This document shows positions 1 through 64,000 of a DNA stretch of 64,000 nt, piece by piece; position 1 is the stretch's first letter, and the number at the start of each line of letters is the position of its first letter. The DNA comes from Paraburkholderia aromaticivorans (GTDB lineage: Bacteria; Pseudomonadota; Gammaproteobacteria; Burkholderiales; Burkholderiaceae): assembly GCF_002278075.1 (NCBI RefSeq), contig NZ_CP022990.1:744001-808000 (forward strand), written 5' to 3'. The notes beneath the pieces are model-generated. The model saw only the letters and a list, made by a program, of their open reading frames with translations, was not told the origin of the DNA and searched no databases. The position numbers were made by a program, and so were the translations under genes.

Positions 1-1124
1 ACATGCGCCCGGAGCGCAGCACGTACACCGCGTATTCATTGCGCAGGCGCTCCACCTGGCTTTCGCTCAGCCCCGTATACGTGAACATGCCGCGTTGCGC
101 GACGTAGCGCGCGCATCACTTCATCCACACGGCCGGCCAGTCCGGCGTGGATCGTGCCGCGCATGGCGAGAATCCGCTCGCGCATGGCGGCGAGTTCCGC
201 TTCCCATGAAGCGCGCAACGACGCATCCGCCAGCACGTTGGCGACGAGCCGTGCGCCGTGCGTGGGCGGATTGCTGTAATTCGCGCGCACCGTCGACATC
301 AATTGCCCGAGCACGCGGCCGGCCTCTTCCGCGCTCTTGCAGACCACGCTCAACGCGCCGACGCGCTCGCCGTACAACGAGAAATTCTTCGAAAACGAAT
401 TCGCGGCGATCAACGGAATGCCTGCGTCGGCCAGCAGGCGCACGCAGGCGGCGTCTTCCTGCAGACCCGCGCCAAAACCCTGATACGCCATATCGACGAA
501 GGCGATCAGCTTGCGGCGCTGCAATACCGGCACCAGTTCCGCCCATTGCGCCGGGCTCAGATCGACGCCGGTCGGGTTATGGCAGCAGGCGTGCAGCAGC
601 ACCACGCTTTGCTCCGGCAAACGGTCGATCGTCTCGATCATGTCGGCAAAACGCAAGCCGCCCGTGTGTTCGTCGTAGTACGGATAGGTGTTGACTGTCA
701 GCCCCGCGCCCTCGAACACGACGCGATGGTTCTCCCAGCTCGGGTCGCTGATCCAGATCTGCGAGCCCGGAAAATAGCGCTTCAGGAAGTCGGCGCCGAC
801 CTTGAGCGCGCCCGATCCGCCGATGGTTTGCAACGTCGCGATCCGTCCCGCCTTGCGTGCCTCGCTGTCCGCGCCGAATACGAGTGCCTGCGCCGCATCG
901 CGATAGAGCGGCAGGCCCGCCATCGGCAGATACGAGCGCGGGCCGATCGAGTCGAGCAGCGCGGTTTCGGCCCGACGCACGGCGTCCATGACCGGCAGCT
1001 TGCCGGCGTCGTCGAAGTAGATGCCGATGCTCAGATTGACCTTGTTCGACCGGGGGTCGAGTTGAAAGTCTTCGTTCAGGCTCAGAATCGGGTCGCCTGG
1101 ATAAGCGGGAATGTGCTCGAACAT
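1..1124 (-). CDS. Aromatic/aspartate aminotransferase, partial, frameshifted near its 3' end
   Basis: A class I PLP-dependent aminotransferase of the TyrB/AspC family, which transfers amino groups between aromatic or dicarboxylic amino acids and 2-oxoglutarate in the cytoplasm. Seen: the N-terminal [14 protein letters not shown], the [10 protein letters not shown] motif near residue 180, and the PLP lysine in [15 protein letters not shown] (Lys246). An AAGGA ribosome site precedes the ATG at 1124. The open frame runs through residue ~340 and then changes: the conserved continuation [20 protein letters not shown] lies in another frame from about base 105 down to base 2. One extra base in the GCGCGCGC run at about 106-115 explains this. 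It is either a sequencing error or a broken gene. The true C-terminus lies beyond the window. It is divergent from the LysR gene at 1364, a likely regulator. Confidence 0.85.
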
Positions 1125-1319
1125 GGTGAATCCTTGAAGGTGGCCTCGCTGCGGCCTCGGTTTGGCGCTATGGTGTGACGACCGCCCGGCGTGAGCCGGT
1201 TTTCTCGTGGCGGCTTGCTTGGCCGCCCGCTCACGGCACGGCGAGACGGAAGTCTAAGCGGCTTTGGCTGCGTGCGTCGATTGGGACAAGTCTCCGCGAA
1301 CGGCCCGCAGTACACAATC

Positions 1320-1337
1320 AATCGATTTTTCACGATT
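1320..1337. promoter_or_regulatory. Possible LysR-type operator (AATCG-N8-CGATT)
   Basis: An AT-rich interrupted palindrome, AATCG followed by eight bases and CGATT, lies 26 bases before the LysR start in the divergent intergenic region. Its size and place suit a LysR-family site, but it is not a strict T-N11-A match. The assignment is by position only. Confidence 0.3.
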
Positions 1338-1363
1338 CGTAAGTTTTTCTTTAGAATCGCCTG

Positions 1364-2305
1364 ATGCCACTCACACGCGTCACCATCCGTCAGTTCGAAG
1401 CGTTTCTCGCCATCGTCGATTTGCATAGCATCGGCGCGGCGGCGGAGCGGCTCGGCCTGACTTCGTCGGCGGTCAGCCAGTTGCTGGGCGACCTCGAAAC
1501 GGAACTCGGCTTTCGTCTGTTCGACCGCACCACGCGGCGTGTGAATCTGTCGAGCGCGGGCCAGGACTTTCTGTCGTCGGCGGAATCGGTGTTGCGCCAT
1601 GTGCGCGCCGCCGCGCAATCCGCCGACGATATCCGCAACCGCGCCGCCGGCATCGTGCGGATCGGCGCCCCGCTGGTATTGGCGGCGACCGCGCTGCCCG
1701 CGGCCATCGCCGACTATGCGCGCGACAAACCGAAGGTGGTGGTCCGCATTTGCGACACCGTGGTCGAGCAACTGGTGGAGCGCGTGGAAAGCGGCGACGT
1801 GGACCTCGCGATCGGCCCGGACCGGCAGAGCGGCGCACGCGTGCGGTGCGATCCGGCGTTCGCGAGCCCCTGGGTGATGTGGTGCGCGGCGAGCCATCCG
1901 CTGAACGCGCGCCGCCGCGTGCAATGGCCGCACTTGCGCGGCGTGCCGATCATCGCCACCGGCCGCGACCACGAGCGCGCTGTCGGGCAGATGCTGGCGA
2001 ACCTGCCGGTGGAGGCGCGCATCATCCCCGTGGACGTGGTGGACAACGTCACCACGGCGTTCGGCCTCGCCGCGCAGGGGCTGGCCGTCACGCTCGCGCC
2101 CGCCTACGTCGCGCCATTGGCGCGCAGCTTCGGGCTGGTCATGAAGCGGATTGTCGACCCCGAAACGATCCGCGAGGTGTGCGTGTATCGCTCCACCGAG
2201 CGCGCGCTGTCGCCGCCCGCCGATGGTTTCGCGGATTTCATCATGCCGTGGCTGAAACGCTGGGATCGCGACACGCAGGCCGATGCGCGGTCAAGGCGCG
2301 TATGA
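1364..2305 (+). CDS. LysR-family transcriptional regulator
   Basis: A 313-residue LysR-type regulator. The N-terminal winged helix-turn-helix (residues about 6-65) contains FEAFLAIVDLHSIGAAAERL and SSAVSQLLGDLE, and the rest is the periplasmic-binding-like effector domain. The protein is cytoplasmic and binds DNA as a dimer or tetramer. The ATG at 1364 is the only start upstream of the helix-turn-helix. It is divergently transcribed from the aminotransferase gene starting at 1124, with 239 bp between them, so it probably controls that gene. The effector cannot be read from the sequence. Confidence 0.9.
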   Translation: MPLTRVTIRQFEAFLAIVDLHSIGAAAERLGLTSSAVSQLLGDLETELGFRLFDRTTRRVNLSSAGQDFLSSAESVLRHVRAAAQSADDIRNRAAGIVRIGAPLVLAATALPAAIADYARDKPKVVVRICDTVVEQLVERVESGDVDLAIGPDRQSGARVRCDPAFASPWVMWCAASHPLNARRRVQWPHLRGVPIIATGRDHERAVGQMLANLPVEARIIPVDVVDNVTTAFGLAAQGLAVTLAPAYVAPLARSFGLVMKRIVDPETIREVCVYRSTERALSPPADGFADFIMPWLKRWDRDTQADARSRRV

Positions 2306-2397
2306 GTGGCGCGGGAGTGGCGCATGAGTGGCGCACGACGGGCGCATGACGAGCCTCTACGAGGCGCGTATGAGGCACGGCGGCTGCGCCTGCCGGC

Positions 2398-3216
2398 TCA
2401 GGCGCGCTCGGGCAGCATGCACAACGCGAACAACTGGCGTTGGCTCGATATGCCCAGTCGCGCGTAAGCGCGCTTCTGATACGTGATCACACTGGCGGGC
2501 TTGACGCCCATGCGCTGGGCGATTTCAGCGGCGCTCGCGCCTTCGAGCGTGCCGCGCAGCACGTCGAGTTCGCGCGGCGTGAGTGCCGGGCAAGCACGCC
2601 TGACGCGCGCCAGCATCGCGGCGGCCGGGCCTTGCTGATGCTGTCCGTTCAGCGCGTAATGGCCCCTGGCCGCGTGCGCGAACAGGGGCGCGAGGCTTTC
2701 CACACGCTCCAGTTCGCCCGGTTCAAACGTGCCATAGGCGCGGTCGCGGTACAGATTGATCGACAGCCAGACGCTTTCCATGGGTTGCACGAGCAGCGAC
2801 AGCCGGTCGGAGACATTCGGCTGCGCGTAGCAGGCCGCGCGATAGGCTTCGTTTTCGATCTCGTCGCTCCGCTGCTGGTGCAGCACCAATGCGTCGCGAG
2901 CCTGTTTTTCGTGCGGCCGGCTGATGATCGCGCGATTGCCGTCGAGCGTATGGAAATGCGTGGCGTAGCGATCGGCGATGTCGCGCAGAAAGCGGCCGCC
3001 GCGATGATCGGCAGCGGAAACCGTGCGCGGCCTCGCGCCGAACTCATAGGCGAAGATGGTGCACTGCGAAACCGGCAGCGTATCGCCGACCGTTTTCAGC
3101 ATGCTTGCGGCCAGCGCGTCGGCATCCGCGTGCGAGATCGACATGACGAGTTCGCTCGCGCGCGAGGTGCTGATCTGTGCGCTGCGGTGCGGTGGAGTAA
3201 TGCGCCAGGAACGCAT
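2398..3216 (-). CDS. LuxR-family (GerE-type helix-turn-helix) regulator
   Basis: About 272 residues from the ATG at 3216. A GTG at 3264 and an ATG at 3144 are alternatives, and none has a strong ribosome site. The C-terminus is a classic GerE/LuxR DNA-binding domain, with LTPRELDVLRGTLEGASAAE followed by MGVKPASVITYQKRAYARLG. The N-terminal ~200 residues look like a sensory domain, but I do not recognise the ligand. No LuxI-type synthase lies nearby, so a quorum-sensing role is not supported. The gene stands alone between a convergent LysR gene and the phosphorelay operon. Confidence 0.8.
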   Translation of the reverse strand: MRSWRITPPHRSAQISTSRASELVMSISHADADALAASMLKTVGDTLPVSQCTIFAYEFGARPRTVSAADHRGGRFLRDIADRYATHFHTLDGNRAIISRPHEKQARDALVLHQQRSDEIENEAYRAACYAQPNVSDRLSLLVQPMESVWLSINLYRDRAYGTFEPGELERVESLAPLFAHAARGHYALNGQHQQGPAAAMLARVRRACPALTPRELDVLRGTLEGASAAEIAQRMGVKPASVITYQKRAYARLGISSQRQLFALCMLPERA

Positions 3217-3307
3217 GATGGGGATCGGTTGCCGTGCTGGGGTTCGGTCCGGCAAGCGTAGCACAGGGCAGCGTGCGAGCCGTTTTCAGCACCCCGGACG
3301 AGCGCGC

Positions 3308-4435
3308 TTACTTCCGGGTAAACGATCCCCGCTGAAACGTCACCATTCTCGGCAGCTCAATCGTAAAGACCGTACCCGTGGCTTCGTCGGAATTCACGCT
3401 GACCTTGCCGCCGTGCATGCGCGCGATCTCCTGCACGATATGCAGGCCGAGCCCCAGCCCCTCGCGCGAGCGTGCTCCGCTGTTGTTCGGCCCAAAGGCC
3501 TTGAACAGATGCGGAAACACCTCGGACGGAATGGTCCCGCGATTGGCGACCTTCAGGCGCACCGAATCGACCGCTTCGCCGTCCACCTCGACGCCGATAT
3601 CGCCACCCGGCGCGCCGTGGTGCAGCGCGTTGCTCACCAGGTTCGACACGGCCTGCCAGACGAGGTCCGTGTCCCACGCGCCCGCCGTATTGCCGCGGCT
3701 CGCGAACACGATCTGCTTGCCGTTCTCGCGCGACGCGAACTCGTCGATCACCGACCGGCACAGCGCCGCCAGCTCGATCGAGCGCGGCTGCAACGGCAAA
3801 CGGCCGCCTTGCAGACGGGCGAGATTGAGCAACTGATCGACCATGCGGGCCATGCGCAGCGAACTGTTCTTCACGCGCGTGGCGACGGTGGCCGACTGTT
3901 CGTCGGCCGCCGTGCGCATCAGGTATTCCGCCGACGCCAGCACCGCGCCGAGCGGCGTGCGCAAATCGTGACTCAGCACCGCCATCAGCATCTCGTTGGC
4001 TTCCAGCATCTGCCGCGTGGTGACGAGCTGCGCCGCGAGTTGCCGCTTCTGCTGTTCGAGCTGCACGAACACGTCGACTTTGGATTGCAGAATGCGCGGA
4101 TCGAACGGCTTGTAGAGGAAGTCGACCGCGCCGGCCTCATAGCCGCGAAAGGTACGCGAAGCGTCCTGCGCGGTCGCCGTCAGAAAGATGATCGGCACGT
4201 GCGAGGTGCGCGGACTGCCACGCATCAGCGCAGCGAGTTCGAAACCGTTCATGCCTGGCATGTTGACGTCGAGGATCGCCAGCGCGACTTCGTGCTTGAG
4301 CAGCAGGTCGAGCGCCGCCGTGCCCGAATCGGCGACCAGCACGGTGAGATCCGGCCGCGCCAGCAAGGCCTCGAGCGCCGTGATGTTGTGGACGATGTCG
4401 TCGACGATCAGAATGTTCACGGGTGAATTCGTCAT
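3308..4435 (-). CDS. Receiver-histidine kinase hybrid (REC-HisKA-HATPase)
   Basis: A 375-residue cytoplasmic protein with an N-terminal receiver domain (phospho-acceptor Asp56 in LAILDVNMPG, Lys109 in FLYKPFDP). It is followed by a HisKA domain (His156 in LSHDLRTPLGAV) and an HATPase_c domain with NLVSNALHHG and GLGLGLHIVQE. There are no membrane segments, so it is probably driven through its receiver by the large kinase encoded upstream. It is last in the minus-strand operon kinase-cheR-cheB-this gene; its start at 4435 is 9 bases after the cheB stop at 4445. No DNA-binding output domain is present, so its downstream partner is unknown. Confidence 0.9.
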   Translation of the reverse strand: MTNSPVNILIVDDIVHNITALEALLARPDLTVLVADSGTAALDLLLKHEVALAILDVNMPGMNGFELAALMRGSPRTSHVPIIFLTATAQDASRTFRGYEAGAVDFLYKPFDPRILQSKVDVFVQLEQQKRQLAAQLVTTRQMLEANEMLMAVLSHDLRTPLGAVLASAEYLMRTAADEQSATVATRVKNSSLRMARMVDQLLNLARLQGGRLPLQPRSIELAALCRSVIDEFASRENGKQIVFASRGNTAGAWDTDLVWQAVSNLVSNALHHGAPGGDIGVEVDGEAVDSVRLKVANRGTIPSEVFPHLFKAFGPNNSGARSREGLGLGLHIVQEIARMHGGKVSVNSDEATGTVFTIELPRMVTFQRGSFTRK

Positions 4436-4444
4436 GGCATCGGA

Positions 4445-5071
4445 TCAGAAAGAGGCCGGTAAAGCGGCAAGCCGCTGGGCCATGGTTTCAGGAGAGTAAA
4501 TAAATTCGGCCGCGCCGCGCTCAATCGCGGCACGCGGCATTTCAGGCGAGCTGGCGGTGTCCGGCGCCTGCACCCAGGTGGTGCCGCCCAGCGCGCGCAC
4601 CCGCTTCAATCCCTGCGCGCCGTCGTCGTTGGCGCCGGATAACAGGATCGCCAGCAGGCGTTCGCCATACACGGCGGCGGCCGACTCGAACAGCACGTCG
4701 ATCGAAGGCCGCGAAAAACGCACGGCGGCGTCGGTGGATAGCGCGACGGTGCGGTCCACCTCCACCAGCATGTGATAGCCCGGCGGCGCGATGTGCACGC
4801 GACCCGGCATGATGCGTTCGCCCGCATCGGGCTCGAGCACCGGCAACGCGCAGCGGTGCGCGAACGCGCCCACCAGATAGCTGGGTGAATCGGGCGGCAG
4901 GTGCGTGACGATCATGACGGCCGGCGCAAAGTCCGCGGGCAGCCCGCCGAGCAGCACGTTCAGCGCTTCGATGCCGCCCGCCGAGCCGCCGAGCACGACC
5001 AGCTCGTAGCCGCGCGCCGCTTCGGCGCGCGGTTGGGGATCGGCGGCGGACTGGACAGGTGAGCGTGGCAT
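4445..5071 (-). CDS. CheB-type methylesterase domain protein (no receiver)
   Basis: A 208-residue stand-alone CheB catalytic domain, without the N-terminal receiver of chemotaxis CheB. The expected catalytic triad is visible: Ser30 in VLGGSAGG, His57 in IVTHLPPDSPS and an Asp at about 150 in LSGANDDGAQG. CheB enzymes demethylate or deamidate glutamates on chemoreceptors. No receptor gene is in the window, so the substrate is unclear. In related CheB/CheR-kinase cassettes the target may be a kinase in the same operon; that is inference. It starts 10 bases after the cheR stop, so the two are probably co-transcribed. Confidence 0.88.
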   Translation of the reverse strand: MPRSPVQSAADPQPRAEAARGYELVVLGGSAGGIEALNVLLGGLPADFAPAVMIVTHLPPDSPSYLVGAFAHRCALPVLEPDAGERIMPGRVHIAPPGYHMLVEVDRTVALSTDAAVRFSRPSIDVLFESAAAVYGERLLAILLSGANDDGAQGLKRVRALGGTTWVQAPDTASSPEMPRAAIERGAAEFIYSPETMAQRLAALPASF

Positions 5072-5081
5072 GATGAACCCG

Positions 5082-5927
5082 CTAGCGCTTCTGATAAATG
5101 CGTTCGCCCGGGCGGAACTCGTCGAACGCTTCGTAATGACGGGAAAAACGTAAGCTTTCCTTACTGCCCAAGCCCAGAAAACCGCGCCGCACGAGCGCGT
5201 TTTCGAACAGACCCAGCGCGCGATCCTGCAAACCGCGATCGAAATAGATCAGCACGTTGCGGCACGATACCAGATGCGCTTCGAGAAAGACTTCGTCGGT
5301 GGAGAGGCTGTGGTCGGCGAATACCACGCGCCCTTTTAACGAGCCCGCAAAGCGCGCGCCGCCATAGGCAGCGTGGTAGTAGTCGGACAGTGAACGCTTG
5401 CCGCCCGCGGCCAGGTAGTTCTGCGTGAAGCCCTGAATCCGGTCGAGCGCGTAGATGCCGGACTCGGCGCGCGCGAGTGCGTCCGGGCTGATGTCGGTCG
5501 CGTAGAACAGCGTGCGCTCGGTCAGACCCTCTTCGTCGAAGAGAATTTTCAGCGACCACAGTTCCTCGCCGGTGCTGCATCCCGCCACCCACACCTTGAT
5601 CGACGGATAGGTGCGCAAACGCGGCAGAACATGCTCGCGCAGCGCAAGGAAATACGCCGGATCGCGAAACATGTCGCTCACCTGGACCGTGAGGTACTGA
5701 AACAGCCGCGAGAACTCCTCGCCGTCGCGCATGATGCGGTCCTGCAACTGCGACAGCGTCTTGAGCCCGAACTCGTCGAGCGCCTGGGACAGGCGGCGCC
5801 GCAGCGACGACATCGCATAGTGACGGAAGTCGTGCTGATACTTGAGATAAATCGCCTCCAGCAGCAATTTCAACTCGATGTCGAAATCGCTGAGGCGTTG
5901 CGGCGCGTCGAATTCGGACTGGCTCAT
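5082..5927 (-). CDS. CheR-type protein-glutamate methyltransferase
   Basis: A 281-residue CheR-family SAM-dependent methyltransferase. The N-terminal helical domain precedes a SAM-binding fold with VWVAGCSTGEELWSL (chemotaxis CheR has CSTGEEPYS here) and the conserved SCRNVLIYFD. The ATG at 5927 is preferred over a GTG at 5933; neither has a strong ribosome site. It lies between the hybrid kinase (stop at 5973) and the cheB-like gene. The Pro-Tyr to Leu-Trp change in the signature suggests divergence from receptor-methylating CheR. The partner substrate is not evident. Confidence 0.88.
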   Translation of the reverse strand: MSQSEFDAPQRLSDFDIELKLLLEAIYLKYQHDFRHYAMSSLRRRLSQALDEFGLKTLSQLQDRIMRDGEEFSRLFQYLTVQVSDMFRDPAYFLALREHVLPRLRTYPSIKVWVAGCSTGEELWSLKILFDEEGLTERTLFYATDISPDALARAESGIYALDRIQGFTQNYLAAGGKRSLSDYYHAAYGGARFAGSLKGRVVFADHSLSTDEVFLEAHLVSCRNVLIYFDRGLQDRALGLFENALVRRGFLGLGSKESLRFSRHYEAFDEFRPGERIYQKR

Positions 5928-5972
5928 TGGCACTCGCTCATGCGTACCCGCTGACAGGTTCCCGTTCCATGG

Positions 5973-8900
5973 CTAGCGTTGCCGCAACCACACGCGGCAC
6001 AGCGCGACCAGCTTGTCCACGTCGATCGGCTTGGAGACGTAATCGTCCGCGCCGGCTTCGAGGCAGCGGGTGCGGTCGTTCGCCATCGCCTTCGCGGTCA
6101 GCGCGATGATCGGCAAGTGAGCAAAACGCGGATCGCGGCGAATCTCGCCCATCGCGGTCAAGCCGTCCATCTCCGGCATCATGATATCCATCAGGATCAG
6201 ATGCACTTCGGGACCGTTTTCCAGCGCGTCGAGCGCTTCGCGGCCGTTGCGCGCAATCTGCAGTTTCGCACCGAGCGGCTCCAGCACGTGCGAGAGCGCG
6301 AAAATATTGCGCACGTCGTCTTCGGCCAGCAGGATCGTGCGGCCCTCGAAGGCATTGTCGCGCTGACGCACCGTGCGCAGCATGCGCTGCTGCTCGGGCG
6401 CGAGCGACGACTCGACGCTGTGCAGGAACAGCGTGACTTCGTCGAGCAGACGCTCGGGCGACTTCGCCCCTTTGATGATGATCGATTTCGAATAGCGGCG
6501 CAGGCGGTGCTCTTCGTCGTCGGAGAGCATGCGGCCGGTGTACACGATGACAGGCAGCGAGACATGCGCGGTGTTCGTCGCGAGGCGTTCGAGCAGGTCG
6601 TAGCCGGTGCCGTCGGGCAGCGCGAGATCGGTCACCACGCAGTCGAACGAGACCTTCGCCAGATATTCGAGCGCTTCCGCCAAAGTTGCAACCGCAACGA
6701 TCTCGGTGTTCTCGCTTTGCAGGAGCGCACGGATGCTTTCGCGCATCGGCGCATCGTCCTCGATCACCAGCACGCGTTTCAGACGCTGCTGCAGGCGCGC
6801 TTCGAGGCGGCGGATCGCGGCTTCCATCGTGCTGCGCGCCGTCGGCTTGAGCGTATAGCCGATGGCGCCAAGATGCAGTGCCTTGTCGGCGTGATCCGTG
6901 GCCGAGACGATATGAATCGGAATATGCCGCGTGAGCGGATCGTTCTTCAGCCACTCCAGCACGGTGAGGCCGGAGCGGTCCGGCAAGCCGACATCGAGCA
7001 GCACCGCCGCCGGGCGCATGTCGCGCACCAGCGCGAGGCCGCTGGCGGCGTCGCTGGCGTGAACGAAATCGAAGTCCAGTTCATGGGTCAGATCGCGCAG
7101 GATTTCGGCGAAGGCCACATCGTCTTCCACGGCCACGATCAGACGGCCGGCACGCGTGCGGTGGTCGCGGTCGTCGGCAATCGGGCCGATCGGGGTGTCG
7201 GGCCCATTGCCCGTCGCGAGGTCGCCGCCGAGGCCGTTCACGAGGCCATTCGCGGGCGTGATCACCGCGGGCGTGTCGGCGCTCGAAGGCGGCCGCGTCA
7301 GCAGCGGCTCCGCCGTCGATCCGGCCCCCGTCTGCGCGCCGGCCGGCGGCACGGCCGATCCGAGTACGGGCGCGTGAGCGTCGGCACTTGCGCTCAACGC
7401 TGCCTGAGCGTCGAGCGGCAACCACAGCGAAAACACACTGCCCTTGCCGAGCTCGCTGGCAACGGTGATCCTGCCGCCCAGCAGGCGCGAAAACTCGCGC
7501 GAAATCGACAGGCCCAGACCGCTCCCGCCGTATTGACGACTAGTCGAGCCGTCCGCCTGCTGGAACGCTTCGAAGATCATGTCCAGCTTGTCCGGCGCGA
7601 TGCCGATGCCGGAGTCGCGCACGTCGATGCGCAGCATGTCGCCTTCAACGGGTGCGACCGAGAGCGCCACCTCGCCGTGTTCGGTGAATTTCACTGCGTT
7701 CGAGAGCAGGTTGCGCAGAATCTGGGTGACGCGCTGGCCGTCGGTGATGAACGTATCCGGCGTGCCCGGCAGGCGTTCGAACGCCAGGCGCAAATGTTTG
7801 GCGCCGGCCATCGGCTTGAACATTTCCTCCAGCGCCTGAAGGGTCGCGTCGATCGACACCGTTTCGAGTTCGACCGTGACCTGTCCGGCTTCGACCTTCG
7901 ACAGATCGAGAATGTCGTTGATCAGCACCAGCAGGTCGCTGTTGGAGGCGTGAATCGTCTCCGCGTAGCGCACCTGTTCTTCGGTCAGATTGCCGGTGCG
8001 GTTCTGCTGCAAGAGCTTCGCGAGAATCAGCGAACTGTTCAGCGGTGTGCGCAGTTCGTGCGACATGTTGGCGAGGAATTCGGACTTGTAGCGGCTCGAC
8101 TGTTCGAGGCGCTCCGCGTTGGCCGCGAGGTCCGCCTGCGCGCGCAGCAGATCGGACTTTTGCCGCTCGAGACGCTGCGCATATTCTTCCAGCTGCACGT
8201 TGGTCTGCTCGAGCTCCGCCTGTTGCGCCTCCAGCCGCGTTTGCGATTCCATCAACGCGCGGCCGCGTTCTTCGAGTCCCTCGTTGGAGACGCGCAGTTC
8301 TTCCTGCTGAACCTGCAGCTCTTCGTTCAACTGCTGCGTTTCGGCCAGCGCGTCCTGCAGACGCTCGCGATACAACGCCGCCTCGACGAAGTCGCCCATG
8401 CTATTCGCGATCAGTTCCATGAACTCCTGGTCGCGCGGCGCCAGTTCACGCACAAAGCCCAGTTCGACGACGCCGTTGACCTCGCCGTCGTTTTCGATCG
8501 GCATGATGAGCAGGTTCTTCGGCGCGCTCTTGCCGGTCGCCGACACCACCTGCACATAATTCGCCGGCACATCGCGCAAGACCAGCGTGCGGCGCGCGGC
8601 CGCCGCCTGGCCGATCAGCGTCTCGCCTTCTTCGAAACTGCGCGCCGCGCCCTGTTCGCTTTCACGGCTGAAACCGTAGGTCGCGATGCGGCGCAGCGTG
8701 CCATGCCGTTTGTCGCGCACGTACAGCGCGGCAACGACGACACCCAGATACTGCGCGAGGAAATCGAGCATCGCGCGGCCCACCAGCAGCGAGGTCGCCT
8801 GACCGACCACCTTTTCGGCAAGCAGACGTTGCCCCGAGCGCAACCACACCTGCTCCTGCAGCATGTCGGTCTGGTCGGCCTGCTGCCGCAGCGCGGCGTC

Positions 8901-9680
8901 GTAGGTGGACGACAGGCTCGTCAGTTCGCGTCGCCCCATCCACGCGAGCAGGCCGCTCACGCTCAGGCTGAAGAGCAGAAACACGCTCACCAGCGTGGTG
9001 GTGACGCGGCGCGTCGCCTCGGCGCGTTCCTGGCGCAGGCGCAATTCGACATCGAGAAAATCGCCGAATTCACGGCGCGTTTCATCGAATTCGATCTTGC
9101 CGCGACCGCTCGCCACGGCGCTTTCGAAGTCCTGATTACGCCGGCGCGCGTCGATCATCTGCTCGGCAAAGTTGCTCCAGCGTTGCTGGATCGCCTCGAT
9201 CTGCTTGAGCTTTTCGACTTGCGGCGGGTTGTCGGAGACCAGTTCCCGCAAGGCCTCGATCTGGGTTTTGAAGCGCGGGCCGCCTTCTTCATACGGCGTG
9301 AGGAAACTCTCGTCGCCCGTGATCAGGAAGCCTCGCATCGAAGACTCGCGGTCGACCGCGAGGCGCAGCATTTCATTGGCCTGGCCGATCACGCGCTCGG
9401 AGTGCTCGGCCCAGTTCATGGTCGAGACCAGATAAGCAATCAGCCCAACGAACACAGCCATCGTTACCAGGCCGACACCCAAAGGCAACGCAATGTTACG
9501 TCGAATGATGCTGCGAAAACGATTCTGGTCGACGGCCTGAGATGCGGTCATTTTTTCTGTCTTCGGCTGGGCGAATCGAGTCGATTCGGAATATTTTTCG
9601 GATATTTTGAGCGATTCATTTTGTCGCGCTTCGACGGGCGTAATCATACAGGATGGGTGTTCTTTTTGAGATGCTCGCAT
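5973..9680 (-). CDS. Membrane hybrid histidine kinase (CHASE3-GAF-HisKA-HATPase-3xREC)
   Basis: Up to 1235 residues. Membrane segments at about 62-88 and 227-248 flank a periplasmic CHASE3-like sensor region containing SSMRGFLITGDE. A GAF domain (about 295-430) follows, then a long glutamine-rich coiled coil (about 440-530), HisKA with His541 in NMSHELRTPLNS, HATPase_c, a low-complexity linker, and three receiver domains. The last receiver has its Asp near 1165 in LILMDIMMPEMDG. The start is unsure: ATGs at 9680, 9647 and 9551 are all possible and none has a clear ribosome site. It is the first gene of the phosphorelay operon and is divergent from trehalase. Signals are probably sensed in the periplasm and by GAF; the ligands are unknown. 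Confidence 0.9.
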   Translation of the reverse strand: MRASQKEHPSCMITPVEARQNESLKISEKYSESTRFAQPKTEKMTASQAVDQNRFRSIIRRNIALPLGVGLVTMAVFVGLIAYLVSTMNWAEHSERVIGQANEMLRLAVDRESSMRGFLITGDESFLTPYEEGGPRFKTQIEALRELVSDNPPQVEKLKQIEAIQQRWSNFAEQMIDARRRNQDFESAVASGRGKIEFDETRREFGDFLDVELRLRQERAEATRRVTTTLVSVFLLFSLSVSGLLAWMGRRELTSLSSTYDAALRQQADQTDMLQEQVWLRSGQRLLAEKVVGQATSLLVGRAMLDFLAQYLGVVVAALYVRDKRHGTLRRIATYGFSRESEQGAARSFEEGETLIGQAAAARRTLVLRDVPANYVQVVSATGKSAPKNLLIMPIENDGEVNGVVELGFVRELAPRDQEFMELIANSMGDFVEAALYRERLQDALAETQQLNEELQVQQEELRVSNEGLEERGRALMESQTRLEAQQAELEQTNVQLEEYAQRLERQKSDLLRAQADLAANAERLEQSSRYKSEFLANMSHELRTPLNSSLILAKLLQQNRTGNLTEEQVRYAETIHASNSDLLVLINDILDLSKVEAGQVTVELETVSIDATLQALEEMFKPMAGAKHLRLAFERLPGTPDTFITDGQRVTQILRNLLSNAVKFTEHGEVALSVAPVEGDMLRIDVRDSGIGIAPDKLDMIFEAFQQADGSTSRQYGGSGLGLSISREFSRLLGGRITVASELGKGSVFSLWLPLDAQAALSASADAHAPVLGSAVPPAGAQTGAGSTAEPLLTRPPSSADTPAVITPANGLVNGLGGDLATGNGPDTPIGPIADDRDHRTRAGRLIVAVEDDVAFAEILRDLTHELDFDFVHASDAASGLALVRDMRPAAVLLDVGLPDRSGLTVLEWLKNDPLTRHIPIHIVSATDHADKALHLGAIGYTLKPTARSTMEAAIRRLEARLQQRLKRVLVIEDDAPMRESIRALLQSENTEIVAVATLAEALEYLAKVSFDCVVTDLALPDGTGYDLLERLATNTAHVSLPVIVYTGRMLSDDEEHRLRRYSKSIIIKGAKSPERLLDEVTLFLHSVESSLAPEQQRMLRTVRQRDNAFEGRTILLAEDDVRNIFALSHVLEPLGAKLQIARNGREALDALENGPEVHLILMDIMMPEMDGLTAMGEIRRDPRFAHLPIIALTAKAMANDRTRCLEAGADDYVSKPIDVDKLVALCRVWLRQR

Positions 9681-9814
9681 GCCGTTTTAGGCTTGCTGGG
9701 CGGGGCTGTTGCCGACTCACGCAACTTTGCGTGGCTGACCCGGGTCAATCGTGCGAGGAATGTCAATCCGCGCCTTCGATCGTTCGATCGCCGCCCACTT
9801 TTATCCGGTAGCCG

Positions 9815-11629
9815 ATGCCCTCCCACCACTTCATCGCACTCTCGCGCGCGTCTTTGCGTACCCTCTTCGCCGCGGCGCTCGTCTGCCATGCATCGGCAAG
9901 CAGCGCGGCGCCGGTTTCCGGTCCGCCCGTGGCACACGGTGGCATCGTGGCCGCGGCGGTGCATGTCGAGCCGCCCACGCAGGCTTCGCCCGTCGTGCCC
10001 ATTGCGCCGTCCGAGCAGTACCCCACGCTCTATCGCGACGTGCAACTCGCGCATCTCTATCCGGACAGCAAAACCTTCGCGGACATGGTGCCGCTCAGTC
10101 CGCCCGCGCAGCTCGCCGCCGCTTACGAAAACGCGAAGCAGCAGCGCAACTTCAGTCTCGCCGACTTCGTGAAACACAACTTCACGCTGCCCGCGCGCAC
10201 GGCGAAGGCCTACGTCTCCGATTCGAACCAGGACGTGGTCGGCCATATCGATACGCTCTGGAACGTGCTGCGCCGCGAGCCGGATGCGGCAGCGAGCCCG
10301 TGGTCCTCGCTGCTGCCGCTGCCGTACGCGTATATCGTGCCGGGCGACCGATTCGACGAGATCTACTATTGGGACTCGTACTTCATCATGCTCGGCCTCG
10401 AGCAGAGTGGCCGGCATGCACTGGTCGTCGACGAACTGAAGAACTTCGCGACACTGATCGACCGGTACGGCCATATTCCGAACGGCAATCGCACCTACTA
10501 TCTCAGCCGCTCGCAGCCGCCGTTCTTCGCGCAGATGGTGCGCCTCGTGGCCGATCGGGACGGCGACGCCGTCTATGCGCAATATCTGCCCGAGTTGCAG
10601 CGCGAGTACGCGTACTGGATGGACGGCAGCGAAGGCCTTGCCGCAGGCCATGCGAGCCGGCATGTGGTGCGCCTGCCGGACGGCACCCTGCTCAACCGCT
10701 ATTGGGACGAACGCGCGACGCCGCGCGACGAGTCGTATCGCGAAGACGTGCTGACCGCGCAGCAGACCCCGCAACGCGATCCCGCGGACCTCTGGCGCAA
10801 TCTGCGCGCGGGCGGTGAAACCGGCTGGGATTTCAGCTCGCGCTGGTTCGCGGACGGCAAGACGCTCGCCACCGTGGACGTGACCTCGCTCGTGCCCGTC
10901 GATCTGAACTGCCTGCTGGCCGATCTGGAGCGCACCCTCGCGAAGGCCTATCGTCTGCGCGGCGACCGCACGCATGCGGAAAATATGGAGCAGCGCGCCG
11001 CCACCCGCGCCGAAACCATTCGCCGCGTATTGTGGGACCCACAGTTGCAGGCATTCGGCGACTACGATTTCGTGCATCACACGCTGACACACAGACTCAC
11101 AGCCGCGACGGTGTATCCGTTGTATACGGGCGTAGCCAGTGGTCAGCAGGCGAAGCTTGTCGCCGCCACCGTGCAGCGCGAATTGCTGCGCCCCGGCGGG
11201 CTCGCTACGACGCAGGTGGCGAGCGGCCAGCAATGGGACGCGCCGAACGGTTGGGCGCCGCTGCAATATCTGGCCGTGATCGGCCTGCGGCGCTACAGCG
11301 AACCGGCGCTTGCGCACACCATCGCGACGCGTTGGATCAGAACCAATGTTTCGTACTACCAGCACACGGGTAAGCTCGTCGAGAAATACGATATCGATGC
11401 GGCGACGCCGGGCGTCTCCGCGGGCGGCGGCGAATATCCGTTGCAAGACGGGTTCGGCTGGACCAACGGCGTGCTGCGGGCGTTGCTGGTGCTGTATCCG
11501 CAAGCGGTGCGGACCTCACGCCCCGGCGATATTCCCGAAGGTCCGGCGGGCGTGTCGGCAGCCGCGTCCGCCGCTGCCGCCGCGCCTAAGAACACGCACC
11601 GGCTAAACGGCGCGCGGGTGAACCCGTAG
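9815..11629 (+). CDS. treA: Periplasmic trehalase (GH37)
   Basis: A 604-residue alpha,alpha-trehalase that splits trehalose into two glucoses. Residues ~1-31 form a signal peptide (hydrophobic core LRTLFAAALVCHASASSAA), so the enzyme is exported. Both GH37 signatures are present: PGDRFDEIYYWDSYF near residue 180 and QWDAPNGWAPLQY near residue 470. Its length is close to E. coli TreA plus an alanine-rich C-terminal tail. It is divergent from the kinase operon and convergent with the catalase gene, with a shared terminator hairpin in between. The likely role is use of external trehalose or osmoprotectant turnover. Confidence 0.95.
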   Translation: MPSHHFIALSRASLRTLFAAALVCHASASSAAPVSGPPVAHGGIVAAAVHVEPPTQASPVVPIAPSEQYPTLYRDVQLAHLYPDSKTFADMVPLSPPAQLAAAYENAKQQRNFSLADFVKHNFTLPARTAKAYVSDSNQDVVGHIDTLWNVLRREPDAAASPWSSLLPLPYAYIVPGDRFDEIYYWDSYFIMLGLEQSGRHALVVDELKNFATLIDRYGHIPNGNRTYYLSRSQPPFFAQMVRLVADRDGDAVYAQYLPELQREYAYWMDGSEGLAAGHASRHVVRLPDGTLLNRYWDERATPRDESYREDVLTAQQTPQRDPADLWRNLRAGGETGWDFSSRWFADGKTLATVDVTSLVPVDLNCLLADLERTLAKAYRLRGDRTHAENMEQRAATRAETIRRVLWDPQLQAFGDYDFVHHTLTHRLTAATVYPLYTGVASGQQAKLVAATVQRELLRPGGLATTQVASGQQWDAPNGWAPLQYLAVIGLRRYSEPALAHTIATRWIRTNVSYYQHTGKLVEKYDIDAATPGVSAGGGEYPLQDGFGWTNGVLRALLVLYPQAVRTSRPGDIPEGPAGVSAAASAAAAAPKNTHRLNGARVNP

Positions 11630-11636
11630 CATCGAC

Positions 11637-11666
11637 AACCCTGGCCGGTTCGCGCCAGCCAGGGTT
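11637..11666. terminator. Bidirectional terminator hairpin between treA and katE
   Basis: A perfect nine-base stem (AACCCTGGC paired with GCCAGGGTT) with a 12-base loop sits between the convergent trehalase and catalase stops. Only short T/A runs flank it. Confidence 0.7.
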
Positions 11667-11687
11667 TCGCACCACTCGCGAGACGCC

Positions 11688-13811
11688 TTACGCCGGCACG
11701 GTCTCGGCCTGCCCGGCACGCGACCACACGCGATGCTGCCCAGCCGCCTTGATAAAGGCCTTCAGCACTTCGGCGGCCTGCTTGTCGTCGCCGGTTGCCA
11801 CGCCGTCGGCATTGTCCGGCAAGTGCGCGGCGGCGAGCACGTCGCGGCCCGCGCCGATCGCCGCAATCGCCTTCAGATGCTTGAACGCCTCCAGCACGAA
11901 ATGCCGCGCGTCGCCTGATTGCGCCAGCGTCTTCGCGCCCTCGCCGCCTCCCACCACGATCACCGCGTCGAACATGATCGACGGCAATCCGGCGATCGTC
12001 GCGTCCGGCGCCATGCCGTCGATCGCGGCAAGCGTCGGGGCGATCAGCATCGGCGCCGCGCCCTCGCCTTGCAGCGTCTGCTGAAGCTTCCTGATGGCGG
12101 CGCCATCCGAACCGGGGGCGGCCAGCAAGGCGATCTTGCGGGTCTTGATGCCGGGCTTCACCCGGTTAAGAAGACTCAGCGCCGGCGATTCCTTGGGACC
12201 GGACAACTTTGCCGTGCCTTTCTTCGGCGCCGGCAAACCCAGTCCTTCGGCCACCTGCGCCGCGAGCCCCGCATCGAAGTTGGCGAGAATCTCGTTGACC
12301 ACGCGCGCACGGATCTCCGGCTTCGTCACCTTGCCGAGTTCGAACTGATAAGCCGCGGCGATATGGTCCTTTTCGGGCTGCGACATGCTGTTGTAAAACA
12401 GCGCGGCCTGCGAAAAGTGATCGGCGAACGATTCGCTGCGCACGCGGATCTTGGTGCCTTCCACACGCTCCTGATAGCTCTCGAAGCCGCCATCGGCAGG
12501 CGCCGGAGGGGTTTCCTTCGGCCAGCCGCCGCTCAGCGAATTCGGCTCGTACGAAGCCTGGCCTACATGGATCGTCTGCCGGTGCATCGCGTCACGCTGG
12601 TTGTTGTTGAACGGGCACACGGGCCGGTTGATGGGGATTTCGTGGAAGTTCGGGCCGCCCAGGCGGCTGATCTGCGTGTCCGTGTAAGAGAACAAACGCC
12701 CTTGCAAAAGCGGGTCGTTCGAGAAGTCGATACCCGGCACCACATGGCCCGGATGAAACGCCACCTGTTCAGTTTCGGCGAAGAAATTGTCAGGATTGCG
12801 ATTGAGCGTCATCTTGCCGATGATCTTCACGGGCACGAGTTCTTCGGGAATCAGCTTGGTCGGATCGAGCAGGTCGAAGTCGAACTTGTGTTCATCCGCT
12901 TCTTCAACGATTTGCACACCGAGTTCGAACTCCGGAAAATCGCCTCGTTCGATCGACTCCCACAGATCGCGCCGATGGAAGTCCGGATCTTTGCCGGCCA
13001 GCTTCTGCGCTTCATCCCATAGCAGCGAGTACGAACCCAGCACCGGGCGCCAGTGAAATTTGACGAAGCGGCCTTTGCCTTGGGCATTCACGAAGCGGAA
13101 CGTGTGAATGCCGAAGCCTTCCATGGTGCGCAGGCTGCGCGGGATCGCGCGGTCCGACATGGTCCACAGCACCATGTGCGCGGATTCGGGCACCAGCGAG
13201 ACGAAGTCCCAGAAGGTGTCGTGCGCGGATCCGCCCGTCGGCATTTCGTTCGGCGCTTCCGGTTTGACCGCATGCACGAAGTCGGGAAACTTGATGGCGT
13301 CCTGAATGAAGAACACCGGCATGTTGTTGCCGACCAGATCGTAATTGCCTTCCTGGGTGTAGAACTTCACGGCGAAGCCGCGCACGTCGCGCACCGTGTC
13401 GGCGGAGCCGCGCGGACCTTGCACCGTCGAAAAGCGCACATAGACCGGCGTTTGCACAGCCGGGTCCTGCAGAAACGCGGCTTTGGTGTACTCGCGCATG
13501 GACTCGTACACCTGAAACACGCCATGCGCCGCCGAGCCGCGCGCATGCACGATACGCTCGGGAATACGCTCATGGTCGAAGTGCGTGATCTTCTCACGCA
13601 TGATGAAATCTTCAAGCAGCGAAGGGCCGCGGGGACCTGCGCGCAGGGTATTCTGGTTGTCGGAGATCTTGACGCCCTGATTGGTTCTTAGCGCCTCACC
13701 TTCCGGACTGACTCGAAACTGTTCGAGATCCTTCGATTTCGGATCCGATTCGGGACCATTCGCCTGCGCGTTTTTCGCTGCGGGCTTCTGTGCGTTCGTT
13801 TTACCTGCCAT
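11688..13811 (-). CDS. katE: Large-subunit catalase HPII type, KatE
   Basis: A 707-residue monofunctional haem catalase that converts hydrogen peroxide to water and oxygen. Seen: the distal His region [19 protein letters not shown], the Asn/Phe region [20 protein letters not shown], and the proximal Tyr in [16 protein letters not shown]-terminal DJ-1/PfpI-like (class I glutaminase-like) domain covers the last ~150 residues ([21 protein letters not shown]), which marks the large HPII subfamily. The start is the ATG at 13811, with AGGAG nine bases upstream; the longer frame to 13928 has no such site. The basic N-terminus ([19 protein letters not shown]) is disordered. It is typically a stationary-phase or stress gene. 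Confidence 0.95.
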
Positions 13812-13932
13812 GGGAATCTGCTCCTTGCGTTCGGGGCGTGCCGGCGGGGAACTCCGGGCTGACGCACCGAAACAAGGGAGCAAACGGTGTACCTGCGCGC
13901 CGAGGCAGCGAACGGCTCGACCGCGCATGCCG

Positions 13933-13974
13933 AATGCCTAATGCCTAATGCCTAATGCCTAATGCCTAATGCCG
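13933..13974. repeat. Heptamer tandem repeat (AATGCCT)6
   Basis: Five perfect copies of AATGCCT and a sixth ending in G lie about 120 bases upstream of the katE start. The 7-base period is not coding. Copy number may vary by strand slippage and so shift the katE promoter geometry; that is inference. Confidence 0.9.
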
Positions 13975-14057
13975 AAAGGGTAAGCATGCGGGCGAGCCAT
14001 GCGGCGCGCGCAATTCGCGCGCCGCCGGCCATCGACTGCCGACGCGCAGACGCTGTA

Positions 14058-14954
14058 TCAGAAGCGGTAGTTGATGGAAATATCGGCTACGCCGTTGGCC
14101 TTGCGATGCGTGACCGGACTATTGCCCGCGCTTCCCACCAATTGTTCGAAAGCGCCGTCCGCGGTGGCGAACCAGTGCTTGTCGAACAGCCACACCGCGC
14201 TGACGCCGAAACCCACTGACTTGAAGCCCGCGCTGGCGTGGTATTGCGAATACTGCGAATGGGCCGCCTGACTCTGATTCACGCCGAACCAGCTATTCAT
14301 GTAGGTGGAGTCCGCGAGCGACACATTCGGGCCGGCGAACCAGAAGAACTTGTTGGTGCTGCCCGGCATCGGCATATACGCGCCGAAATCGCCGATCCAG
14401 CCATTCGAGCCGCCGAAATAGCGTCTCACGTCCGCACGCAGCACCAGCGGGAAATCCTTCGAGATCACATATTCGCCGGCCAGTTTGATGCCCGGCGCGG
14501 GATTGATATTGCCGAGGCCGTTCAGTTCCTGCGGGTCGTCATGGCCGCGCCGTCCAAGATCGTAGACGGCCGCAAGACTCGCGCGCCAGTTCGGGCCTTG
14601 TGCGAAGTTGACACCGAAACCCTCGCCGCTCGACAGGAAGAACAGATCCTTGTAGCGCACGTCCACGCTCGGACCGGTCATCAGGTGATACCGGTCGGAT
14701 CCTTCATAGCGCGGCTGGAACGACGTCGCCATGCCGAGGCGCACCTGCCAGTCCGGGATATTCGGCTGCCACATCTTCTGCAGCGGAATACCGACCGAAT
14801 ATTGCCATTCGCCGAGCGGCGACGGTGTCTGAGCCGAGACCGACCCCGGTAGCACGGCGACACCGCCAATAGTCGCGGCGACGAGAGAAGTCGCCGCGAT
14901 GCCTGTTTGTTTATTGCGGAGCCTGCCGCCCCGCTTTCTACGGCTGTTGAACAC
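14058..14954 (-). CDS. MipA/OmpV-family outer membrane protein
   Basis: About 298 residues. I prefer the GTG at 14954, which has GGAGA six bases upstream; the ATG at 14975 has no ribosome site. A basic N-terminus and hydrophobic stretch ending in SVSAQ form a signal peptide. The mature chain has the MipA/OmpV features PRYEGSDRYHLMTGPSVDVR and LFFLSSGEGFGVNF, alternating beta-strands, and a C-terminal Phe typical of outer-membrane barrels. Family members scaffold murein enzymes or act as barrel proteins; the exact role here is unknown. It stands alone between katE and the acdS promoter region. Confidence 0.82.
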   Translation of the reverse strand: MFNSRRKRGGRLRNKQTGIAATSLVAATIGGVAVLPGSVSAQTPSPLGEWQYSVGIPLQKMWQPNIPDWQVRLGMATSFQPRYEGSDRYHLMTGPSVDVRYKDLFFLSSGEGFGVNFAQGPNWRASLAAVYDLGRRGHDDPQELNGLGNINPAPGIKLAGEYVISKDFPLVLRADVRRYFGGSNGWIGDFGAYMPMPGSTNKFFWFAGPNVSLADSTYMNSWFGVNQSQAAHSQYSQYHASAGFKSVGFGVSAVWLFDKHWFATADGAFEQLVGSAGNSPVTHRKANGVADISINYRF

Positions 14955-14975
14955 CAGAATTCTCCGATCTCGCAT

Positions 14976-15568
14976 GTCGCGAGGAGGGTTATGGGTTCGC
15001 CCAAGGCCCGCAATGGATAAAAACGGCCCCGGGCGGCCGCCGCTCTGTCAGGTGCGGCATGTAACTTTTTCAGCGAACGGCACGCGCTGTCCGGCAAAAC
15101 ACACGACTTGCACGCGGCCGATGGTCCGTCAGACGGACATTTGTCTAACCAGACCGGTGCGAAAGATTTGCCGATGGATGCATCTTTGCAAAATGCGGGC
15201 CCGAGCAGTGGAGCGTAGGTTCGGATTGCGCCGGCGCGGCCGGCTTGACCGTGGCCGCGAGCGAGACATGTGCAACTGACGCGCCGGCTTTCAACCGCCT
15301 CGAGATCGCCCGATCGAGGCGCTCGATCGGTTGCAGCGGACCTGCCGGCACTGCAACGGCAAGGGTAAGGGCAACCGCAGTCCGACTTGGGTCGTCACGA
15401 ATTTTTGTTGCATCCATAACCATTTTTACCAATCCTTTGTTAATTCGAATTGCCCTACCTATTTTCAAAATTATGTCTAGCGAAATTTTTTCGCAAGCAC
15501 ATTTCCAGTGCATTTGCCTACCATTTCTATACCGCGAACGGATGCTGTTCGCGTCTCATTTACCGATC
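14976..15568. other. Gap upstream of acdS, no convincing gene
   Basis: About 600 bases between the divergent barrel protein and acdS. Several small hairpins are visible, e.g. GTCCGT/ACGGAC and GTCT/AGAC around 15126-15150, and AAAGAT/ATCTTT at 15163-15192. The stretch from about 15400 is AT-richer and probably holds the acdS promoter. A minus-strand frame at 15145-15423 (92 codons from an ATG) has no recognisable domain. No Lrp-type acdR gene is present. Confidence 0.5.
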
Positions 15569-15574
15569 AAGGAG
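15569..15574 (+). promoter_or_regulatory. Ribosome binding site that fixes the acdS start
   Basis: AAGGAG, five bases before the ATG at 15580, decides for this start over the upstream in-frame codon at 15508. Confidence 0.8.
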
Positions 15575-15579
15575 CTGCC

Positions 15580-16596
15580 ATGAACCTGCAACGATTCCCT
15601 CGTTACCCGCTGACTTTCGGGCCGACGCCAATCCAACCGCTAGCGCGTCTGAGCAAGCACCTCGGCGGCAAAGTGCATCTGTATGCGAAACGCGAAGACT
15701 GCAACAGCGGCCTGGCGTTCGGTGGCAACAAGACACGCAAGCTCGAATATCTGATCCCTGAAGCGCTTGCTCAGGGTTGCGACACGCTCGTGTCGATCGG
15801 CGGCATTCAGTCGAACCAGACGCGCCAGGTGGCGGCCGTGGCGGCTCATCTGGGCATGAAGTGCGTGCTGGTGCAGGAGAACTGGGTCAACTATTCGGAC
15901 GCAGTCTACGACCGCGTCGGCAACATCCAGATGTCGCGCATTCTCGGCGCCGATGTTCGCCTCGTGCCCGACGGCTTCGACATCGGTTTTCGCAGGAGCT
16001 GGGAGGATGCGCTGGAAAGCGTGCGGGCGGCCGGCGGCAAGCCGTATGCGATTCCGGCAGGCTGCTCGGATCACCCGCTCGGCGGCCTGGGTTTCGTCGG
16101 CTTCGCGGAGGAGGTGCGGGCGCAGGAAGCCGAATTGGGCTTCAAGTTCGACTATGTCGTCGTGTGTTCCGTGACCGGCAGCACGCAGGCCGGCATGGTG
16201 GTGGGCTTCGCCGCTGACGGCCGCGCCGATCGCGTGATCGGCGTCGACGCTTCGGCCAAACCCGCGCAGACGCGCGAGCAGATCACCCGCATCGCGAGAC
16301 AGACCGCGGAGAAAGTCGGCCTGGAGCGCGATATCACGCGGGCCGACGTGGTGCTCGACGAGCGCTTCGCGGGTCCGGAATACGGATTGCCGAACGAAGG
16401 CACGCTGGAAGCGATCCGCTTGTGCGCGCGCACGGAGGGCATGCTGACCGATCCCGTCTACGAAGGCAAATCGATGCACGGCATGATCGAAATGGTGCGC
16501 AACGGCGAATTTCCGGAAGGCTCGCGCGTGCTGTATGCGCACCTCGGCGGGGTGCCGGCGTTGAACGGCTACAGCTTTATCTTCCGAGACGGCTGA
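15580..16596 (+). CDS. acdS: 1-aminocyclopropane-1-carboxylate deaminase
   Basis: A 338-residue PLP enzyme that cleaves ACC, the plant ethylene precursor, to ammonia and 2-oxobutanoate. Length and sequence match bona fide AcdS. The PLP lysine is Lys51 in [10 protein letters not shown]. The two residues used to separate true ACC deaminases from D-cysteine desulfhydrases are both present: Glu295 (YEGKSM) and Leu322 (YAHLGG). The ATG at 15580 has AAGGAG six bases upstream; the longer frame from 15508 lacks this. It is transcribed alone with a strong terminator after it. It suggests a plant-associated lifestyle. Confidence 0.95.
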
Positions 16597-16623
16597 ACGC
16601 TCCGACCGGCGGCCAGCACCGGC

Positions 16624-16660
16624 AAGCAGCGACCGGCGCCTGTCCAGCCGGTCGCTGCTT
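16624..16660 (+). terminator. Terminator hairpin of acdS
   Basis: A perfect 14-base stem (AAGCAGCGACCGGC with its complement) and a nine-base loop lie 28 bases after the acdS stop. There is no long T-run; the 13-bp repeat array follows immediately. Confidence 0.75.
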
Positions 16661-16722
16661 TACTCGTGCGCTTTACTCGTGCGCTTTACTCGTGCGCTTT
16701 ACTCGTGCGCTTTACTCGTGCG
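16658..16722. repeat. 13-bp tandem repeat, five copies
   Basis: Five perfect head-to-tail copies of CTTTACTCGTGCG directly follow the acdS terminator. The array is noncoding and convergent to the LysR gene ending at 16774. Confidence 0.92.
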
Positions 16723-16773
16723 ATTGCACCGGATCACCGCCCCCGGCTGACAAGCACGCGGTCAAACAAGGCT

Positions 16774-17676
16774 TTACGCGCTCAAGCGCTTCCTCAAATG
16801 CTCTCTCAAGAACTCCGCGAACGCCCGGATCGTGAGGGAGCTTTGCCGGTGCTGCGGATAAACGGCGTAGACGCTCGTCGCAGTAGGCAGAAACTCTTCG
16901 AGCACCGGTACGAGCTGACCGGTCTTCAGCGCGTCCGCGACGATAAAATCAGGAAGCCGAACAATCCCGAGGCCCGCCACGGCCGCATCGCGCACCAGTT
17001 CGCCATTGTTGGCGCGCAATGGACCGTGTACCTCGACGCCCTTCGTCACACCATCCACGACGAACTCCCAGTTCACCGCCCCGCCATGGCCATACAGCAG
17101 ACACGAATGACGCGCCAGATCGCCGGGCACCGCCGGTGCGCCGCGGCGGCGCAGATAGCCCGGACTGCAGCACGCCACCACCCTGATGTCCACGAGCTTT
17201 TGCGCGATCAGCGTGGAATCGGCCAAAGTGCCGATGCGGATCGCCATGTCGAAGCCCTCGCCCACGACGTCGACGGTGCGGTCGCTCAGATCCATCTCGA
17301 AGCGCACGTCCGCGTGCTCGCGCAGGAACATCGCCACGAGCGGCGACAGATGCGCCATGCCGAACGACATCGGCGCGCTCACGCGTAACAGGCCGCGCGG
17401 CCCGGCCCGCCGCAGCGACATGGCCTGCTCGGCGTCCTCGACCTCGCCGAGAATGCGTTTGGCGCGCTCGTAAAACTCCTGCCCGAGCGCGGTTACCGCC
17501 AACTTGCGCGTATTGCGGATCAGCAGTTGCACGCCGAGCGCCTCTTCCAACGCCATCACCCGCCGGCTGACGAACTGTTTGGACAGCGACAGCCGGTTGG
17601 CCGCCGCCGTGAAGTTACGGGCGTCGACCGTGGCGACGAAAATCCGCATGTCGTCAAGTTGCATCGTATTGTCCAC
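16774..17676 (-). CDS. LysR-family transcriptional regulator
   Basis: A 300-residue LysR-type regulator with an N-terminal helix-turn-helix (FVATVDARNFTAAANRLSLS, then KQFVSRRVMALEEALG) and an effector domain with LRVSAPMSFGMAHLSP. The start is at 17676 or the ATG five codons later. It is divergent from the pirin-DoxX pair, an arrangement often seen in Burkholderiaceae, and so probably controls it. No operator is clear in the 118-bp gap. Confidence 0.9.
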   Translation of the reverse strand: MDNTMQLDDMRIFVATVDARNFTAAANRLSLSKQFVSRRVMALEEALGVQLLIRNTRKLAVTALGQEFYERAKRILGEVEDAEQAMSLRRAGPRGLLRVSAPMSFGMAHLSPLVAMFLREHADVRFEMDLSDRTVDVVGEGFDMAIRIGTLADSTLIAQKLVDIRVVACCSPGYLRRRGAPAVPGDLARHSCLLYGHGGAVNWEFVVDGVTKGVEVHGPLRANNGELVRDAAVAGLGIVRLPDFIVADALKTGQLVPVLEEFLPTATSVYAVYPQHRQSSLTIRAFAEFLREHLRKRLSA

Positions 17677-17794
17677 TCCACATTGACAGTGTTTCCATTT
17701 ACAAGGCGATTATAACCATCCGGATTGACCTACACTCTCATTCATGGATCGCGGGCCACCATCTGGCCGGATCGCCCAACCCAAGGAGAAAACG

Positions 17795-18520
17795 ATGCTT
17801 GAAATCAGACACGCCAATCAACGCGGCCGCGCGGAGCACGGCTGGCTCAGCTCGCGTCACACGTTTTCGTTCGCGAACTATCACGATCCGAAGCAGAACG
17901 GCTTCTCCGACCTGCTCGTCATCAACGACGACCGTGTCGCGCCGGCGCAAGGTTTCGGCAAGCATCCGCACCGCGACATGGAAATCTTCTCGTATGTGCT
18001 GGAAGGCGCGCTGGAACACAAGGACACGATGGGCACCGGTTCGGTGATCGTGCCTGGCGACATCCAGTTGATGAGCGCGGGAACCGGCGTCGCGCACAGC
18101 GAATACAACCATTCGAAGAGCGAACCGGTGCACTTCCTGCAAATCTGGATCGCGCCGGGGCAAATGGGTACGGCGCCGCGGTATCAGCAGCGTCACTTCG
18201 GCGCGGACCAGAAGCGCGGTGTGTTACGCCTCGTGCTCTCGCCGGACGGCGCGAACGATTCGCTGGTGCTGCAGCAGGACGCGCGGGTCTACGCCGGTCT
18301 CTTCGACGGCGACGAAACCGCGCGGCTCGAACTGGCCAGCAATCGCTATGCGTATGTGCACGTGGCGCGTGGCAGCGTGAACGTGAACGGTGTCGAGTTC
18401 AAGGAAGGCGACGGTGCGCGTGTGCGCGGCGAAGAAGCGCTAACCTTCACGCAAGGTCATGACGCTGAAGTGCTGGTGTTCGACCTGCGCGACATCGAAA
18501 CGTCGGCGTTGTGGGCCTAG
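17795..18520 (+). CDS. Pirin-family protein (YhhW type)
   Basis: A 241-residue bicupin pirin. The N-terminal cupin has the metal site HPHRDMEIFSYVLEG with a further His and Glu in the following strand. YhhW-type members have quercetin 2,3-dioxygenase activity in vitro; the cellular substrate is unknown. The ATG at 17795 has AAGGAG seven bases upstream, so the in-frame start at 17744 is rejected. It is probably co-transcribed with doxX 129 bases downstream and controlled by the divergent LysR gene. Confidence 0.9.
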   Translation: MLEIRHANQRGRAEHGWLSSRHTFSFANYHDPKQNGFSDLLVINDDRVAPAQGFGKHPHRDMEIFSYVLEGALEHKDTMGTGSVIVPGDIQLMSAGTGVAHSEYNHSKSEPVHFLQIWIAPGQMGTAPRYQQRHFGADQKRGVLRLVLSPDGANDSLVLQQDARVYAGLFDGDETARLELASNRYAYVHVARGSVNVNGVEFKEGDGARVRGEEALTFTQGHDAEVLVFDLRDIETSALWA

Positions 18521-18649
18521 ACGGCTCGGCTTGAACGAATCGCCGTTCGAATGGCCTGGCAGGCTGACGGCCTGAGGGTTCAGAATCGGAGTGGCACTCG
18601 CCGGAACACACCGGCGGGCCCCGCTCTTCTTATCCTGTGAGAGAAAATC

Positions 18650-19063
18650 ATGCGCTATACGTTATTGGAAAACCAGAAAGACGCGGTCATCCTCGTCGCC
18701 CGTGTCCTGTTGATGGTCCTGTTCATCATGTTTGGCTGGTCCAAGCTCACCGGCTTTTCCGGCACCGTCGCTTATATGACGTCGAGCGGCGCGCCGGTAC
18801 CCGCGTTGTCGGCGGTGATCGCCGTGGTGATGGAACTGGTGGTGGGCATTGCGCTGCTGGTCGGTTTCTTTACGCGGCCGCTTGCCCTGCTGCTCGCGGT
18901 CTATACGCTCGGCACCGCGGTCATCGGCCACCATTACTGGAATATGACCGGCGCAATGCAGTATGACAATATGATTCACTTCTACAAGAACATCAGCATC
19001 ATCGGCGGACTGCTATTGCTGTGCGTAACCGGTGCAGGGAAATATTCCATCGACAGGCGCTGA
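18650..19063 (+). CDS. DoxX-family membrane protein
   Basis: A 137-residue integral membrane protein with four hydrophobic segments (VILVARVLLMVLFIMFGWS; ALSAVIAVVMELVVGIALLV; ALLLAVYTLGTAVIG; a last segment near ISIIGGLLLLCVTGAG). This matches the DoxX/DoxD-like fold, which is linked in other bacteria to redox or oxidative-stress membrane complexes. It follows pirin and is closed by a strong terminator. Confidence 0.88.
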   Translation: MRYTLLENQKDAVILVARVLLMVLFIMFGWSKLTGFSGTVAYMTSSGAPVPALSAVIAVVMELVVGIALLVGFFTRPLALLLAVYTLGTAVIGHHYWNMTGAMQYDNMIHFYKNISIIGGLLLLCVTGAGKYSIDRR

Positions 19064-19094
19064 AGCCGCGCCTCGTGCGCTACGTTGGAACAAG

Positions 19095-19125
19095 AGCCGC
19101 CCGGTCGAAGCCGGGCGGCTTTTTT
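19095..19125 (+). terminator. Rho-independent terminator after doxX
   Basis: A ten-base stem AGCCGCCCGG/CCGGGCGGCT with a six-base loop is followed by TTTTT, 31 bases after the doxX stop. It also separates doxX from the convergent alkB. Confidence 0.92.
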
Positions 19126-19146
19126 GCCTGCATCGAACCCTTCGCG

Positions 19147-20301
19147 CTAGCCGGCAAACTGCGCGAGCACGCGCTCGCGAATCGCCGGCCGGATATTCGC
19201 CTGCGCCATGTCGCCTCGATAGTGCGCGACCACGCGGGGATTCATCACGCGGAACCATAGCGGCGGCACGTACGCGAGCATGATCATCGTGGCGTAGCCC
19301 GACGGCAATTGCGGCGCGCCGTCGAAATGGCGCAGCGCCTGAAACGAACGCGTCGGATTCGCGTGATGATCGGCGTGACGCTGCAACTGGTACAGAAACA
19401 GATTGGTCACGATACGGTTGCTGTTCCACGAATGCTGCGGCCGGCAACGCTCGTAACGGCCGTTCGCGAGCTGCTTGCGGCCGAGTCCGTAGTGCTCCAG
19501 ATAATTGACCACTTCGAGCAAGGACGCACCGTACACCGCCTGAATCAGCAGGAACGGAATCACCGTTTTGCCGAATAGCGCGATCATCGCGCCCCACAGC
19601 ATCACGGTCATGGCCCACGAATGCAGGACCTCGTTGCGCCACGTCCACGGCGACTTGCCCAGACGCGCGAGGCGATGTTTTTCGAGCCGCCACGCGGACG
19701 CGATGCTGCCCGCTACCGTGCGCGGCAGAAAGGCCCAGAACGATTCGCCGTAGCGCGCGCTGGCGGGGTCCTGCGGCGTGGCCACACGCACATGGTGCCC
19801 GCGATTGTGTTCGACGAAGAAGTGCCCGTAAGCGACCGGCGCGAGCGTGATCTTGGCGAGCCATCGCTCGAAGCGGTCCGTCTTGTGGCCGAGTTCGTGC
19901 GCCGTGTTGATCGACACGCCGGTCGCCGCGCAGAGCGAGAGCGCGAAACCCAGGTAGTCGTACCACGCCAGCGCATGTGTGCCCACGATCCATAGCGCGC
20001 CGAAAAACGACACATACTCGATGAATGTGGCGAGATACACAACGCGCCGGTAATAGCGCTCTCTTTCGAGTGTGGGGACGATCTCTTCGGGCGGATTGCT
20101 GGGGTCGTCGCCGATCAGAAAGTCGAGTACCGGGATGATGCCGAACACGAAAATCGGCCCGAACCACCAGAAGATATGCCAACCAGTGTGCAGCGCCAGA
20201 TTCGCGGCGTGCAGCGGCAAGGTGATCGTGAGCGCGCCTAGCAGCCACCAATAGCGCTTGCTGTCGACCCACCGCGCGGGCGCCGCTTGCGATGTCGCCA
20301 T
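19147..20301 (-). CDS. alkB: Alkane 1-monooxygenase (AlkB)
   Basis: A 384-residue integral-membrane non-haem di-iron hydroxylase that converts n-alkanes to 1-alkanols. All histidine boxes are present: HELGHK (135-140), EHNRGHH (164-170), LQRHADHH near 310, and the AlkB-specific NYLEHYGL. Six membrane segments can be seen. The ATG at 20301 has AGGAGG just upstream, so the longer frame to 20349 is rejected. AlkB needs rubredoxin and rubredoxin reductase; neither gene is adjacent, so they must be elsewhere. No alkR/alkS-type regulator is nearby. Confidence 0.94.
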   Translation of the reverse strand: MATSQAAPARWVDSKRYWWLLGALTITLPLHAANLALHTGWHIFWWFGPIFVFGIIPVLDFLIGDDPSNPPEEIVPTLERERYYRRVVYLATFIEYVSFFGALWIVGTHALAWYDYLGFALSLCAATGVSINTAHELGHKTDRFERWLAKITLAPVAYGHFFVEHNRGHHVRVATPQDPASARYGESFWAFLPRTVAGSIASAWRLEKHRLARLGKSPWTWRNEVLHSWAMTVMLWGAMIALFGKTVIPFLLIQAVYGASLLEVVNYLEHYGLGRKQLANGRYERCRPQHSWNSNRIVTNLFLYQLQRHADHHANPTRSFQALRHFDGAPQLPSGYATMIMLAYVPPLWFRVMNPRVVAHYRGDMAQANIRPAIRERVLAQFAG

Positions 20302-20537
20302 TGTCTCCCTCCTTGTTTTATGTCGCCCGAGGTCCGTGCGCGGCGGCATGGCGCACGCACGGGTCGGCGGGACTTTGCCCGACTCCCAGATTTATATGGC
20401 CTGGCGAGCGGGATAGCCAGGGAATTGGCCAGGGGAGAGTCTCCAAACGCGCGGGGCGGTAAAGAGGCGCGCGGAGTGGGAGCGTAGCGGGTGAATGAAA
20501 CGGGTGTCTGAGGGCAGCACGCGCTGCGGAAAGCCGC
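20302..20537. other. Gap upstream of alkB
   Basis: About 235 bases between the alkB start and the small-RNA promoter. It should hold the alkB promoter, but I see no clear operator or gene. Confidence 0.4.
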
Positions 20538-20566
20538 TTGCCCCTTCCAGGGCCAATCCATATAAT
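20538..20566 (+). promoter_or_regulatory. Sigma-70 promoter of the putative small RNA
   Basis: TTGCCC (20538-20543) and a perfect TATAAT (20561-20566) are separated by exactly 17 bases. No good open frame follows; a highly structured segment ending in a terminator does. Confidence 0.65.
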
Positions 20567-20572
20567 CAGCTT

Positions 20573-20711
20573 TCAAAACTACGTACGAGCGGGTGCGAAA
20601 AACGTAGCGCCGCCCGGGCAACCGGGTTCCACCAGGAGTGGAAAATTTGCCGTAAGGCAAAAAGAGAATCCCGCATACAACGGTTGCCGCAAGGCAGCCG
20701 TTGGTCTTTTT
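20573..20711 (+). ncRNA. Putative structured small RNA (~139 nt), unrecognised
   Basis: Downstream of a good sigma-70 promoter lies a series of stem-loops with no coding frame. CCCGG(613-617)/CCGGG(622-626) has a GCAA loop. TTCCAC/GTGGAA (20627-20643) exposes CAGGA in the loop. TTTGCC/GGCAAA (20646-20661) has a GTAA loop. The last is a ten-base stem (20679-20702, one G-T pair) with a GCAA loop followed by CTTTTT. CTACG (20579-20583) can pair with CGTAG (20603-20607), and GCGGG (20589-20593) with CCCGC (20670-20674), which would form a pseudoknot. I do not recognise the family. It could be a trans-acting small RNA, with CAGGA as a possible CsrA/RsmA-like site, or a leader RNA, though no gene follows on this strand. 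Confidence 0.65.
20679..20711 (+). terminator. Terminator of the putative small RNA
   Basis: A ten-base stem closed by a GCAA tetraloop (20679-20702), then GGTCTTTTT. Confidence 0.8.
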
Positions 20712-20775
20712 GTCACGCTCCCTCGCGTCTATCGATGGATCTTCCGGCCTGCGTAAGTTGCACGCAATAAGGTCT

Positions 20776-21315
20776 TCAAGGCCACCCTCCGGCCTGCCGC
20801 TGGCGTTTGGTCAGCTCCCGCTCGAGAAGATAAGCGGATTGAATTCTCAAGATAAGACGGTGCCGTCTCGCCTTATTCTTTTCTACCTCGAAAAACACCG
20901 CGTATAACGACGCCTTCCCATCGACGTTCACCTGTTGCATGGTCATAAAATTAGGTTGCCGCTCATCCGCTATAACAATCGGACGATTGCACAATGTCAT
21001 GACGAGATTTCTTAACAAGAGCTTTGACAACGTGTAGCGAGCCGGATCGAGTACTCGCTGCTCACGGCCGTCGTCGTAAATCTCAGTGTCTCGAATCTCC
21101 GCACGCGCTCTTCCGTCTCGGGCGAAGCTGCGCGAAAAACAATGGCAGGAAAGCATCACCACCACTACCACCTTGCAATGGGCGCCAAGGTCACATTTGA
21201 AGGCGAAAGAATCCAGGTGGCTCAGATCCCACGTCGAGCCGTGGTAATCAATTGATTGAAAGCGGTGTGCGGTGTGTTCGACTGAATCAGGTACTTGTAT
21301 TTCAAACTTCGACAT
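20776..21315 (-). CDS. Conserved-looking hypothetical protein, unrecognised
   Basis: A 179-residue protein of no family I can name. It begins MSKFEIQVPDSVEHTAHRFQ, has a strand-rich middle with two cysteine pairs (FKCDLGAHCK, and SCHCFSRSF), and a C-terminal half with LYAVFFEVEK and LILRIQSAYLLERE. There is no signal peptide or clear membrane span; the run KVVVVVMLSCHCF is short. An in-frame stop lies just upstream of the ATG at 21315, and no strong ribosome site precedes it. The base composition is visibly less GC-rich than the neighbours, which suggests transfer. It is convergent with the putative small RNA. Confidence 0.6.
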   Translation of the reverse strand: MSKFEIQVPDSVEHTAHRFQSIDYHGSTWDLSHLDSFAFKCDLGAHCKVVVVVMLSCHCFSRSFARDGRARAEIRDTEIYDDGREQRVLDPARYTLSKLLLRNLVMTLCNRPIVIADERQPNFMTMQQVNVDGKASLYAVFFEVEKNKARRHRLILRIQSAYLLERELTKRQRQAGGWP

Positions 21316-21390
21316 AGACGAACGACGGAACTGGATCGGTCACATTCTACGCCGGTCGATTTCGTTCGCTATGCAAAATGATCCCACCAA

Positions 21391-21531
21391 GTGGCAGAAG
21401 ACAAGTCAGATTCTCAATCTGACACCAACAATGCCTCATTCAAGCAGAACCATTGGGAGATGTCACAAGAGCTTTCCCACAAGTACACCCCAAAAAGAAG
21501 CGCGCCAACCAGGATCAAAATCTTTGCATAG
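21391..21531 (+). CDS. Possible small ORF, 46 residues
   Basis: A GTG-started frame encoding a charged, polar peptide (starts VAEDKSDSQSDTNNASFKQN, ends RIKIFA) sits divergent from the unknown gene at 21315 and stops just before the ahpF terminator. There is no clear ribosome site. Composition is low-GC like its neighbour. It includes a perfect inverted repeat (21405-21423), so it could instead be a regulatory region. Weak call. Confidence 0.25.
   Translation: MAEDKSDSQSDTNNASFKQNHWEMSQELSHKYTPKRSAPTRIKIFA
21405..21423. repeat. Perfect inverted repeat GTCAGATT-CTC-AATCTGAC
   Basis: Eight-base arms with a three-base spacer lie about 90 bases upstream of the unknown gene starting at 21315. 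It could be an operator or a hairpin. Confidence 0.6.
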
Positions 21532-21554
21532 CCAGCCTGCAACGCAAGCGCCAA

Positions 21555-21581
21555 CAAAAACGGCGGCCCGAAGGCCGCCGT
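21555..21581 (-). terminator. Rho-independent terminator of ahpF
   Basis: Read on the minus strand, a nine-base GC stem (ACGGCGGCC/GGCCGCCGT) with a TTCG tetraloop is followed by a T-run, 20 bases after the ahpF stop. Confidence 0.92.
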
Positions 21582-21601
21582 CCACTTTCCCCACCACTCC
21601 G

Positions 21602-23194
21602 TCAAACCGCTACTTCGGCTTCAGCCTCGCTAACGGCTTTCACTTCTTCGCTATTGCGAATCAGGTAATCGAACGCCGAGAGCGATGCCTTCGCGCCCTC
21701 GCCCACGGCGATCACGATCTGCTTGAACGGCACCGTGGTCACGTCGCCGGCGGCGAATACACCCGGCACCGACGTCGCACCGCGTGCATCGACGACGATC
21801 TCACCGTGCTTCGACAACTCGAGCGTACCCTTGAGCCATTCCGTGTTCGGCACGAGACCGATCTGCACGAACACGCCTTCCAGTTCGACCTGCTTCACTT
21901 CGCCCGAACGCAGATCCTTGTAAACCAGGCCGTTGACCTTCTTGCCGTCGCCGGTGATTTCCGTGGTCTGTGCCTGCGTGACGATGGTCACGTTCGCGAG
22001 GCTGCGCAACTTGCGTTGCAGCACTTCGTCGGCACGCAACGCGGCGCCGAACTCGAACAGCGTCACTTCACGCACGATACCCGCGAGGTCGATTGCCGCT
22101 TCGACGCCCGAGTTGCCACCGCCGATCACCGCCACGCGCTTGCCCTTGAACAGCGGACCATCGCAGTGCGGGCAATACGCCACGCCGTGATTGCGGTACT
22201 CGCGCTCACCCGGCACGTTGATTTCGCGCCAGCGCGCGCCCGTCGCCAGAATGATCGTCTTCGCCTTCAGCACGGCGCCGTTCGCGAGACGCACCTCGTT
22301 GATACGGCCGGGGATCAGCGCTTCGGCGCGCTGCACGTCCATGATGTCGACTTCGTAGCTCTTCACGTGCTGTTCTAGCGCCGTGGCGAACTTCGGCCCT
22401 TCGGTTTCCGTCACGGAGACGAAGTTCTCGATGGCCAGCGTATCGAGCACCTGACCACCGAAGCGCTCCGCCACCACGCCGGTGGCGATGCCCTTGCGCG
22501 CCGAGTAGATCGCCGCAGCCGCGCCCGCGGGGCCGCCGCCGACGATCAGCGTATCGAACACCGGCTTCTTTTCCAGCTCCTTCGCGGCACGCGCACCGGC
22601 GTTGGTGTCGAGCTTCGCGAGGATTTCCTTCACGCCGCTGCGGCCTTGGCCGAACACTTCACCGTTCATGAACATGGTCGGTACCGCCATGATCTGGCGC
22701 GCTTCGACTTCGTTCTGGAACAGGGCGCCGTCGATCGCCACGTGGCGGATGCGCGGGTTGATCAGCGCCATCACGTTCAGGGCCTGGACGACTTCCGGGC
22801 AGTTCTGGCATGACAGCGAAAAATACGTTTCGAATTGATAGTCGCCGTCGAGATTGCGGATCTGTTCGATCACGGCGTCTTCGAGTTTGACCGGATGGCC
22901 GCCGACCTGCAACAGCGCGAGGACGAGCGACGTGAATTCATGACCCATCGGAATGCCGGCGAAACGGATGCCCGTTTCCTTGCCCGGCTCGCCGATCGAA
23001 AACGACGGCTTGCGCTCGGCGTCGCCGCGACGCTCAATCACGTTGACGCGCTCCGACAACGTCGCGATATCGTTCAGCAATGCCAGCAGCTCTTGCGATT
23101 TCGCGCTGTCGTCGACCGACGCGACGATCTCGATAGGCCTGCTAACCTTTTCGAGGTACGTTTTCAACTGAGTCTTGAGATTGGCATCAAGCAT
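21602..23194 (-). CDS. ahpF: Alkyl hydroperoxide reductase subunit F
   Basis: A 530-residue FAD- and NADH-dependent disulfide reductase that re-reduces AhpC. The N-terminal glutaredoxin-like part holds Cys129 and Cys132 (SLSCQNCPE). The FAD-binding motif is [18 protein letters not shown], the active-site pair is in [11 protein letters not shown], and the NAD-binding motif is [17 protein letters not shown]. The ATG at 23194 gives the usual N-terminus, [17 protein letters not shown]. It follows ahpC by 160 bases on the same strand and ends in a strong terminator. Confidence 0.96.
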
Positions 23195-23354
23195 GGCTAT
23201 TCGATTCCGTGACGATGGGTGTTGGGTTCCCGGCGCCGCACGCATCCGGATAGGACGTGTGCGGCCCGGGGACGCGCGAACCGCGGTAAGAAGCGGTCCG
23301 CACGGTAGAGCGCCGTGGCGCCGCGAGGCGCCGACTGCGACAGGCCGTGAGACC

Positions 23355-23918
23355 TTAGATCTTGCCGATCAGATCGAGCGACGGGGTCAGCGTTTCTGCG
23401 CCCGGCGTCCACTTGGCGGGGCACACTTCACCCGGGTGAGCCGCGATGTATTGCGCAGCTTGCACCTTGCGCAGCAGTTCGCCGGCGTCACGGCCAATGC
23501 CGTTGTCGTGAATTTCGGCTACCTTGATTTCGCCTTCCGGGTTGATCACGAACGTGCCGCGCAGCGCCAGCCCTTCTTCTTCGATCAGCACGTCGAAGTT
23601 GCGCGAGATAGCGAGCGTCGGGTCAGCCAGCATCGGGTACTTGATCTTCTGGATCGTGTCCGACGTGTCGTGCCATGCCTTGTGCGTGAAGTGCGTATCG
23701 GTCGACACGCTGTAGATTTCCACGCCGAGCTTCTGGAATTCGGCGTAGCGATCGGCCAGGTCACCCAGTTCGGTCGGGCAGACAAACGTGAAGTCAGCCG
23801 GGTAGAAAACGAACACCGACCACTTGCCCTTCAGGCTTTCTTCAGTGACGGTCGCGAAATCGCCGTTGTGATAAGCCTGTGCTTTGAACGGTTTGACTTG
23901 ACTATTGATGATCGGCAT
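23355..23918 (-). CDS. ahpC: Alkyl hydroperoxide reductase subunit C (peroxiredoxin)
   Basis: A 187-residue typical 2-Cys peroxiredoxin that reduces organic peroxides and hydrogen peroxide. The peroxidatic Cys47 is in DFTFVCPTE and the resolving Cys166 in GEVCPAKW. An AGAGGA ribosome site precedes the ATG at 23918. Its electrons come from AhpF, encoded downstream. A candidate OxyR half-operator lies about 90 bases upstream. Confidence 0.96.
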
Positions 23919-24008
23919 TTGCTGAGTCCTCTTTCTGAGTGGTTGGAAAGTGGAGTCAGTATGTCAGACGGCGCTTAATAGGTAAAGCGGATTGTTTTAA
24001 TGATGGCG

Positions 24009-24023
24009 ATAGTCTGACACTAT
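24009..24023. promoter_or_regulatory. Candidate OxyR site (ATAG-N7-CTAT)
   Basis: ATAG, seven bases, then CTAT matches one half of the OxyR four-tetrad consensus and lies about 90 bases upstream of ahpC. The second half is not recognisable, so the call is moderate. Confidence 0.45.
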
Positions 24024-24043
24024 GCCGAGCTGCTCGGCGGCTA

Positions 24044-26035
24044 TTATGCCGTGGGCTCGTCTTTCATGAGCCGCCACAGGGTCGTGCGGCCGATTCCCAG
24101 CGCCCGGCTCGCCGCGGCGCGGTTACCGCCGACCTGTTCGAGGGCCCGCAGAACGTCCTCGCGGGTCGCACTCGTGCGGGCCGGGACGGTTTTGCCGCTG
24201 GGGTTCGAGCCGCTTGCACCGCCCGGCTCCCTCGAGCCGTTCGCGCTCGCCTCGCCGGCCACCGCCTGCGTCATGCGACCGAACTCCGGAAACACCGCCG
24301 CCCAATCCTGAGCGGCTTCGCCGGGATAGATCGCGGCGCGCGTGAGCAGATTGTCCAGCTCCCGCACATTGCCGGGCCACGCATAGCGTTCGAACAGCGG
24401 GGCGAGAAACGTCAGCACCCGCTCGAGCGCGGCCGCCGACAGCCCATATTGGAGCGCGCTGCGGCTTAACAAGTGTCGCGCCAGTTGCGGGACATCTTCA
24501 CGCCGCTCGCGCAGCGGCGGCAATTCTATCTGAAGCAGATTCAGACGAAAATACAAATCCGCGCGAAACGCGCCCTGCTCGACCAGCGCGTGCAGGTCGC
24601 GGTGCGTGGCGGCGATCACTCGCACGTCGACCGGCGTGGCGCGTCCCGAGCCGAGTTTCATCACCTCGCGCTCCTGCAGGACCCGCAGCAGCCGACTTTG
24701 CAGCGCCGGCGGCATCTCACCGATTTCATCGAGGAAGATCGTCCCGGTGTGGGCGATCTCGAAGAGGCCGGGCTTACCGCCTCGCCGCGCGCCGGTGAAC
24801 GCGCCTTCTTCGTGGCCGAACAGTTCGCTCTCGATCAGCCCCTCGGGCAACGCCGCGCAATTGAACGCGACGAACGGATTGCCGCGCCGCCGGCTCGCAT
24901 TGTGAATGCCCTGGGCGACCAGTTCCTTGCCGGTGCCGCTTTCGCCGGTGAGAAGCACGGTGGCGTCGTGCGCCGCGCCTGCGCGCGCCAGCCGCCGCAC
25001 GCGGCCAAGCGCCGCCGAGTCGCCGATCAGATCGTCCAGTTGATGCCGCGCGACGAGGTGTTTCGGCCGCTGGCTGGTCCGCAGCGACCGGTCGATGCGC
25101 TGGGCAACCAGCGCGTCCTGCAGCGTCACCACGGAGCCCGAGCGCGCGCCCTGCTCCACGATCGGCACGCAGTTGACGATCAACGCCCGGCCGCCGATCT
25201 GCTCGATGCGCTCCTCGATCGGCAGGTCGTGTTCGAGCGTTTCGCGCAGCAGCGGTCCGACGGCGCGCTCGACCTGCGCGGGCACGTCCTGCTCGCGGTC
25301 CAGACCGAGCAGTTCGAGCATGGCCGGGTTGACGGCTTCGACCTGGCCGGCCTCGTCGAAAGCGGCGACGCCGTCGCGCAGATGCGCCACGATCGTGTTC
25401 AGGCGCACGCGCTTCGACTCCTTCTGACGGCTCACGCGCGCCAGTTCGACCGAGCGCTCGAACGCTTCTTCAACCGCGCCGAGCGAGTACAGGAACACGC
25501 TCGCGAGGCCGGCCTGCTGGGCGAAATCGCAGGCCATGCCGGGCCCGATGATGACGCTGCAGCCTTCGGCGGCGAGGCTGTCGACCGCGAGCCGCACTTC
25601 GTCGATCGAACGATAGGCGCGCTGCTTCAGGCCGACTTTCAACCACGCGCTCAAGTCGGCCAGTTCGTGCGAGATCGTTTCGTGCAGCACGAGGCCGATC
25701 TGCGCGTTGGGCCACGTGGTCGTGGCCCGGGTGATCGCGCTCAGCACGTCGAAGCCGTTCACCTTGACCATCACCACCGGCACGTTCAGGTTGTCGCGCA
25801 GGTAAGCGCCGTTCGAGCCGGCGGCCAGCACGACGTCGACCGAGCCCGCGTCCACATAAGCCTGCAAGGCGGCGACGGCCGCCCCGTAGCCCTCCCGAAC
25901 CGAAAAGAATTTTGCGCGCCCGGCATAGCGCGGCGCGACAGTCTCGCAAAGCGACTGCAACCGGCTGATACTCACCAATGCAACGCCTGGGCGACCCGGA
26001 TCGGGACGTGCAAAGGACGACGTGAACGTGGACAC
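24044..26035 (-). CDS. PrpR-family sigma-54-dependent activator
   Basis: A 663-residue activator with an N-terminal PrpR_N-type sensor (about 1-190, [20 protein letters not shown]), a PAS-like segment near 210-300, and an AAA+ domain with GESGTGKE and the sigma-54 contact motif GAFTGA. A Fis-type helix-turn-helix ends the protein ([20 protein letters not shown]). The GTG at 26035 has GGAG seven bases upstream; the longer frame to 26104 would run through the operator palindrome. It is divergent from the lyase gene at 26240, which has a -24/-12 promoter. It is PrpR-like, but methylcitrate-cycle genes are absent, so the effector may be another 2- or 3-carboxy acid. Confidence 0.9.
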
Positions 26036-26061
26036 GGCAGCACTCCGCTCTACATTGAAAC

Positions 26062-26085
26062 GTTCCGTGAAACGTTCCACGGAAC
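26062..26085. promoter_or_regulatory. Palindromic upstream activator site of the PrpR-like regulator
   Basis: A 24-bp near-perfect palindrome has eight-base arms GTTCCGTG/CACGGAAC around an AACGTT centre; only one symmetric pair mismatches. A direct repeat GAAACGTTCC (26057 and 26069) overlaps it. It is centred ~100 bases upstream of the -24/-12 promoter, the usual distance for a sigma-54 enhancer site, and overlaps the regulator's own leader. Confidence 0.75.
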
Positions 26086-26172
26086 ACAGACGCCATTGTG
26101 CCACGAATCGCCGAGCCGTCGCCTAGTATCTAACCCATTGATTGCCCAAGACAAATCGCCGGCGACGTCGAA

Positions 26173-26188
26173 TGGCACGGTTCCTGCA
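26173..26188 (+). promoter_or_regulatory. Sigma-54 (-24/-12) promoter
   Basis: TGGCAC, five bases, CTGCA matches the RpoN consensus TGGCAC-N5-TTGCW at all but one base. It is 52 bases before the lyase ATG and faces away from the sigma-54 activator gene. Confidence 0.85.
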
Positions 26189-26239
26189 AAACACCGTCCG
26201 CGTCTTATATCCGCTTTTTCTTTCTGGAGACATACCGTC

Positions 26240-27121
26240 ATGACCACTTCCGCTACCCGCCGCGCCGCCTTCCGCGCCAAAGTCAACGAACGCCAGGGCC
26301 TGCTCGTGCCCGGCGCGTTCAACGCGATGAGCGCCCGCGTGATCGAGGACGCCGGCTTCGAGGCGATCTACATCACGGGCGCGGGCGTCACCAATATGTC
26401 GCTCGGCCTGCCCGACCTCGGTTTCATCGGCCTTGCCGAAGTCGCCGAACATACGGCGCGGATTCGCGACGCGGTCGCGCTGCCGCTGATCGTCGACGCC
26501 GACACCGGCTTCGGCAATGCGCTGAACGTGCGCCAGACAGTGCGCGTGCTCGAGCGCAGCGGCGCCGACGTGATCCAGTTCGAAGACCAGATCATGCCGA
26601 AGAAATGCGGCCACTTTTCCGGCAAGGAAGTGGTCAGCGCGAGCGAGATGGTCGGCAAGATCCGCGCGGCGGTGGATGCCCGCGAGGACGGCAATCTGCA
26701 GATCATGGCGCGCACCGACGCGGCCGCGGTCTACGGCATCGAGGACGCGATCGAGCGCGGCCATCGGTTCATCGAAGCCGGCGCCGACATTCTGTTTATC
26801 GAAGCGACCGAATCGCTCGCCGATATCGAACGTCTGCCGTCGCTGTTCGACAAGCCGCAACTGATCAATATCGTGATCGGCGGCAAGACGCCGGTGCAGT
26901 CGCGCGAGGCGCTCGCCAAGCTTGGCTACGGCATCGTGCTGTACGCGAACGCAGCGCTGCAAGGCGCGGTGCTCGGCATGCAACGCGCGCTCGGCACGCT
27001 CAAGAGCAACGGCCGCCTCGACGAGGACGCCACGCTCGTCGCGCCCTTCAGCGAACGTCAGCGGCTCGTCAACAAGCCGCTGTACGACAAGCTGGACCGC
27101 GAGTACGCCGCGAAGGATTGA
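26240..27121 (+). CDS. Isocitrate lyase/PEP mutase superfamily lyase (methylisocitrate-lyase-like)
   Basis: A 293-residue TIM-barrel lyase of the ICL/PEP-mutase superfamily. Seen: the Mg-binding Asp pair in LPLIVDADTGFG (Asp86, Asp88), the catalytic Cys123 in PKKCGHFSGKEVV, and the IMARTDA motif. The N-terminus (LVPGAFNAMSARVIEDAGF) and C-terminus are closer in memory to 2,3-dimethylmalate-lyase or oxaloacetate-decarboxylase-like members than to canonical PrpB, and prpC and prpD are not adjacent. The reaction is therefore left as cleavage of a 2-hydroxy tri- or dicarboxylate. The ATG at 26240 has GGAG upstream; expression should need RpoN and the divergent activator. Confidence 0.85.
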   Translation: MTTSATRRAAFRAKVNERQGLLVPGAFNAMSARVIEDAGFEAIYITGAGVTNMSLGLPDLGFIGLAEVAEHTARIRDAVALPLIVDADTGFGNALNVRQTVRVLERSGADVIQFEDQIMPKKCGHFSGKEVVSASEMVGKIRAAVDAREDGNLQIMARTDAAAVYGIEDAIERGHRFIEAGADILFIEATESLADIERLPSLFDKPQLINIVIGGKTPVQSREALAKLGYGIVLYANAALQGAVLGMQRALGTLKSNGRLDEDATLVAPFSERQRLVNKPLYDKLDREYAAKD

Positions 27122-27590
27122 GCGGCGCGTAGAAAACAGTGTTTGCGGCAACAGGCGAACGGGCATGCCGGCTTGCAGGCACGCCACGTGCGCCGAACCG
27201 CGTCGTGCGGCAGCGCTGGCCGGTCGGCCTGGGTGCGCACGCGCGGCCGGGTCCCGCCGGTTCAGCCTGCGTTGCGCGCGGCGGCAGTCTTCGCCGCGTG
27301 CGCGCCTCGCTCGCGCGCGGCGATGGCTTGGGTCGCCGGTGTGGCGCGATTTATTGCGTTAGGATTCAGGGCTAGCGCTCGCGTGCCGTCGTGGATGGCC
27401 GCGCCGGCGCGTCAATCGCGGCCGCGCGCGTCGCCCGTGCGCCTCGTCCGGATGCCGTCAACACGTTTTCGAAAGGTAGTCGCAAGCACATGAAGGCCAA
27501 ACCACCGCGCCCAACGCGCCGGCACGCTCACGGCACTCGCGTCCTCGAGCGTTCGCACCACACTGCACGCAGCGTGTCGGGGACAGCCCA
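27122..27590. other. GC-rich gap, nothing recognised
   Basis: About 470 bases between the lyase and the MFS gene. Frames on both strands are arginine/alanine-rich and without domains. No convincing promoter, repeat or RNA was seen. Confidence 0.5.
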
Positions 27591-29030
27591 ATGAGCGGCA
27601 CCGATACACGCTACGCGCATGTCGGCTGGTTGCCGTATATCGTCGCGGCCACCTTCTTCATGGAGTACCTCGACACCACCGTGATCGCCACCGCGTTGCC
27701 GCAGATGGCTCACTCGTTCGGCGTCGGTCCCAACAGTCTCAGTCTCGGCATGACGGCCTACATGCTGGCGCTGGCGATCTTCATTCCGGCAAGCGGCTGG
27801 GTCGCCGACCGCTGCGGCTCACGCACGGTGTTCTTCAGCGCAATCGGCGTGTTCACCGTGGCCTCGGTGTTATGCGGCCTCTCGCAGAACGTGGTCGAGT
27901 TCACCGCCGCCCGTCTCCTGCAAGGCATGGGCGGCGCGATGATGGTGCCGGTGGGCCGCCTGATCGTGGTCCGCAGCACCGAAAAAAGCCGCATGATGCA
28001 GGCGATCTCGACCATCACGTGGCCGGCGATTGCCGCGCCCGTGGTCGGCCCGCCGATCGGCGGTTTCATCACGACCTACGCGTCGTGGCGCTGGATCTTC
28101 CTGCTCAACGTGCCGTTCGGGCTCGCTGCGATGGCCGTTGCGCTCGCGCTGGTGCCGAACCTGCGCGGCAGCGAACGCAAGCCGCTCGACGTGGTCGGCC
28201 TGCTGCTGAGCGGCGCGACGTTGACCGCGATTCTGTACGGCGCGGAACTGGCGAGCCAGCCCGGCGAGAATCCGTGGCTTGCCGGCGCGATCATTCTCGG
28301 CGGCTTGCTGATGGGCGTGGTGGCGTTCCAGCACGCGAAGCGCCATCCGCATCCGCTCGTCGATGTGTCGACGCTGAAGATCCCGACCTTCTCCGTGACG
28401 GTGGTGACGGGCTCGTTCACGCGCATCGGCATCGGCGCGGTGCCCTATCTGATGCCGCTGCTCTTTCAGGTGGGCTTCGGCTTGTCGGCGTTCAAGTCGG
28501 GGCTGTTGCTGCTCGCGAGCGCGCTCGGCAACCTCGGCATGAAGGCGCTGACCACGCGCATCCTGCAGCGTTACGGTTTCCGCATGGTCTCGATTGTCGA
28601 TGTGACGGTGGCCGGCGTGTTCATCATCGCGTGCGGGCTGCTCACGCCCAACGTGCCGCTCGCGCTGGTGCTGTTCGTCGTATTCGTCTACGGCGTGGCG
28701 CGTTCGATGCAATTCTCCACGCTCGCCACGCTGGCCTATGCCGACGTCGCGCAACCGCAGATGAGCGCGGCCAGCACGCTGTGGAGCGCGGCGGCGCAGA
28801 TGACGATCGGCCTGGGCATCGCGTTCGGCGCCGTGTCGCTGCGTGCCGCGGCCTTCTTCAACGGCGAGACCACGGGTCGCGTCTTCACGCTCGACGATTT
28901 CCGTCTCGCGTTTCTGTTCGCGGGCGTGGTGACGCTGGTGTCCGTGACGGGTTACATGGGACTCGCACGCAATGCCGGACAGAGCATAGGCGGCGGGTCG
29001 CGCGGCAGCGAGGATCCGGCGAAGGGTTGA
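27591..29030 (+). CDS. MFS transporter, DHA2 (EmrB/QacA) family
   Basis: A 479-residue inner-membrane drug:H+ antiporter-type protein with about 14 hydrophobic segments. Family motifs seen: LDTTVIATALPQMAHSF in the first helix, GWVADRCGSRTVF (motif A), and RLLQGMGGAMMVPVGRL (motif B/C region). Its substrate cannot be read. No MFP adaptor (EmrA) or TetR gene is adjacent; a GNAT gene follows 37 bases after the stop and may be co-transcribed. Confidence 0.9.
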   Translation: MSGTDTRYAHVGWLPYIVAATFFMEYLDTTVIATALPQMAHSFGVGPNSLSLGMTAYMLALAIFIPASGWVADRCGSRTVFFSAIGVFTVASVLCGLSQNVVEFTAARLLQGMGGAMMVPVGRLIVVRSTEKSRMMQAISTITWPAIAAPVVGPPIGGFITTYASWRWIFLLNVPFGLAAMAVALALVPNLRGSERKPLDVVGLLLSGATLTAILYGAELASQPGENPWLAGAIILGGLLMGVVAFQHAKRHPHPLVDVSTLKIPTFSVTVVTGSFTRIGIGAVPYLMPLLFQVGFGLSAFKSGLLLLASALGNLGMKALTTRILQRYGFRMVSIVDVTVAGVFIIACGLLTPNVPLALVLFVVFVYGVARSMQFSTLATLAYADVAQPQMSAASTLWSAAAQMTIGLGIAFGAVSLRAAAFFNGETTGRVFTLDDFRLAFLFAGVVTLVSVTGYMGLARNAGQSIGGGSRGSEDPAKG

Positions 29031-29067
29031 CGGCGGGACGCTTTCACAGAACAGGCGGAGATACGGA

Positions 29068-29502
29068 GTGCAATCACACGAGTTGACGATTTCAAGCAAC
29101 AAGGCCGATCTCGAGATGGAGACGGTCTACACGTTCCTGTCGCGGGAAACCGCGTGGGCCAAGGGCATGCCGCGCGATACGTTCGAGCGGGCCGTCGCGG
29201 GATCGCTATGTTTCGGCGGCTATATCGGCGGCCGGCAGGTCGCGTTCGCGCGCCTGATCACGGACGAGGCGACCTTCGCATACCTGTGCGACGTATTCGT
29301 GTTGCCCGACTATCGCGGCAAGGGATATGCAACCACGTTGATGAGGCACGTCTTCGCCAGCCCTTCGCTCCAGCGTTTGCGCAGAATCGTGCTGGTGACG
29401 ACGGACGCGCATCACGTATACGCGCCGCACGGCTTCAAGGAGCTCGCGAATCCGGAACGCTATATGGAGTTGCATAACCCGGACGTCTACAAGACAGCTT
29501 GA
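29068..29502 (+). CDS. GNAT-family N-acetyltransferase
   Basis: A 144-residue single-domain GNAT enzyme that transfers an acetyl group from acetyl-CoA to an unknown amine. The acetyl-CoA loop appears as VFVLPDYRGKGYATTLMRHV, preceded by the beta-4 strand with FAYLCD and followed by YAPHGFKEL. It starts with GTG at 29068 behind GGCGGAG; an ATG at 29116 would remove the first strand. It lies close behind the exporter gene, so a joint resistance role is possible. Confidence 0.85.
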   Translation: MQSHELTISSNKADLEMETVYTFLSRETAWAKGMPRDTFERAVAGSLCFGGYIGGRQVAFARLITDEATFAYLCDVFVLPDYRGKGYATTLMRHVFASPSLQRLRRIVLVTTDAHHVYAPHGFKELANPERYMELHNPDVYKTA

Positions 29503-29586
29503 ACACGGCGCGGGCGAACCACGAAATAACCTGCCGGAGGGCCAACCGCCACCGCCGCTCAGACGGCTGCGTGGCGCGCGCCCGAG

Positions 29587-30465
29587 TCAGCCGTACGCGC
29601 GCTCGCGCATCCACTTCGTCATGATCCATTTGTCGCCCGCGAGCACCGGCGCACCGCCGTGCAAGGTCAACGGATCGAGTTGACGCTGGCCATTCATATA
29701 ACGGAAATACACCGCGCCGCCCTGCCTTGCCGCGACCGACATGCCCGCTTCCGGGAAAATCGTTTCGCCGCCGTCGGGCACGTCGTTCAGATAGATCACC
29801 AGCGTGGCCACGCGCTGGCCGCCCTGTGCGGTATGCACTGCGCTGCCGGGTTGGCCGGGCGGGAAATAGTCGAAATGCGGCCGGTATTCGCCGGTCGTGC
29901 CGTAGTGCAGAATCTGCAGCCCTTCGCCGTTTTCGACCGGCCAATTCATCAGACTCGAAATGCGCCGGTCCATGCGCTCGATGAACGGATCTTCACCGCG
30001 CTGATACCAGATCCCTTCGCTGGTGCGGTTGCGGATCACGTCTTCCTTGCCGGTGTCCGGATTCACGGTGGTGGAGCGTTTCAACCGATGCCGCGAGCGT
30101 TCGATCATCTCGGCGCATTCGTCCGGCGACAGCACGTCGCCGAACACGATCACCTGCGGACGCTCGCAGCGCATCAATACACGCACGTCACGATCGTATG
30201 CCCGGATCACATTGCCGCGCGCAACGGGCGGATCGTCGTACTGGTAGGTTTGCGGCGCGGCTTTGGCGAGCGCCGCCTCGGTCGCGACTGCCGCGGCAAA
30301 GGCCGGATTCGCCGGGTTCTGGCCGAAGGTCCTGTGCACGGCCGCGCGCGCGGCCTCGTCGGCGAAACCGGCCTGCACCATGGCGTCGATCATCGAATCC
30401 GGACTGCAGCCGCGCGCCACGTTGCTGCTCAGCCACTCTTCCCATGCGACATCCACTACTGGCAT
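29587..30465 (-). CDS. Prolyl-4-hydroxylase-like 2-oxoglutarate/Fe(II) oxygenase
   Basis: A 292-residue protein with a C-terminal P4Hc domain. The iron ligands are His197 and Asp199 (YRPHFDYF) and His269 (LTLHGG); Lys279 binds 2-oxoglutarate (GDKWIMTKW). The N-terminal ~85 residues form a helical region with acidic SPDSMIDAMVQAGF. Such bacterial enzymes hydroxylate prolines in proteins, e.g. elongation factor Tu in some bacteria; the target here is unknown. The ATG at 30465 has GAGGA upstream. It is a single gene, convergent with the GNAT gene. Confidence 0.9.
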   Translation of the reverse strand: MPVVDVAWEEWLSSNVARGCSPDSMIDAMVQAGFADEAARAAVHRTFGQNPANPAFAAAVATEAALAKAAPQTYQYDDPPVARGNVIRAYDRDVRVLMRCERPQVIVFGDVLSPDECAEMIERSRHRLKRSTTVNPDTGKEDVIRNRTSEGIWYQRGEDPFIERMDRRISSLMNWPVENGEGLQILHYGTTGEYRPHFDYFPPGQPGSAVHTAQGGQRVATLVIYLNDVPDGGETIFPEAGMSVAARQGGAVYFRYMNGQRQLDPLTLHGGAPVLAGDKWIMTKWMRERAYG

Positions 30466-30574
30466 AACGTTCCTCGTTGGTCCGCTTGAAGAAATACAGT
30501 ATCGCGTGGCTGAATGATAGCAAGGGCGCAATCCTGTGCGTCACGGCTGCTGGCGCATCACGGCGGCTTGCGGC

Positions 30575-31054
30575 TCAGGCGCGCGGGTGCCGGCGCCGGT
30601 AGAGGTCGAGGCCCTTTCTCGCCTGCGCGCGGATGGCGCGCTGCACGAGCGGCGACCAGCCGAGCAGCGTTCCCTTCAGGCCCAATGCCTGACGCGTCCA
30701 ACTCCACAAATCGAAGCGGTCGCGGTGTTCGACGATGCGGCCGTCGCGGAACACGAAACGGGCCTCGATGCGGTTGACCACCGCGTGGCCGGTCTGACTG
30801 AAAAGATAACGGGCCACCCAGCGCGCGCGGCCGCGAAGATCATCCGCTTCGACGCCCTCGAATGTCAGCGAGAAGTCCTGCGCGCGCGCCACCAGCATGC
30901 GCCACATGTCGCGCGCTTCGTCGCCGTGCAGCTCGCCGAACACGGGGTCGCTGAAGACGACGTCGTCGGCGTAACAGGCCGCCATGGTCTCGGCGTCGCG
31001 CTGCTGAAACGCCGTGTAGAAACGTTGGATCAGCTCGGTGTTGGGATGGCTCAT
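30575..31054 (-). CDS. SnoaL/NTF2-like fold protein
   Basis: A 159-residue cone-fold protein: MSHPNTELIQRFYTAFQQRD, CYADDVVFSDPVFGEL, then strands with ARWVARYLFSQTGHAV and a C-terminal basic tail. This is the SnoaL-like/nuclear-transport-factor-2 fold, which holds isomerases, cyclases and many non-enzymatic proteins; the substrate is unknown. The ATG at 31054 follows the transporter stop at 31179 by 124 bases. The frame extends further upstream only by overlapping that gene. Confidence 0.75.
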   Translation of the reverse strand: MSHPNTELIQRFYTAFQQRDAETMAACYADDVVFSDPVFGELHGDEARDMWRMLVARAQDFSLTFEGVEADDLRGRARWVARYLFSQTGHAVVNRIEARFVFRDGRIVEHRDRFDLWSWTRQALGLKGTLLGWSPLVQRAIRAQARKGLDLYRRRHPRA

Positions 31055-31178
31055 TGTTCTGATGTCGTGCGTTGCCTGGTGATGAAAGCGATCCGGAAAG
31101 CCACCCCGCGAAAAGTCGGCGAGGGCCACGCCGCACACGATATCGGAAAACGGCGCCCACGGGGGCGGCGCGGCGTGC

Positions 31179-32777
31179 CTATCCGTTCGACGCCACGCCG
31201 CGCACCCGCGCGGGCTCTCCTCTGCCGGCCAGCAGCCAGACGCCGGCCGCGATCGACAGCGCCACGGCCGCGGCCAGACCCAGCGCGGCGGCAAAGCCGC
31301 TCGCGAAGCTCGCTTGCGCCGCCGACATCAGCGTGGCTCGCAGCGCGGGCGACAGCGTCGCGCTCGCCTGCGCCGTGTCGCCGGCCAGCACGCGCGACAT
31401 GAAGCCGGCGTCGAGCGCGGCTTTCACCCCGGCGGTCAACGGCATCGCCGCGAGGAAAGCCGCGTGAGTCCGCGCCGCGAGCACCGCGCCGAGCACGCCG
31501 ACCGAAGTAACGATGGCGGTGAAGCGGGTCGTCGTGCTGATACCGGAGGCCATGCCGGTCCGATCCGGCGGCACGCAAGCCATGATCGCCTTCTGCGTGT
31601 CGCCGTTCAGGATCCCCGCGCCGAGCCCCGTCACGACCATGCCGAGGGCGACCAGCGCATAGCGCCCGCCGCCCGCGGTCAGTGCCGTCAGCAGATTGCC
31701 GAGCGCGATCAGCAGCAAGCCCGCCGACAACAATGCCATGCTCGACACGCGCTTGCCGAGCGCGGCACCAAGGTACGGCCCGGCCACCATGGAAAGCGCG
31801 AACGGCAGCATGCCGACACCCGCGGCCACCGCCGACAGACCGAACGCGTTCTGCAAATATAGCGGCAGGAACGTCATCATCACCTGCGCGCAAGCGGCGT
31901 AACCGAACATGGCGAGCACCGCGGCGACAAAACGCGGCTGCCTGAACAGCGCGAGATCGACCATGGCATGGGCGCGCGCCCGCTGCACCTGGACGAAGAC
32001 GCCGAACAACAGCGCGCAGGCCGCGAACCGTGCGACGGTGCGCCAGCTCGCGAGGCCGTCGGCCGGCACTTCGATTAGCGCCCAGATGCCGAGCGCGAGC
32101 GCGACGCCGAACAATAGGCTGCCGGCGACATCGAGCGGACCCGGTTTGGGATTGCGCGACTCGCCGATCACGCGTGACGTGCACCACGCGAGCAGCGCGC
32201 ACACGGGCAGATTGAGCAGAAAGATCCAGCGCCAGCCGAGCCATTGCGTGACGACGCCGCCGACCAGCGGCGCGACCGTGGTCGCAAGGCCCATGCAGGT
32301 GCCCCACACGGCCCACGCGCGCACGCGGGCGGGGCCTGCGTGAAACGTGTTCGCGATCACGGCCAGCGCGGCGGTGAGCAGCATTGCCGCGCCGACGCCC
32401 TTGACCGCGCGCGCGACGTTCAGCAGCGCTGCCGTCGGCGCGACGCCGCAACCGAGCGATGCCACGAAAAACACCGCGAGCCCGAGCAGCAGCATCAATT
32501 TGCGGCCGACGCGGTCGGCTAGCGCACCCGCGGGCAGCAGGCACGACGCGAACGCCACCATGTATGCGCTGACCACCCATTCGACGTCGGCGAAACTCGC
32601 GTGGAACGAGCGGGCGATCGACGGCAGGGAAACCGCCACGACATTGGTGTCCAGCACGATCAGCGCGCAGGTAGCCGACGCGGTGGCCAGCACGAAGGCG
32701 GCGTTGACGGGCTGTGAGGGTGGCGTCGAGGGTGACGATGAAGGTGGCGGGACCCGATGTGTGAACAGATGCGGCAT
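31179..32777 (-). CDS. MFS transporter, DHA2 family
   Basis: A 532-residue, about 14-helix exporter. Motifs: LDTNVVAVSLPSIARSF in helix 1, GALADRVGRKLMLLLG, ARAVKGVGAAMLLTAALAVI, and GWRWIFLLNLPVCALL. The long loop near the C-terminus (between the last two helices) is typical of the 14-TMS group. It is divergent from a LysR gene with 90 bp between them, so probably regulated by it. Substrate unknown. Confidence 0.9.
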   Translation of the reverse strand: MPHLFTHRVPPPSSSPSTPPSQPVNAAFVLATASATCALIVLDTNVVAVSLPSIARSFHASFADVEWVVSAYMVAFASCLLPAGALADRVGRKLMLLLGLAVFFVASLGCGVAPTAALLNVARAVKGVGAAMLLTAALAVIANTFHAGPARVRAWAVWGTCMGLATTVAPLVGGVVTQWLGWRWIFLLNLPVCALLAWCTSRVIGESRNPKPGPLDVAGSLLFGVALALGIWALIEVPADGLASWRTVARFAACALLFGVFVQVQRARAHAMVDLALFRQPRFVAAVLAMFGYAACAQVMMTFLPLYLQNAFGLSAVAAGVGMLPFALSMVAGPYLGAALGKRVSSMALLSAGLLLIALGNLLTALTAGGGRYALVALGMVVTGLGAGILNGDTQKAIMACVPPDRTGMASGISTTTRFTAIVTSVGVLGAVLAARTHAAFLAAMPLTAGVKAALDAGFMSRVLAGDTAQASATLSPALRATLMSAAQASFASGFAAALGLAAAVALSIAAGVWLLAGRGEPARVRGVASNG

Positions 32778-32867
32778 ACAGGCAGCAATATCGGAAGGAA
32801 AGTCACGTTATGGTAGCGAGCCGTCTATTTCCTGTCATTGGCATAAAATCACAAAATAATTAGCCTG

Positions 32868-33761
32868 ATGGAAATACCTAAAACCATGCGGCAACTCGAA
32901 CTCCGCCATATCCACGCTTTCATTTGCGTCGCGAAGCAGCTTCATTTCTCGCGCGCCGCGCACGAATTGGGAATCGCCGCGCCGTCGCTGACCAAGCTGA
33001 TTCAGGAGGCTGAACGGCTGCTCGGCGTGCGGCTCTTTCATCGCACCAAGCGCTCGGTCGTGCTGAGCGCGGCGGGCAGCGCCTATCTCGCCGAGGCGCT
33101 CGTTGCGCTCGATCACCTCGCACGCGGCGAAGAGCGCGCGCTGCTTGCCGAGCGCGGCGAACTCGGGCGCGTCGAAGTCGGCTATGTGGCGTCGGCGGCC
33201 TATGCCGGCGTGTTGCAGCGGGACGTGGGCGGATTTCGCGACACGCGGCCGGGCGTCGATATCTCGATCCGCGAAGTGCCGATGGACAACATTGCCGCGA
33301 TGTTGCGCGACGGCCTGCTCGACGCGGCTTATGTGCGCCCGCCAATGCCGCTTGCCGAGGGCATTCAGGCCACGACCGTGCATCGCGACCGGTTCGTCCT
33401 CGCGCTGCCGGCCGACTGCGCGCTGGCCGCCTCGGCGAACGTGAAGCCGGCGCAACTGCGCGAGCAGTGCTTCGTGCTGCCGGAACAGGAAGCCGGCACC
33501 TTCGAAGTCGCGCGGCGCGGCCGCTTCTCCGCGCGGCTCGGACCGCGCCCCGGCACGCTCGCCTCGGTGCTGGCCTGTGTGTCGCTCGGCGGCTACGTCG
33601 CCGTCGTGCCGCATACGCTGGCCGACTGCATCGCGTTGCCGGGTGTGGTGTATCGGGGTATCGCCGGTCAACCCATCGCTTCGGAGATCGCGATTGCCTT
33701 CCGGAAGTACGAGCGGGCCCCGGCCGTGAAGGCGTTTCTCGACTTCGTCCGGCACAGGTGA
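32868..33761 (+). CDS. LysR-family transcriptional regulator
   Basis: A 297-residue LysR-type regulator with HTH segment HAFICVAKQLHFSRAAHELG, then SLTKLIQEAERLLGVRLFHR. It is divergent from the DHA2 exporter gene at 32777. The short AT-rich gap (ATAAAATCACAAAATAATTA) is the only A+T island here and likely carries both promoters. The effector is unknown. Confidence 0.9.
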   Translation: MEIPKTMRQLELRHIHAFICVAKQLHFSRAAHELGIAAPSLTKLIQEAERLLGVRLFHRTKRSVVLSAAGSAYLAEALVALDHLARGEERALLAERGELGRVEVGYVASAAYAGVLQRDVGGFRDTRPGVDISIREVPMDNIAAMLRDGLLDAAYVRPPMPLAEGIQATTVHRDRFVLALPADCALAASANVKPAQLREQCFVLPEQEAGTFEVARRGRFSARLGPRPGTLASVLACVSLGGYVAVVPHTLADCIALPGVVYRGIAGQPIASEIAIAFRKYERAPAVKAFLDFVRHR

Positions 33762-33837
33762 CGCCTGCCTGAAAATCGGCCTGAAACCGGCCTGACGCGG
33801 CGGCAAACGACTTCTGCTCAACACGCCGGCCGCTTTT

Positions 33838-33861
33838 CGTTATATCCTGCCGAATATCACG
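33838..33861 (+). promoter_or_regulatory. ModE-type operator, copy 1
   Basis: CGTTATAT-N7-AATATCACG. The 24-bp layout (conserved arms, seven-base centre) is the same as in three other copies at 34572, 37794 and 37876. It resembles the ModE consensus, in which CGTTATAT and an inverted AT-rich arm flank a short spacer. It precedes the unknown gene at 33976. Confidence 0.7.
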
Positions 33862-33886
33862 GTAGGCTTCGTGGTGTGTGGCGGCG

Positions 33887-33922
33887 CGTCTTTCAATGCG
33901 TCTTTCAGCACGTTTTTCAGCG
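33887..33922. repeat. 12-bp imperfect tandem repeat, three copies
   Basis: CGTCTTTCAATG, CGTCTTTCAGCA and CGTTTTTCAGCG follow one another, 25 bases after ModE-type box 1. A similar 12-bp array follows box 2. Confidence 0.75.
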
Positions 33923-33975
33923 TGTGCGCCAGCCGCGCGTCATGAGCCGAAACAAGCAGGCAGGAGCCAGTCGCA

Positions 33976-34533
33976 TTGCGCAGCCGATCCATTTCATCCG
34001 CCCCGGCGGGACGCCTCGGGCGCTTGCCGAGCGAGCTCTCGTCGACCATCGTCGCGGGGAAGTCCGCGTCCGAGCGCGGCCGCGCCGAATCGATCCGCGA
34101 TGTGGTCGACGCCTACCGGCGGCTCTATGGCAGCCTGCAGCGTTTCGTGCTGATGCTGACCGCCGACCAGTTGAATTTCGCCCCGGTCGGCACGTCCGGC
34201 TCGCATTCGCTGAACCAGTTGCTGTCGATCCTCGCCGAACAGGCGAGCGTGGCCGCGTTCGTGCGTCTGCGCGACCTGAAAGCGGCAATCGAGGAAGCGC
34301 GCTGCGCCGAACAGTTGCGCGACGCGATTTTTTCCGACACGTTCAGCAACGATCTCGCTGCGCTACGCAAGGTGGTCACAGAACTTGAACGGCTCGACGC
34401 GGCGTTTGTGGGCCTGTGCGTCGGCCATGTGCTCGACCAGCACGCATGGGCGGCGGGCGAATTGAGCGCCGCCAGCGCGGTACGGCACAAGACCCACGCC
34501 GCCGAACCCGCCCTCGCCCGCTCCAACGATTGA
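33976..34533 (+). CDS. Hypothetical protein downstream of a ModE-type box
   Basis: Up to 185 residues from a TTG at 33976. The true start is uncertain; the well-formed part begins around DVVDAYRRLYGSLQRFVLML. The protein is helical and cytoplasmic with no recognised domain: LNQLLSILAEQASVAAFVRL, then RDAIFSDTFSNDLAAL, with two scattered cysteines. The only functional clue is context: it lies between two ModE-type operators at the head of the molybdenum block. I do not know its function. Confidence 0.5.
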   Translation: MRSRSISSAPAGRLGRLPSELSSTIVAGKSASERGRAESIRDVVDAYRRLYGSLQRFVLMLTADQLNFAPVGTSGSHSLNQLLSILAEQASVAAFVRLRDLKAAIEEARCAEQLRDAIFSDTFSNDLAALRKVVTELERLDAAFVGLCVGHVLDQHAWAAGELSAASAVRHKTHAAEPALARSND

Positions 34534-34571
34534 TTCGCGACCACCGCAGATGAACGTTTTCTCTCGCCCAC

Positions 34572-34595
34572 CGTTATATCTTGCCGAATATATCG
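34572..34595 (+). promoter_or_regulatory. ModE-type operator, copy 2
   Basis: CGTTATAT-N7-AATATATCG, the same 24-bp layout as the other three copies and nearly identical to copy 1 through the spacer. It lies upstream of the DUF2325 gene at 34742. Confidence 0.7.
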
Positions 34596-34637
34596 CCGAC
34601 CGCGCTCGCGCGGCGAATGTGCGCGGCGCGCTTTACA

Positions 34638-34709
34638 CGCACCTTCATACGTACCTTCGCGCGCACAGTCGCACGTACCTTCGCACGTACGTTCGCACGC
34701 ACCTTCAAT
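34638..34709. repeat. 12-bp tandem repeat, six copies, in the DUF2325 leader
   Basis: Six imperfect copies of CGYACCTTCGCA lie between ModE-type box 2 and the DUF2325 start. A short plus-strand frame from the ATG at 34617 reads through it as a repeated Arg-Thr-Phe-Ala peptide and stops inside the next gene (34784). Confidence 0.85.
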
Positions 34710-34741
34710 CCGCCTGACACCGAACCGGATTCGAGATCCCC

Positions 34742-36091
34742 ATGCCCACGCCCCCGTTCCGTCTCGCCCAGCCCCCACGCCTGAAACTGTCCGGCGACGA
34801 ACTCGCCGTTACCGGCATGCGCGCCGATCCGTGCTGCACGCCCGCCAAGGTGTCGTTCCCTCACGCCAAACGGCGCGCGCGCCTCGCCGAACTCGACAGC
34901 CATTTGCATTGCTCGATCATCGGCACGTGTCTGGGCACGCACGAACTGCGCAAGCTGGTGCCCAAATTTACGGCGCTCGATCGTCACGACGCGAGCGATC
35001 TGCAGATTCATCATTCGGCAGTCGAACTCGCGATCGAAGGCGGGGCGGCCGCCAAAGCGCTGCACAAGCTGCTCGACGAACACTATGCCGGCGCAATCCG
35101 CCGCTTCGACAGAGCCACCGACGACGTCACCCTGCTCGAGCTCTGGGATGAAGCACTGAAAAGCGGCGACATCCCGCCGGCCTATTGGGCGTTGATGACG
35201 CATCCGTGCGCAACCATGCCCGTGCGCCAGAAAGCGTTCGGCGAATTGCACATGCTGTCGCATCTGGTCGGCGCTGCCAATCGGGCGGACATTCGCCGGC
35301 TCGTCGCGCTGGAAGAAGAAAACGCCGCATTGAAAGAGAAAATCGACCGACAGCAGAGCCGTTTGCAGGAACTCAGCCTGCAACGCGACGCGTCGATTGC
35401 CGCGCTCAACGAGCAGATCGCCCGGTTGACGGCACAGACATCCCTTCAGACGCCGCCCGACGCCGCCGGCCTCGAAGCCGAGGTGCAACGGCTGCGTGAC
35501 AAGCTGGCCGATGCCGATCAGCGTGTCGCACTGCATACGAACCGCCGCGAGGCCGCGGAACAGCGCGTGCTCGCGGAACAGGACGCGGCGCTCGCGCTAC
35601 GCAAGCGCTACGACCAGACGCTGACGCTGCTCAAGCTGGTGCAAGACGAATGCGACGCCCTCGAACACGCGACGGTGCATGCCGCCAGCGCGGCGAGCGG
35701 AGCGGGCGCGCGGCGGGCGAGCCTCGACAGCGTGCGCAGCAAGCGGATCGTGTATGTGGGTGGCCGGCCGGGCTCCAACGCTGCGCTCAAGCGACTGGTG
35801 GAAGCGGCCGGCGGCGATCTGGTCGTGCACGACGGCGGCGTGGAAGATCGCAAAGGCCTGCTTGCCGCGGCGTTGCCGGGTGCGGATCTGGTCGTGTTTC
35901 CGGTTGACTGCGTCGATCATGATTCGATGAACACGCTCAAACGGGTTTGCGAGCGCCATCGGATCGACTACCACCCGCTGCGCACGGCGAGCGTGGCGAG
36001 CTTCGTCGAGTTGATGGCCCGCCTGCATCCCGAGAATCTCGCGCAACTCGGCAATCCGACGCCCACGTCATTTTGCCTGCGGCACGGCTAG
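34742..36091 (+). CDS. DUF2325-domain protein of the molybdenum block
   Basis: A 449-residue cytoplasmic protein. The N-terminal third has His/Cys-rich segments (RADPCCTPAK, LDSHLHCSIIGTCLGTHELRKL). A long coiled coil spans about 190-320. The C-terminal DUF2325 domain (about 345-435) begins KRIVYVGGRPGSNAALKRLV and contains DLVVFPVDCVDHDSMNTLKR, a Rossmann-like alternation with conserved Gly, Cys, Asp and His. The biochemical role of DUF2325 is not established. It lies 146 bases after a ModE-type box and is convergent with modE, so a molybdenum- or nitrogenase-related role is inferred. The start ATG at 34742 has only a weak ribosome site (GAGAT). Confidence 0.82.
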   Translation: MPTPPFRLAQPPRLKLSGDELAVTGMRADPCCTPAKVSFPHAKRRARLAELDSHLHCSIIGTCLGTHELRKLVPKFTALDRHDASDLQIHHSAVELAIEGGAAAKALHKLLDEHYAGAIRRFDRATDDVTLLELWDEALKSGDIPPAYWALMTHPCATMPVRQKAFGELHMLSHLVGAANRADIRRLVALEEENAALKEKIDRQQSRLQELSLQRDASIAALNEQIARLTAQTSLQTPPDAAGLEAEVQRLRDKLADADQRVALHTNRREAAEQRVLAEQDAALALRKRYDQTLTLLKLVQDECDALEHATVHAASAASGAGARRASLDSVRSKRIVYVGGRPGSNAALKRLVEAAGGDLVVHDGGVEDRKGLLAAALPGADLVVFPVDCVDHDSMNTLKRVCERHRIDYHPLRTASVASFVELMARLHPENLAQLGNPTPTSFCLRHG

Positions 36092-36115
36092 ACGTGCCCT
36101 GGCGCCCTGGACCGC

Positions 36116-36517
36116 TCAGGAGCGGATCAGCCGGGTCAGTTCGGCAATCTGTTTCGCGCAACTTCGCTGCGCCTCGACTTCGACGTCGCGATACAGACGA
36201 ATGATGGTTTCGCCGACGGGCGTCAGCGTGCAGCCTCCGCCGCTCTGGCCGCCCTGCTCCGAATGCGTGGCAGGCGACTTGAGCGAACGGTTCAGTTCGT
36301 CGATCAGCAGCCACGCGCGCCGGTACGACATACCGAGGCTGCGCGCCGCAGCCGAGATCGAGCCGAATTCGCGCACGGCTTCGAGCAATGCGACTTTGCC
36401 CGGTCCTAATGCGACCGCGTCTGCGCTGCGGATGCGCATTCTGAAGCGCACTTCGGGCCGCGCCTTCGCGGCTTTCTTCGCCGCGGAGGCGGGTTTGGTT
36501 TTTGGGGTGTCGGCCAT
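36116..36517 (-). CDS. modE: Single-domain ModE-type molybdate-responsive regulator
   Basis: A 133-residue protein consisting of the ModE N-terminal winged-helix domain only: VALGPGKVALLEAVREFGSI, SAAARSLGMSYRRAWLLIDE, and a wing segment with GGQSGGGCTLTPVGE. The C-terminal molbindin (TOBE) domains of full-length ModE (about 260 residues) are absent, so it either senses molybdate through another protein or acts as a constitutive binder. The ATG at 36517 follows nifQ. Four ModE-type operators in the neighbouring 4 kb are its likely targets. Confidence 0.85.
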   Translation of the reverse strand: MADTPKTKPASAAKKAAKARPEVRFRMRIRSADAVALGPGKVALLEAVREFGSISAAARSLGMSYRRAWLLIDELNRSLKSPATHSEQGGQSGGGCTLTPVGETIIRLYRDVEVEAQRSCAKQIAELTRLIRS

Positions 36518-36569
36518 GCGCGAAAGGATACACGAACCATCTCGTGCCGCCACCGCGGCCAAGCCGCCA

Positions 36570-37149
36570 TCAACGCGGGCAGGGGAAGCAGTGCCCATAG
36601 TCTTCGCAACCGGGACAACCCGGCGCCGGGCCGGGCCGTAGGCCCAGTGACAGCGCCCGGTGCTGCGCGAGGAATTTCTTCCACCGCAGGTCGGCGACGT
36701 TTAGCGCCACGAGGGTCGGGAAATGGCGTGGAGCATCCGGATGACTTCGTCGCGGCCGGCGAGCCCGAGGTCGCGCCACAGATGATCCGGGTGCAAACAG
36801 GCATGGGCGATGATCGACGCGAGACACTGCGCGTCGTGCGCATCGACGGCGGCGCTGGCGTGCGTGAGCAACAGCGCGTGGAGCGTGCGGACGAATTCAG
36901 CGTGGCGGCCGGCGTCGGCCGATGGTGGCGGCACGGCGGCCGCGTCGGAGCGCGTGAAATGCCGCGCCAGCACTGCGCGCGACGCCGTCGACTGAAGGCC
37001 GAGCAGCGCGAGTTCGTTGCGCACCTCACGCGCGGCGACCAGTTTGGGAAAAGCTGGGTATCGGGCGACCTGGCGTCCTTCGCGGCATTCAGCCAGGCGG
37101 CCACCCGCGCCGCAACCTGCGCATCTTGCGGCAACGGCGGCGCGTTCAT
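36570..37149 (-). pseudogene. nifQ: nifQ with two one-base frameshifts
   Basis: NifQ supplies molybdenum for nitrogenase FeMo-cofactor assembly. Homology is clear but split over three frames. The N-terminus MNAPPLPQDAQVAARVAAWL starts at 37149. The middle has VAAREVRNELALLGL, LLLTHASAAV and HPDHLWRDLGLAGRDE. The C-terminus has HFPTLVALNVADLRWKKFLA and GCPGCEDYGHCFPC. Frame changes are near 37047-37050 (a T-run one base short) and 36727-36733 (one base short). Either these are assembly errors or the gene is dead. The Cys pattern shows the last three canonical cysteines (C-x2-C-x5-C) plus an extra one, while the first, four residues upstream, appears as Gly. It lies between the sulfite-oxidase-fold gene and modE. 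Confidence 0.8.
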
Positions 37150-37232
37150 ACCGGATGCGGATGGCAGCACCGGCAACCCGCGCAAGCGGATCGTCAGACA
37201 GGCGGCAACAGGATGAGGACCGGCGGGCCCTG

Positions 37233-37751
37233 TTACGCATGCCGCTCATGGCTCGCGTGCAGCTGGGCCGAAGAGGTCAAAACGTGCGCCTCGATTCGCG
37301 CGAGCCGTTTGACATGGCGCGGCGCCGGCAGGATGTCCGATCCGGAAAACAGGATCGGCGCGCCGTCTTCGGCGTCGAGCGCACGGCCGCCGCATTCGTA
37401 GGCCACCAGTACGTTTTCGCCGACGGGCGTGTTGAAGAGTTCATGCCATGAAAACGTCACGAGATAGCCGTCATGTCCCACCGCGACGAACACCGTGCGC
37501 TTGAATTCGCCCGGCACGCTGTTGGGCAGACCCGCTTCATTGATGAGCGTCGTCAGACGCACGCCGCGATACGGCTCGACGGTGCGGATGAGGCGGTTCG
37601 TCGTATAGCAGCGCAGATCGAACGGCGTGGCCACCACGCTTTCGTAGCGCCTGAGTTGATCGAGGCCGAACGAAAGCGGCCGCTTGAATTGCCCGCTCAG
37701 CACGAGCGCGCCCGTAACGGCGGGCGCGGCAGTCACATTCACTTGATCCAT
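37233..37751 (-). CDS. Molybdopterin-dependent oxidoreductase-fold protein (sulfite oxidase-like)
   Basis: A 172-residue protein with the Oxidored_molyb (sulfite oxidase/YedY) fold: ALVLSGQFKRPLSFGLDQLR, VATPFDLRCYTTNRLIRTVE (with the conserved Cys that ligates Mo in the family), YRGVRLTTLINEAGL, and TFSWHELFNTPVGENVLVAY. There is no signal peptide, unlike YedY, and it is short, so it may be a cytoplasmic carrier or minimal enzyme. ModE-type box 3 is 43 bases upstream. It is the first gene of an apparent operon with nifQ and modE; its stop at 37233 lies 83 bases before the nifQ start. Confidence 0.82.
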   Translation of the reverse strand: MDQVNVTAAPAVTGALVLSGQFKRPLSFGLDQLRRYESVVATPFDLRCYTTNRLIRTVEPYRGVRLTTLINEAGLPNSVPGEFKRTVFVAVGHDGYLVTFSWHELFNTPVGENVLVAYECGGRALDAEDGAPILFSGSDILPAPRHVKRLARIEAHVLTSSAQLHASHERHA

Positions 37752-37793
37752 ACGCGCTTATCTCCAGCATCGACGCCCGAACGGCCGGCATCA

Positions 37794-37817
37794 CGTTATA
37801 TCCGCGCGTATATTACG
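37794..37817. promoter_or_regulatory. ModE-type operator, copy 3
   Basis: CGTTATAT-N7-TATATTACG, the best match to a ModE palindrome in the window. It lies in the divergent region before the sulfite-oxidase-fold gene (start 37751). Confidence 0.8.
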
Positions 37818-37875
37818 CGGTAATGACGCCCGCTTGAAGCGACCGGCGGCGTCACAGCACGCAACGCGGCGACGT

Positions 37876-37899
37876 CGTAATATAGCGCTCTTAATAACG
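37876..37899. promoter_or_regulatory. ModE-type operator, copy 4
   Basis: CGTAATATA-N7-TAATAACG, i.e. the same 24-bp element in inverse orientation, 15 bases before the modA ATG. It overlaps the likely promoter or leader, as expected for repression by ModE. Confidence 0.8.
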
Positions 37900-37914
37900 T
37901 ATCGGGGTTGTCGC

Positions 37915-38793
37915 ATGATTCGCAAGCTGCTCGCTCCTTTCCTGGTCGTCACCGGTATGGTTGCCGCCACGCCTGCGCTGGCGCAGGACGACACGGTCAA
38001 CGTGCTGTACGCCGGCTCGCTCGTCAATCTGATGGAGCGCAGCATCGGCCCGGCATTCGAAAAGACCACGGGCCAGCATTTCCGCGGCTATGCGGCGGGC
38101 TCGAACAAGATCGCCAATGAGATCAAGGGCCAGCTGCGCCGCGGCGACGTGTTCATCAGCGCGAGCCCCAAGGTGAACGACAGCCTGATGGGCGCGGCGA
38201 ACGGCGATCATGTCACGTGGTACGTGAGCTTCGCCGAATCGCCGTTGATGATCGGCTACAACCCGCGCAGCAAATTCGCGGCCGGGTTCACGAGCAAGCG
38301 CTGGGACCAGGTGCTGCAGGAACCGGGCATCCGCATCGGCCGGACCGATCCGAAGCTCGACCCGAAGGGCGCGTTCACCGTCGAGATGATGAACCGGGCC
38401 GCGCAGCTCTACCACCAGCCGGACCTCGTGCAGAAGACGCTCGGCGCAGCCGAAAACCCCGAGCAGGTCTTGCCTGAGGAAACGCTGGTCGGCCGCCTGC
38501 AATCCGGCCAGCTCGACGCCGGCTTTTTCTATTCCACCGAAACGTCCGACCTGAAGATTCCGGCGATCCGCCCGGCGCCCGAATTGCAGGCCAAGGCCAG
38601 CTACACGCTGACGATTCTCAGCGACGCGCCGAACCGCGAAGGCGCGAGCAGCTTCGCCGACTTCCTGTTGAGCGCGCAAGGCCGCGCGCTGCTCAAGCAA
38701 CACGGCGTGGACGTCGTCAAACCGACGGTGAGCGGCAACCTGCAAGCCATGCCGCCTTCGCTGCAAGCCGTGATCGACGCCGCCACGCAGTGA
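37915..38793 (+). CDS. modA: Molybdate/tungstate ABC transporter substrate-binding protein
   Basis: A 292-residue periplasmic binding protein. The signal peptide MIRKLLAPFLVVTGMVAATP ends at ALAQDD. The mature chain begins VNVLYAGSLVNLMERSIGPA, which is the ModA/WtpA-type anion-binding fold, and includes GYAAGSNKIANEIKGQLRRG. The YAGSL start is closer to WtpA/TupA-like proteins than to E. coli ModA, so tungstate is also possible. The ATG at 37915 is chosen because the longer frame from 37834 overlaps operator copy 4. Its stop overlaps the GTG of the fused transporter gene. Confidence 0.88.
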   Translation: MIRKLLAPFLVVTGMVAATPALAQDDTVNVLYAGSLVNLMERSIGPAFEKTTGQHFRGYAAGSNKIANEIKGQLRRGDVFISASPKVNDSLMGAANGDHVTWYVSFAESPLMIGYNPRSKFAAGFTSKRWDQVLQEPGIRIGRTDPKLDPKGAFTVEMMNRAAQLYHQPDLVQKTLGAAENPEQVLPEETLVGRLQSGQLDAGFFYSTETSDLKIPAIRPAPELQAKASYTLTILSDAPNREGASSFADFLLSAQGRALLKQHGVDVVKPTVSGNLQAMPPSLQAVIDAATQ

Positions 38794-40661
38794 GCACGGC
38801 AAAACGCACCGCTGCGCGTCCGCTGCTGTGGCTGGCGGCGCTGCTGGCCGTCTATCTGTGCGCGCCGTTTATCGCGAGCGTGCCGCAACTCGGCGCGGCG
38901 GACTGGGCGAACGTCGACTGGCGCGCCACGTGGTCGGCGGTCGGGATCTCGGCGGCGAGCGCCAGCGTCGCCTCGCTGGCGATTTTGCTGGGCGGCGTGC
39001 CGCTCGGCTATTTCCTCGCGCGTTCGAACTCGCGCAAAGTGGCGCTACTCGGTTTCTTCGTGCAGTTGCCGCTGGCGCTGCCGCCGCTCACGAGCGGCGT
39101 GCTGCTGCTGTTTCTGCTCGGCCCGTATAGCTGGGTCGGTCAGGTGACGCACGGCAGGTTGACGGATTCGTTCGCCGGCATCGTGCTCGCGGAAGTCTTC
39201 GTCGCCGCACCGTTCCTGATCATTGCCGCCAAGTCCGCGTTCGCCGCCGTCGACCCGGTGCTCGACGACGTGGCCGCGACCCTCGGCCATCACGCCGGCA
39301 GCCGTTTTTTCCGGGTCATGTTGCCGGTTGCGTGGCCGGCGATTCGCGCGGGACTCGCACTCGCGTGGCTGCGCGCGTTCGGCGAATTCGGCGCGACCGT
39401 GATGGTGGCCTATCACCCCTATTCGCTGCCGGTCTATACGTACGTGGTATTCGGCGGCCAGGGGTTGCCGGCGATGATGCCGCTATTACTGCCGACGCTC
39501 GCCATCGCGATCGTATGCGCGGCGCTGTCGATCTACAGCCTTCGGCAAAAGAGCGCGCTCGAACAGACCGAACACGGCGACGACGCACTGGAACCCGGCG
39601 CGGACCCGACCGCGAGCCGCGGCGAAAGCGCGGACCTGCGCCTCGCCTTTCATTTGCAGCGGCGGCTCGGCGCGTTCGATCTCGACATCGCATGGACGCC
39701 GCTCACGCGGCGCCTCGCGATCATCGGACCGTCGGGTTCGGGCAAGTCGCTGGCGCTGCGTCTGATCGCGGGGCTGGAGTCCAACGCGTCGAGCAGCGTG
39801 ACGCTCGGCACGACGCAATTGAACACGCTGCCACCCGAACGTCGGCAGATCGGCTATATGCCGCAAGACTACGGCCTGTTCCCGCATATGACGGTGGCGC
39901 AGCAACTGGCCTTTCCCGCCGACGCCGACCCCGCCAGCGCGCGCTACTGGCTCGACCATCTGGGCCTCGCGCGGCTGGTCGCGCGCCTGCCGCGTCAACT
40001 GTCGTTTGGCCAGCGTCAGCGGGTCGCGCTGGCGCGAGCGCTGACACGGCACAGCGAACTGCTGCTCTTCGACGAGCCTTTCGCCGCGCTCGATACTCCG
40101 CGGCGACGCCGCTTGCAGCAGTCGTTGCAGGCTCTGCAGCGCGAGATCGCGGCGGTGACGATCATCGTCACGCACGATCCCGATGAAGCCGCGCTGCTGG
40201 CTGACGAAGTACTGGTGGTCGAACAGGGCCGTGTGTTGCAAGCGGGCTTTATCGACGCCGTGTTCGAGCGGCCGGCTTCCATGCGCGTGGCCGGCCTGCT
40301 CGGCTTGCACAACGTCGGCGAAGGGGTGATGAGCGCTTCGGGCCAGGTGGAGATCGCGCGGGGCCTCATGCTTGCCACGGGCGGCAGCGGGTTTGCTCTC
40401 ACTGCCGGCGAGCGGGTCATGTGGCGCGTGTCGTCGCACGCCATCGTCGTGACGGACGAAGGCATGCATGCCGGTGTGGTCGACGCGGTCGAGTTGCGGC
40501 GCGGCGAGCGCTATGTCCGCGTGAATATCGCCGGCGTCCGTTTCGATATCGCCAACGAAGAGACCCGGCTGCGTGAAGGCGCGCGGTGCCGGATCGATAT
40601 CCGCGCTTCAGGCGTTGCGGTCTGGCAAGCGGGCGGCGTGCATCAGGCTTCGTGCGCGTGA
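38790..40661 (+). CDS. Fused ModB-ModC molybdate ABC transporter (permease plus ATPase)
   Basis: A 623-residue protein joining two subunits usually encoded apart. Residues 1-250 are a ModB-type permease with five to six helices and the EAA-like segment DDVAATLGHHAG followed by MLPVAWPAIRAG. A 30-residue linker follows. Residues ~280-500 are an ABC ATPase with Walker A GPSGSGKS (Lys319), signature LSFGQRQRVALARAL and Walker B LLLFDEPFAALD. The last ~110 residues resemble a TOBE/molbindin domain (ELRRGERYVRVNIAG). The start is a GTG at 38790 overlapping the modA TGA, so the two are translationally coupled. It imports molybdate with ModA. Confidence 0.9.
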   Translation: MSTAKRTAARPLLWLAALLAVYLCAPFIASVPQLGAADWANVDWRATWSAVGISAASASVASLAILLGGVPLGYFLARSNSRKVALLGFFVQLPLALPPLTSGVLLLFLLGPYSWVGQVTHGRLTDSFAGIVLAEVFVAAPFLIIAAKSAFAAVDPVLDDVAATLGHHAGSRFFRVMLPVAWPAIRAGLALAWLRAFGEFGATVMVAYHPYSLPVYTYVVFGGQGLPAMMPLLLPTLAIAIVCAALSIYSLRQKSALEQTEHGDDALEPGADPTASRGESADLRLAFHLQRRLGAFDLDIAWTPLTRRLAIIGPSGSGKSLALRLIAGLESNASSSVTLGTTQLNTLPPERRQIGYMPQDYGLFPHMTVAQQLAFPADADPASARYWLDHLGLARLVARLPRQLSFGQRQRVALARALTRHSELLLFDEPFAALDTPRRRRLQQSLQALQREIAAVTIIVTHDPDEAALLADEVLVVEQGRVLQAGFIDAVFERPASMRVAGLLGLHNVGEGVMSASGQVEIARGLMLATGGSGFALTAGERVMWRVSSHAIVVTDEGMHAGVVDAVELRRGERYVRVNIAGVRFDIANEETRLREGARCRIDIRASGVAVWQAGGVHQASCA

Positions 40662-42085
40662 GCCCGGCGCCTGATCCCGGCGAGCGTTTCCTCCACCAGC
40701 AACTGGCCGGACTCGAAAACCGTCACCAGCGCCTCGTCCCAATCACCTTCAACCATGCGTTCGTCCCACGTGACAGGCAGTGCCGCCGTTCGATACTCGC
40801 CCGTGCGCCGATTCACCAGCAGCGTCAGCCGCCCTTTCATCGAGCGCTTCGCGGCGTCCGTGACCGGATCCTTGAGCACGTCGTGCCACACGTCGCCTAA
40901 GCGGATCGCGGAGCATTTCATCGCAAAGCGCTGCGTATCGCGGTTGATCTGCTGCAACAGCGCGCCGCCCATGCCGAACACGATGTTGTCCGTCGCGAAA
41001 CCGGCTTCGTCCATCGCGGCGAGAATCGCTTCGATCGAGTCGGGATTCACGCCGTCGCCTTGAATCACACGCACGTTGTTGAGCACGCGCCGCCCTTTGC
41101 CGTTCACCGCCGAGCCGAACGACGCCTCGAGCGCCTGCATGGTGTGCAGCACGATCGTCCGCGGGTCGCCGGAGTCCGGCCGGATCACGAGCATGCCGCC
41201 GGAGTCGAGCACCGCCTGCTTCAACTCCGTGCCCCAGACGCGGAGCGCGGCGAACAGATCGTAGGAATCGGACACCACCGAAACGATCGCGCCCGGCTTG
41301 CCGAACTGCGCAAGCATGTTGCGATACGCGTCGGTTTCCCGCTCGCGGCCCCATGAGGTGATCGTGCTGTGCTCCGCCGCGGGCACGGAAAACGCCGCCA
41401 TCGCCTCGTGGTAGTAGTGGTTCGCCGCGACCACGCCGAGCACGGTATCCGAGCCCATGAAACTGACCAGGTGCGCCGCGCCGCCAATCGCCGCCGACTC
41501 CGCGCTCGACACCCCGCGCGCGCCGAAGTCGTGCAGCTTGAACGGCAATTGGGCGAGGTCGTCGCTGCTCCTGAGCAGATAGCCGCGGATCGTCTTGCGC
41601 AGATGCCAGCTTTGCGTCGCCACCGTAATCGGATACCACACGCGCAGCAGCATGGTTTCCAGATACGAAGCCAGCCAGAACACCTGCGGATCGTCGCATT
41701 CGACCGTGACGAGCACGTTGTGCACCGGCACGACCGAGCCCTCCGGCACCGCGCGAATGCGCACCGGCAAGTAGCCGCCGTGGTGTTCGACGATGTAGCG
41801 CCAGCCGGCCTCGTTGAACGGCTCGCCGTGCGCGGTGAAAAATGCCCTGGCCTGCTCGATCATGGCCGGCGTGACCGGGCGGCACAGATATTCCTTGATC
41901 AGCATCTGCAAACCGAAGAACAGCGTGCGATCGTAGCGCCCGCCGCGCGATTCGATATACGAGAACATCGCCGACGCTTCGGGTGGATATTGCAGATAGT
42001 GCGACGCCTTGTACGAATCCGTGTTGAGAATCGGATTGGCGAGGATCGACGCGATATCGGTGAAACCGCTGGACTGGTTTTGCAT
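40643..42085 (-). CDS. nadV: Nicotinamide phosphoribosyltransferase
   Basis: A 480-residue NAMPT/NadV enzyme that makes NMN from nicotinamide and PRPP for NAD salvage. Seen: NPILNTDSYKASHYLQYPP, FSYIESRGGRYDRTLFFGLQ, the catalytic His in VPAAEHSTITSWGRE, and the substrate Asp in VIRPDSGDP. The length matches bacterial and animal NAMPT. The ATG at 42085 is preferred over a TTG six codons upstream. The 3' end overlaps the convergent modB-modC gene by 19 bases. No PRPP synthetase or NMN adenylyltransferase gene is nearby, so it is a stand-alone salvage gene. Confidence 0.95.
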   Translation of the reverse strand: MQNQSSGFTDIASILANPILNTDSYKASHYLQYPPEASAMFSYIESRGGRYDRTLFFGLQMLIKEYLCRPVTPAMIEQARAFFTAHGEPFNEAGWRYIVEHHGGYLPVRIRAVPEGSVVPVHNVLVTVECDDPQVFWLASYLETMLLRVWYPITVATQSWHLRKTIRGYLLRSSDDLAQLPFKLHDFGARGVSSAESAAIGGAAHLVSFMGSDTVLGVVAANHYYHEAMAAFSVPAAEHSTITSWGRERETDAYRNMLAQFGKPGAIVSVVSDSYDLFAALRVWGTELKQAVLDSGGMLVIRPDSGDPRTIVLHTMQALEASFGSAVNGKGRRVLNNVRVIQGDGVNPDSIEAILAAMDEAGFATDNIVFGMGGALLQQINRDTQRFAMKCSAIRLGDVWHDVLKDPVTDAAKRSMKGRLTLLVNRRTGEYRTAALPVTWDERMVEGDWDEALVTVFESGQLLVEETLAGIRRRAHAHEA

Positions 42086-42226
42086 GGGCGATGCGGCGCG
42101 CAAAGGGACGCTCTTGAGAGTGATCGGGCGGGCCGGGCTTTCACCCGGTGCTTCCTTCCACCCAGATCATGCCACGGGCGCGCGGACTATCTACTAACGT
42201 AGCAGATCGCGCCTCGCCTCGGCAGC

Positions 42227-43429
42227 TCAATGCCCGGGCTTGAGCTGCGGCGGCACGTTCGGCTGCGACGCGAACAGCCGGCCGATCACACCTTTGCGGC
42301 GCTCCGCGCTGGACGGCCATAGCATGTCCGCCAGCAGGCTGATGCCTTGCGCGAGCGTACTGTCGCGCGCCGACGTCACCAGCGGCACGCCGCGGCTGAG
42401 CGCCTCGTTGGCCTGCTTTTCATCGCGTGGAAGCTGATGCGCGACCTTCGCGCCAAGCGTCTGTTCGAGCTTCGGAAGATTGATCTGGGCGTTCTTCTCG
42501 TATTGATTCACCACCACCCGCACCTTGCTCGCCGGGTAACCCAGTTCCCTGAAAATATCCAGCATGCGGCGCCCACCGTGCAGGTAAAGCAGGTTCTGGC
42601 GCACCACCATGCAAATCACATCGCTGTGATCGAGCGCCTGGATGGTGAGCGGATTGAGGCTCTGGCCAATGTCGATCAACACCGCGTCGTAACGCTCGCG
42701 CACCAGCGCGAGAATGCGCTCCAGCTGGGCCGGCAGCAACTCCGCTGCCTTGAGCGGATCGCCCGCACCCGCCAGCACATCGAGATTCGCGTGAACATGC
42801 ATCACGCAGGATTCGAGTAGCGCGGCGTCGAGACGCTCCGCCTGGGAGCAGAGATCGGCAAGTGTGGTGGGCGGCGGTTTGTCGGCCATCAGCAGGCTGG
42901 CGTCGCCGAACTGCTGGCTCAGGTCGATCAGCAGCACACGCCGGTTGCTCAACGCGGCGAGCGAGTACGCGAGATTCACGGCAATCAGCGTCGTGCCGCT
43001 GCCGCCCTTGCTCGAAGCCAGCGAAACGACGCGGCCCACGCGTCGCCCGCTCGCGTTCTTGCGCGCGTCGACCTGGATCAGGATGGTGGTGATCTCGTCG
43101 GCGTCGAGCGGCCACGCCAGCACATGCCGCACGCCGACGCGCATCGCCGCGCCCAGCAAGGCCGTGGACGGCGCCGGCGTCATCAGCACGCAGTGCAGCG
43201 CCGGCGTGCAGGCGAGCGCCTCCTCGATGCCGTCCAGGTCGCGCGCGCTCAACTCGACATCGTCGACGATCAGCAGTTCGGCGCTGCGGATCGCACGGGC
43301 GTGCGCGCGCAGTTGCCGGGCCGAGCCGTGAGCGGTGCGCAGCCGGTAGGCCACGCCGCTTGCCTCGAGCCGCGCGACGATGTGCGGCGCGCGCTCCGTG
43401 CCGGATGAAATCAGGAAGATGTCGATCAT
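42227..43429 (-). CDS. CpaE/TadZ-like pilus-assembly ATPase
   Basis: A 400-residue protein with an N-terminal receiver-like, non-phosphorylatable domain (AELLIVDDVELSARDLDGIE) and a C-terminal MinD/ParA-type ATPase. The deviant Walker A is SSKGGSGTTLIAVNLAYSLA; other motifs are VLLIDLSQQFGDASLLM and YDAVLIDIGQSLNPLT. In Tad/Flp pilus systems CpaE/TadZ sets the polar site of secretion. No other tad genes lie in the window, so it is an orphan; a separate placement role is possible. The ATG at 43429 has GGAGAG upstream. It follows a small unknown gene by 67 bases. Confidence 0.82.
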   Translation of the reverse strand: MIDIFLISSGTERAPHIVARLEASGVAYRLRTAHGSARQLRAHARAIRSAELLIVDDVELSARDLDGIEEALACTPALHCVLMTPAPSTALLGAAMRVGVRHVLAWPLDADEITTILIQVDARKNASGRRVGRVVSLASSKGGSGTTLIAVNLAYSLAALSNRRVLLIDLSQQFGDASLLMADKPPPTTLADLCSQAERLDAALLESCVMHVHANLDVLAGAGDPLKAAELLPAQLERILALVRERYDAVLIDIGQSLNPLTIQALDHSDVICMVVRQNLLYLHGGRRMLDIFRELGYPASKVRVVVNQYEKNAQINLPKLEQTLGAKVAHQLPRDEKQANEALSRGVPLVTSARDSTLAQGISLLADMLWPSSAERRKGVIGRLFASQPNVPPQLKPGH

Positions 43430-43496
43430 GCCGGCTCTCCGCCGCTTAGCCGCCCTCCGGTTGCCGAGGCCACCGCGATCACGGTCTGGGTTCTGA

Positions 43497-43781
43497 TCAT
43501 TCGTCGGAATCGCAAGGGCGAATGTCCGCCCCGCGATCGTGGTTTCGCTCCGGAGATACCGGCATCTCATACATCGCGTCGCGTAACGCCTCGCGCTGGA
43601 TCTCCGCCTGCGCCTTGCGCTTGACCGCCTCGGCGATCACCAGCGTCAGTAGATCGGCCGGCGGCGCCGCGAACAATGCGCGCGGCGCGGCGATATGCCG
43701 TTGATAAATGGCGCCGCCTGAGCGCACGGCGATTTGACGCGCCGGCTGTGCTGCGCCGGCAGACTTGAAAAATGTGGTCAT
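43497..43781 (-). CDS. Small hypothetical protein upstream of the CpaE-like gene
   Basis: 94 residues: a short basic N-terminus (MTTFFKSAGAAQPARQIAVR), then a helical stretch DLLTLVIAEAVKRKAQAEIQ, then an acidic polar tail. A G-rich site (CGGGGG) precedes the ATG at 43781. No family is recognised. The 67-base spacing suggests co-transcription with the CpaE-like ATPase. Confidence 0.5.
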   Translation of the reverse strand: MTTFFKSAGAAQPARQIAVRSGGAIYQRHIAAPRALFAAPPADLLTLVIAEAVKRKAQAEIQREALRDAMYEMPVSPERNHDRGADIRPCDSDE

Positions 43782-43950
43782 GACAACCCCCGAAAGATGA
43801 TGCTCTTTTCAAGGCCGTGTCCAGGTGAGCCGTGCCCGCGCATGCGCGGACACGGCGCCCGGTCCACCTCGTAACCTGCGCCTCTCTATGGAGACTCCGG
43901 CCGTTCCTCCCCGCCTCGTCGCGCCCGGTTGGTCCTTGACCGTGCGCTGC

Positions 43951-44000
43951 CCCTCGCTGCCCCTCGCTGCCCCTCGCTGCCCCTCGCTGCCCCTCGCTGC
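43951..44000. repeat. 10-bp tandem repeat, five copies
   Basis: Five perfect copies of CCCTCGCTGC with partial copies on both sides. Noncoding as far as I can see. Confidence 0.92.
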
Positions 44001-44555
44001 CCTTTCGCTGTTGTATGTATCGCCCGCCTCACGACGGCGCTATCTGTTGTTTTTTGCGAGGTCGACGTTCAACGTCGTCCGTTCGCGGATGATCGGTACA
44101 CCTGACCGGTCGTTCGCCCGGTTTCTTTATGAATGCCGTTTCTTTTGTTGGCCCCGCCGTACCCTCGTAAGACGCATTGGTTTTGCCCGCCGCGCCCACG
44201 CAGTCGCTGAGTTGCCGCCAGCCTTCTCTTATCTGGCTTCCCCGTGCATGGGCCGGGCGGCGACGCATTCGCTGTGAATAGCTTATTGCAACGCTTATGC
44301 CAGGCAGGTTCAAATCCTTGTCGCGCCGCGTTTTTTGCTGCGGCGCACCCCTGTGGGCCGCCATTCGCATCGCGCGTTGATTCGAATTCGATACGTGTTT
44401 GGCGGAACTGCGCGCGGACCGCGGAAGGCCGCAACGCGTGTCTGGCTCGCCAGAGCGCCGCGCGCGGCCGCGTGGCGCCGCGGAATGCGCCGCCCTCCGG
44501 TCAATCATGCCGACCCTTCGGAACCCTACCGGTAAATAGAGCGTGCTGCCCGATG

Positions 44556-44573
44556 TGTCGCAGGCGTGAGACA
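44556..44573. promoter_or_regulatory. Interrupted palindrome TGTCGCA-N4-TGAGACA
   Basis: Seven-base arms with one mismatch lie about 540 bases upstream of the VpsR/BerB-like sigma-54 activator gene. It could be its enhancer site or that of another activator; this is a guess from shape. Confidence 0.3.
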
Positions 44574-44769
44574 ACGCAAATCTCGAACGAATGTGCGATT
44601 TCACCAGCGCCGCGGAACGGAATTCAATACTGTGTTGGACACCGCGCACAGCGGTACTTGACCGTCGGATTTTGAACCGCCAGAACAGACGACATGATGC
44701 AAAAAAACCTTTCTTAATCCAGACTTGTTTATATGGCGCTCGAAAGCAGTTTCGCTTATCGTTAAGCCC

Positions 44770-44889
44770 ATGCGCCACATAGAGCGCCTGTATCAGGCCA
44801 ACGAGGTAAAAACGGCTGATGTAATTCGGGGAAAGGTCGTCTGGCGTTACAACGGTGAACACTGGTTGCGCCACCCGTCCGATGTGTAG
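44770..44889 (+). CDS. Possible small ORF, 39 residues
   Basis: An ATG-started frame with a balanced, protein-like composition (begins MRHIERLYQANEVKTADVIR, ends WRYNGEHWLRHPSDV) lies in otherwise empty DNA. There is no strong ribosome site and no recognised family. Confidence 0.3.
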   Translation: MRHIERLYQANEVKTADVIRGKVVWRYNGEHWLRHPSDV

Positions 44890-44956
44890 CACCTCGCGGC
44901 TCGCGCCGCCTGCTCCATGCTCCCCGTGATTGCCGCTACCGTGAGTCCGTCGCCGC

Positions 44957-45059
44957 CCGGCTGCGAAAAGCCGGTGCCCGCGGCGGCGTAATCCCCGGCC
45001 GGGTCCGCGCAAACGGACCGGCTGGCTCAGTTGGCCGGAAGCCGGCAGCTTGCCGGTTT
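44957..45059 (+). promoter_or_regulatory. Structured leader of the VpsR/BerB-like activator
   Basis: Consecutive GC-rich hairpins precede the gene. CCGGCT/AGCCGG is at 44957-44974. A long stem at 44995-45024 has the loop CGCAAA and one bulge. GCCGG repeats around 45033-45056 form a third. No known riboswitch consensus was recognised. Confidence 0.4.
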
Positions 45060-45111
45060 GTCGAAGTACATTGCAGAGCAGTCCTGAGAGCAGCATCGAA
45101 CCGGGGGTAAC

Positions 45112-46548
45112 ATGAATACGACTTGCACGCATCTCGACACGGAACGAACCGTTTTATATGTGTCGAATTCGCCGGATCAGAAACTCACCGCCTTTCTGGC
45201 GGCTTCTGGCTGGCAGGCGGTGCATGCAAAGAGCACGGCCGTCGCCGAACGCATGATCGAGCGCGGCAATATCAAGGTGGGGCTCGTCGAACTGCCGGGC
45301 GAGTGCACCTCCCAACATCTGTCCGCGCTGGCGTCCTGCATGCGGCGCGTCGAAACCAACTGGGTCGCCCAGATCGCGCCGGGTCAGGCGGAGAACGAAC
45401 TGGTCAGCCGCTTCATCCTCGACTATTGCTTTGACTTCGTGACACGGCCGTGGCTGAACGAGCGGCTCGTGTTCGCGCTCGGCCACGCGCATGGCCTGTC
45501 GAGTCTGCGGCATGTGGAAGTCGCGCCGGAGCCGTCGCTCGGCCGCCACGGCATGGTCGGGCAGTGCGAAGCCATGCAGCAGTTGTACCGCCGTATCGAC
45601 AAATGCGGCGTGACCGACGCGCCGGTGTTCGTCGCCGGCGAGTCGGGCACCGGCAAGGAGCTGACCGCCCGGGCCATTCATGAACGCTCGCCGCGCGCCG
45701 GGCGCGCCTTCGTCGCGATCAATTGCGCGGCGATCCCGCCGAGCCTGCTGCAAGCCGAGCTGTTCGGCCACGAACGCGGCGCCTTCACGGGCGCGCTCCA
45801 GCGCAAGATCGGCCGGATCGAGAGCGCTCACGAAGGCACCCTCTTTCTCGACGAAATCGGCGATATGCCGCACGAGTGCCAGGCAGTGTTGTTGCGCTTC
45901 CTTCAGGAAGGCACGATCGAGCGGCTGGGCGGCAATGGGCCGATCAAGGTCGACGTCCGGGTCATTTCGGCGACTCACGTCGATCTGGACAAAGCGGTCG
46001 AAGACGGGCGCTTCCGCTCCGACCTGTATCACCGCCTGTGCGTGCTGCGCCTCGTCGAGCCGCCGCTGCGCGAGCGCGGCGGCGACATCAAGCTGCTCGC
46101 CAACTATGCGCTCAGCATGTACAAGCAGGACGGCGCGCGCAAACTGCGCGGGCTGTCGAGCGATGCGATCGTCGCCATGTCGAACTATCCGTGGCCGGGC
46201 AACGTGCGCGAACTGATCAATTGCGTACGCCGCGCCGTGGTGATGAGCGAGGGCCGCTTCATCACAGCCGGCGATCTGGGTCTGCCGGAAGCCGAAAATG
46301 GACCGGCCGTGACGCTGGCGGAGATTCGCAGCAAGGCCGAGAAAAACGCCATCGAGCACGCTTTGCAGCGGCATGGCTACAAGTTGTCCGAGGCGGCGGC
46401 TGAACTCGGCATTTCGCGAGCCACGCTGTACCGGCTGATGCACGCCAACCGGCTGCACCAGGAACCGCCGGCCGGACGCGCCTCGACGCCCGGCGGCGGC
46501 GCGGATGCCGACGACGAGGCGGAGCGGAAGGCGCCTTCGCTGGTGTGA
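45112..46548 (+). CDS. Sigma-54 activator of the VpsR/BerB type
   Basis: A 478-residue activator. The N-terminal ~135 residues are a receiver-like domain without an obvious phospho-acceptor aspartate (TVLYVSNSPDQKLTAFLAAS, KVGLVELPGE). The AAA+ domain has [19 protein letters not shown], the sigma-54 motif GAFTGALQ, and LFLDEIGDMP. A Fis-type helix-turn-helix follows (YKLSEAAAELGISRATLYRL). The architecture matches VpsR of Vibrio and BerB of Burkholderia, which respond to cyclic-di-GMP and control exopolysaccharide or cellulose genes. Direct evidence for that role is lacking in the window. GGGGGTAAC precedes the ATG. Confidence 0.85.
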   Translation: MNTTCTHLDTERTVLYVSNSPDQKLTAFLAASGWQAVHAKSTAVAERMIERGNIKVGLVELPGECTSQHLSALASCMRRVETNWVAQIAPGQAENELVSRFILDYCFDFVTRPWLNERLVFALGHAHGLSSLRHVEVAPEPSLGRHGMVGQCEAMQQLYRRIDKCGVTDAPVFVAGESGTGKELTARAIHERSPRAGRAFVAINCAAIPPSLLQAELFGHERGAFTGALQRKIGRIESAHEGTLFLDEIGDMPHECQAVLLRFLQEGTIERLGGNGPIKVDVRVISATHVDLDKAVEDGRFRSDLYHRLCVLRLVEPPLRERGGDIKLLANYALSMYKQDGARKLRGLSSDAIVAMSNYPWPGNVRELINCVRRAVVMSEGRFITAGDLGLPEAENGPAVTLAEIRSKAEKNAIEHALQRHGYKLSEAAAELGISRATLYRLMHANRLHQEPPAGRASTPGGGADADDEAERKAPSLV

Positions 46549-46551
46549 CCC

Positions 46552-46595
46552 TGCGCTTGATCTGCGCTTGACCTGCGCTTGACCTGCGCTTGACC
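46552..46595. repeat. 11-bp tandem repeat, four copies
   Basis: Four copies of TGCGCTTGAYC start three bases after the stop of the VpsR/BerB-like gene. Confidence 0.88.
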
Positions 46596-46769
46596 CGCGT
46601 TCGCTCCGCGTCGCGGCTGCGTCGCTCCATTCCGTCGAGTCCGGGCGGTGTCTCACCGCGCGTCATCCCCTGGATGACGTGAAATGGCGCCGCAATGACG
46701 CCTCGCGCGCCTATCGTCGGCACGCCGGCATTGTTATGCTGAAGGCCGTTCATCCATCCGGGAGCGGAC

Positions 46770-48533
46770 GTGGCCGACCAGCACGCACCGGCGCTCGAGC
46801 GCCGTTCCTCGTCAGTCCTGCCCGCTCAGGCGAGCCCGTGCGATGCGCTCGCCATCCGCGCGCACCCTGCCAGTCTCGTTCACCCGTGCCGGCGTAAAAA
46901 ACTCGCGCTGGCCGCGACCATTCTCGGCTCGAGCATGGCCTTCATCGACGGTTCCGTGGTCAATGTCGCCCTGCCGTCCATCCAGACCGAACTGGGCGCC
47001 AGCGTCGCGGCGATCCAGTGGGTCGTCGACGCCTATCTGCTGTTTCTCGGCGCGTTGGTGCTGGTGGGCGGCTCGCTGGGCGACAGGCTCGGCCGGCGCA
47101 CGGTGTTCATCGCCGGAATCGGGTTGTTCACCCTGGCCTCGATCGGCTGCGGCCTCGCGCCGGGCGCCGCCGCCCTGATCGCCGCGCGCGCCGTGCAAGG
47201 CGTGGGCGCGGCGTTGCTGGTGCCGAGCAGCCTCGCCATCATCGGCGCGGTGTTCGACGACACCGAGCGCGGCCAGGCAATCGGCACGTGGGCGGGCGTG
47301 GGCGCGATCACCTCGGCGCTCGGTCCGGTGGCGGGCGGCTGGCTCGTCGACGCGTTTTCGTGGCGGGCCATTTTCTTCCTGAACGTGCCGATTGCCTGCG
47401 CGACCGTCGCGCTGGCGGTCATGGCCGTGCCGGACAGCCGGCAGGACGACGAAGGCGACCCGGCCACCCGGCTCTCCCCGTCCGCAGGACATGTAGCGCC
47501 CCGCCTCGACTGGGCGGGCGCGGCCACGGCCACCGCCGGGCTTGGCGCCTTGACCTACGGCCTGACCCTCGCCTCCGCGCGCGGCTTCGGCGACCGCTGG
47601 GTGCTGGCGTCGGTGCTGGGCGGCCTGCTGGTGCTGAGCGCTTTCGTCGCGATTGAAGCGAAAACCCGCAATCCGATGATGCCGCTCGACGTGTTTCGTT
47701 CGCGCGACTTCGTCGGGGCCAATCTGGTCACGCTGCTGGTCTACTTCGGGCTGGGCGGCGCGCTGTTCTTCCTGCCGTTCACGCTGATCCGCGCCTATGG
47801 TTACAGCGCGACCCAGGCGGGCGCGGCGTTATTGCCGGTGCCGGTAACCATCGGCCTGCTGTCGCGGTTTACCGGCGGCCTGACGACCCGCTACGGCGCG
47901 CGGGTCCTGCTGAGCGTGGGCCCGGTCGTCGCCGCGGCCGGCTTCGCGATGCTCGCATTGCCGTGGGTGCGCGGCGAATACTGGCGCGGCTTTCTTCCCG
48001 CGCTGGCCGTGCTCGGACTCGGCATGACCATCACTGTGGCGCCGCTCACGACAACGGTGATGAGCGCCGTGCCCGCCGCGCGCACGGGCGTCGCGTCGGG
48101 CATCAATAACGCGGTGGCGCGGGTGGCGAGCCTGCTGGCGATCGCGGTGCTGGGCATCGTGTTCGTGTGGTCGCACGATGCGGCGCTCGATGCGCGGCTC
48201 GATGCCCTGCATGTGCCGCGGGCGGCGCGCGCGGCAGCGAGCCTGGCGCAAGCCGGGAGGGGTTCGGACGCCGCGCCACCGGCCGCTGAGCACGGTACGC
48301 CGGATGCAAAGCCGGGGGATGCACAAGCGGCTGGGCGGGCGACGCAAGCCGAAGCCGCACCGGCTACGGCTCAAACCCAGCTGGACGCTTCGCGAGCGCA
48401 GCCCGGTCTGGCGCGCGCGCAGACCGACGCGCTCGGCGCGGCATTGCGCGCGGTGGCGCTGGTGTCGGCGTTGTGCGCGTTGGCCGGCGCGGCACTGGCG
48501 GCCTTGACGATCCGCTCGCAACGGCCGCTTTAG
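46770..48533 (+). CDS. MFS transporter, DHA2 family, with alanine/glutamine-rich loop
   Basis: A 587-residue inner-membrane exporter. Motifs: [20 protein letters not shown] in helix 1, [36 protein letters not shown], and [18 protein letters not shown]. The start is a GTG at 46770 with GGAGCG upstream. A disordered insert of ~80 residues (repeated Ala, Gln, Pro, Thr) lies between the last two helices, which lengthens the protein beyond the family norm. Substrate unknown; no linked regulator or adaptor. Confidence 0.9.
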
Positions 48534-48680
48534 AGTCGCGACGCCGGACCCACGGCGCGCGCACGGCCATCCATCCACAGTTCAGATCGCGCTGAAACGT
48601 CGCCGCGCGGCGCCCGCCATACTGCAGGCATGGTGCTTCAAACCACGACCCTCGACCCTGGACCCACCGGGAGCTTGCAC

Positions 48681-49022
48681 ATGACGATAACCTGCTTCAT
48701 CCGCTATCAGATCGATCCGTTCCAGCGCGATGCCTTCGACGAATACGCCCGCAACTGGGGCCGCATTATTCCGCGCTGCGGCGGCCACCTGGTTGGCTAC
48801 TTCCTGCCGCACGAAGGGACCAACGACATTGCATGGGGCTTGATTGCATTCGACAGCCTCGCGGCCTACGAAGCGTACCGCGCGAGATTGCGCACCGATG
48901 CCGAGGCGCGCGAGAACTTCGTGATGGCCCAAACGAAGCGTTTCATTCTGCGCGAAGAGCGCACCTTCACCGAAGTCGCGGCGGGCACCCTGGGCGTGCC
49001 GCCGGTGCATGCGGCGGCGTGA
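48681..49022 (+). CDS. NIPSNAP-family protein
   Basis: 113 residues with the dimeric ferredoxin-like NIPSNAP fold: [40 protein letters not shown], and the end [11 protein letters not shown]. The function of bacterial NIPSNAP proteins is unknown. GGGAG precedes the ATG at 48681; the frame from 48630 lacks a site. Confidence 0.85.
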
Positions 49023-49361
49023 TTGCAATCGTGCGGCGTCGAGCGGCGGGTCGACACGCCGCTCACATGGCGCGCGATTTCACCGAAATCGTCACCGCGG
49101 CGCGTGCCCTCAGGCCCTGCACGTCGGCTCGGGAATTCCCGAGCATGACGGCCGACATCCGGCAGGCCGGCGCTGACTGACAGGCCGGGTTTTTGCTATT
49201 CGGAAGTGCCGTTGCGTCAGCCTTTCCAGACCTCCCGCGCCGCGCGCGCCGGCCGCCGGAGGAACTTGTACGGCCCGAGCCCTGTCGGTTCAGGGTCACG
49301 CCGCTGAACCAATCCGTCCGTACCGGCACAGGCATCCGCTTCTGCCCCCGCTTTAAACCCT
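49023..49361. other. Gap with one weak hairpin
   Basis: About 340 bases before the channel gene. GAGCGGCG/CGCCGCTC (49041-49064) may end the NIPSNAP transcript, though no T-run follows. Nothing else recognised. Confidence 0.4.
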
Positions 49362-52022
49362 ATGCGCAAACTACTCCAAGCCTGCTTTTTCTTTCTTCTC
49401 GCCCTGGGCGCGCCGCCGGTCTTCGCCGCGGCCGCACCCGCCGCACCCGCCTCGTCGGCCTCCGGTCCCGGGGTGACGCTCACGCCCGAACAGGCTCGCC
49501 AGGCGCTCGCCGTCCTCAACGATCCCAAGCGCCGCGCGCAGGTTGCCGATACGCTGCAGGCCATCGCCGCCGCCGGCGCCCTCAGCGCGCCGCCTGCTTC
49601 CGCGCCCACGGCCGCGTCGGCGCCCGCGGCGGCGAGCGGCGCCGCCGCCCTCGTGCCGGCGGCGTTCAAATCGAATGGCCTTGCTTCGCAAGTGGCCCGT
49701 CAGGGCGCGCATTGGGCCGTGCGCCTCGGCAAGTCCGCGCGCAGTTCGGTCGGAGCGCTGCTGGATGTCTCATCGGTGCGCGCCTGGTGGCAGTGGCAAT
49801 CGACCAGCCCGCAAGCGCGCGCGGTACTGGGCCGGGTCGCCTGGTCGCTGCTGGCCGCGCTGATACCCGCCCTCGTACTCGAATGGCTCGCGCGCCGGCT
49901 GTTGCGCCGCGCCTACAAGGCGCTGGCCGCGCGCCGTGAAGCGGGCGACCAGGACGACGCGCCGCAAGCCGATCTGCCCGTGGACGTCGCGCCCCAAGCC
50001 GCCGACACCCCGAGCGCCGCGCCGCCGCTGCCCGTTTCCCCGCCTTCTCCAGTCGCGGCAGCACAGGCGAAAGCCGCGGCCGTGCCGGCCGGCACATCGG
50101 CAGCCACCTCGGCCAACGGCAAGCTCAGCGAAGTCAAAGGCAGGCAGAGCGCCAAACATCACTGGACGCTGCTGCAGCGCCTGCCGCGCGCGCTGCTGAC
50201 CCTGGTGCTGCGGCTGTTGCCGCTGGTGGTGTTCGTCGGCGCGGCGAGCGCGCTGATGTCGATCTTCGCCGATGACGGCACGCCGCAAGACCGCGCACTC
50301 GATTCGCTCATCGACATCTACGTGCTGTGCCGCGTGATCGTGGTCGGCGGCGGATTCTTCCTGCAACCGGCCGCGCCGCGCCTGCGCCTGCTGCGCATGA
50401 GCGATGCGTGGGCAGTCTTCGTGCAGCGCTGGATCGTGCGGATCGTCAGCGTGGTGGGCGCCGGTTCGGCGCTCGCGGAGATCGCCCAGTCCCTCGGGTT
50501 GAACGACGCGGCACATCTCGCGCTGATGAAAGTGGTCGCGCTCGCCGGTCACATCATGATCTCGATCCTGCTGCTGCAATGCGCGAATCCGGTCGGCGAA
50601 TTGATCCGCAAGCGCGTTGCCGCGCGCAAATCGCTGGAGATGGCCGGCAATGTGCTCGCCGAAGTCTGGGCCTGGTTCGCGGTGTTCGTCGTGATGGCGC
50701 TATGGTTCATCTGGGCGCTCGACGTGCGCAACGGCTATGAGACGCTGCTCCATCTCGGCGGCATTTCGCTGGCGGTGCTGGTGGGCGCGCGGGTCGTGTC
50801 GATCGTGCTGTTCGGCGCGCTCGCCCGGCTCTTCCATGTGCAGGACGACGCGGCGAAGTCGCTCGTGCACCAGCATGCGTACCGCTATTACCCGCTGGTG
50901 CGACGCCTCGTGGCCTGGATCATCGGCGCGGTGACCGCGCTCGCGCTGTTGCAGGTATGGGGCGTACACGTGGCCGACCTGTTTCGCACCGGCACGATCG
51001 GGCACCGGCTCGCGTCGGCGATCGTCACGATCGGCGTGGCGGCCGTCGTCGCGCTGCTGGTGTGGGAAAGCGTGAACGTGTCGGTCGAACAGCGGCTGGA
51101 CCGTTGGACCACGAGCGGCGACCTCGTGCGCGCCGCACGCTTGCGCACCCTGCTGCCGATGCTGCGCAGCGCGCTCTTCTGCGCGATCGCGCTGGTGGTA
51201 GTGCTCACCGGCCTGAGCGAACTCGGCGTGAATATCGGGCCGCTGCTAGCGGGCGCCAGTATCTTCGGGGTGGCGCTCGGCTTCGGCTCGCAAAAGCTGG
51301 TGCAGGATTTCATCACCGGCATTTTCCTGTTGATGGAAAACGCCATGCAGGTGGGTGACTGGGTCACGCTCGCGGGCGTGTCGGGCACGGTCGAATATCT
51401 GTCGATTCGCACGGTGCGGCTGCGCGGCGGCGATGGTTCGCTCTACACGGTGCCGTTCAGTTCGGTATCCACGGTGAACAACACCAATCGCGGCATCGGC
51501 AATGCGGCGGTGAAGGTCAACATCGTGTTCGGCCAGGACGTCGATCTCGCCATCAGCACGCTGAAGGAAATCGGCGCCGCCTTGCGCGAAGACGATAGTT
51601 TCAAGGACGGCATCCTGTCGGACTTCAGTTTCTGGGGCGTCGATGCGCTGGACGGCTCGGCCATCACGCTGACCGGCCAGATTCAGTGTCGCGACAGCGC
51701 GCGCTGGGGCGTGCAGCGCGAAATCAACCGCCGCATTCTCGACCAGTTCCGCGAGCGCGGGATCGAGATCGCGAACCCGCAGCGCAATCTCTTGACGTGG
51801 GATCCGGACAGCGCGCCGGCGCGGATCGCGGCCGATGAAGCGCCCCCCGCGCCGCCCAGCGAAGCGCTCAAGGGCGAAGCGCGCGACGATGCGCGAGCGT
51901 CCGCCTCCGCCGCGGCTCAGCAAGCCGACGCGCCGGTGGAAGATCAGTTGCCCGTCGATCCTAAGCCGGCCGGCGGCCCAGGAACGCCAGCAAATCCCGG
52001 TTCAACCTCTGCGCATGAGTGA
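49362..52022 (+). CDS. Large MscS-family mechanosensitive channel (YbiO-like)
   Basis: An 886-residue inner-membrane channel. A signal peptide (MRKLLQACFFFLLALGAPPV FAAAA region) leads a periplasmic, alanine-rich domain. About ten hydrophobic helices from residue ~165 follow, and then the MscS pore and beta domain: GPLLAGASIFGVALGFGSQK, LVQDFITGIFLLMENAMQVG, DWVTLAGVSGTVEYLSIRTV, and VPFSSVSTVNNTNRG. An acidic Ala/Pro-rich cytosolic tail ends the protein. It opens under membrane tension to release solutes on hypo-osmotic shock. The 3' end overlaps the convergent hydrolase gene by 62 bases. Confidence 0.9.
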   Translation: MRKLLQACFFFLLALGAPPVFAAAAPAAPASSASGPGVTLTPEQARQALAVLNDPKRRAQVADTLQAIAAAGALSAPPASAPTAASAPAAASGAAALVPAAFKSNGLASQVARQGAHWAVRLGKSARSSVGALLDVSSVRAWWQWQSTSPQARAVLGRVAWSLLAALIPALVLEWLARRLLRRAYKALAARREAGDQDDAPQADLPVDVAPQAADTPSAAPPLPVSPPSPVAAAQAKAAAVPAGTSAATSANGKLSEVKGRQSAKHHWTLLQRLPRALLTLVLRLLPLVVFVGAASALMSIFADDGTPQDRALDSLIDIYVLCRVIVVGGGFFLQPAAPRLRLLRMSDAWAVFVQRWIVRIVSVVGAGSALAEIAQSLGLNDAAHLALMKVVALAGHIMISILLLQCANPVGELIRKRVAARKSLEMAGNVLAEVWAWFAVFVVMALWFIWALDVRNGYETLLHLGGISLAVLVGARVVSIVLFGALARLFHVQDDAAKSLVHQHAYRYYPLVRRLVAWIIGAVTALALLQVWGVHVADLFRTGTIGHRLASAIVTIGVAAVVALLVWESVNVSVEQRLDRWTTSGDLVRAARLRTLLPMLRSALFCAIALVVVLTGLSELGVNIGPLLAGASIFGVALGFGSQKLVQDFITGIFLLMENAMQVGDWVTLAGVSGTVEYLSIRTVRLRGGDGSLYTVPFSSVSTVNNTNRGIGNAAVKVNIVFGQDVDLAISTLKEIGAALREDDSFKDGILSDFSFWGVDALDGSAITLTGQIQCRDSARWGVQREINRRILDQFRERGIEIANPQRNLLTWDPDSAPARIAADEAPPAPPSEALKGEARDDARASASAAAQQADAPVEDQLPVDPKPAGGPGTPANPGSTSAHE

Positions 52023-52812
52023 AGTAGAGCCCGTGACCGGCGCCTTCGTAGACCTGCAGCGACGCGCCGGGTATCAGCGCCGCGGTGGGTCGCCCGGTGA
52101 GCTCGAGCGGCGCGGAGGCGTCGCGGTCGCCGTGCAGGATCAACGACGGCACTTCGACACGCGCCAGTTCCGCGCGAAAATCGGTGCTGGTCTGCACGCG
52201 CGCCAGTTCCAGCATGGCCTGATGCGAGGTTTGCAGCATCAGGCGAATCGTCCAGTCGAGCGGCGCGCGCGACACGCCCGGCCCGAAGTACGGTCCCGCG
52301 TTCGCCTCGATCCAGTCGGGGAAGGAACGGCTCAGCGCGAGACGTCCCTGCTCGAATAGCGCGGCGTCGATGCCGTTCGGGTTGTCGTCGGTTTTCAGCA
52401 GATACGGCGTGGCGGCGGGCGCGACCAACGCAATGCGCGCCACGCGCGCCGAACCATAGCGCGTCAGATAACGCACGACTTCGCCGCTCGCGATCGAATG
52501 CGCGACCAGCGTGACGCCGCTCAGATCGAGCGCGTTCAGGACGCTCTCCAGATCGCCGGCAAGCGTGTCGAAGTCGTAGCCTCGGCCCGGGTCGCTAGAA
52601 CGGCCATGCCCGCGCCGGTCATAGGCGATGCAGCGGCAAGCGAGCCGCGACAGCGGTTCCATCTGATACGCCCACATGTCGGCGTTCAGCGTCCAGCCTG
52701 AGAGGAACACGAGCGGCGTGCCCTCGCCCCACTCGCGGTAGAAAAGGCGTGTGTTGTCGGCGGTGCGGATGGTGTTCGGTTCGTCGGCGAGATACGGTGC
52801 GGTCGCGTTCAT
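51961..52812 (-). CDS. Alpha/beta hydrolase (non-haem haloperoxidase-like)
   Basis: A 283-residue alpha/beta-fold enzyme. The oxyanion strand is PLVFLSGWTLNADMWAYQME. The nucleophile elbow is VAHSIASGE, where Ala replaces the usual glycines around the Ser. The acid is in LILHGDRDASAPLE, and the catalytic His in YEGAGHGLYF. The SGW/W pattern resembles chloroperoxidase/arylesterase members; the natural substrate is unknown. GGGAGG precedes the ATG at 52812, which rules out the longer frame. Confidence 0.88.
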   Translation of the reverse strand: MNATAPYLADEPNTIRTADNTRLFYREWGEGTPLVFLSGWTLNADMWAYQMEPLSRLACRCIAYDRRGHGRSSDPGRGYDFDTLAGDLESVLNALDLSGVTLVAHSIASGEVVRYLTRYGSARVARIALVAPAATPYLLKTDDNPNGIDAALFEQGRLALSRSFPDWIEANAGPYFGPGVSRAPLDWTIRLMLQTSHQAMLELARVQTSTDFRAELARVEVPSLILHGDRDASAPLELTGRPTAALIPGASLQVYEGAGHGLYFTHAQRLNRDLLAFLGRRPA

Positions 52813-52955
52813 AAAAGCCTCCCATGCAACATCGTTGCGGCCTCGAGCGAGAATCGTGATGCCGTACCGCCACTGTGCCGGGCAACAGTAGGCGGGTCGA
52901 TTACGTGGGAGGTAAAGAGGCAGGCGCACTCGAAAAGCGCCGCCATGCCGGAGCG

Positions 52956-55220
52956 CTACGGCACCTCCCACCAGCGCGGCAGCAACCGCCGCACCTCGGG
53001 CCGCCGATACCGGTCGTCGATCAGATGCACCACGCCCTGGTCGTGCTCCGTGCGGATCACGCGCCCGGCCGCCTGCACCACCTTCTGCAAACCGGGATAC
53101 AGATACGTGTAGTCGTAACCGTTGCCGAACTTCGCCTCCATCGTGCGGCGCATCTGCTCGTTGATCTCATTCATCTGCGGCAAACCGAGCGTGGCGATGA
53201 ACGCGCCGATCAACTGCTGCCCCACCAGATCGACGCCCTCCGAAAACGCGCCGCCGAGCACCGCGAAGCCCACGCCTTCGTTCATGGTGCGAAAGCGCGC
53301 CAGAAATGCGTCGCGCGCCGCTTCGTCCATGCCGGGTTCCTGCGCCCAGACCGGCAACTCAGGGTGCCGCTCGCGCATCAACGCGACCACCCGCTGCAAG
53401 TACTCGAAGCTGCTCAGAAAGCCCAGATAGTTGCCCGGCTGCGCCGCGTATTGCCTAGCGATCAGATCGACGATCGGAACGAGCGAACGCTCGCGGTCGC
53501 GCCAGCGCGTCGAGACGTTGCCGGCCACGCGCACCCGCAACTGCTCAGCGCGAAACGGTCCTTCGACGTCGAGCCATTGGGTCGCTTCGGGCAGCCCCAA
53601 CGTGTCGCGATAGAAATGATGCGGGCTGAGCGTGCCGGAGAACATCACCGTGGTGCGCGCGGCTGCATAGCGCGGCGCGAGAAACGGCGCGGGAATCACG
53701 TTGCGCACGCAGAGCGTGGCACTGGTTTTGTCGCGGGGCGCGTAACGATCCGCGGCGAGCGTGATGTCGAAAATAGAATGCTCGCCGAACTGCTCGGCCA
53801 GCGCGACGAAATGCATGGCGTCGAAGAAAAAGCGCAGCGATGCTTCGTCGATGGAAAGCGGGGCTTCCGCCAGTTGATCCGTGACCGTGCCGATCAGGTC
53901 TTGCGCAGCGGAGAGCAGCTTGCCGGGGACCTCGGTGTAGACCTGATAGCTCGCGGACTGCGCGCGTTTGACGGCGTTCCACTCGCGTTGCAGCCGCTCG
54001 AGCGGCTTGCGCAAGATGACGGGCGCCGTTTTGCGCGCGAGCCGGAAGCTTGCCTGATCGAGCGACGCGGTGTACATGCGGCGGGCCCGGTCGAGCAGAT
54101 TGTGCGCCTCGTCGACCAGCACGCCAACGCGCCACTGGTTGATCTGCGTGAGCGCGTACAGCATGGCGCTGCTGTCGTAGTAGTAGTTGTAATCGCCGAC
54201 CACCACGTCGGCCCAGCGCGCCAGTTCCTGCGCCAGATAATACGGACAGATCTCGTGGGCGAGCGCCGCCTCGCGCACCGCCGCGCGCGTGAGGCGAGAG
54301 CCGGCCAGCGCGGCGCTGCGGGCCGCGTCGAGCCGGTCGTAGAAGCCGCGCGCGAGCGGACAGGCGTCGCCGTTGCAGGCTTTGTCGGGATGCTCGCAGG
54401 CTTTGTCGCGCGCGACCAGTTCGAGGGTTCGCAACGGCAGGTGCCCGGCGCCTCGATGGAGCGTGTCGATCGCGTCCAGCGCCAGCGCGCGGCCCGGCGT
54501 CTTGGCGGTCAGAAAGAACACCCGCTCGATCTGGTCAGACGCGCACGCCTTGAGCAACGGAAAAATCGTCGCAAGCGTCTTGCCGATGCCGGTCGGCGCC
54601 TGCGCCATCAAGGGCTTGCCGTCGCGCGCCGAGCGATAGACCGACACCGCCAGCTCACGCTGGCCGCTGCGAAACTGCCCATGCGGAAACTGCAACGCAC
54701 CGAGCGCCGCGTTGCGCGCGGCCCGATGCGCCTCTTCCTGCACCGCCCAATCGAGAAAGCGCTCGCATTGCTCGACGAAGAAAATCTCCAGGTCGCGCGC
54801 GGTATGCGTTTGCGTCAGCAGCACCTCCTTCCGACTGCCGATATCGAAGTACACCAGCGCCACCGTCAACCCGGCGAGCCCGCGCGCGCGGCATAGCAAA
54901 TGGCCGTAGACGAGTGCCTGCGCCCAATGCAAGGTGCGGTGATTGGCGGGCATGCGTTCGAGATCGCCGCGATGCGTCTTGACCTCTTCCAGCCGGTTCG
55001 CCGCCGGGTCGTAGCCGTCGGCGCGCCCGCGCACGGTCAGGCCGCGATGCGTGCCGGTCAGCGTGATTTCGGTTTCGTAGCCGCTCGCGCGCCGCCCGGC
55101 GACCGTCACGTGGCCCGCCATGCCTTCGAGCGAGGTGGGCGCCGGCGTGAAGCGCAGGTCCAGATCGCCGCGCCTCGCGGTGAACTCGCACATCGCCCGC
55201 ACGGCGACCACGTAGGTCAT
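52956..55220 (-). CDS. XPD/DinG-like FeS-cluster DNA helicase
   Basis: A 754-residue superfamily-2 helicase. The N-terminal ~170 residues look like a PD-(D/E)XK-type domain (VRGRADGYDPAANRLEEVKT). Helicase motifs: Walker A APTGIGKTLATIFP, an FeS-cluster cysteine set (KACEHPDKACNGDACPLARG, and HEICPYYL), DEAH box VLVDEAHNL, and C-terminal AGRVIRTEHDQGVVHLIDDR. It unwinds damaged or structured DNA 5'-3' by family analogy. The ATG overlaps the stop of the VRR-NUC gene (ATGA), so the two are translationally coupled and probably act together in repair. Confidence 0.92.
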   Translation of the reverse strand: MTYVVAVRAMCEFTARRGDLDLRFTPAPTSLEGMAGHVTVAGRRASGYETEITLTGTHRGLTVRGRADGYDPAANRLEEVKTHRGDLERMPANHRTLHWAQALVYGHLLCRARGLAGLTVALVYFDIGSRKEVLLTQTHTARDLEIFFVEQCERFLDWAVQEEAHRAARNAALGALQFPHGQFRSGQRELAVSVYRSARDGKPLMAQAPTGIGKTLATIFPLLKACASDQIERVFFLTAKTPGRALALDAIDTLHRGAGHLPLRTLELVARDKACEHPDKACNGDACPLARGFYDRLDAARSAALAGSRLTRAAVREAALAHEICPYYLAQELARWADVVVGDYNYYYDSSAMLYALTQINQWRVGVLVDEAHNLLDRARRMYTASLDQASFRLARKTAPVILRKPLERLQREWNAVKRAQSASYQVYTEVPGKLLSAAQDLIGTVTDQLAEAPLSIDEASLRFFFDAMHFVALAEQFGEHSIFDITLAADRYAPRDKTSATLCVRNVIPAPFLAPRYAAARTTVMFSGTLSPHHFYRDTLGLPEATQWLDVEGPFRAEQLRVRVAGNVSTRWRDRERSLVPIVDLIARQYAAQPGNYLGFLSSFEYLQRVVALMRERHPELPVWAQEPGMDEAARDAFLARFRTMNEGVGFAVLGGAFSEGVDLVGQQLIGAFIATLGLPQMNEINEQMRRTMEAKFGNGYDYTYLYPGLQKVVQAAGRVIRTEHDQGVVHLIDDRYRRPEVRRLLPRWWEVP

Positions 55221-57139
55221 GCGGTGGCCTCGGTGGTGGCCTCGGTGGTGGGCTCGGTGGTGGGCTCGACGGTGGGCTCGACGGTGGGCTCGGTGATCGC
55301 CTCGGTGATCGCCTCGGGGTTGGCCTTTGCGGTGGCCTCTATGGCGGCCTCGGTTCTGGCCTCCGTGGCGAACTCGCGTCTGCCTACTGCGGCGGCCCCG
55401 GCAGCCGCTTCATCCGCGCCGCCATTCGCGGTGAGTACTTCATCGGCCCAGCGCACGTCGAGCACGCGCACCGGCATGCCGTGCTGCGCGCAGTACGCGA
55501 GCCAGCGGATCTGGTTGTCCTGCAGGCGGTCGCCGGGACCTTTCACTTCGATCAATTCGTAGCGGCGCTCGGCCGGCCAGAAGCGGATCAGATCCGGCAA
55601 ACCGGAACGATTGCCGCGAATATCGCGCAGCAAGCGCTCGAACCACAGTTTCAGGTGCGCGGCGGGCAGACAGTCGAGCGCCAATGCGACGAGTTCCGGC
55701 GAGAGCAGCCCCCAGAACACGAAAGGCGATTGCAGCCCCGCCTTGCTGTGCAGATGCCGCCAGATCGTTTCGCGATAAACGCCACTGTCGAGCTGCGCGA
55801 GACACGCGGCGAACTGTTGCGCACGACGCGCATGAAAATCCGGCGCGTGCAGATCGGCCGGACCACGCTGGAACGGATGAAAGAACGCGCCAGGCAGCGC
55901 CGCGAAGACTGGCTCCCAACACAGCAGCCCGAACAGCGAATTGATCAGCGCGTTTTCGACGTAATGAACCGGCGCGGTCTCGCGCGTCAAATGATCGCGA
56001 ACGACGTACTCGACCGGCATGAGCGCGTCGGGCCGCGGCACCACCAGCGTGCTGCGCTCGACGGGACGCGCCGCGCTCGCCCGTGCGACCGGCAGGCCAC
56101 GTTTGCGCTGCAAACGCACCAGCATGCGCGCGATGCGTTGCGCTTCCTCCTCGCTCTCCGGTGCCGCGGCGGCCTGCGAAGCCAGCGCGAACGCGTCGTC
56201 GAAACGCTCGCTGCGTTCGAGCACGCGCATGCGCCGATGACGCGCGCCAGGCCACGCGCATTGCTCGTAAACGGCGAGCGCGGCCGGCCAGTTCTGCCGC
56301 CGCTCGCACAGGTGGCCGATGCGAAACAACAGTTTCGCGCGCCGCGTTTCGAGCCAGGGGTTAGAGGTTTCGATTGCCCCGACGGCTCCGACCAGTTCGT
56401 CGATCGCGGCGACTTCCGCGTCGCCGCCGGGCAGCCATTCGAGCGCTTCGCGGCATGCGTGCAAGGCGAGATAAACGTCCACGTCCACGCGCGCCTGAAA
56501 CGCGCGCGACGACGGCGCGAACGCCACCTTCTCGTACTGGAACACGCCGAGGTCGGCAAGCACGAACTCCGACCACTCCTGCTGCAAGTTGCCGAAGAAC
56601 ATCAGCCGCAGACGTTCGCAAAGCGGCGCGACCGCCACGTGAAGCACGCAATCCGTAGATCGGGCGTGCCATGCGCAGAGCGGACGTGCCGCGACGCTGT
56701 CCCCGTCGCGTTCGTCGAGATAGAACGCACGCACCGTTTCCAGCAGTTCCGGTTTGCGCAAGCTCTTGGCGCCGGGCATCAACGCGAGCGCATCCGCGAA
56801 AATCTCCATCAACTCGGCACGCGTGGTGAGCGCGAACAGATCGTCGAGCGTCAGGCCCGGCTCGGTGTCGACCCAGCCGAGCGCGGCGATCGGCGCCACC
56901 GCCTGCAACGGGCAGCCAATCTCCTCGTAAGCCAGGCGGCTCGCGCGGAACAGCGTGCCTTTGCGCATCAGCATGCGAACCAGCAGCGCACGCGAAGATT
57001 GCGGTAACGCGGCGAACTCGCGCACAAACGCCTGTTCATGCGCGTCGAACAGGTCGTCATAACGCTGCGCGAGCCACGCGAGGGCGCGCTCGAAGTTCAG
57101 CAGATAGTAGAAAGCGTAGGGAGAGGCAGGTGTTGCCAC
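55217..57139 (-). CDS. FAN1-like VRR-NUC structure-specific nuclease
   Basis: A 640-residue protein of the FAN1/KIAA1018 type. A helical N-terminal region (FYYLLNFERALAWLAQRYDD, FVREFAALPQSSRALLVRML) is followed by a TPR-like middle. The C-terminal VRR-NUC nuclease has LLRDIRGNRSGLPDLIRFWP and ELIEVKGPGDRLQDNQIRWL, carrying the Asp and Glu-Val-Lys metal-site residues. FAN1 enzymes incise DNA near interstrand cross-links. The start is a GTG at 57139, 16 bases after a perfect LexA box. The last ~45 residues are a low-complexity Thr-Glu-Pro/Ala-Thr-Glu tail encoded by a 12-bp repeat. Confidence 0.9.
   Translation of the reverse strand: MATPASPYAFYYLLNFERALAWLAQRYDDLFDAHEQAFVREFAALPQSSRALLVRMLMRKGTLFRASRLAYEEIGCPLQAVAPIAALGWVDTEPGLTLDDLFALTTRAELMEIFADALALMPGAKSLRKPELLETVRAFYLDERDGDSVAARPLCAWHARSTDCVLHVAVAPLCERLRLMFFGNLQQEWSEFVLADLGVFQYEKVAFAPSSRAFQARVDVDVYLALHACREALEWLPGGDAEVAAIDELVGAVGAIETSNPWLETRRAKLLFRIGHLCERRQNWPAALAVYEQCAWPGARHRRMRVLERSERFDDAFALASQAAAAPESEEEAQRIARMLVRLQRKRGLPVARASAARPVERSTLVVPRPDALMPVEYVVRDHLTRETAPVHYVENALINSLFGLLCWEPVFAALPGAFFHPFQRGPADLHAPDFHARRAQQFAACLAQLDSGVYRETIWRHLHSKAGLQSPFVFWGLLSPELVALALDCLPAAHLKLWFERLLRDIRGNRSGLPDLIRFWPAERRYELIEVKGPGDRLQDNQIRWLAYCAQHGMPVRVLDVRWADEVLTANGGADEAAAGAAAVGRREFATEARTEAAIEATAKANPEAITEAITEPTVEPTVEPTTEPTTEATTEATA
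55219..55365. repeat. 12-bp coding tandem repeat in the VRR-NUC C-terminus
   Basis: About twelve imperfect 12-bp units (typified by GTGGTGGGCTCG on the plus strand) encode a repeated four-residue pattern such as TEPT/TEAT at the end of the nuclease. Adjacent units are identical in pairs, suggesting recent slippage. Confidence 0.85.
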
Positions 57140-57155
57140 GGCACTGTCACGAAAC

Positions 57156-57171
57156 CTGTATGTTTATACAG
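57156..57171 (-). promoter_or_regulatory. LexA (SOS) box
   Basis: CTGT-N8-ACAG with an A/T-only core apart from one G (CTGTATGTTTATACAG) matches the betaproteobacterial/E. coli LexA consensus exactly at the outer tetrads. It ends 16 bases before the nuclease start codon. Confidence 0.85.
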
Positions 57172-57222
57172 TGATGATAGCAAAATCCGTGAAGGCGCCG
57201 GCCACATCGGGTCAAAACAGCG

Positions 57223-58110
57223 TCAGGGCGCGGCGTGAAGGTACTGCCATTCGAAGCCGTTCGCGCCCCTGCTCACCCGCCCCGCCGAGCTCTGCGGAAA
57301 ATGCGCGGTGAAGAGCGTTGCGCCGCGATCGGCCGCGTAGTTGAGCAACCAGTGCCGCGAGCGCCGCGCCGACGCGGCATCGCGGCAGAAGGTCGAGTTC
57401 CATTCGGGCCGGTAGACCTGAACAGGGTTATGCATCACATCGCCGGTAAAGATCGCCTCCTCACCGCGCGAGCGGATCGAAATCGACATATGGCCGGCGC
57501 TATGCCCCGGCGTGGGATGAAACTCGATGCCGTCGCGCCACGCGCCGCCCCTGGCAGGAATGGTGACCGCCTGGCCGGCTTCGATCACCGGCACGACGCT
57601 GTCTTCGAAAACCATACGGCGGCTGTCTCCCGCCGAAGTCGCGAAGAACGCCTGTTCCGCTTGCGGGAATACATATTTCGCATTCCGGAAGGTCGGCTGC
57701 CAGCGACCCTCGACCCACTGCGTATTCCAGCCCACGTGGTCCGCATGCAGATGCGTGAGCAGTACTTCGTCCACCTGCGCCGGCAAGACGCCCGCCTCGG
57801 CGAGACGCTCCAGATACGGGTTGTCCAGTCGATGAAACAGCTTGCTGAACGGCCGCTCCTTGAAATTGCCGATGCCGGTGTCGATCAGCACGGTCAGGCC
57901 GTCCATCTGCACGACCCAGGTGTGCACGCTCAGCTTCACCTCGTTGCGTTCCAGGTCGAGGCTCTGCGCCGAAAGCCGGCGGCTCAATTCGTCCGCGGCG
58001 GACGGCGTCCAATCCGGATAGAGCACCGCGGGTGCCAACGGAAAACTGGTTTCGCTGACGCGGGTAATGCGCGCGTCGCCTACCCTGTGCGCAAGAACCT
58101 CGATTGGCAT
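57223..58110 (-). CDS. Metallo-beta-lactamase-fold hydrolase
   Basis: A 295-residue MBL-fold enzyme with the zinc motif LLTHLHADHVGWN (HxHxDH), downstream His in TPGHSAGHMSI, Asp in IFTGDVMHNPVQ, and a last His in FTAHFPQSS. The closest remembered group is the lactonase/glyoxalase-like hydrolases that lack a signal peptide. The substrate is unknown. CGGAG precedes the ATG at 58110. It is downstream of the spinster-like MFS gene on the same strand, with the repeated hairpin element between. Confidence 0.88.
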   Translation of the reverse strand: MPIEVLAHRVGDARITRVSETSFPLAPAVLYPDWTPSAADELSRRLSAQSLDLERNEVKLSVHTWVVQMDGLTVLIDTGIGNFKERPFSKLFHRLDNPYLERLAEAGVLPAQVDEVLLTHLHADHVGWNTQWVEGRWQPTFRNAKYVFPQAEQAFFATSAGDSRRMVFEDSVVPVIEAGQAVTIPARGGAWRDGIEFHPTPGHSAGHMSISIRSRGEEAIFTGDVMHNPVQVYRPEWNSTFCRDAASARRSRHWLLNYAADRGATLFTAHFPQSSAGRVSRGANGFEWQYLHAAP

Positions 58111-58207
58111 GGTGTGTACTCCGTGAAAGTGCGGCGGCAGCCATCTGAGCGGTGACGCCGCGCTGCCGTGGCGAATGGCGTCACTATCGCAAATCCGGTG
58201 CGTGCCG

Positions 58208-58254
58208 GCCAATGCCGTTTTCTGCGGATGGCGATGCCTTGCCGGCATCGCCAT
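58208..58254. repeat. Repeated hairpin element, copy A
   Basis: GCCAATGCCG, 15 bases, then a perfect 11-base inverted repeat (ATGGCGATGCC-N5-GGCATCGCCAT). It shares its layout with copy B at 60848-60890. It lies just after the MFS stop (58265) and upstream of the MBL gene. Confidence 0.65.
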
Positions 58255-58264
58255 GAACGCCGCG

Positions 58265-59683
58265 TCACGCAATCGTTCTCACCGGCGTGCGGCGCGCGGC
58301 CACGCCGTACAGCAGCGCGCTGAACGCGGCCGCCACGCCGCCGACGCAGGCCAGCGCCACGCCCAGACCGGCGCTGTGCCCGCCGAGCCGCTCGTTGATG
58401 AAGCCGACCGCGAACGGCCCGAGGCCGCCGCTGATCGCATTGGTGAGAAACACCAGCAACGCGATCGAACGTCCGCGCATGCGATTCGGAATCGCGATCT
58501 GGATCGGCACCGGCGCCAACGCCATCGCCACACTCGCCGCGAACGCGCACGCGCCATACAGCACCACCGCGATGTGCACGTCGCCGACGAGCGGCATCGC
58601 GATCGCGGCCGGCACCAGCAACAGCGCCGCCAACGCGGACAGCGCCAGCACTTTGCGCAGCGCGGCGGCGTCGCTCACGCGTCCGGCGAGCAGGCCCGCG
58701 CTCACCACGCCGAGTATGCCGCCGAACATGTAGGCCGGCGCCGCCATCTGCCCGACTACGCGCGGCGTTAGATGGAAGTGACGGATCAGCAGCGTCGGAA
58801 ACCAGGCCGCGTGCGAGTAGAAGAGCGTGATCAGCGCGACATAGGCGCCGAAATACGGCAGACAGAAACGGTTCTTCACGAACAGTTCGCGCAGCACGTC
58901 TTTGAGCGGCGGTGTGCTGTCCTGAGCGGCTTCGTCCATGAAAACCCGGCCCGATGCCCGTTCGGTCGCGACGACGCGTCCCGCGGCGGCCGAACCTGGC
59001 GCAGTGGCGTCGAGTGCGGGCGACAGGCCACGCCGTTGCGGCTCGCGCACCGACAATGCGACGATCGCCGCCAGCGCCAGCCCCGGCAAGCCAACCGCGA
59101 CGAACACAGCCTGCCATCCGTTCAAACCAGCGCCCGCGAGCCACGTGGCGCCCGCACCGTGTTCGAGCGAACCGAGCAGCATGCCGCCGCCGAACAGCGC
59201 CACGCCTCCGCCGATATACGGTCCGAGCATGAATACGCTGCTTGCCCGGGTGACTTTGCGCGGCGGGTACAGATCGCTGAAAATCGACAGTGCCGCCGGA
59301 CTCAAACCCGCTTCCGCGATCGCGGTCCCGGCACGCGCGGCCAGCAATTCGCCGAAGTTGTGCGCGAAACCGCATAGCGCGGTGGAGACGGCCCAGATCG
59401 CCACGCAAACCGCGATCAGACGCACGCGATTGGAGCGATCGATCAGCCGCGCGATGAACACGCCCGCCGTCGCGTAACACAGCGTGAACGAAAAGCCTTG
59501 CAGCAAGCCGATTTGCGTATCGGTGAGCGTCAGCGTTTCCTTGATCGGTTGCACGAGAATGCTCACGATCTGGCGGTCGAGATATGAAAACGCAAAGCAG
59601 ACAAAGAACAGAACGACGACGTAGGCGTGCCCACGACGCGTATCGGCATCGTCGGCATCGGACACGGTGGTGACTGCATTCAT
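58265..59683 (-). CDS. Spinster-like MFS transporter
   Basis: A 472-residue, 12-helix transporter. The first helix has VVLFFVCFAFSYLDRQIVSI, followed by LVQPIKETLTLTDTQIGLLQ and GVFIARLIDRSNRVRLIAVC, the features of the spinster-type MFS group. A ~40-residue charged central loop follows helix 6. GGAG precedes the ATG at 59683. It starts 58 bases after the deacylase stop (59742), so the two are likely co-transcribed and the transporter may import or export the deacylase substrate or product. Confidence 0.88.
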   Translation of the reverse strand: MNAVTTVSDADDADTRRGHAYVVVLFFVCFAFSYLDRQIVSILVQPIKETLTLTDTQIGLLQGFSFTLCYATAGVFIARLIDRSNRVRLIAVCVAIWAVSTALCGFAHNFGELLAARAGTAIAEAGLSPAALSIFSDLYPPRKVTRASSVFMLGPYIGGGVALFGGGMLLGSLEHGAGATWLAGAGLNGWQAVFVAVGLPGLALAAIVALSVREPQRRGLSPALDATAPGSAAAGRVVATERASGRVFMDEAAQDSTPPLKDVLRELFVKNRFCLPYFGAYVALITLFYSHAAWFPTLLIRHFHLTPRVVGQMAAPAYMFGGILGVVSAGLLAGRVSDAAALRKVLALSALAALLLVPAAIAMPLVGDVHIAVVLYGACAFAASVAMALAPVPIQIAIPNRMRGRSIALLVFLTNAISGGLGPFAVGFINERLGGHSAGLGVALACVGGVAAAFSALLYGVAARRTPVRTIA

Positions 59684-59741
59684 GGCGAATCTCCGGCTGG
59701 GCACGGCGAAGAAATGGTTTGCCTCGGTTCGATGAACGGCG

Positions 59742-60755
59742 TCATTGCCATTGCGCATCCGCGGCCAGCACGGCGAGACAGTCGCCCGGCTCGACGCGCG
59801 CATACGAGCGCTTGCACACCACCACGCCGTCGCCGGCAAAGCGGATCTCCTGGGGTGCGCTCCACGGCGCATACGGGTCGAACACCCGCGCGGCCAGTTG
59901 ATCCTTTTCGACCCGGTCGCCGAGCGCGAAAACGGGTTCGGCAACACCCGGGCGCGAGGCGAACACGTAGTGCCGCGCGCCGTCCACTTTCAGCCAGCGG
60001 GAGTCGTGCCGCGGCGCGGGCGGATGATCGTCGGGCGTGACGCCGAGCGCGTGCAGCACGCGCCGCAGACCGTCCTCGACGATCGCCACGCCGTCGGGAT
60101 TGCAGGCCGCGTAGCCGCCGAACTCGCCGCACAGGAACAGCTTGCCGTGCCGCTCGACAGCCGCGCCGTACGTGCGGTCCTCGCCGAGCAGATCCATGAG
60201 CATGGTTTGCGGCGCGGCAAACGCCTGCACCAGCCGCCGGTATTCGGCGCGGCGCGACGGGTCCGCGGGCGGCGCCGCGAGCAAGGCCGGCAGATGATCG
60301 AACGACGCACCGCCCGCGTGCAGATCGATCACCACGTCGGCACGCGGAAACAGTTCGGTATCCGCATAATGCGCAATCATCTCAGTGAGGTTGCCGTTGC
60401 GCGCGCCGGGAAAAACGCGATTCAGATTGCCACGGTCGATCGGCGAAGTGCGCGAGCCGTTGATAAAAGCCGGGAAATTCAGCGCCGGCACCACGATCAG
60501 ACGGCCCTTGATCGAAGTCGCGGGCAAGCGCTGAATCAGCTTCATCAGCGCGACGGGACCTTCGTATTCATCGCCGTGATTGCCGCCTGTCAGCAGCACC
60601 GTGGGCCCGTCACCACCGTTGAGTACGGTAATCGGCACCGGAATATGGCCGTAAGCGGAGCGATCGTGCGAATACGGCACGCGCAATGTGCCGTTCTGCA
60701 GACCGGGGCGTTCATAGTCGATGTCGGTGCAAATCAGCGAGGGTGTGGACGGCAT
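59742..60755 (-). CDS. AspA/AstE-family N-acyl-amino-acid deacylase (DoeB-like)
   Basis: A 337-residue zinc carboxypeptidase-fold deacylase of the succinylglutamate desuccinylase/aspartoacylase family. Zinc ligands are seen in LLTGGNHGDEYEGPVALMKL (His, Glu) and DVVIDLHAGGASFDH (His). The N-terminal HDRSAYGHIPVPITVLNGGD resembles DoeB, which deacetylates an ectoine breakdown product; no other ectoine genes are present, so the substrate is open. GGGAGA precedes the ATG at 60755. It is upstream of and close to the spinster-like MFS gene. Confidence 0.85.
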   Translation of the reverse strand: MPSTPSLICTDIDYERPGLQNGTLRVPYSHDRSAYGHIPVPITVLNGGDGPTVLLTGGNHGDEYEGPVALMKLIQRLPATSIKGRLIVVPALNFPAFINGSRTSPIDRGNLNRVFPGARNGNLTEMIAHYADTELFPRADVVIDLHAGGASFDHLPALLAAPPADPSRRAEYRRLVQAFAAPQTMLMDLLGEDRTYGAAVERHGKLFLCGEFGGYAACNPDGVAIVEDGLRRVLHALGVTPDDHPPAPRHDSRWLKVDGARHYVFASRPGVAEPVFALGDRVEKDQLAARVFDPYAPWSAPQEIRFAGDGVVVCKRSYARVEPGDCLAVLAADAQWQ

Positions 60756-60847
60756 GGTTGTCTCCCGATAAGAAAGTGAGCCGGAGCGACGTCGTCGGAT
60801 GACGGCGCGAGGCCATGCAATCAATATCGTCGAGGCAAAAAACCAGC

Positions 60848-60890
60848 GCCAATGCCGATTTTTAGGGTAGCCGATGCCTCAAAGGCATCG
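60848..60890. repeat. Repeated hairpin element, copy B
   Basis: GCCAATGCCG, 15 bases, then CGATGCCT-N3-AGGCATCG. The spacing from GCCAATGCCG to GATGCC is the same 25 bases as in copy A. It lies just after the LysR stop (60912) and upstream of the deacylase gene. Confidence 0.65.
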
Positions 60891-60911
60891 CAGCCCGGCC
60901 CTGCCCGCGGT

Positions 60912-61796
60912 TCACTTCTGCGCGTTGAGCAAGGCGATGAATTGCGCGAGCGCGGGGTTGCGATGCTGCTCGTGATACGCGAAATGCAGCGGCAGCGCGA
61001 TAGACAGATCGGCCAGGTTGAGGAATTGCACCAGCGCCGGCGGCCGGTCGCGATTGGCCGAGTTGACGATCGCCGCGCCCACGCCCGCCGACACCAGCGA
61101 GAGAATCGCCGCTTCCGTCGATACTTCCTGCACGACGTCGAGCGTCAAACCGGCGCGCTCGCATGCGCCGATCAGGCGATCGTAGTAAGCGGGATAGACG
61201 TGCCGTGGGAACGTAATGAACGGCTTGCCGCCCAGTTGCGCGGCGCGCACCGTCTTTCGGCGGCCGAACGACCACGCGGCCGGCGCCGCCAGCACCACGC
61301 CGTTTTCGAGCAGCGGCAGACTGGTTATCTGCTCGGGCAGCGCGCCGAAGTGATAGATGAAGCCGCCGTCCAGCGTGCGCTGGTTGATGGCGTCCAGTTG
61401 CTCCGGCGTATTCATCGGCGTGAGTTCGATAGCCACTTGCGGCGCCGCCTGCTGGAAGGCTTGCAGCGCGTGCGGCACAAGGCCGCCCCATACCGCGTTT
61501 TCGACGAAACCGATCCGCACGTGGCCGCACACGCCCGCCGCGATGCGTTGCGCGACGCGCGCCGCCGACTCGACCTGCTGCAGAATACCGCGCGCCTCGC
61601 GCAGATAGGCTTCGCCCGCCAGCGTGAGTTTGAGGCCGCGCGGCGTGCGCTCGAACAGCGCGACGCCCACGGTTTCTTCGAGGTCCTGGATCTGCCGCGA
61701 AATGGCCGGCTGGGTCACGTGCAGTTGCTCGGAGGCGCCGCGCACGCTCGCATGCTCGGCAACGGCGACGAAGTAACGGAGATGCCGGAGTTCCAT
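60912..61796 (-). CDS. LysR-family transcriptional regulator
   Basis: A 294-residue LysR-type regulator: MELRHLRYFVAVAEHASVRG, then ITRQ-like helix AISRQIQDLEETVGVALFER, and an effector domain with HVRIGFVENAVWGGLVPHAL. It sits on the same strand between lutC and the deacylase gene, so it could regulate either group. The repeated hairpin elements after it are candidate targets or terminators. Confidence 0.9.
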   Translation of the reverse strand: MELRHLRYFVAVAEHASVRGASEQLHVTQPAISRQIQDLEETVGVALFERTPRGLKLTLAGEAYLREARGILQQVESAARVAQRIAAGVCGHVRIGFVENAVWGGLVPHALQAFQQAAPQVAIELTPMNTPEQLDAINQRTLDGGFIYHFGALPEQITSLPLLENGVVLAAPAAWSFGRRKTVRAAQLGGKPFITFPRHVYPAYYDRLIGACERAGLTLDVVQEVSTEAAILSLVSAGVGAAIVNSANRDRPPALVQFLNLADLSIALPLHFAYHEQHRNPALAQFIALLNAQK

Positions 61797-61871
61797 GTCA
61801 GCAGAATGGCAGGCTCATTTAACGGATTGCCGGCATTGTGCCATTCGATCGTGCCACGGCGATTGCGTTTT

Positions 61872-62459
61872 TTACTCCGCCGCGAGCCACACCACCGTCA
61901 ACGACCGCACGCCTTGCGCGCCGCGAATCAGCACGCCTTCGATATCCGCCGTCGCCGACGGTCCGGTCACGAGCGCCGCATAACGGGCGTCGCGGAAATC
62001 GTCGCGCCGGTACACGTCCTGCAGCCCGTCGAGCAATTGCGCCGGATCGAGCAGCACCACCAGATGCTGCACGATGTAGCCGACCGCGTTGACCACGTAC
62101 TCGCGTTCGCTGAACCACACCGAGCCGGTTTCGGCAACGCCGAAGCGAGCCCGCACCACGCCGACCTCGATGTCCTGCAACGACGCGGGTTGCGTGTCGG
62201 CGGTAAGCGTGCGCGTGCCCGGCACTTCCGGCGTGGCCGAGGCGATGGATGCCTCGGCGCCGAACCGCTCGCGAATCAGCCCGGGCACGTCGTCCGCCGC
62301 TTTGGCTTCCACGCACGCGCCGCCCATTGCCTGCAGCGCCGCCGTAAAGCGCGCGCGCAGATCGCCGCCCGCCGCATCGAAGAGCGGCACCTCGGGTCGC
62401 GGCCGTGCGGGAGGTTGCGCATCGCGCACCTTCGCCAGAAAAGCTTCACGCGTTGTCAT
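61872..62459 (-). CDS. lutC: Lactate utilization protein C (LUD domain)
   Basis: A 195-residue LutC/YkgG protein, the third subunit of the LutABC L-lactate dehydrogenase complex. Seen: ARFGVAETGSVWFSEREYVV and the end LIRGAQGVRSLTVVWL. The ATG at 62459 overlaps the lutB stop by 14 bases, so they are translationally coupled. Confidence 0.92.
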   Translation of the reverse strand: MTTREAFLAKVRDAQPPARPRPEVPLFDAAGGDLRARFTAALQAMGGACVEAKAADDVPGLIRERFGAEASIASATPEVPGTRTLTADTQPASLQDIEVGVVRARFGVAETGSVWFSEREYVVNAVGYIVQHLVVLLDPAQLLDGLQDVYRRDDFRDARYAALVTGPSATADIEGVLIRGAQGVRSLTVVWLAAE

Positions 62460-63840
62460 GCTCGCCTCCACGATTCTTCTTGTACCAGGCGTGGAAGGTC
62501 AGCTTCGGCGCCTCCGGCAACTCGCGTTGCTTGCCCCAGATATTGAGCGGGTTGTACAGCACGAAGTTCGGCAGCCGCCGCAGCGCGCTGCCCATCGAGG
62601 ACACCGTCGCGCGATACAAGGTCGGACTCGCGAGCAGCCGCCCCGCCATCTTCAACACCTCCTGCTTCACGAACGGCACTTCGTGGCGCTCGGCGATCAC
62701 CGTGCGCCATTTGTAGATCTGCTCGTGAATATTGATCTTCACCGGACACACATTCGTGCAACTGCCATTGAGTGTCGATGCGAACGGCAACGCGCTATAG
62801 CGCTTCAGATCGAAAGTCGGATTGATGATCGCGCCGATCGGCCCCGAGTAGGTGCCGCCATACGACAACCCGCCGCTGCGCCGGTAGACGGGGCATGTAT
62901 TCATGCAGGCCCCGCAGCGAATGCACTTGAGCGAATACCAGAAGTCCTCCATCGCGAGCCGCTCCGAGCGGCCGTGATCGACGAGGATGAAATGCATCTC
63001 CGTGCCCGGACGCGGCGCGCGGAAATGCGACGTGTACTGCGTGATCGGCGAGCCGAGCGCGCTGCGCGACAGCATGCGCACAAACACGCCAAGGTCCGAC
63101 ACCTTCGGAATCAGCTTCTCGATACCGATCGACGCGATATGCAAGGGCGGCACATTCGCAGAAAGATCCGCGTTACCTTCGTTCGTGCACACCACCACCG
63201 TGCCCGTTTCCGCCACCGCGAAATTGCAGCCGGTCATGCCGGCCGTCTTCTCGCGCACGAAGTACGGCCGCGTGTTCATCCGCTGGCTTTCCGCGAGGTA
63301 GTGGATGTCGCTGTTCTTCGGGTCGGTGCCGATGGTGCGGCCAAACAGCTCGGCGACGTCGGCACGCAGTTTGTGGACCGCCGGCACCACCATATGGCTC
63401 GGGTCCTGGTGATCGAGTTGCTGGATCCGTTCGCCGAGATCCGTTTCCATCACCGTAATGCCGCGCGGCTCCAGATACTCGCGCATCTTGCATTCGTCGG
63501 TGAGCATCGACTTGCTTTTGACGAGTGTGGTCATGCCGCGCTCCGACATGATCCGGTGCACGAGCGCATTGTGCTCTTCAGCGGTGGCGGCCCAATGTAC
63601 CTTAACGCCGTTCGCCTCGGCCGCCGCGGCGAACTGGTCGAGATACGTGGACAGGTTGGACAGCGTATGTTCCTTGATGCCCGATGCCAGCTCGCGCATC
63701 GTTTCCCACTCGGCAATGCCGTGCGCCTGCGCATCGCGCTTCTCGCGCAAATCCCACAGACGTTTGTCGTGGAACGCGACATGCTCGGTCTTGCCGAGGA
63801 AAGCGCCCGCCGCTTTCGCGTGATCGATGCGGTTGCTCAT
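62446..63840 (-). CDS. lutB: Lactate utilization iron-sulfur protein B
   Basis: A 464-residue LutB: an N-terminal LUD domain (VAETGTVVVCTNEGNADLSA) followed by two ferredoxin-type 4Fe-4S motifs, CIRCGACMNTCPVYR and GSCTNVCPVKI. With LutA and LutC it oxidises L-lactate to pyruvate at the membrane side of the cytoplasm. The ATG at 63840 overlaps the lutA TGA (ATGA). Confidence 0.94.
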   Translation of the reverse strand: MSNRIDHAKAAGAFLGKTEHVAFHDKRLWDLREKRDAQAHGIAEWETMRELASGIKEHTLSNLSTYLDQFAAAAEANGVKVHWAATAEEHNALVHRIMSERGMTTLVKSKSMLTDECKMREYLEPRGITVMETDLGERIQQLDHQDPSHMVVPAVHKLRADVAELFGRTIGTDPKNSDIHYLAESQRMNTRPYFVREKTAGMTGCNFAVAETGTVVVCTNEGNADLSANVPPLHIASIGIEKLIPKVSDLGVFVRMLSRSALGSPITQYTSHFRAPRPGTEMHFILVDHGRSERLAMEDFWYSLKCIRCGACMNTCPVYRRSGGLSYGGTYSGPIGAIINPTFDLKRYSALPFASTLNGSCTNVCPVKINIHEQIYKWRTVIAERHEVPFVKQEVLKMAGRLLASPTLYRATVSSMGSALRRLPNFVLYNPLNIWGKQRELPEAPKLTFHAWYKKNRGGEHDNA

Positions 63841-64000
63841 GCGCGTGCTCCGTTGAGGACCTGCGCGATATGAATGAAGCGCGCGTCGGCTTTCATGCGT
63901 TCCGCGCAGCCCTGCTGGTGCATCAGGCACGACATGTCGCCCGATACGATGTACTCGGCGCCCGCGTTCAGATGATCGCGCACCTTGTCCTGTCCCATGC
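63837..64000 (-). CDS. lutA: Lactate utilization protein A, C-terminal part
   Basis: The last ~53 codons of a CCG-domain LutA protein, running off the window. Seen: a C-terminal cysteine motif in YIVSGDMSCLMHQQGC and the end HIAQVLNGARA. It is the first gene of the lutABC operon on the minus strand, with stop and start overlapping lutB. Confidence 0.88.
   Translation of the reverse strand, partial: MGQDKVRDHLNAGAEYIVSGDMSCLMHQQGCAERMKADARFIHIAQVLNGARA

Follow-up and report, generated by a model that had tools for sequence, protein, structure and literature searches.

A ModE-type regulon that very probably takes in two uncharacterised proteins, P185 and a DUF2325 protein, in Paraburkholderia aromaticivorans

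In Escherichia coli, ModE represses its target units when molybdate is abundant. The ModE regulon of E. coli and Geobacter (PMC2700814, in the part of the paper that was available) shares with the locus surveyed here an 8-N8-8 palindrome, a ModE-type helix-turn-helix and molybdate-transport genes, and the E. coli-type consensus given there, ATCGCTATATANNNNNNTATATAACGAT, is identical in layout to our boxes. Unlike that regulon, as far as the same part of the paper describes it, the present locus has a ModE without the molybdate-binding half and further includes P185 (185 aa), a DUF2325 protein, a small sulfite-oxidase-fold protein (SuOx) and a NifQ-like protein. The closest solved relatives of the local modA product are tungstate/molybdate binding proteins of the WtpA/ModA type, from whose systems the local one differs in being bacterial and in having the permease joined to the ATPase as a single protein. 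NifQ of Azotobacter vinelandii, described in the available part of PMC11605450 as the molybdenum donor for FeMo-co, has PF04891 and a C-terminal cysteine motif in common with the NifQ-like protein. The DUF2325 domain is also found in Campylobacter Cj1384, a protein of 104 aa from a cluster with katA (PMC9426514, available part), to which our protein adds a Cys/His N-terminal region, a coiled-coil-like middle and an FCLRHG tail. Judged mostly from listed hits, the open-licence literature yielded no paper that evidently links DUF2325 or nifQ with ModE, in a search where the term ModE also matches mode and model.

The window analyzed is a stretch of 64,000 nt of the genome of the soil bacterium Paraburkholderia aromaticivorans (GCF_002278075.1, NZ_CP022990.1:744,001-808,000, forward strand). 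It carries four unstranded ModE-type operators of the consensus CGTTATAT-N8-ATATAACG. Operator 1 (33838..33861) lies upstream of the P185 gene, operator 2 (34572..34595) upstream of the DUF2325 gene and operator 3 (37794..37817) upstream of the SuOx-nifQ-modE unit, each matching 15 of the 16 arm positions, and operator 4 (37876..37899), whose left arm is CGTAATAT, matches 13 of 16 and is centred 27 bp before the start of modA. A first-pass annotation had placed four 24-bp elements at 33838, 34572, 37794 and 37876 and called them ModE-type palindromes with a seven-base centre, present nowhere else in the window. All four are present at those coordinates and their sequence and 8-N8-8 layout support the ModE type; the centre is in fact 8 bp, between two 8-bp arms. 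The claim of uniqueness was borne out. With a matrix trained solely on 235 boxes from relatives, the four boxes were the top-scoring places of the window (35.0, 33.0, 32.2 and 22.5, operator 3 being the highest) and the next site scored 15.5. In 20 simulated windows with the dinucleotides of the real one, no site reached 22.5 and the maximum was 15.4.

The whole genome (8,907,716 bases) was also scanned for the palindrome, and 18 places with at most three mismatches were obtained, where the reversed control gave 4. One mismatch or none was seen only at 33838, 34572 and 37794, which are thus the three best matches of the genome. Thirteen palindrome-like places lie outside the mod loci, and 11 of these were examined with a crude ORF caller. 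A search of 32500-41500 at Rfam gathering scores gave no known RNA, the Mo/W-cofactor riboswitch included, and a sigma-70 scan, which is uninformative with a GC-rich genome, gave a single promoter-like site away from the boxes.

The conservation of the boxes, proposed in the first-pass annotation as a check, was surveyed in 60 loci of the same genus chosen for the presence of P185 and in a second set of 80 loci (genome_contigs), which shares organisms with the first so that the two counts are not independent. The boxes are kept upstream of the same four genes: P185 (60/60 genus loci; 57/57 genome_contigs loci having the gene), DUF2325 (57/60; 77/80), SuOx (41/41; 64/65) and modA (46/46; 37/37). 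In the 60 genus loci no box was found upstream of modE (0/60), nifQ (0/50), modBC (0/47), LysR (0/28) or NAMPT-like (0/37) genes, and the site density in the upstream stretches of the boxed genes was 122-fold that of the remaining locus sequence. Other genes near boxes in relatives were a porin (7/9), a beta-propeller lipoprotein (23/27) and a di-Mop protein (7/12); the boxes of the last two may belong to the divergent SuOx and modA genes.

The gene order is also preserved. P185 adjoins DUF2325 on the same strand in 60/60 genus and 57/57 genome_contigs loci, and in every one of the 60 genus loci DUF2325 has modE next to it on the other strand; in genome_contigs the two lie within 1.5 kb in 78 of 80 loci and on opposite strands in 79. 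The three genes stay together in loci without modA and nifQ (for example L082 and L084-L089). The locus of Paraburkholderia xenovorans LB400 lacks this nifQ. It might be supposed that operators 1 and 2 serve the adjacent mod genes alone, P185 and DUF2325 being bystanders, and this we hold to be most improbable, as both genes retain their own boxes in modA-less loci such as L084-L089. From the ranking of the boxes in the genome and their conservation in relatives, a ModE-type regulon that takes in P185 and the DUF2325 protein is very probable. The wider reading, which we consider likely, is that the locus is a ModE-controlled regulon for molybdenum acquisition and handling, with four transcription units and with P185 and the DUF2325 protein not specific to nitrogenase. 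The units would be P185, DUF2325, SuOx-nifQ-modE and modA-modBC; a ModE-family dimer would sit on each palindrome and, if E. coli is a guide, the units would be repressed under abundant molybdate.

The local modE gene (36116..36517, minus strand) has 133 codons and encodes a protein matching HTH_1 (4.6e-7) and the PDB chains 2ijl (3.5e-21) and 1b9m, a ModE (1.2e-10), with 78.6 bits against TIGR00637, under the cut-off of 98.5. The best solved relative, 2ijl, is a stand-alone ModE DNA-binding protein of similar length (135 aa), which we take to come from Agrobacterium. The profile search gave no match to TOBE, the di-Mop or molybdate-binding half, and the earlier description of this ModE as a DNA-binding domain only therefore holds. 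The gene stays short (126-138 codons) in 60/60 genus and 80/80 genome_contigs loci. As modE is the last gene of the SuOx unit, the short ModE is probably autoregulated, and as it has no molybdate-binding half it should act with a molybdate sensor, which may be one of the cell's full-length ModE proteins or a distinct protein of the di-Mop kind.

Beside the classical modABC of the same genome lies the gene of a full-length ModE (C2:2185830-2186663), which has two TOBE domains, and the nif cluster holds that of another full-length, TOBE-bearing ModE; the gene at L210:5880-6851 is a nif-linked ModE and not modC. The boxes may then be operators of the full-length ModE at C2, with the short one as competitor, anti-repressor or sensor-less heterodimer partner, a possibility to which we give somewhat less than an even chance. 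In the DNA-binding region the two share 44% identity over 81 residues, a match covering nearly the whole full-length protein occurs in 126 of 144 same-genus genomes (some match in all 144), and the classical modA beside it has a similar 13/16 box 50 bp upstream, outside the window. Against this, it is the short-ModE locus and not the classical modABC that has the genome's strongest boxes, and the short ModE is present in 80/80 genome_contigs loci. The full-length alternative leaves the remainder of the main reading intact.

The transporter genes are modA (37915..38793, plus strand), for a periplasmic oxyanion-binding protein (PF13531, 2.4e-37), and modBC (38790..40661, plus strand), for the fused permease and ATPase (PF00528, PF00005). 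The modA product most resembles the archaeal ModA/WtpA type, with MA_0280, PH0151 and AF_0094 as its best PDB relatives, and the WtpA models outscore the ModA models, all under their cut-offs (102 bits against NF003196, cut-off 355; 33.0 bits against TIGR01256, cut-off 62.5). These similarities would suit a regulon that serves tungstate or another oxyanion instead of molybdate. We judge this unlikely, since the solved relative AF_0094 is named a molybdate/tungstate binding protein and since NifQ, the sulfite-oxidase fold and ModE belong to molybdenum biology. The SuOx gene (37233..37751, minus strand; Oxidored_molyb, PF00174, 7.1e-10) is the first in the presumed operon SuOx-nifQ-modE.

The nifQ-like gene (36570..37201, minus strand) is frame-broken in the window, by a true break or an assembly error, a point absent from the first-pass annotation: PF04891 matches it in two pieces, each with more than 27 bits and over the gathering score, in different frames with a single junction near 36.73 kb. 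The NifQ of an intact relative maps onto both frames, the true start being uncertain; two frame changes had been considered and were rejected on this mapping, which shows one junction. CX4CX2CX5C is the motif of NifQ, and it is present in 18/18 fetched nif-linked copies and in that of the own genome. In copies from ModE loci the motif is just CX2CX5C (101 of 103 rows from two overlapping sets, with the four-cysteine motif in 0), and the window gene belongs to this three-cysteine class, which forms a clade of its own apart from the nif-linked NifQ. CX2CX5C is also found in 20/20 NifQ copies taken from other genomes at places away from DUF2325, and a near-complete copy assigned to the three-cysteine class by its PF04891 score occurs in 84 of 110 nifH-less genomes of the genus. 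Within the 3.4-3.5 kb examined, 18 of those 20 copies had no other locus gene or box. At least 18 genomes thus have a solitary, unboxed three-cysteine NifQ and the class extends beyond the regulon; the idea that it is wholly ModE-boxed was rejected on the same count.

P185 (33976..34533, plus strand) begins with TTG in the window, and the aligned start is GTG in many relatives. It is unassigned to a family: there was no Pfam or NCBIfam match and none in the PDB with an E-value below 0.3, and these profile searches detected no relative of known function. A relationship to the DUF2325 protein was considered and rejected. In a plasmid collection, six records have relatives of P185 at 38-47% identity.

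The DUF2325 protein (34742..36091, plus strand, 449 aa) has a Cys/His-bearing N-terminal region, a presumed coiled coil, the C-terminal DUF2325 domain (PF10087, 3.7e-16; 59.5 bits, gathering score 33.6) and a tail ending in FCLRHG; it also has a CCxP motif. The PDB matches of the middle part in the profile search were weak and none was convincing; they are presumably mostly coiled-coil proteins. Proteins of this kind have two sets of invariant Cys/His residues, and the Cys/His residues are kept in homologues from other families of the class, some of which adjoin ferritin-like or TonB-receptor genes. The distant full-length homologues had no mod or nif neighbours, the only two hits falling on the modBC ATPase half, such as any ABC ATPase would produce; molybdenum is thus not the general context of the DUF2325 family. 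For the present protein we tentatively propose as the likeliest role, with a chance of about one in three, that of a cytosolic metal-binding protein which exchanges molybdenum, or a precursor of Mo-Fe-S type, with NifQ-type proteins in one direction or the other.

The first-pass annotation had seen P185 and the DUF2325 protein as factors of molybdenum homeostasis or of the nitrogenase cofactor. That they are dedicated to the nitrogenase cofactor is very unlikely, though a nifQ-like gene is present at the locus and a short DUF2325 gene lies just past nifQ in the nif clusters of 16 genomes (the own genome and 15 others), all nifH-positive. Among 144 same-genus genomes (34 with and 110 without nifH), P185 occurs in 89, namely 19/34 and 70/110 (Fisher p 0.43), and full-length DUF2325 in 99, namely 20/34 and 79/110 (p 0.20), both p values being uncorrected for kinship. 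Neither protein thus shows an association with nifH, which is absent in 70 of the 89 and 79 of the 99 carriers, and the NifQ class of the locus differs from the nif-linked one. The nitrogenase half of the earlier proposal did not stand and general molybdenum homeostasis fits both proteins better; they would act as molybdenum-homeostasis proteins under their own boxes.

A more speculative extension, which we regard as doubtful, is a nitrogenase-independent Mo-Fe-S delivery pathway in Burkholderia-type bacteria. In this pathway molybdenum from the boxed transporter would reach molybdoenzymes or storage by way of the three-cysteine NifQ paralogue and DUF2325, a two-site metallochaperone, with P185 as partner; in many carriers these proteins would be under a sensor-less ModE to which a partner protein signals molybdate, and nif clusters would have the shortened DUF2325 beside the four-cysteine NifQ. 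The solitary, unboxed state of 18 of the 20 NifQ copies away from DUF2325 slightly lowered our estimate for it.

On the practical side, Burkholderia genome papers list nifQ as a nitrogen-fixation gene. In the available parts of the papers, it is counted so in B. cepacia BRDJ (PMC9503923) and in B. stagnalis YJ-2 (PMC12195442), the available main text of the latter being without the term 'nifH'. The present data describe a NifQ class which is common in Paraburkholderia-type genomes, has one cluster cysteine less and does not track nitrogenase, and the role of a NifQ-like protein without nitrogenase becomes directly testable. They would also place P185 and a Cys/His-bearing DUF2325 protein in molybdenum homeostasis, with promoters that can be tested.

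The window belongs to replicon C2 of an 8.9 Mb genome, and between 33.8 and 40.7 kb its genes run in the order P185 (a 185-residue protein without known family) and DUF2325 (449 residues), then on the other strand genes for a small sulfite-oxidase-fold protein (SuOx), a NifQ-like protein and a short ModE, followed by modA and a fused modBC. The first-pass annotation placed four 24-bp ModE-type palindromes (boxes 1-4) at 33838, 34572, 37794 and 37876; they lie upstream of P185, DUF2325, SuOx and modA respectively. These elements are genuine: a matrix built from the boxes of relatives alone ranks them as the four best places in the window, scoring far above the fifth-best, and no comparable site occurred in 20 simulated windows with the same matrix. 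Their layout, 8-N8-8, is also that of the ModE consensus as given in an excerpt of PMC2700814. Box 2 and the start of DUF2325 are separated by an imperfect tandem array of 5.9 copies of a 12-bp unit (34636-34706), which may explain a distance of 158 bp here versus 90-98 bp in many near relatives.

Genome-wide, 18 places have at most three mismatches (reversed control, 4). Only three have at most one, all at this locus, and the 13 with three mismatches include box 4 and one that precedes the classical modA, also on C2. Outside the mod loci lie 13 places, two with two mismatches and eleven with three, and several of the 11 inspected with a crude ORF caller fall inside long reading frames. The two-mismatch box at C1:991790 (L241:4991-5014, on replicon C1) immediately precedes the start of what is probably a sodium/proton antiporter gene, as read from its sequence. 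At 40509 in the window a box-like sequence (11-12 of 16 positions), recurrent in many relatives, lies inside the modBC coding region and is probably a by-product of protein conservation.

The conservation of the boxes was surveyed in two sets of loci which overlap in organisms (e.g. G142:C2 and NC_007952.1). P185 is present in 89 of 144 same-genus genomes, and the genus set holds 60 of the 88 relatives' loci, the 28 left out being mostly weaker or fragmentary; it was picked by P185, whose presence there is hence by construction. The second set holds the best 80 of 459 relatives (Paraburkholderia, Caballeronia and Burkholderia records) found in a contig collection with a DUF2325 profile. The closest named locus among the matches returned, from which records very near the own genome were possibly left out, is that of Paraburkholderia xenovorans LB400 (DUF2325 protein 90% identical). 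Gene order is kept across the relatives' loci, and a box was called at 12 or more of 16 positions with its centre at most 300 bp upstream of the gene. As the first-pass annotation had proposed as a check, boxes are kept in both sets upstream of P185 (60/60 in the genus set; 57/57 in the best 80 of 459), DUF2325 (57/60; 77/80), SuOx (41/41; 64/65) and modA (46/46; 37/37). None was found upstream of LysR (0/28; 0/23), modBC (0/47; 0/46) or NAMPT-like genes (0/37; 0/31), while modE gave 0/60 and 3/80 and nifQ 0/50 and 7/53. The four upstream stretches of the 60 genus loci hold 209 sites in 60,798 positions, against 21 in the other 743,659, a 122-fold difference in density. In a box-centred alignment the information content is 1.69-1.75 bits per position in the arms versus 0.35-0.73 in the 40-bp flanks, the arms being favoured by taking the best site per stretch and dropping sites below 12.

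Further genes accompany the boxes in some relatives, namely a Porin_4 porin, a lipoprotein carrying beta-propeller-type repeats and a di-Mop protein with two TOBE domains. In the best 80 of 459 a box lies upstream of the porin in 7/9, the lipoprotein in 23/27 and the di-Mop gene in 7/12; in the genus set the lipoprotein has one in 16/21 and di-Mop in 11/16, and no porin was found there. Because the lipoprotein and di-Mop genes are divergent from SuOx and modA, their boxes may be common to both sides. Caballeronia humi has a palindrome that matches at all 16/16 positions in the gap from modE to the porin gene (L173:9802), and this porin is a candidate molybdate porin. The window locus has none of the three genes; a free-standing di-TOBE frame occurs at C1:4209611-4210015.

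The operators (as sequence), their conservation and the gene set are direct observations. By analogy with ModE biology, molybdate-loaded ModE would repress the boxed genes, and the position of box 4, 27 bp before the modA start, is repressor-like. The short ModE (133 codons in the window; 126-138 in 60/60 genus loci and 80/80 of the best 80 of 459) has as its best solved relative 2ijl (135 residues). In the same genome a 278-residue ModE with a molybdate-binding half adjoins the classical modABC, and a second full-length ModE, 46% identical, lies in the nif cluster (C3:650889-651611). Within the DNA-binding region the short and long proteins share 44% identity over 81 residues, and both could therefore use the boxes. 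The short modE closes the presumed SuOx-nifQ-modE unit, and no separate box precedes it in 60/60 genus loci and 77 of the best 80 of 459; we therefore infer that it is autoregulated through box 3.

P185 and DUF2325 had also been put forward as possible nitrogenase-cofactor factors. NifH is found in 34 and NifQ in 120 of the 144 genus genomes, and neither protein tracks nitrogenase: P185 occurs in 19/34 nifH-positive versus 70/110 nifH-negative genomes, and full-length DUF2325 in 20/34 versus 79/110. P185 has no invariant histidine, and its C148, invariant in alignment A3, is glycine in some rows of alignment A2; therefore a partner or regulatory role appears more likely than that of a metal carrier.

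DUF2325 matches occur in 20 of 369 genomes of the class, the own included; 18 loci were fetched and 15 proteins aligned, three being left out for unclear frames. Residues D86, H90, H170 and H174 are kept in 15/15, C57, C63 and H154 in 14/15 and H56 in 13/15, and C-terminal H363, D364, C390, H393 and C403 in 15/15 each, for which two metal or redox sites would be the simplest reading. The ModE-locus group is marked by an N-terminal CCxP (76/80) and a C-terminal FCLRHG (71/80 exact) in the best 80 of 459, and equivalents of C31, C32 and C445 occur in none of the 15 distant proteins; this restriction may be a matter of shared descent rather than of molybdenum. Neither mod nor nif genes adjoin the distant homologues, barring two matches to the ATPase half of modBC. 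Ten of 113 neighbouring frames, hand-picked for a Pfam scan, gave two TonB receptors (L212, L214) and three ferritin-like proteins (L217, L221); the other five were single cases of a sodium/proton exchanger, a histidine kinase, a PDZ protease and a CbiX protein, and a frame that matched nothing. The TonB receptors and ferritin-like proteins among these mixed neighbours suggest a possible metal role of the wider family.

Beyond nifQ, the nif clusters of 16/34 nifH-positive genomes (own included) contain a short DUF2325, versus 0/110 nifH-negative ones, a count which leaves aside fragments, smaller or of other kinds, in G009, G012, G020, G037, G074, G078, G109 and G143. Of 16 relatives that were fetched and gave a match (weak in L272), 8 have an exact FCLRHG end, as has the window genome's own. 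In that own cluster a 233-residue frame without Pfam match (L210:10652-11350) stands between nifQ and the short DUF2325, with matches in 18/18 nif loci fetched. For DUF2325 we tentatively prefer, at well under even chance, a role as a molybdenum chaperone for NifQ-type proteins.

The NifQ proteins form two classes. Nif-linked copies carry CX4CX2CX5C (18/18 fetched and the own copy on C3), whereas ModE-locus copies carry CX2CX5C only (49/50 and 52/53 rows in two overlapping sets); the exceptions, L045 and L121, are one contig, and its incomplete copy spans profile positions 58-150. Six locus copies were left out of a tree because their ends were missing or their frames too long; with identical sequences removed, 116 became 91, and the tree splits these into 19 nif-linked and 72 locus copies. 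Assigned by a PF04891 score of 96-124 bits (versus 141-178) with near-complete coverage, the three-cysteine class occurs in 102 genomes, 84/110 nifH-negative and 18/34 nifH-positive (p 0.016, not corrected for kinship), which hints that it is more easily lost where a nif-linked NifQ exists. Among the matches listed, G142 has only a nif-type copy, and LB400 lacks nifQ at the locus. The window's nifQ-like gene (36570-37201) is frame-broken, split over two reading frames, by either real decay or an assembly error; the nif cluster on C3 of the same genome has an intact four-cysteine nifQ. Twenty class copies were fetched (L275-L294) that lie on another contig, a long way from DUF2325, or in genomes lacking its full-length form. 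The motif is present in 20/20; for 18/20 the 3.4-3.5 kb inspected contains no other locus gene and no box, and two adjoin locus genes; the class is therefore real, nitrogenase-independent and not always a regulon member. In published excerpts nifQ is given as a nitrogen-fixation gene for B. cepacia BRDJ, with one NifH/frxC-family protein (PMC9503923), and for B. stagnalis YJ-2 (PMC12195442), those excerpts not naming nifD or nifK alongside, while B. contaminans NZ is said, again in an excerpt, to carry nifHDK as well (PMC8483353).

The regulon type is already known, and among the matches listed from a library of open-licence papers none was seen to link DUF2325 or nifQ to ModE. What is new are two uncharacterised regulon members, conserved operators together with a sensor-less regulator, and a three-cysteine class of NifQ that is independent of nitrogenase, and the neighbours of the L275-L294 nifQ copies may reveal what this class serves.
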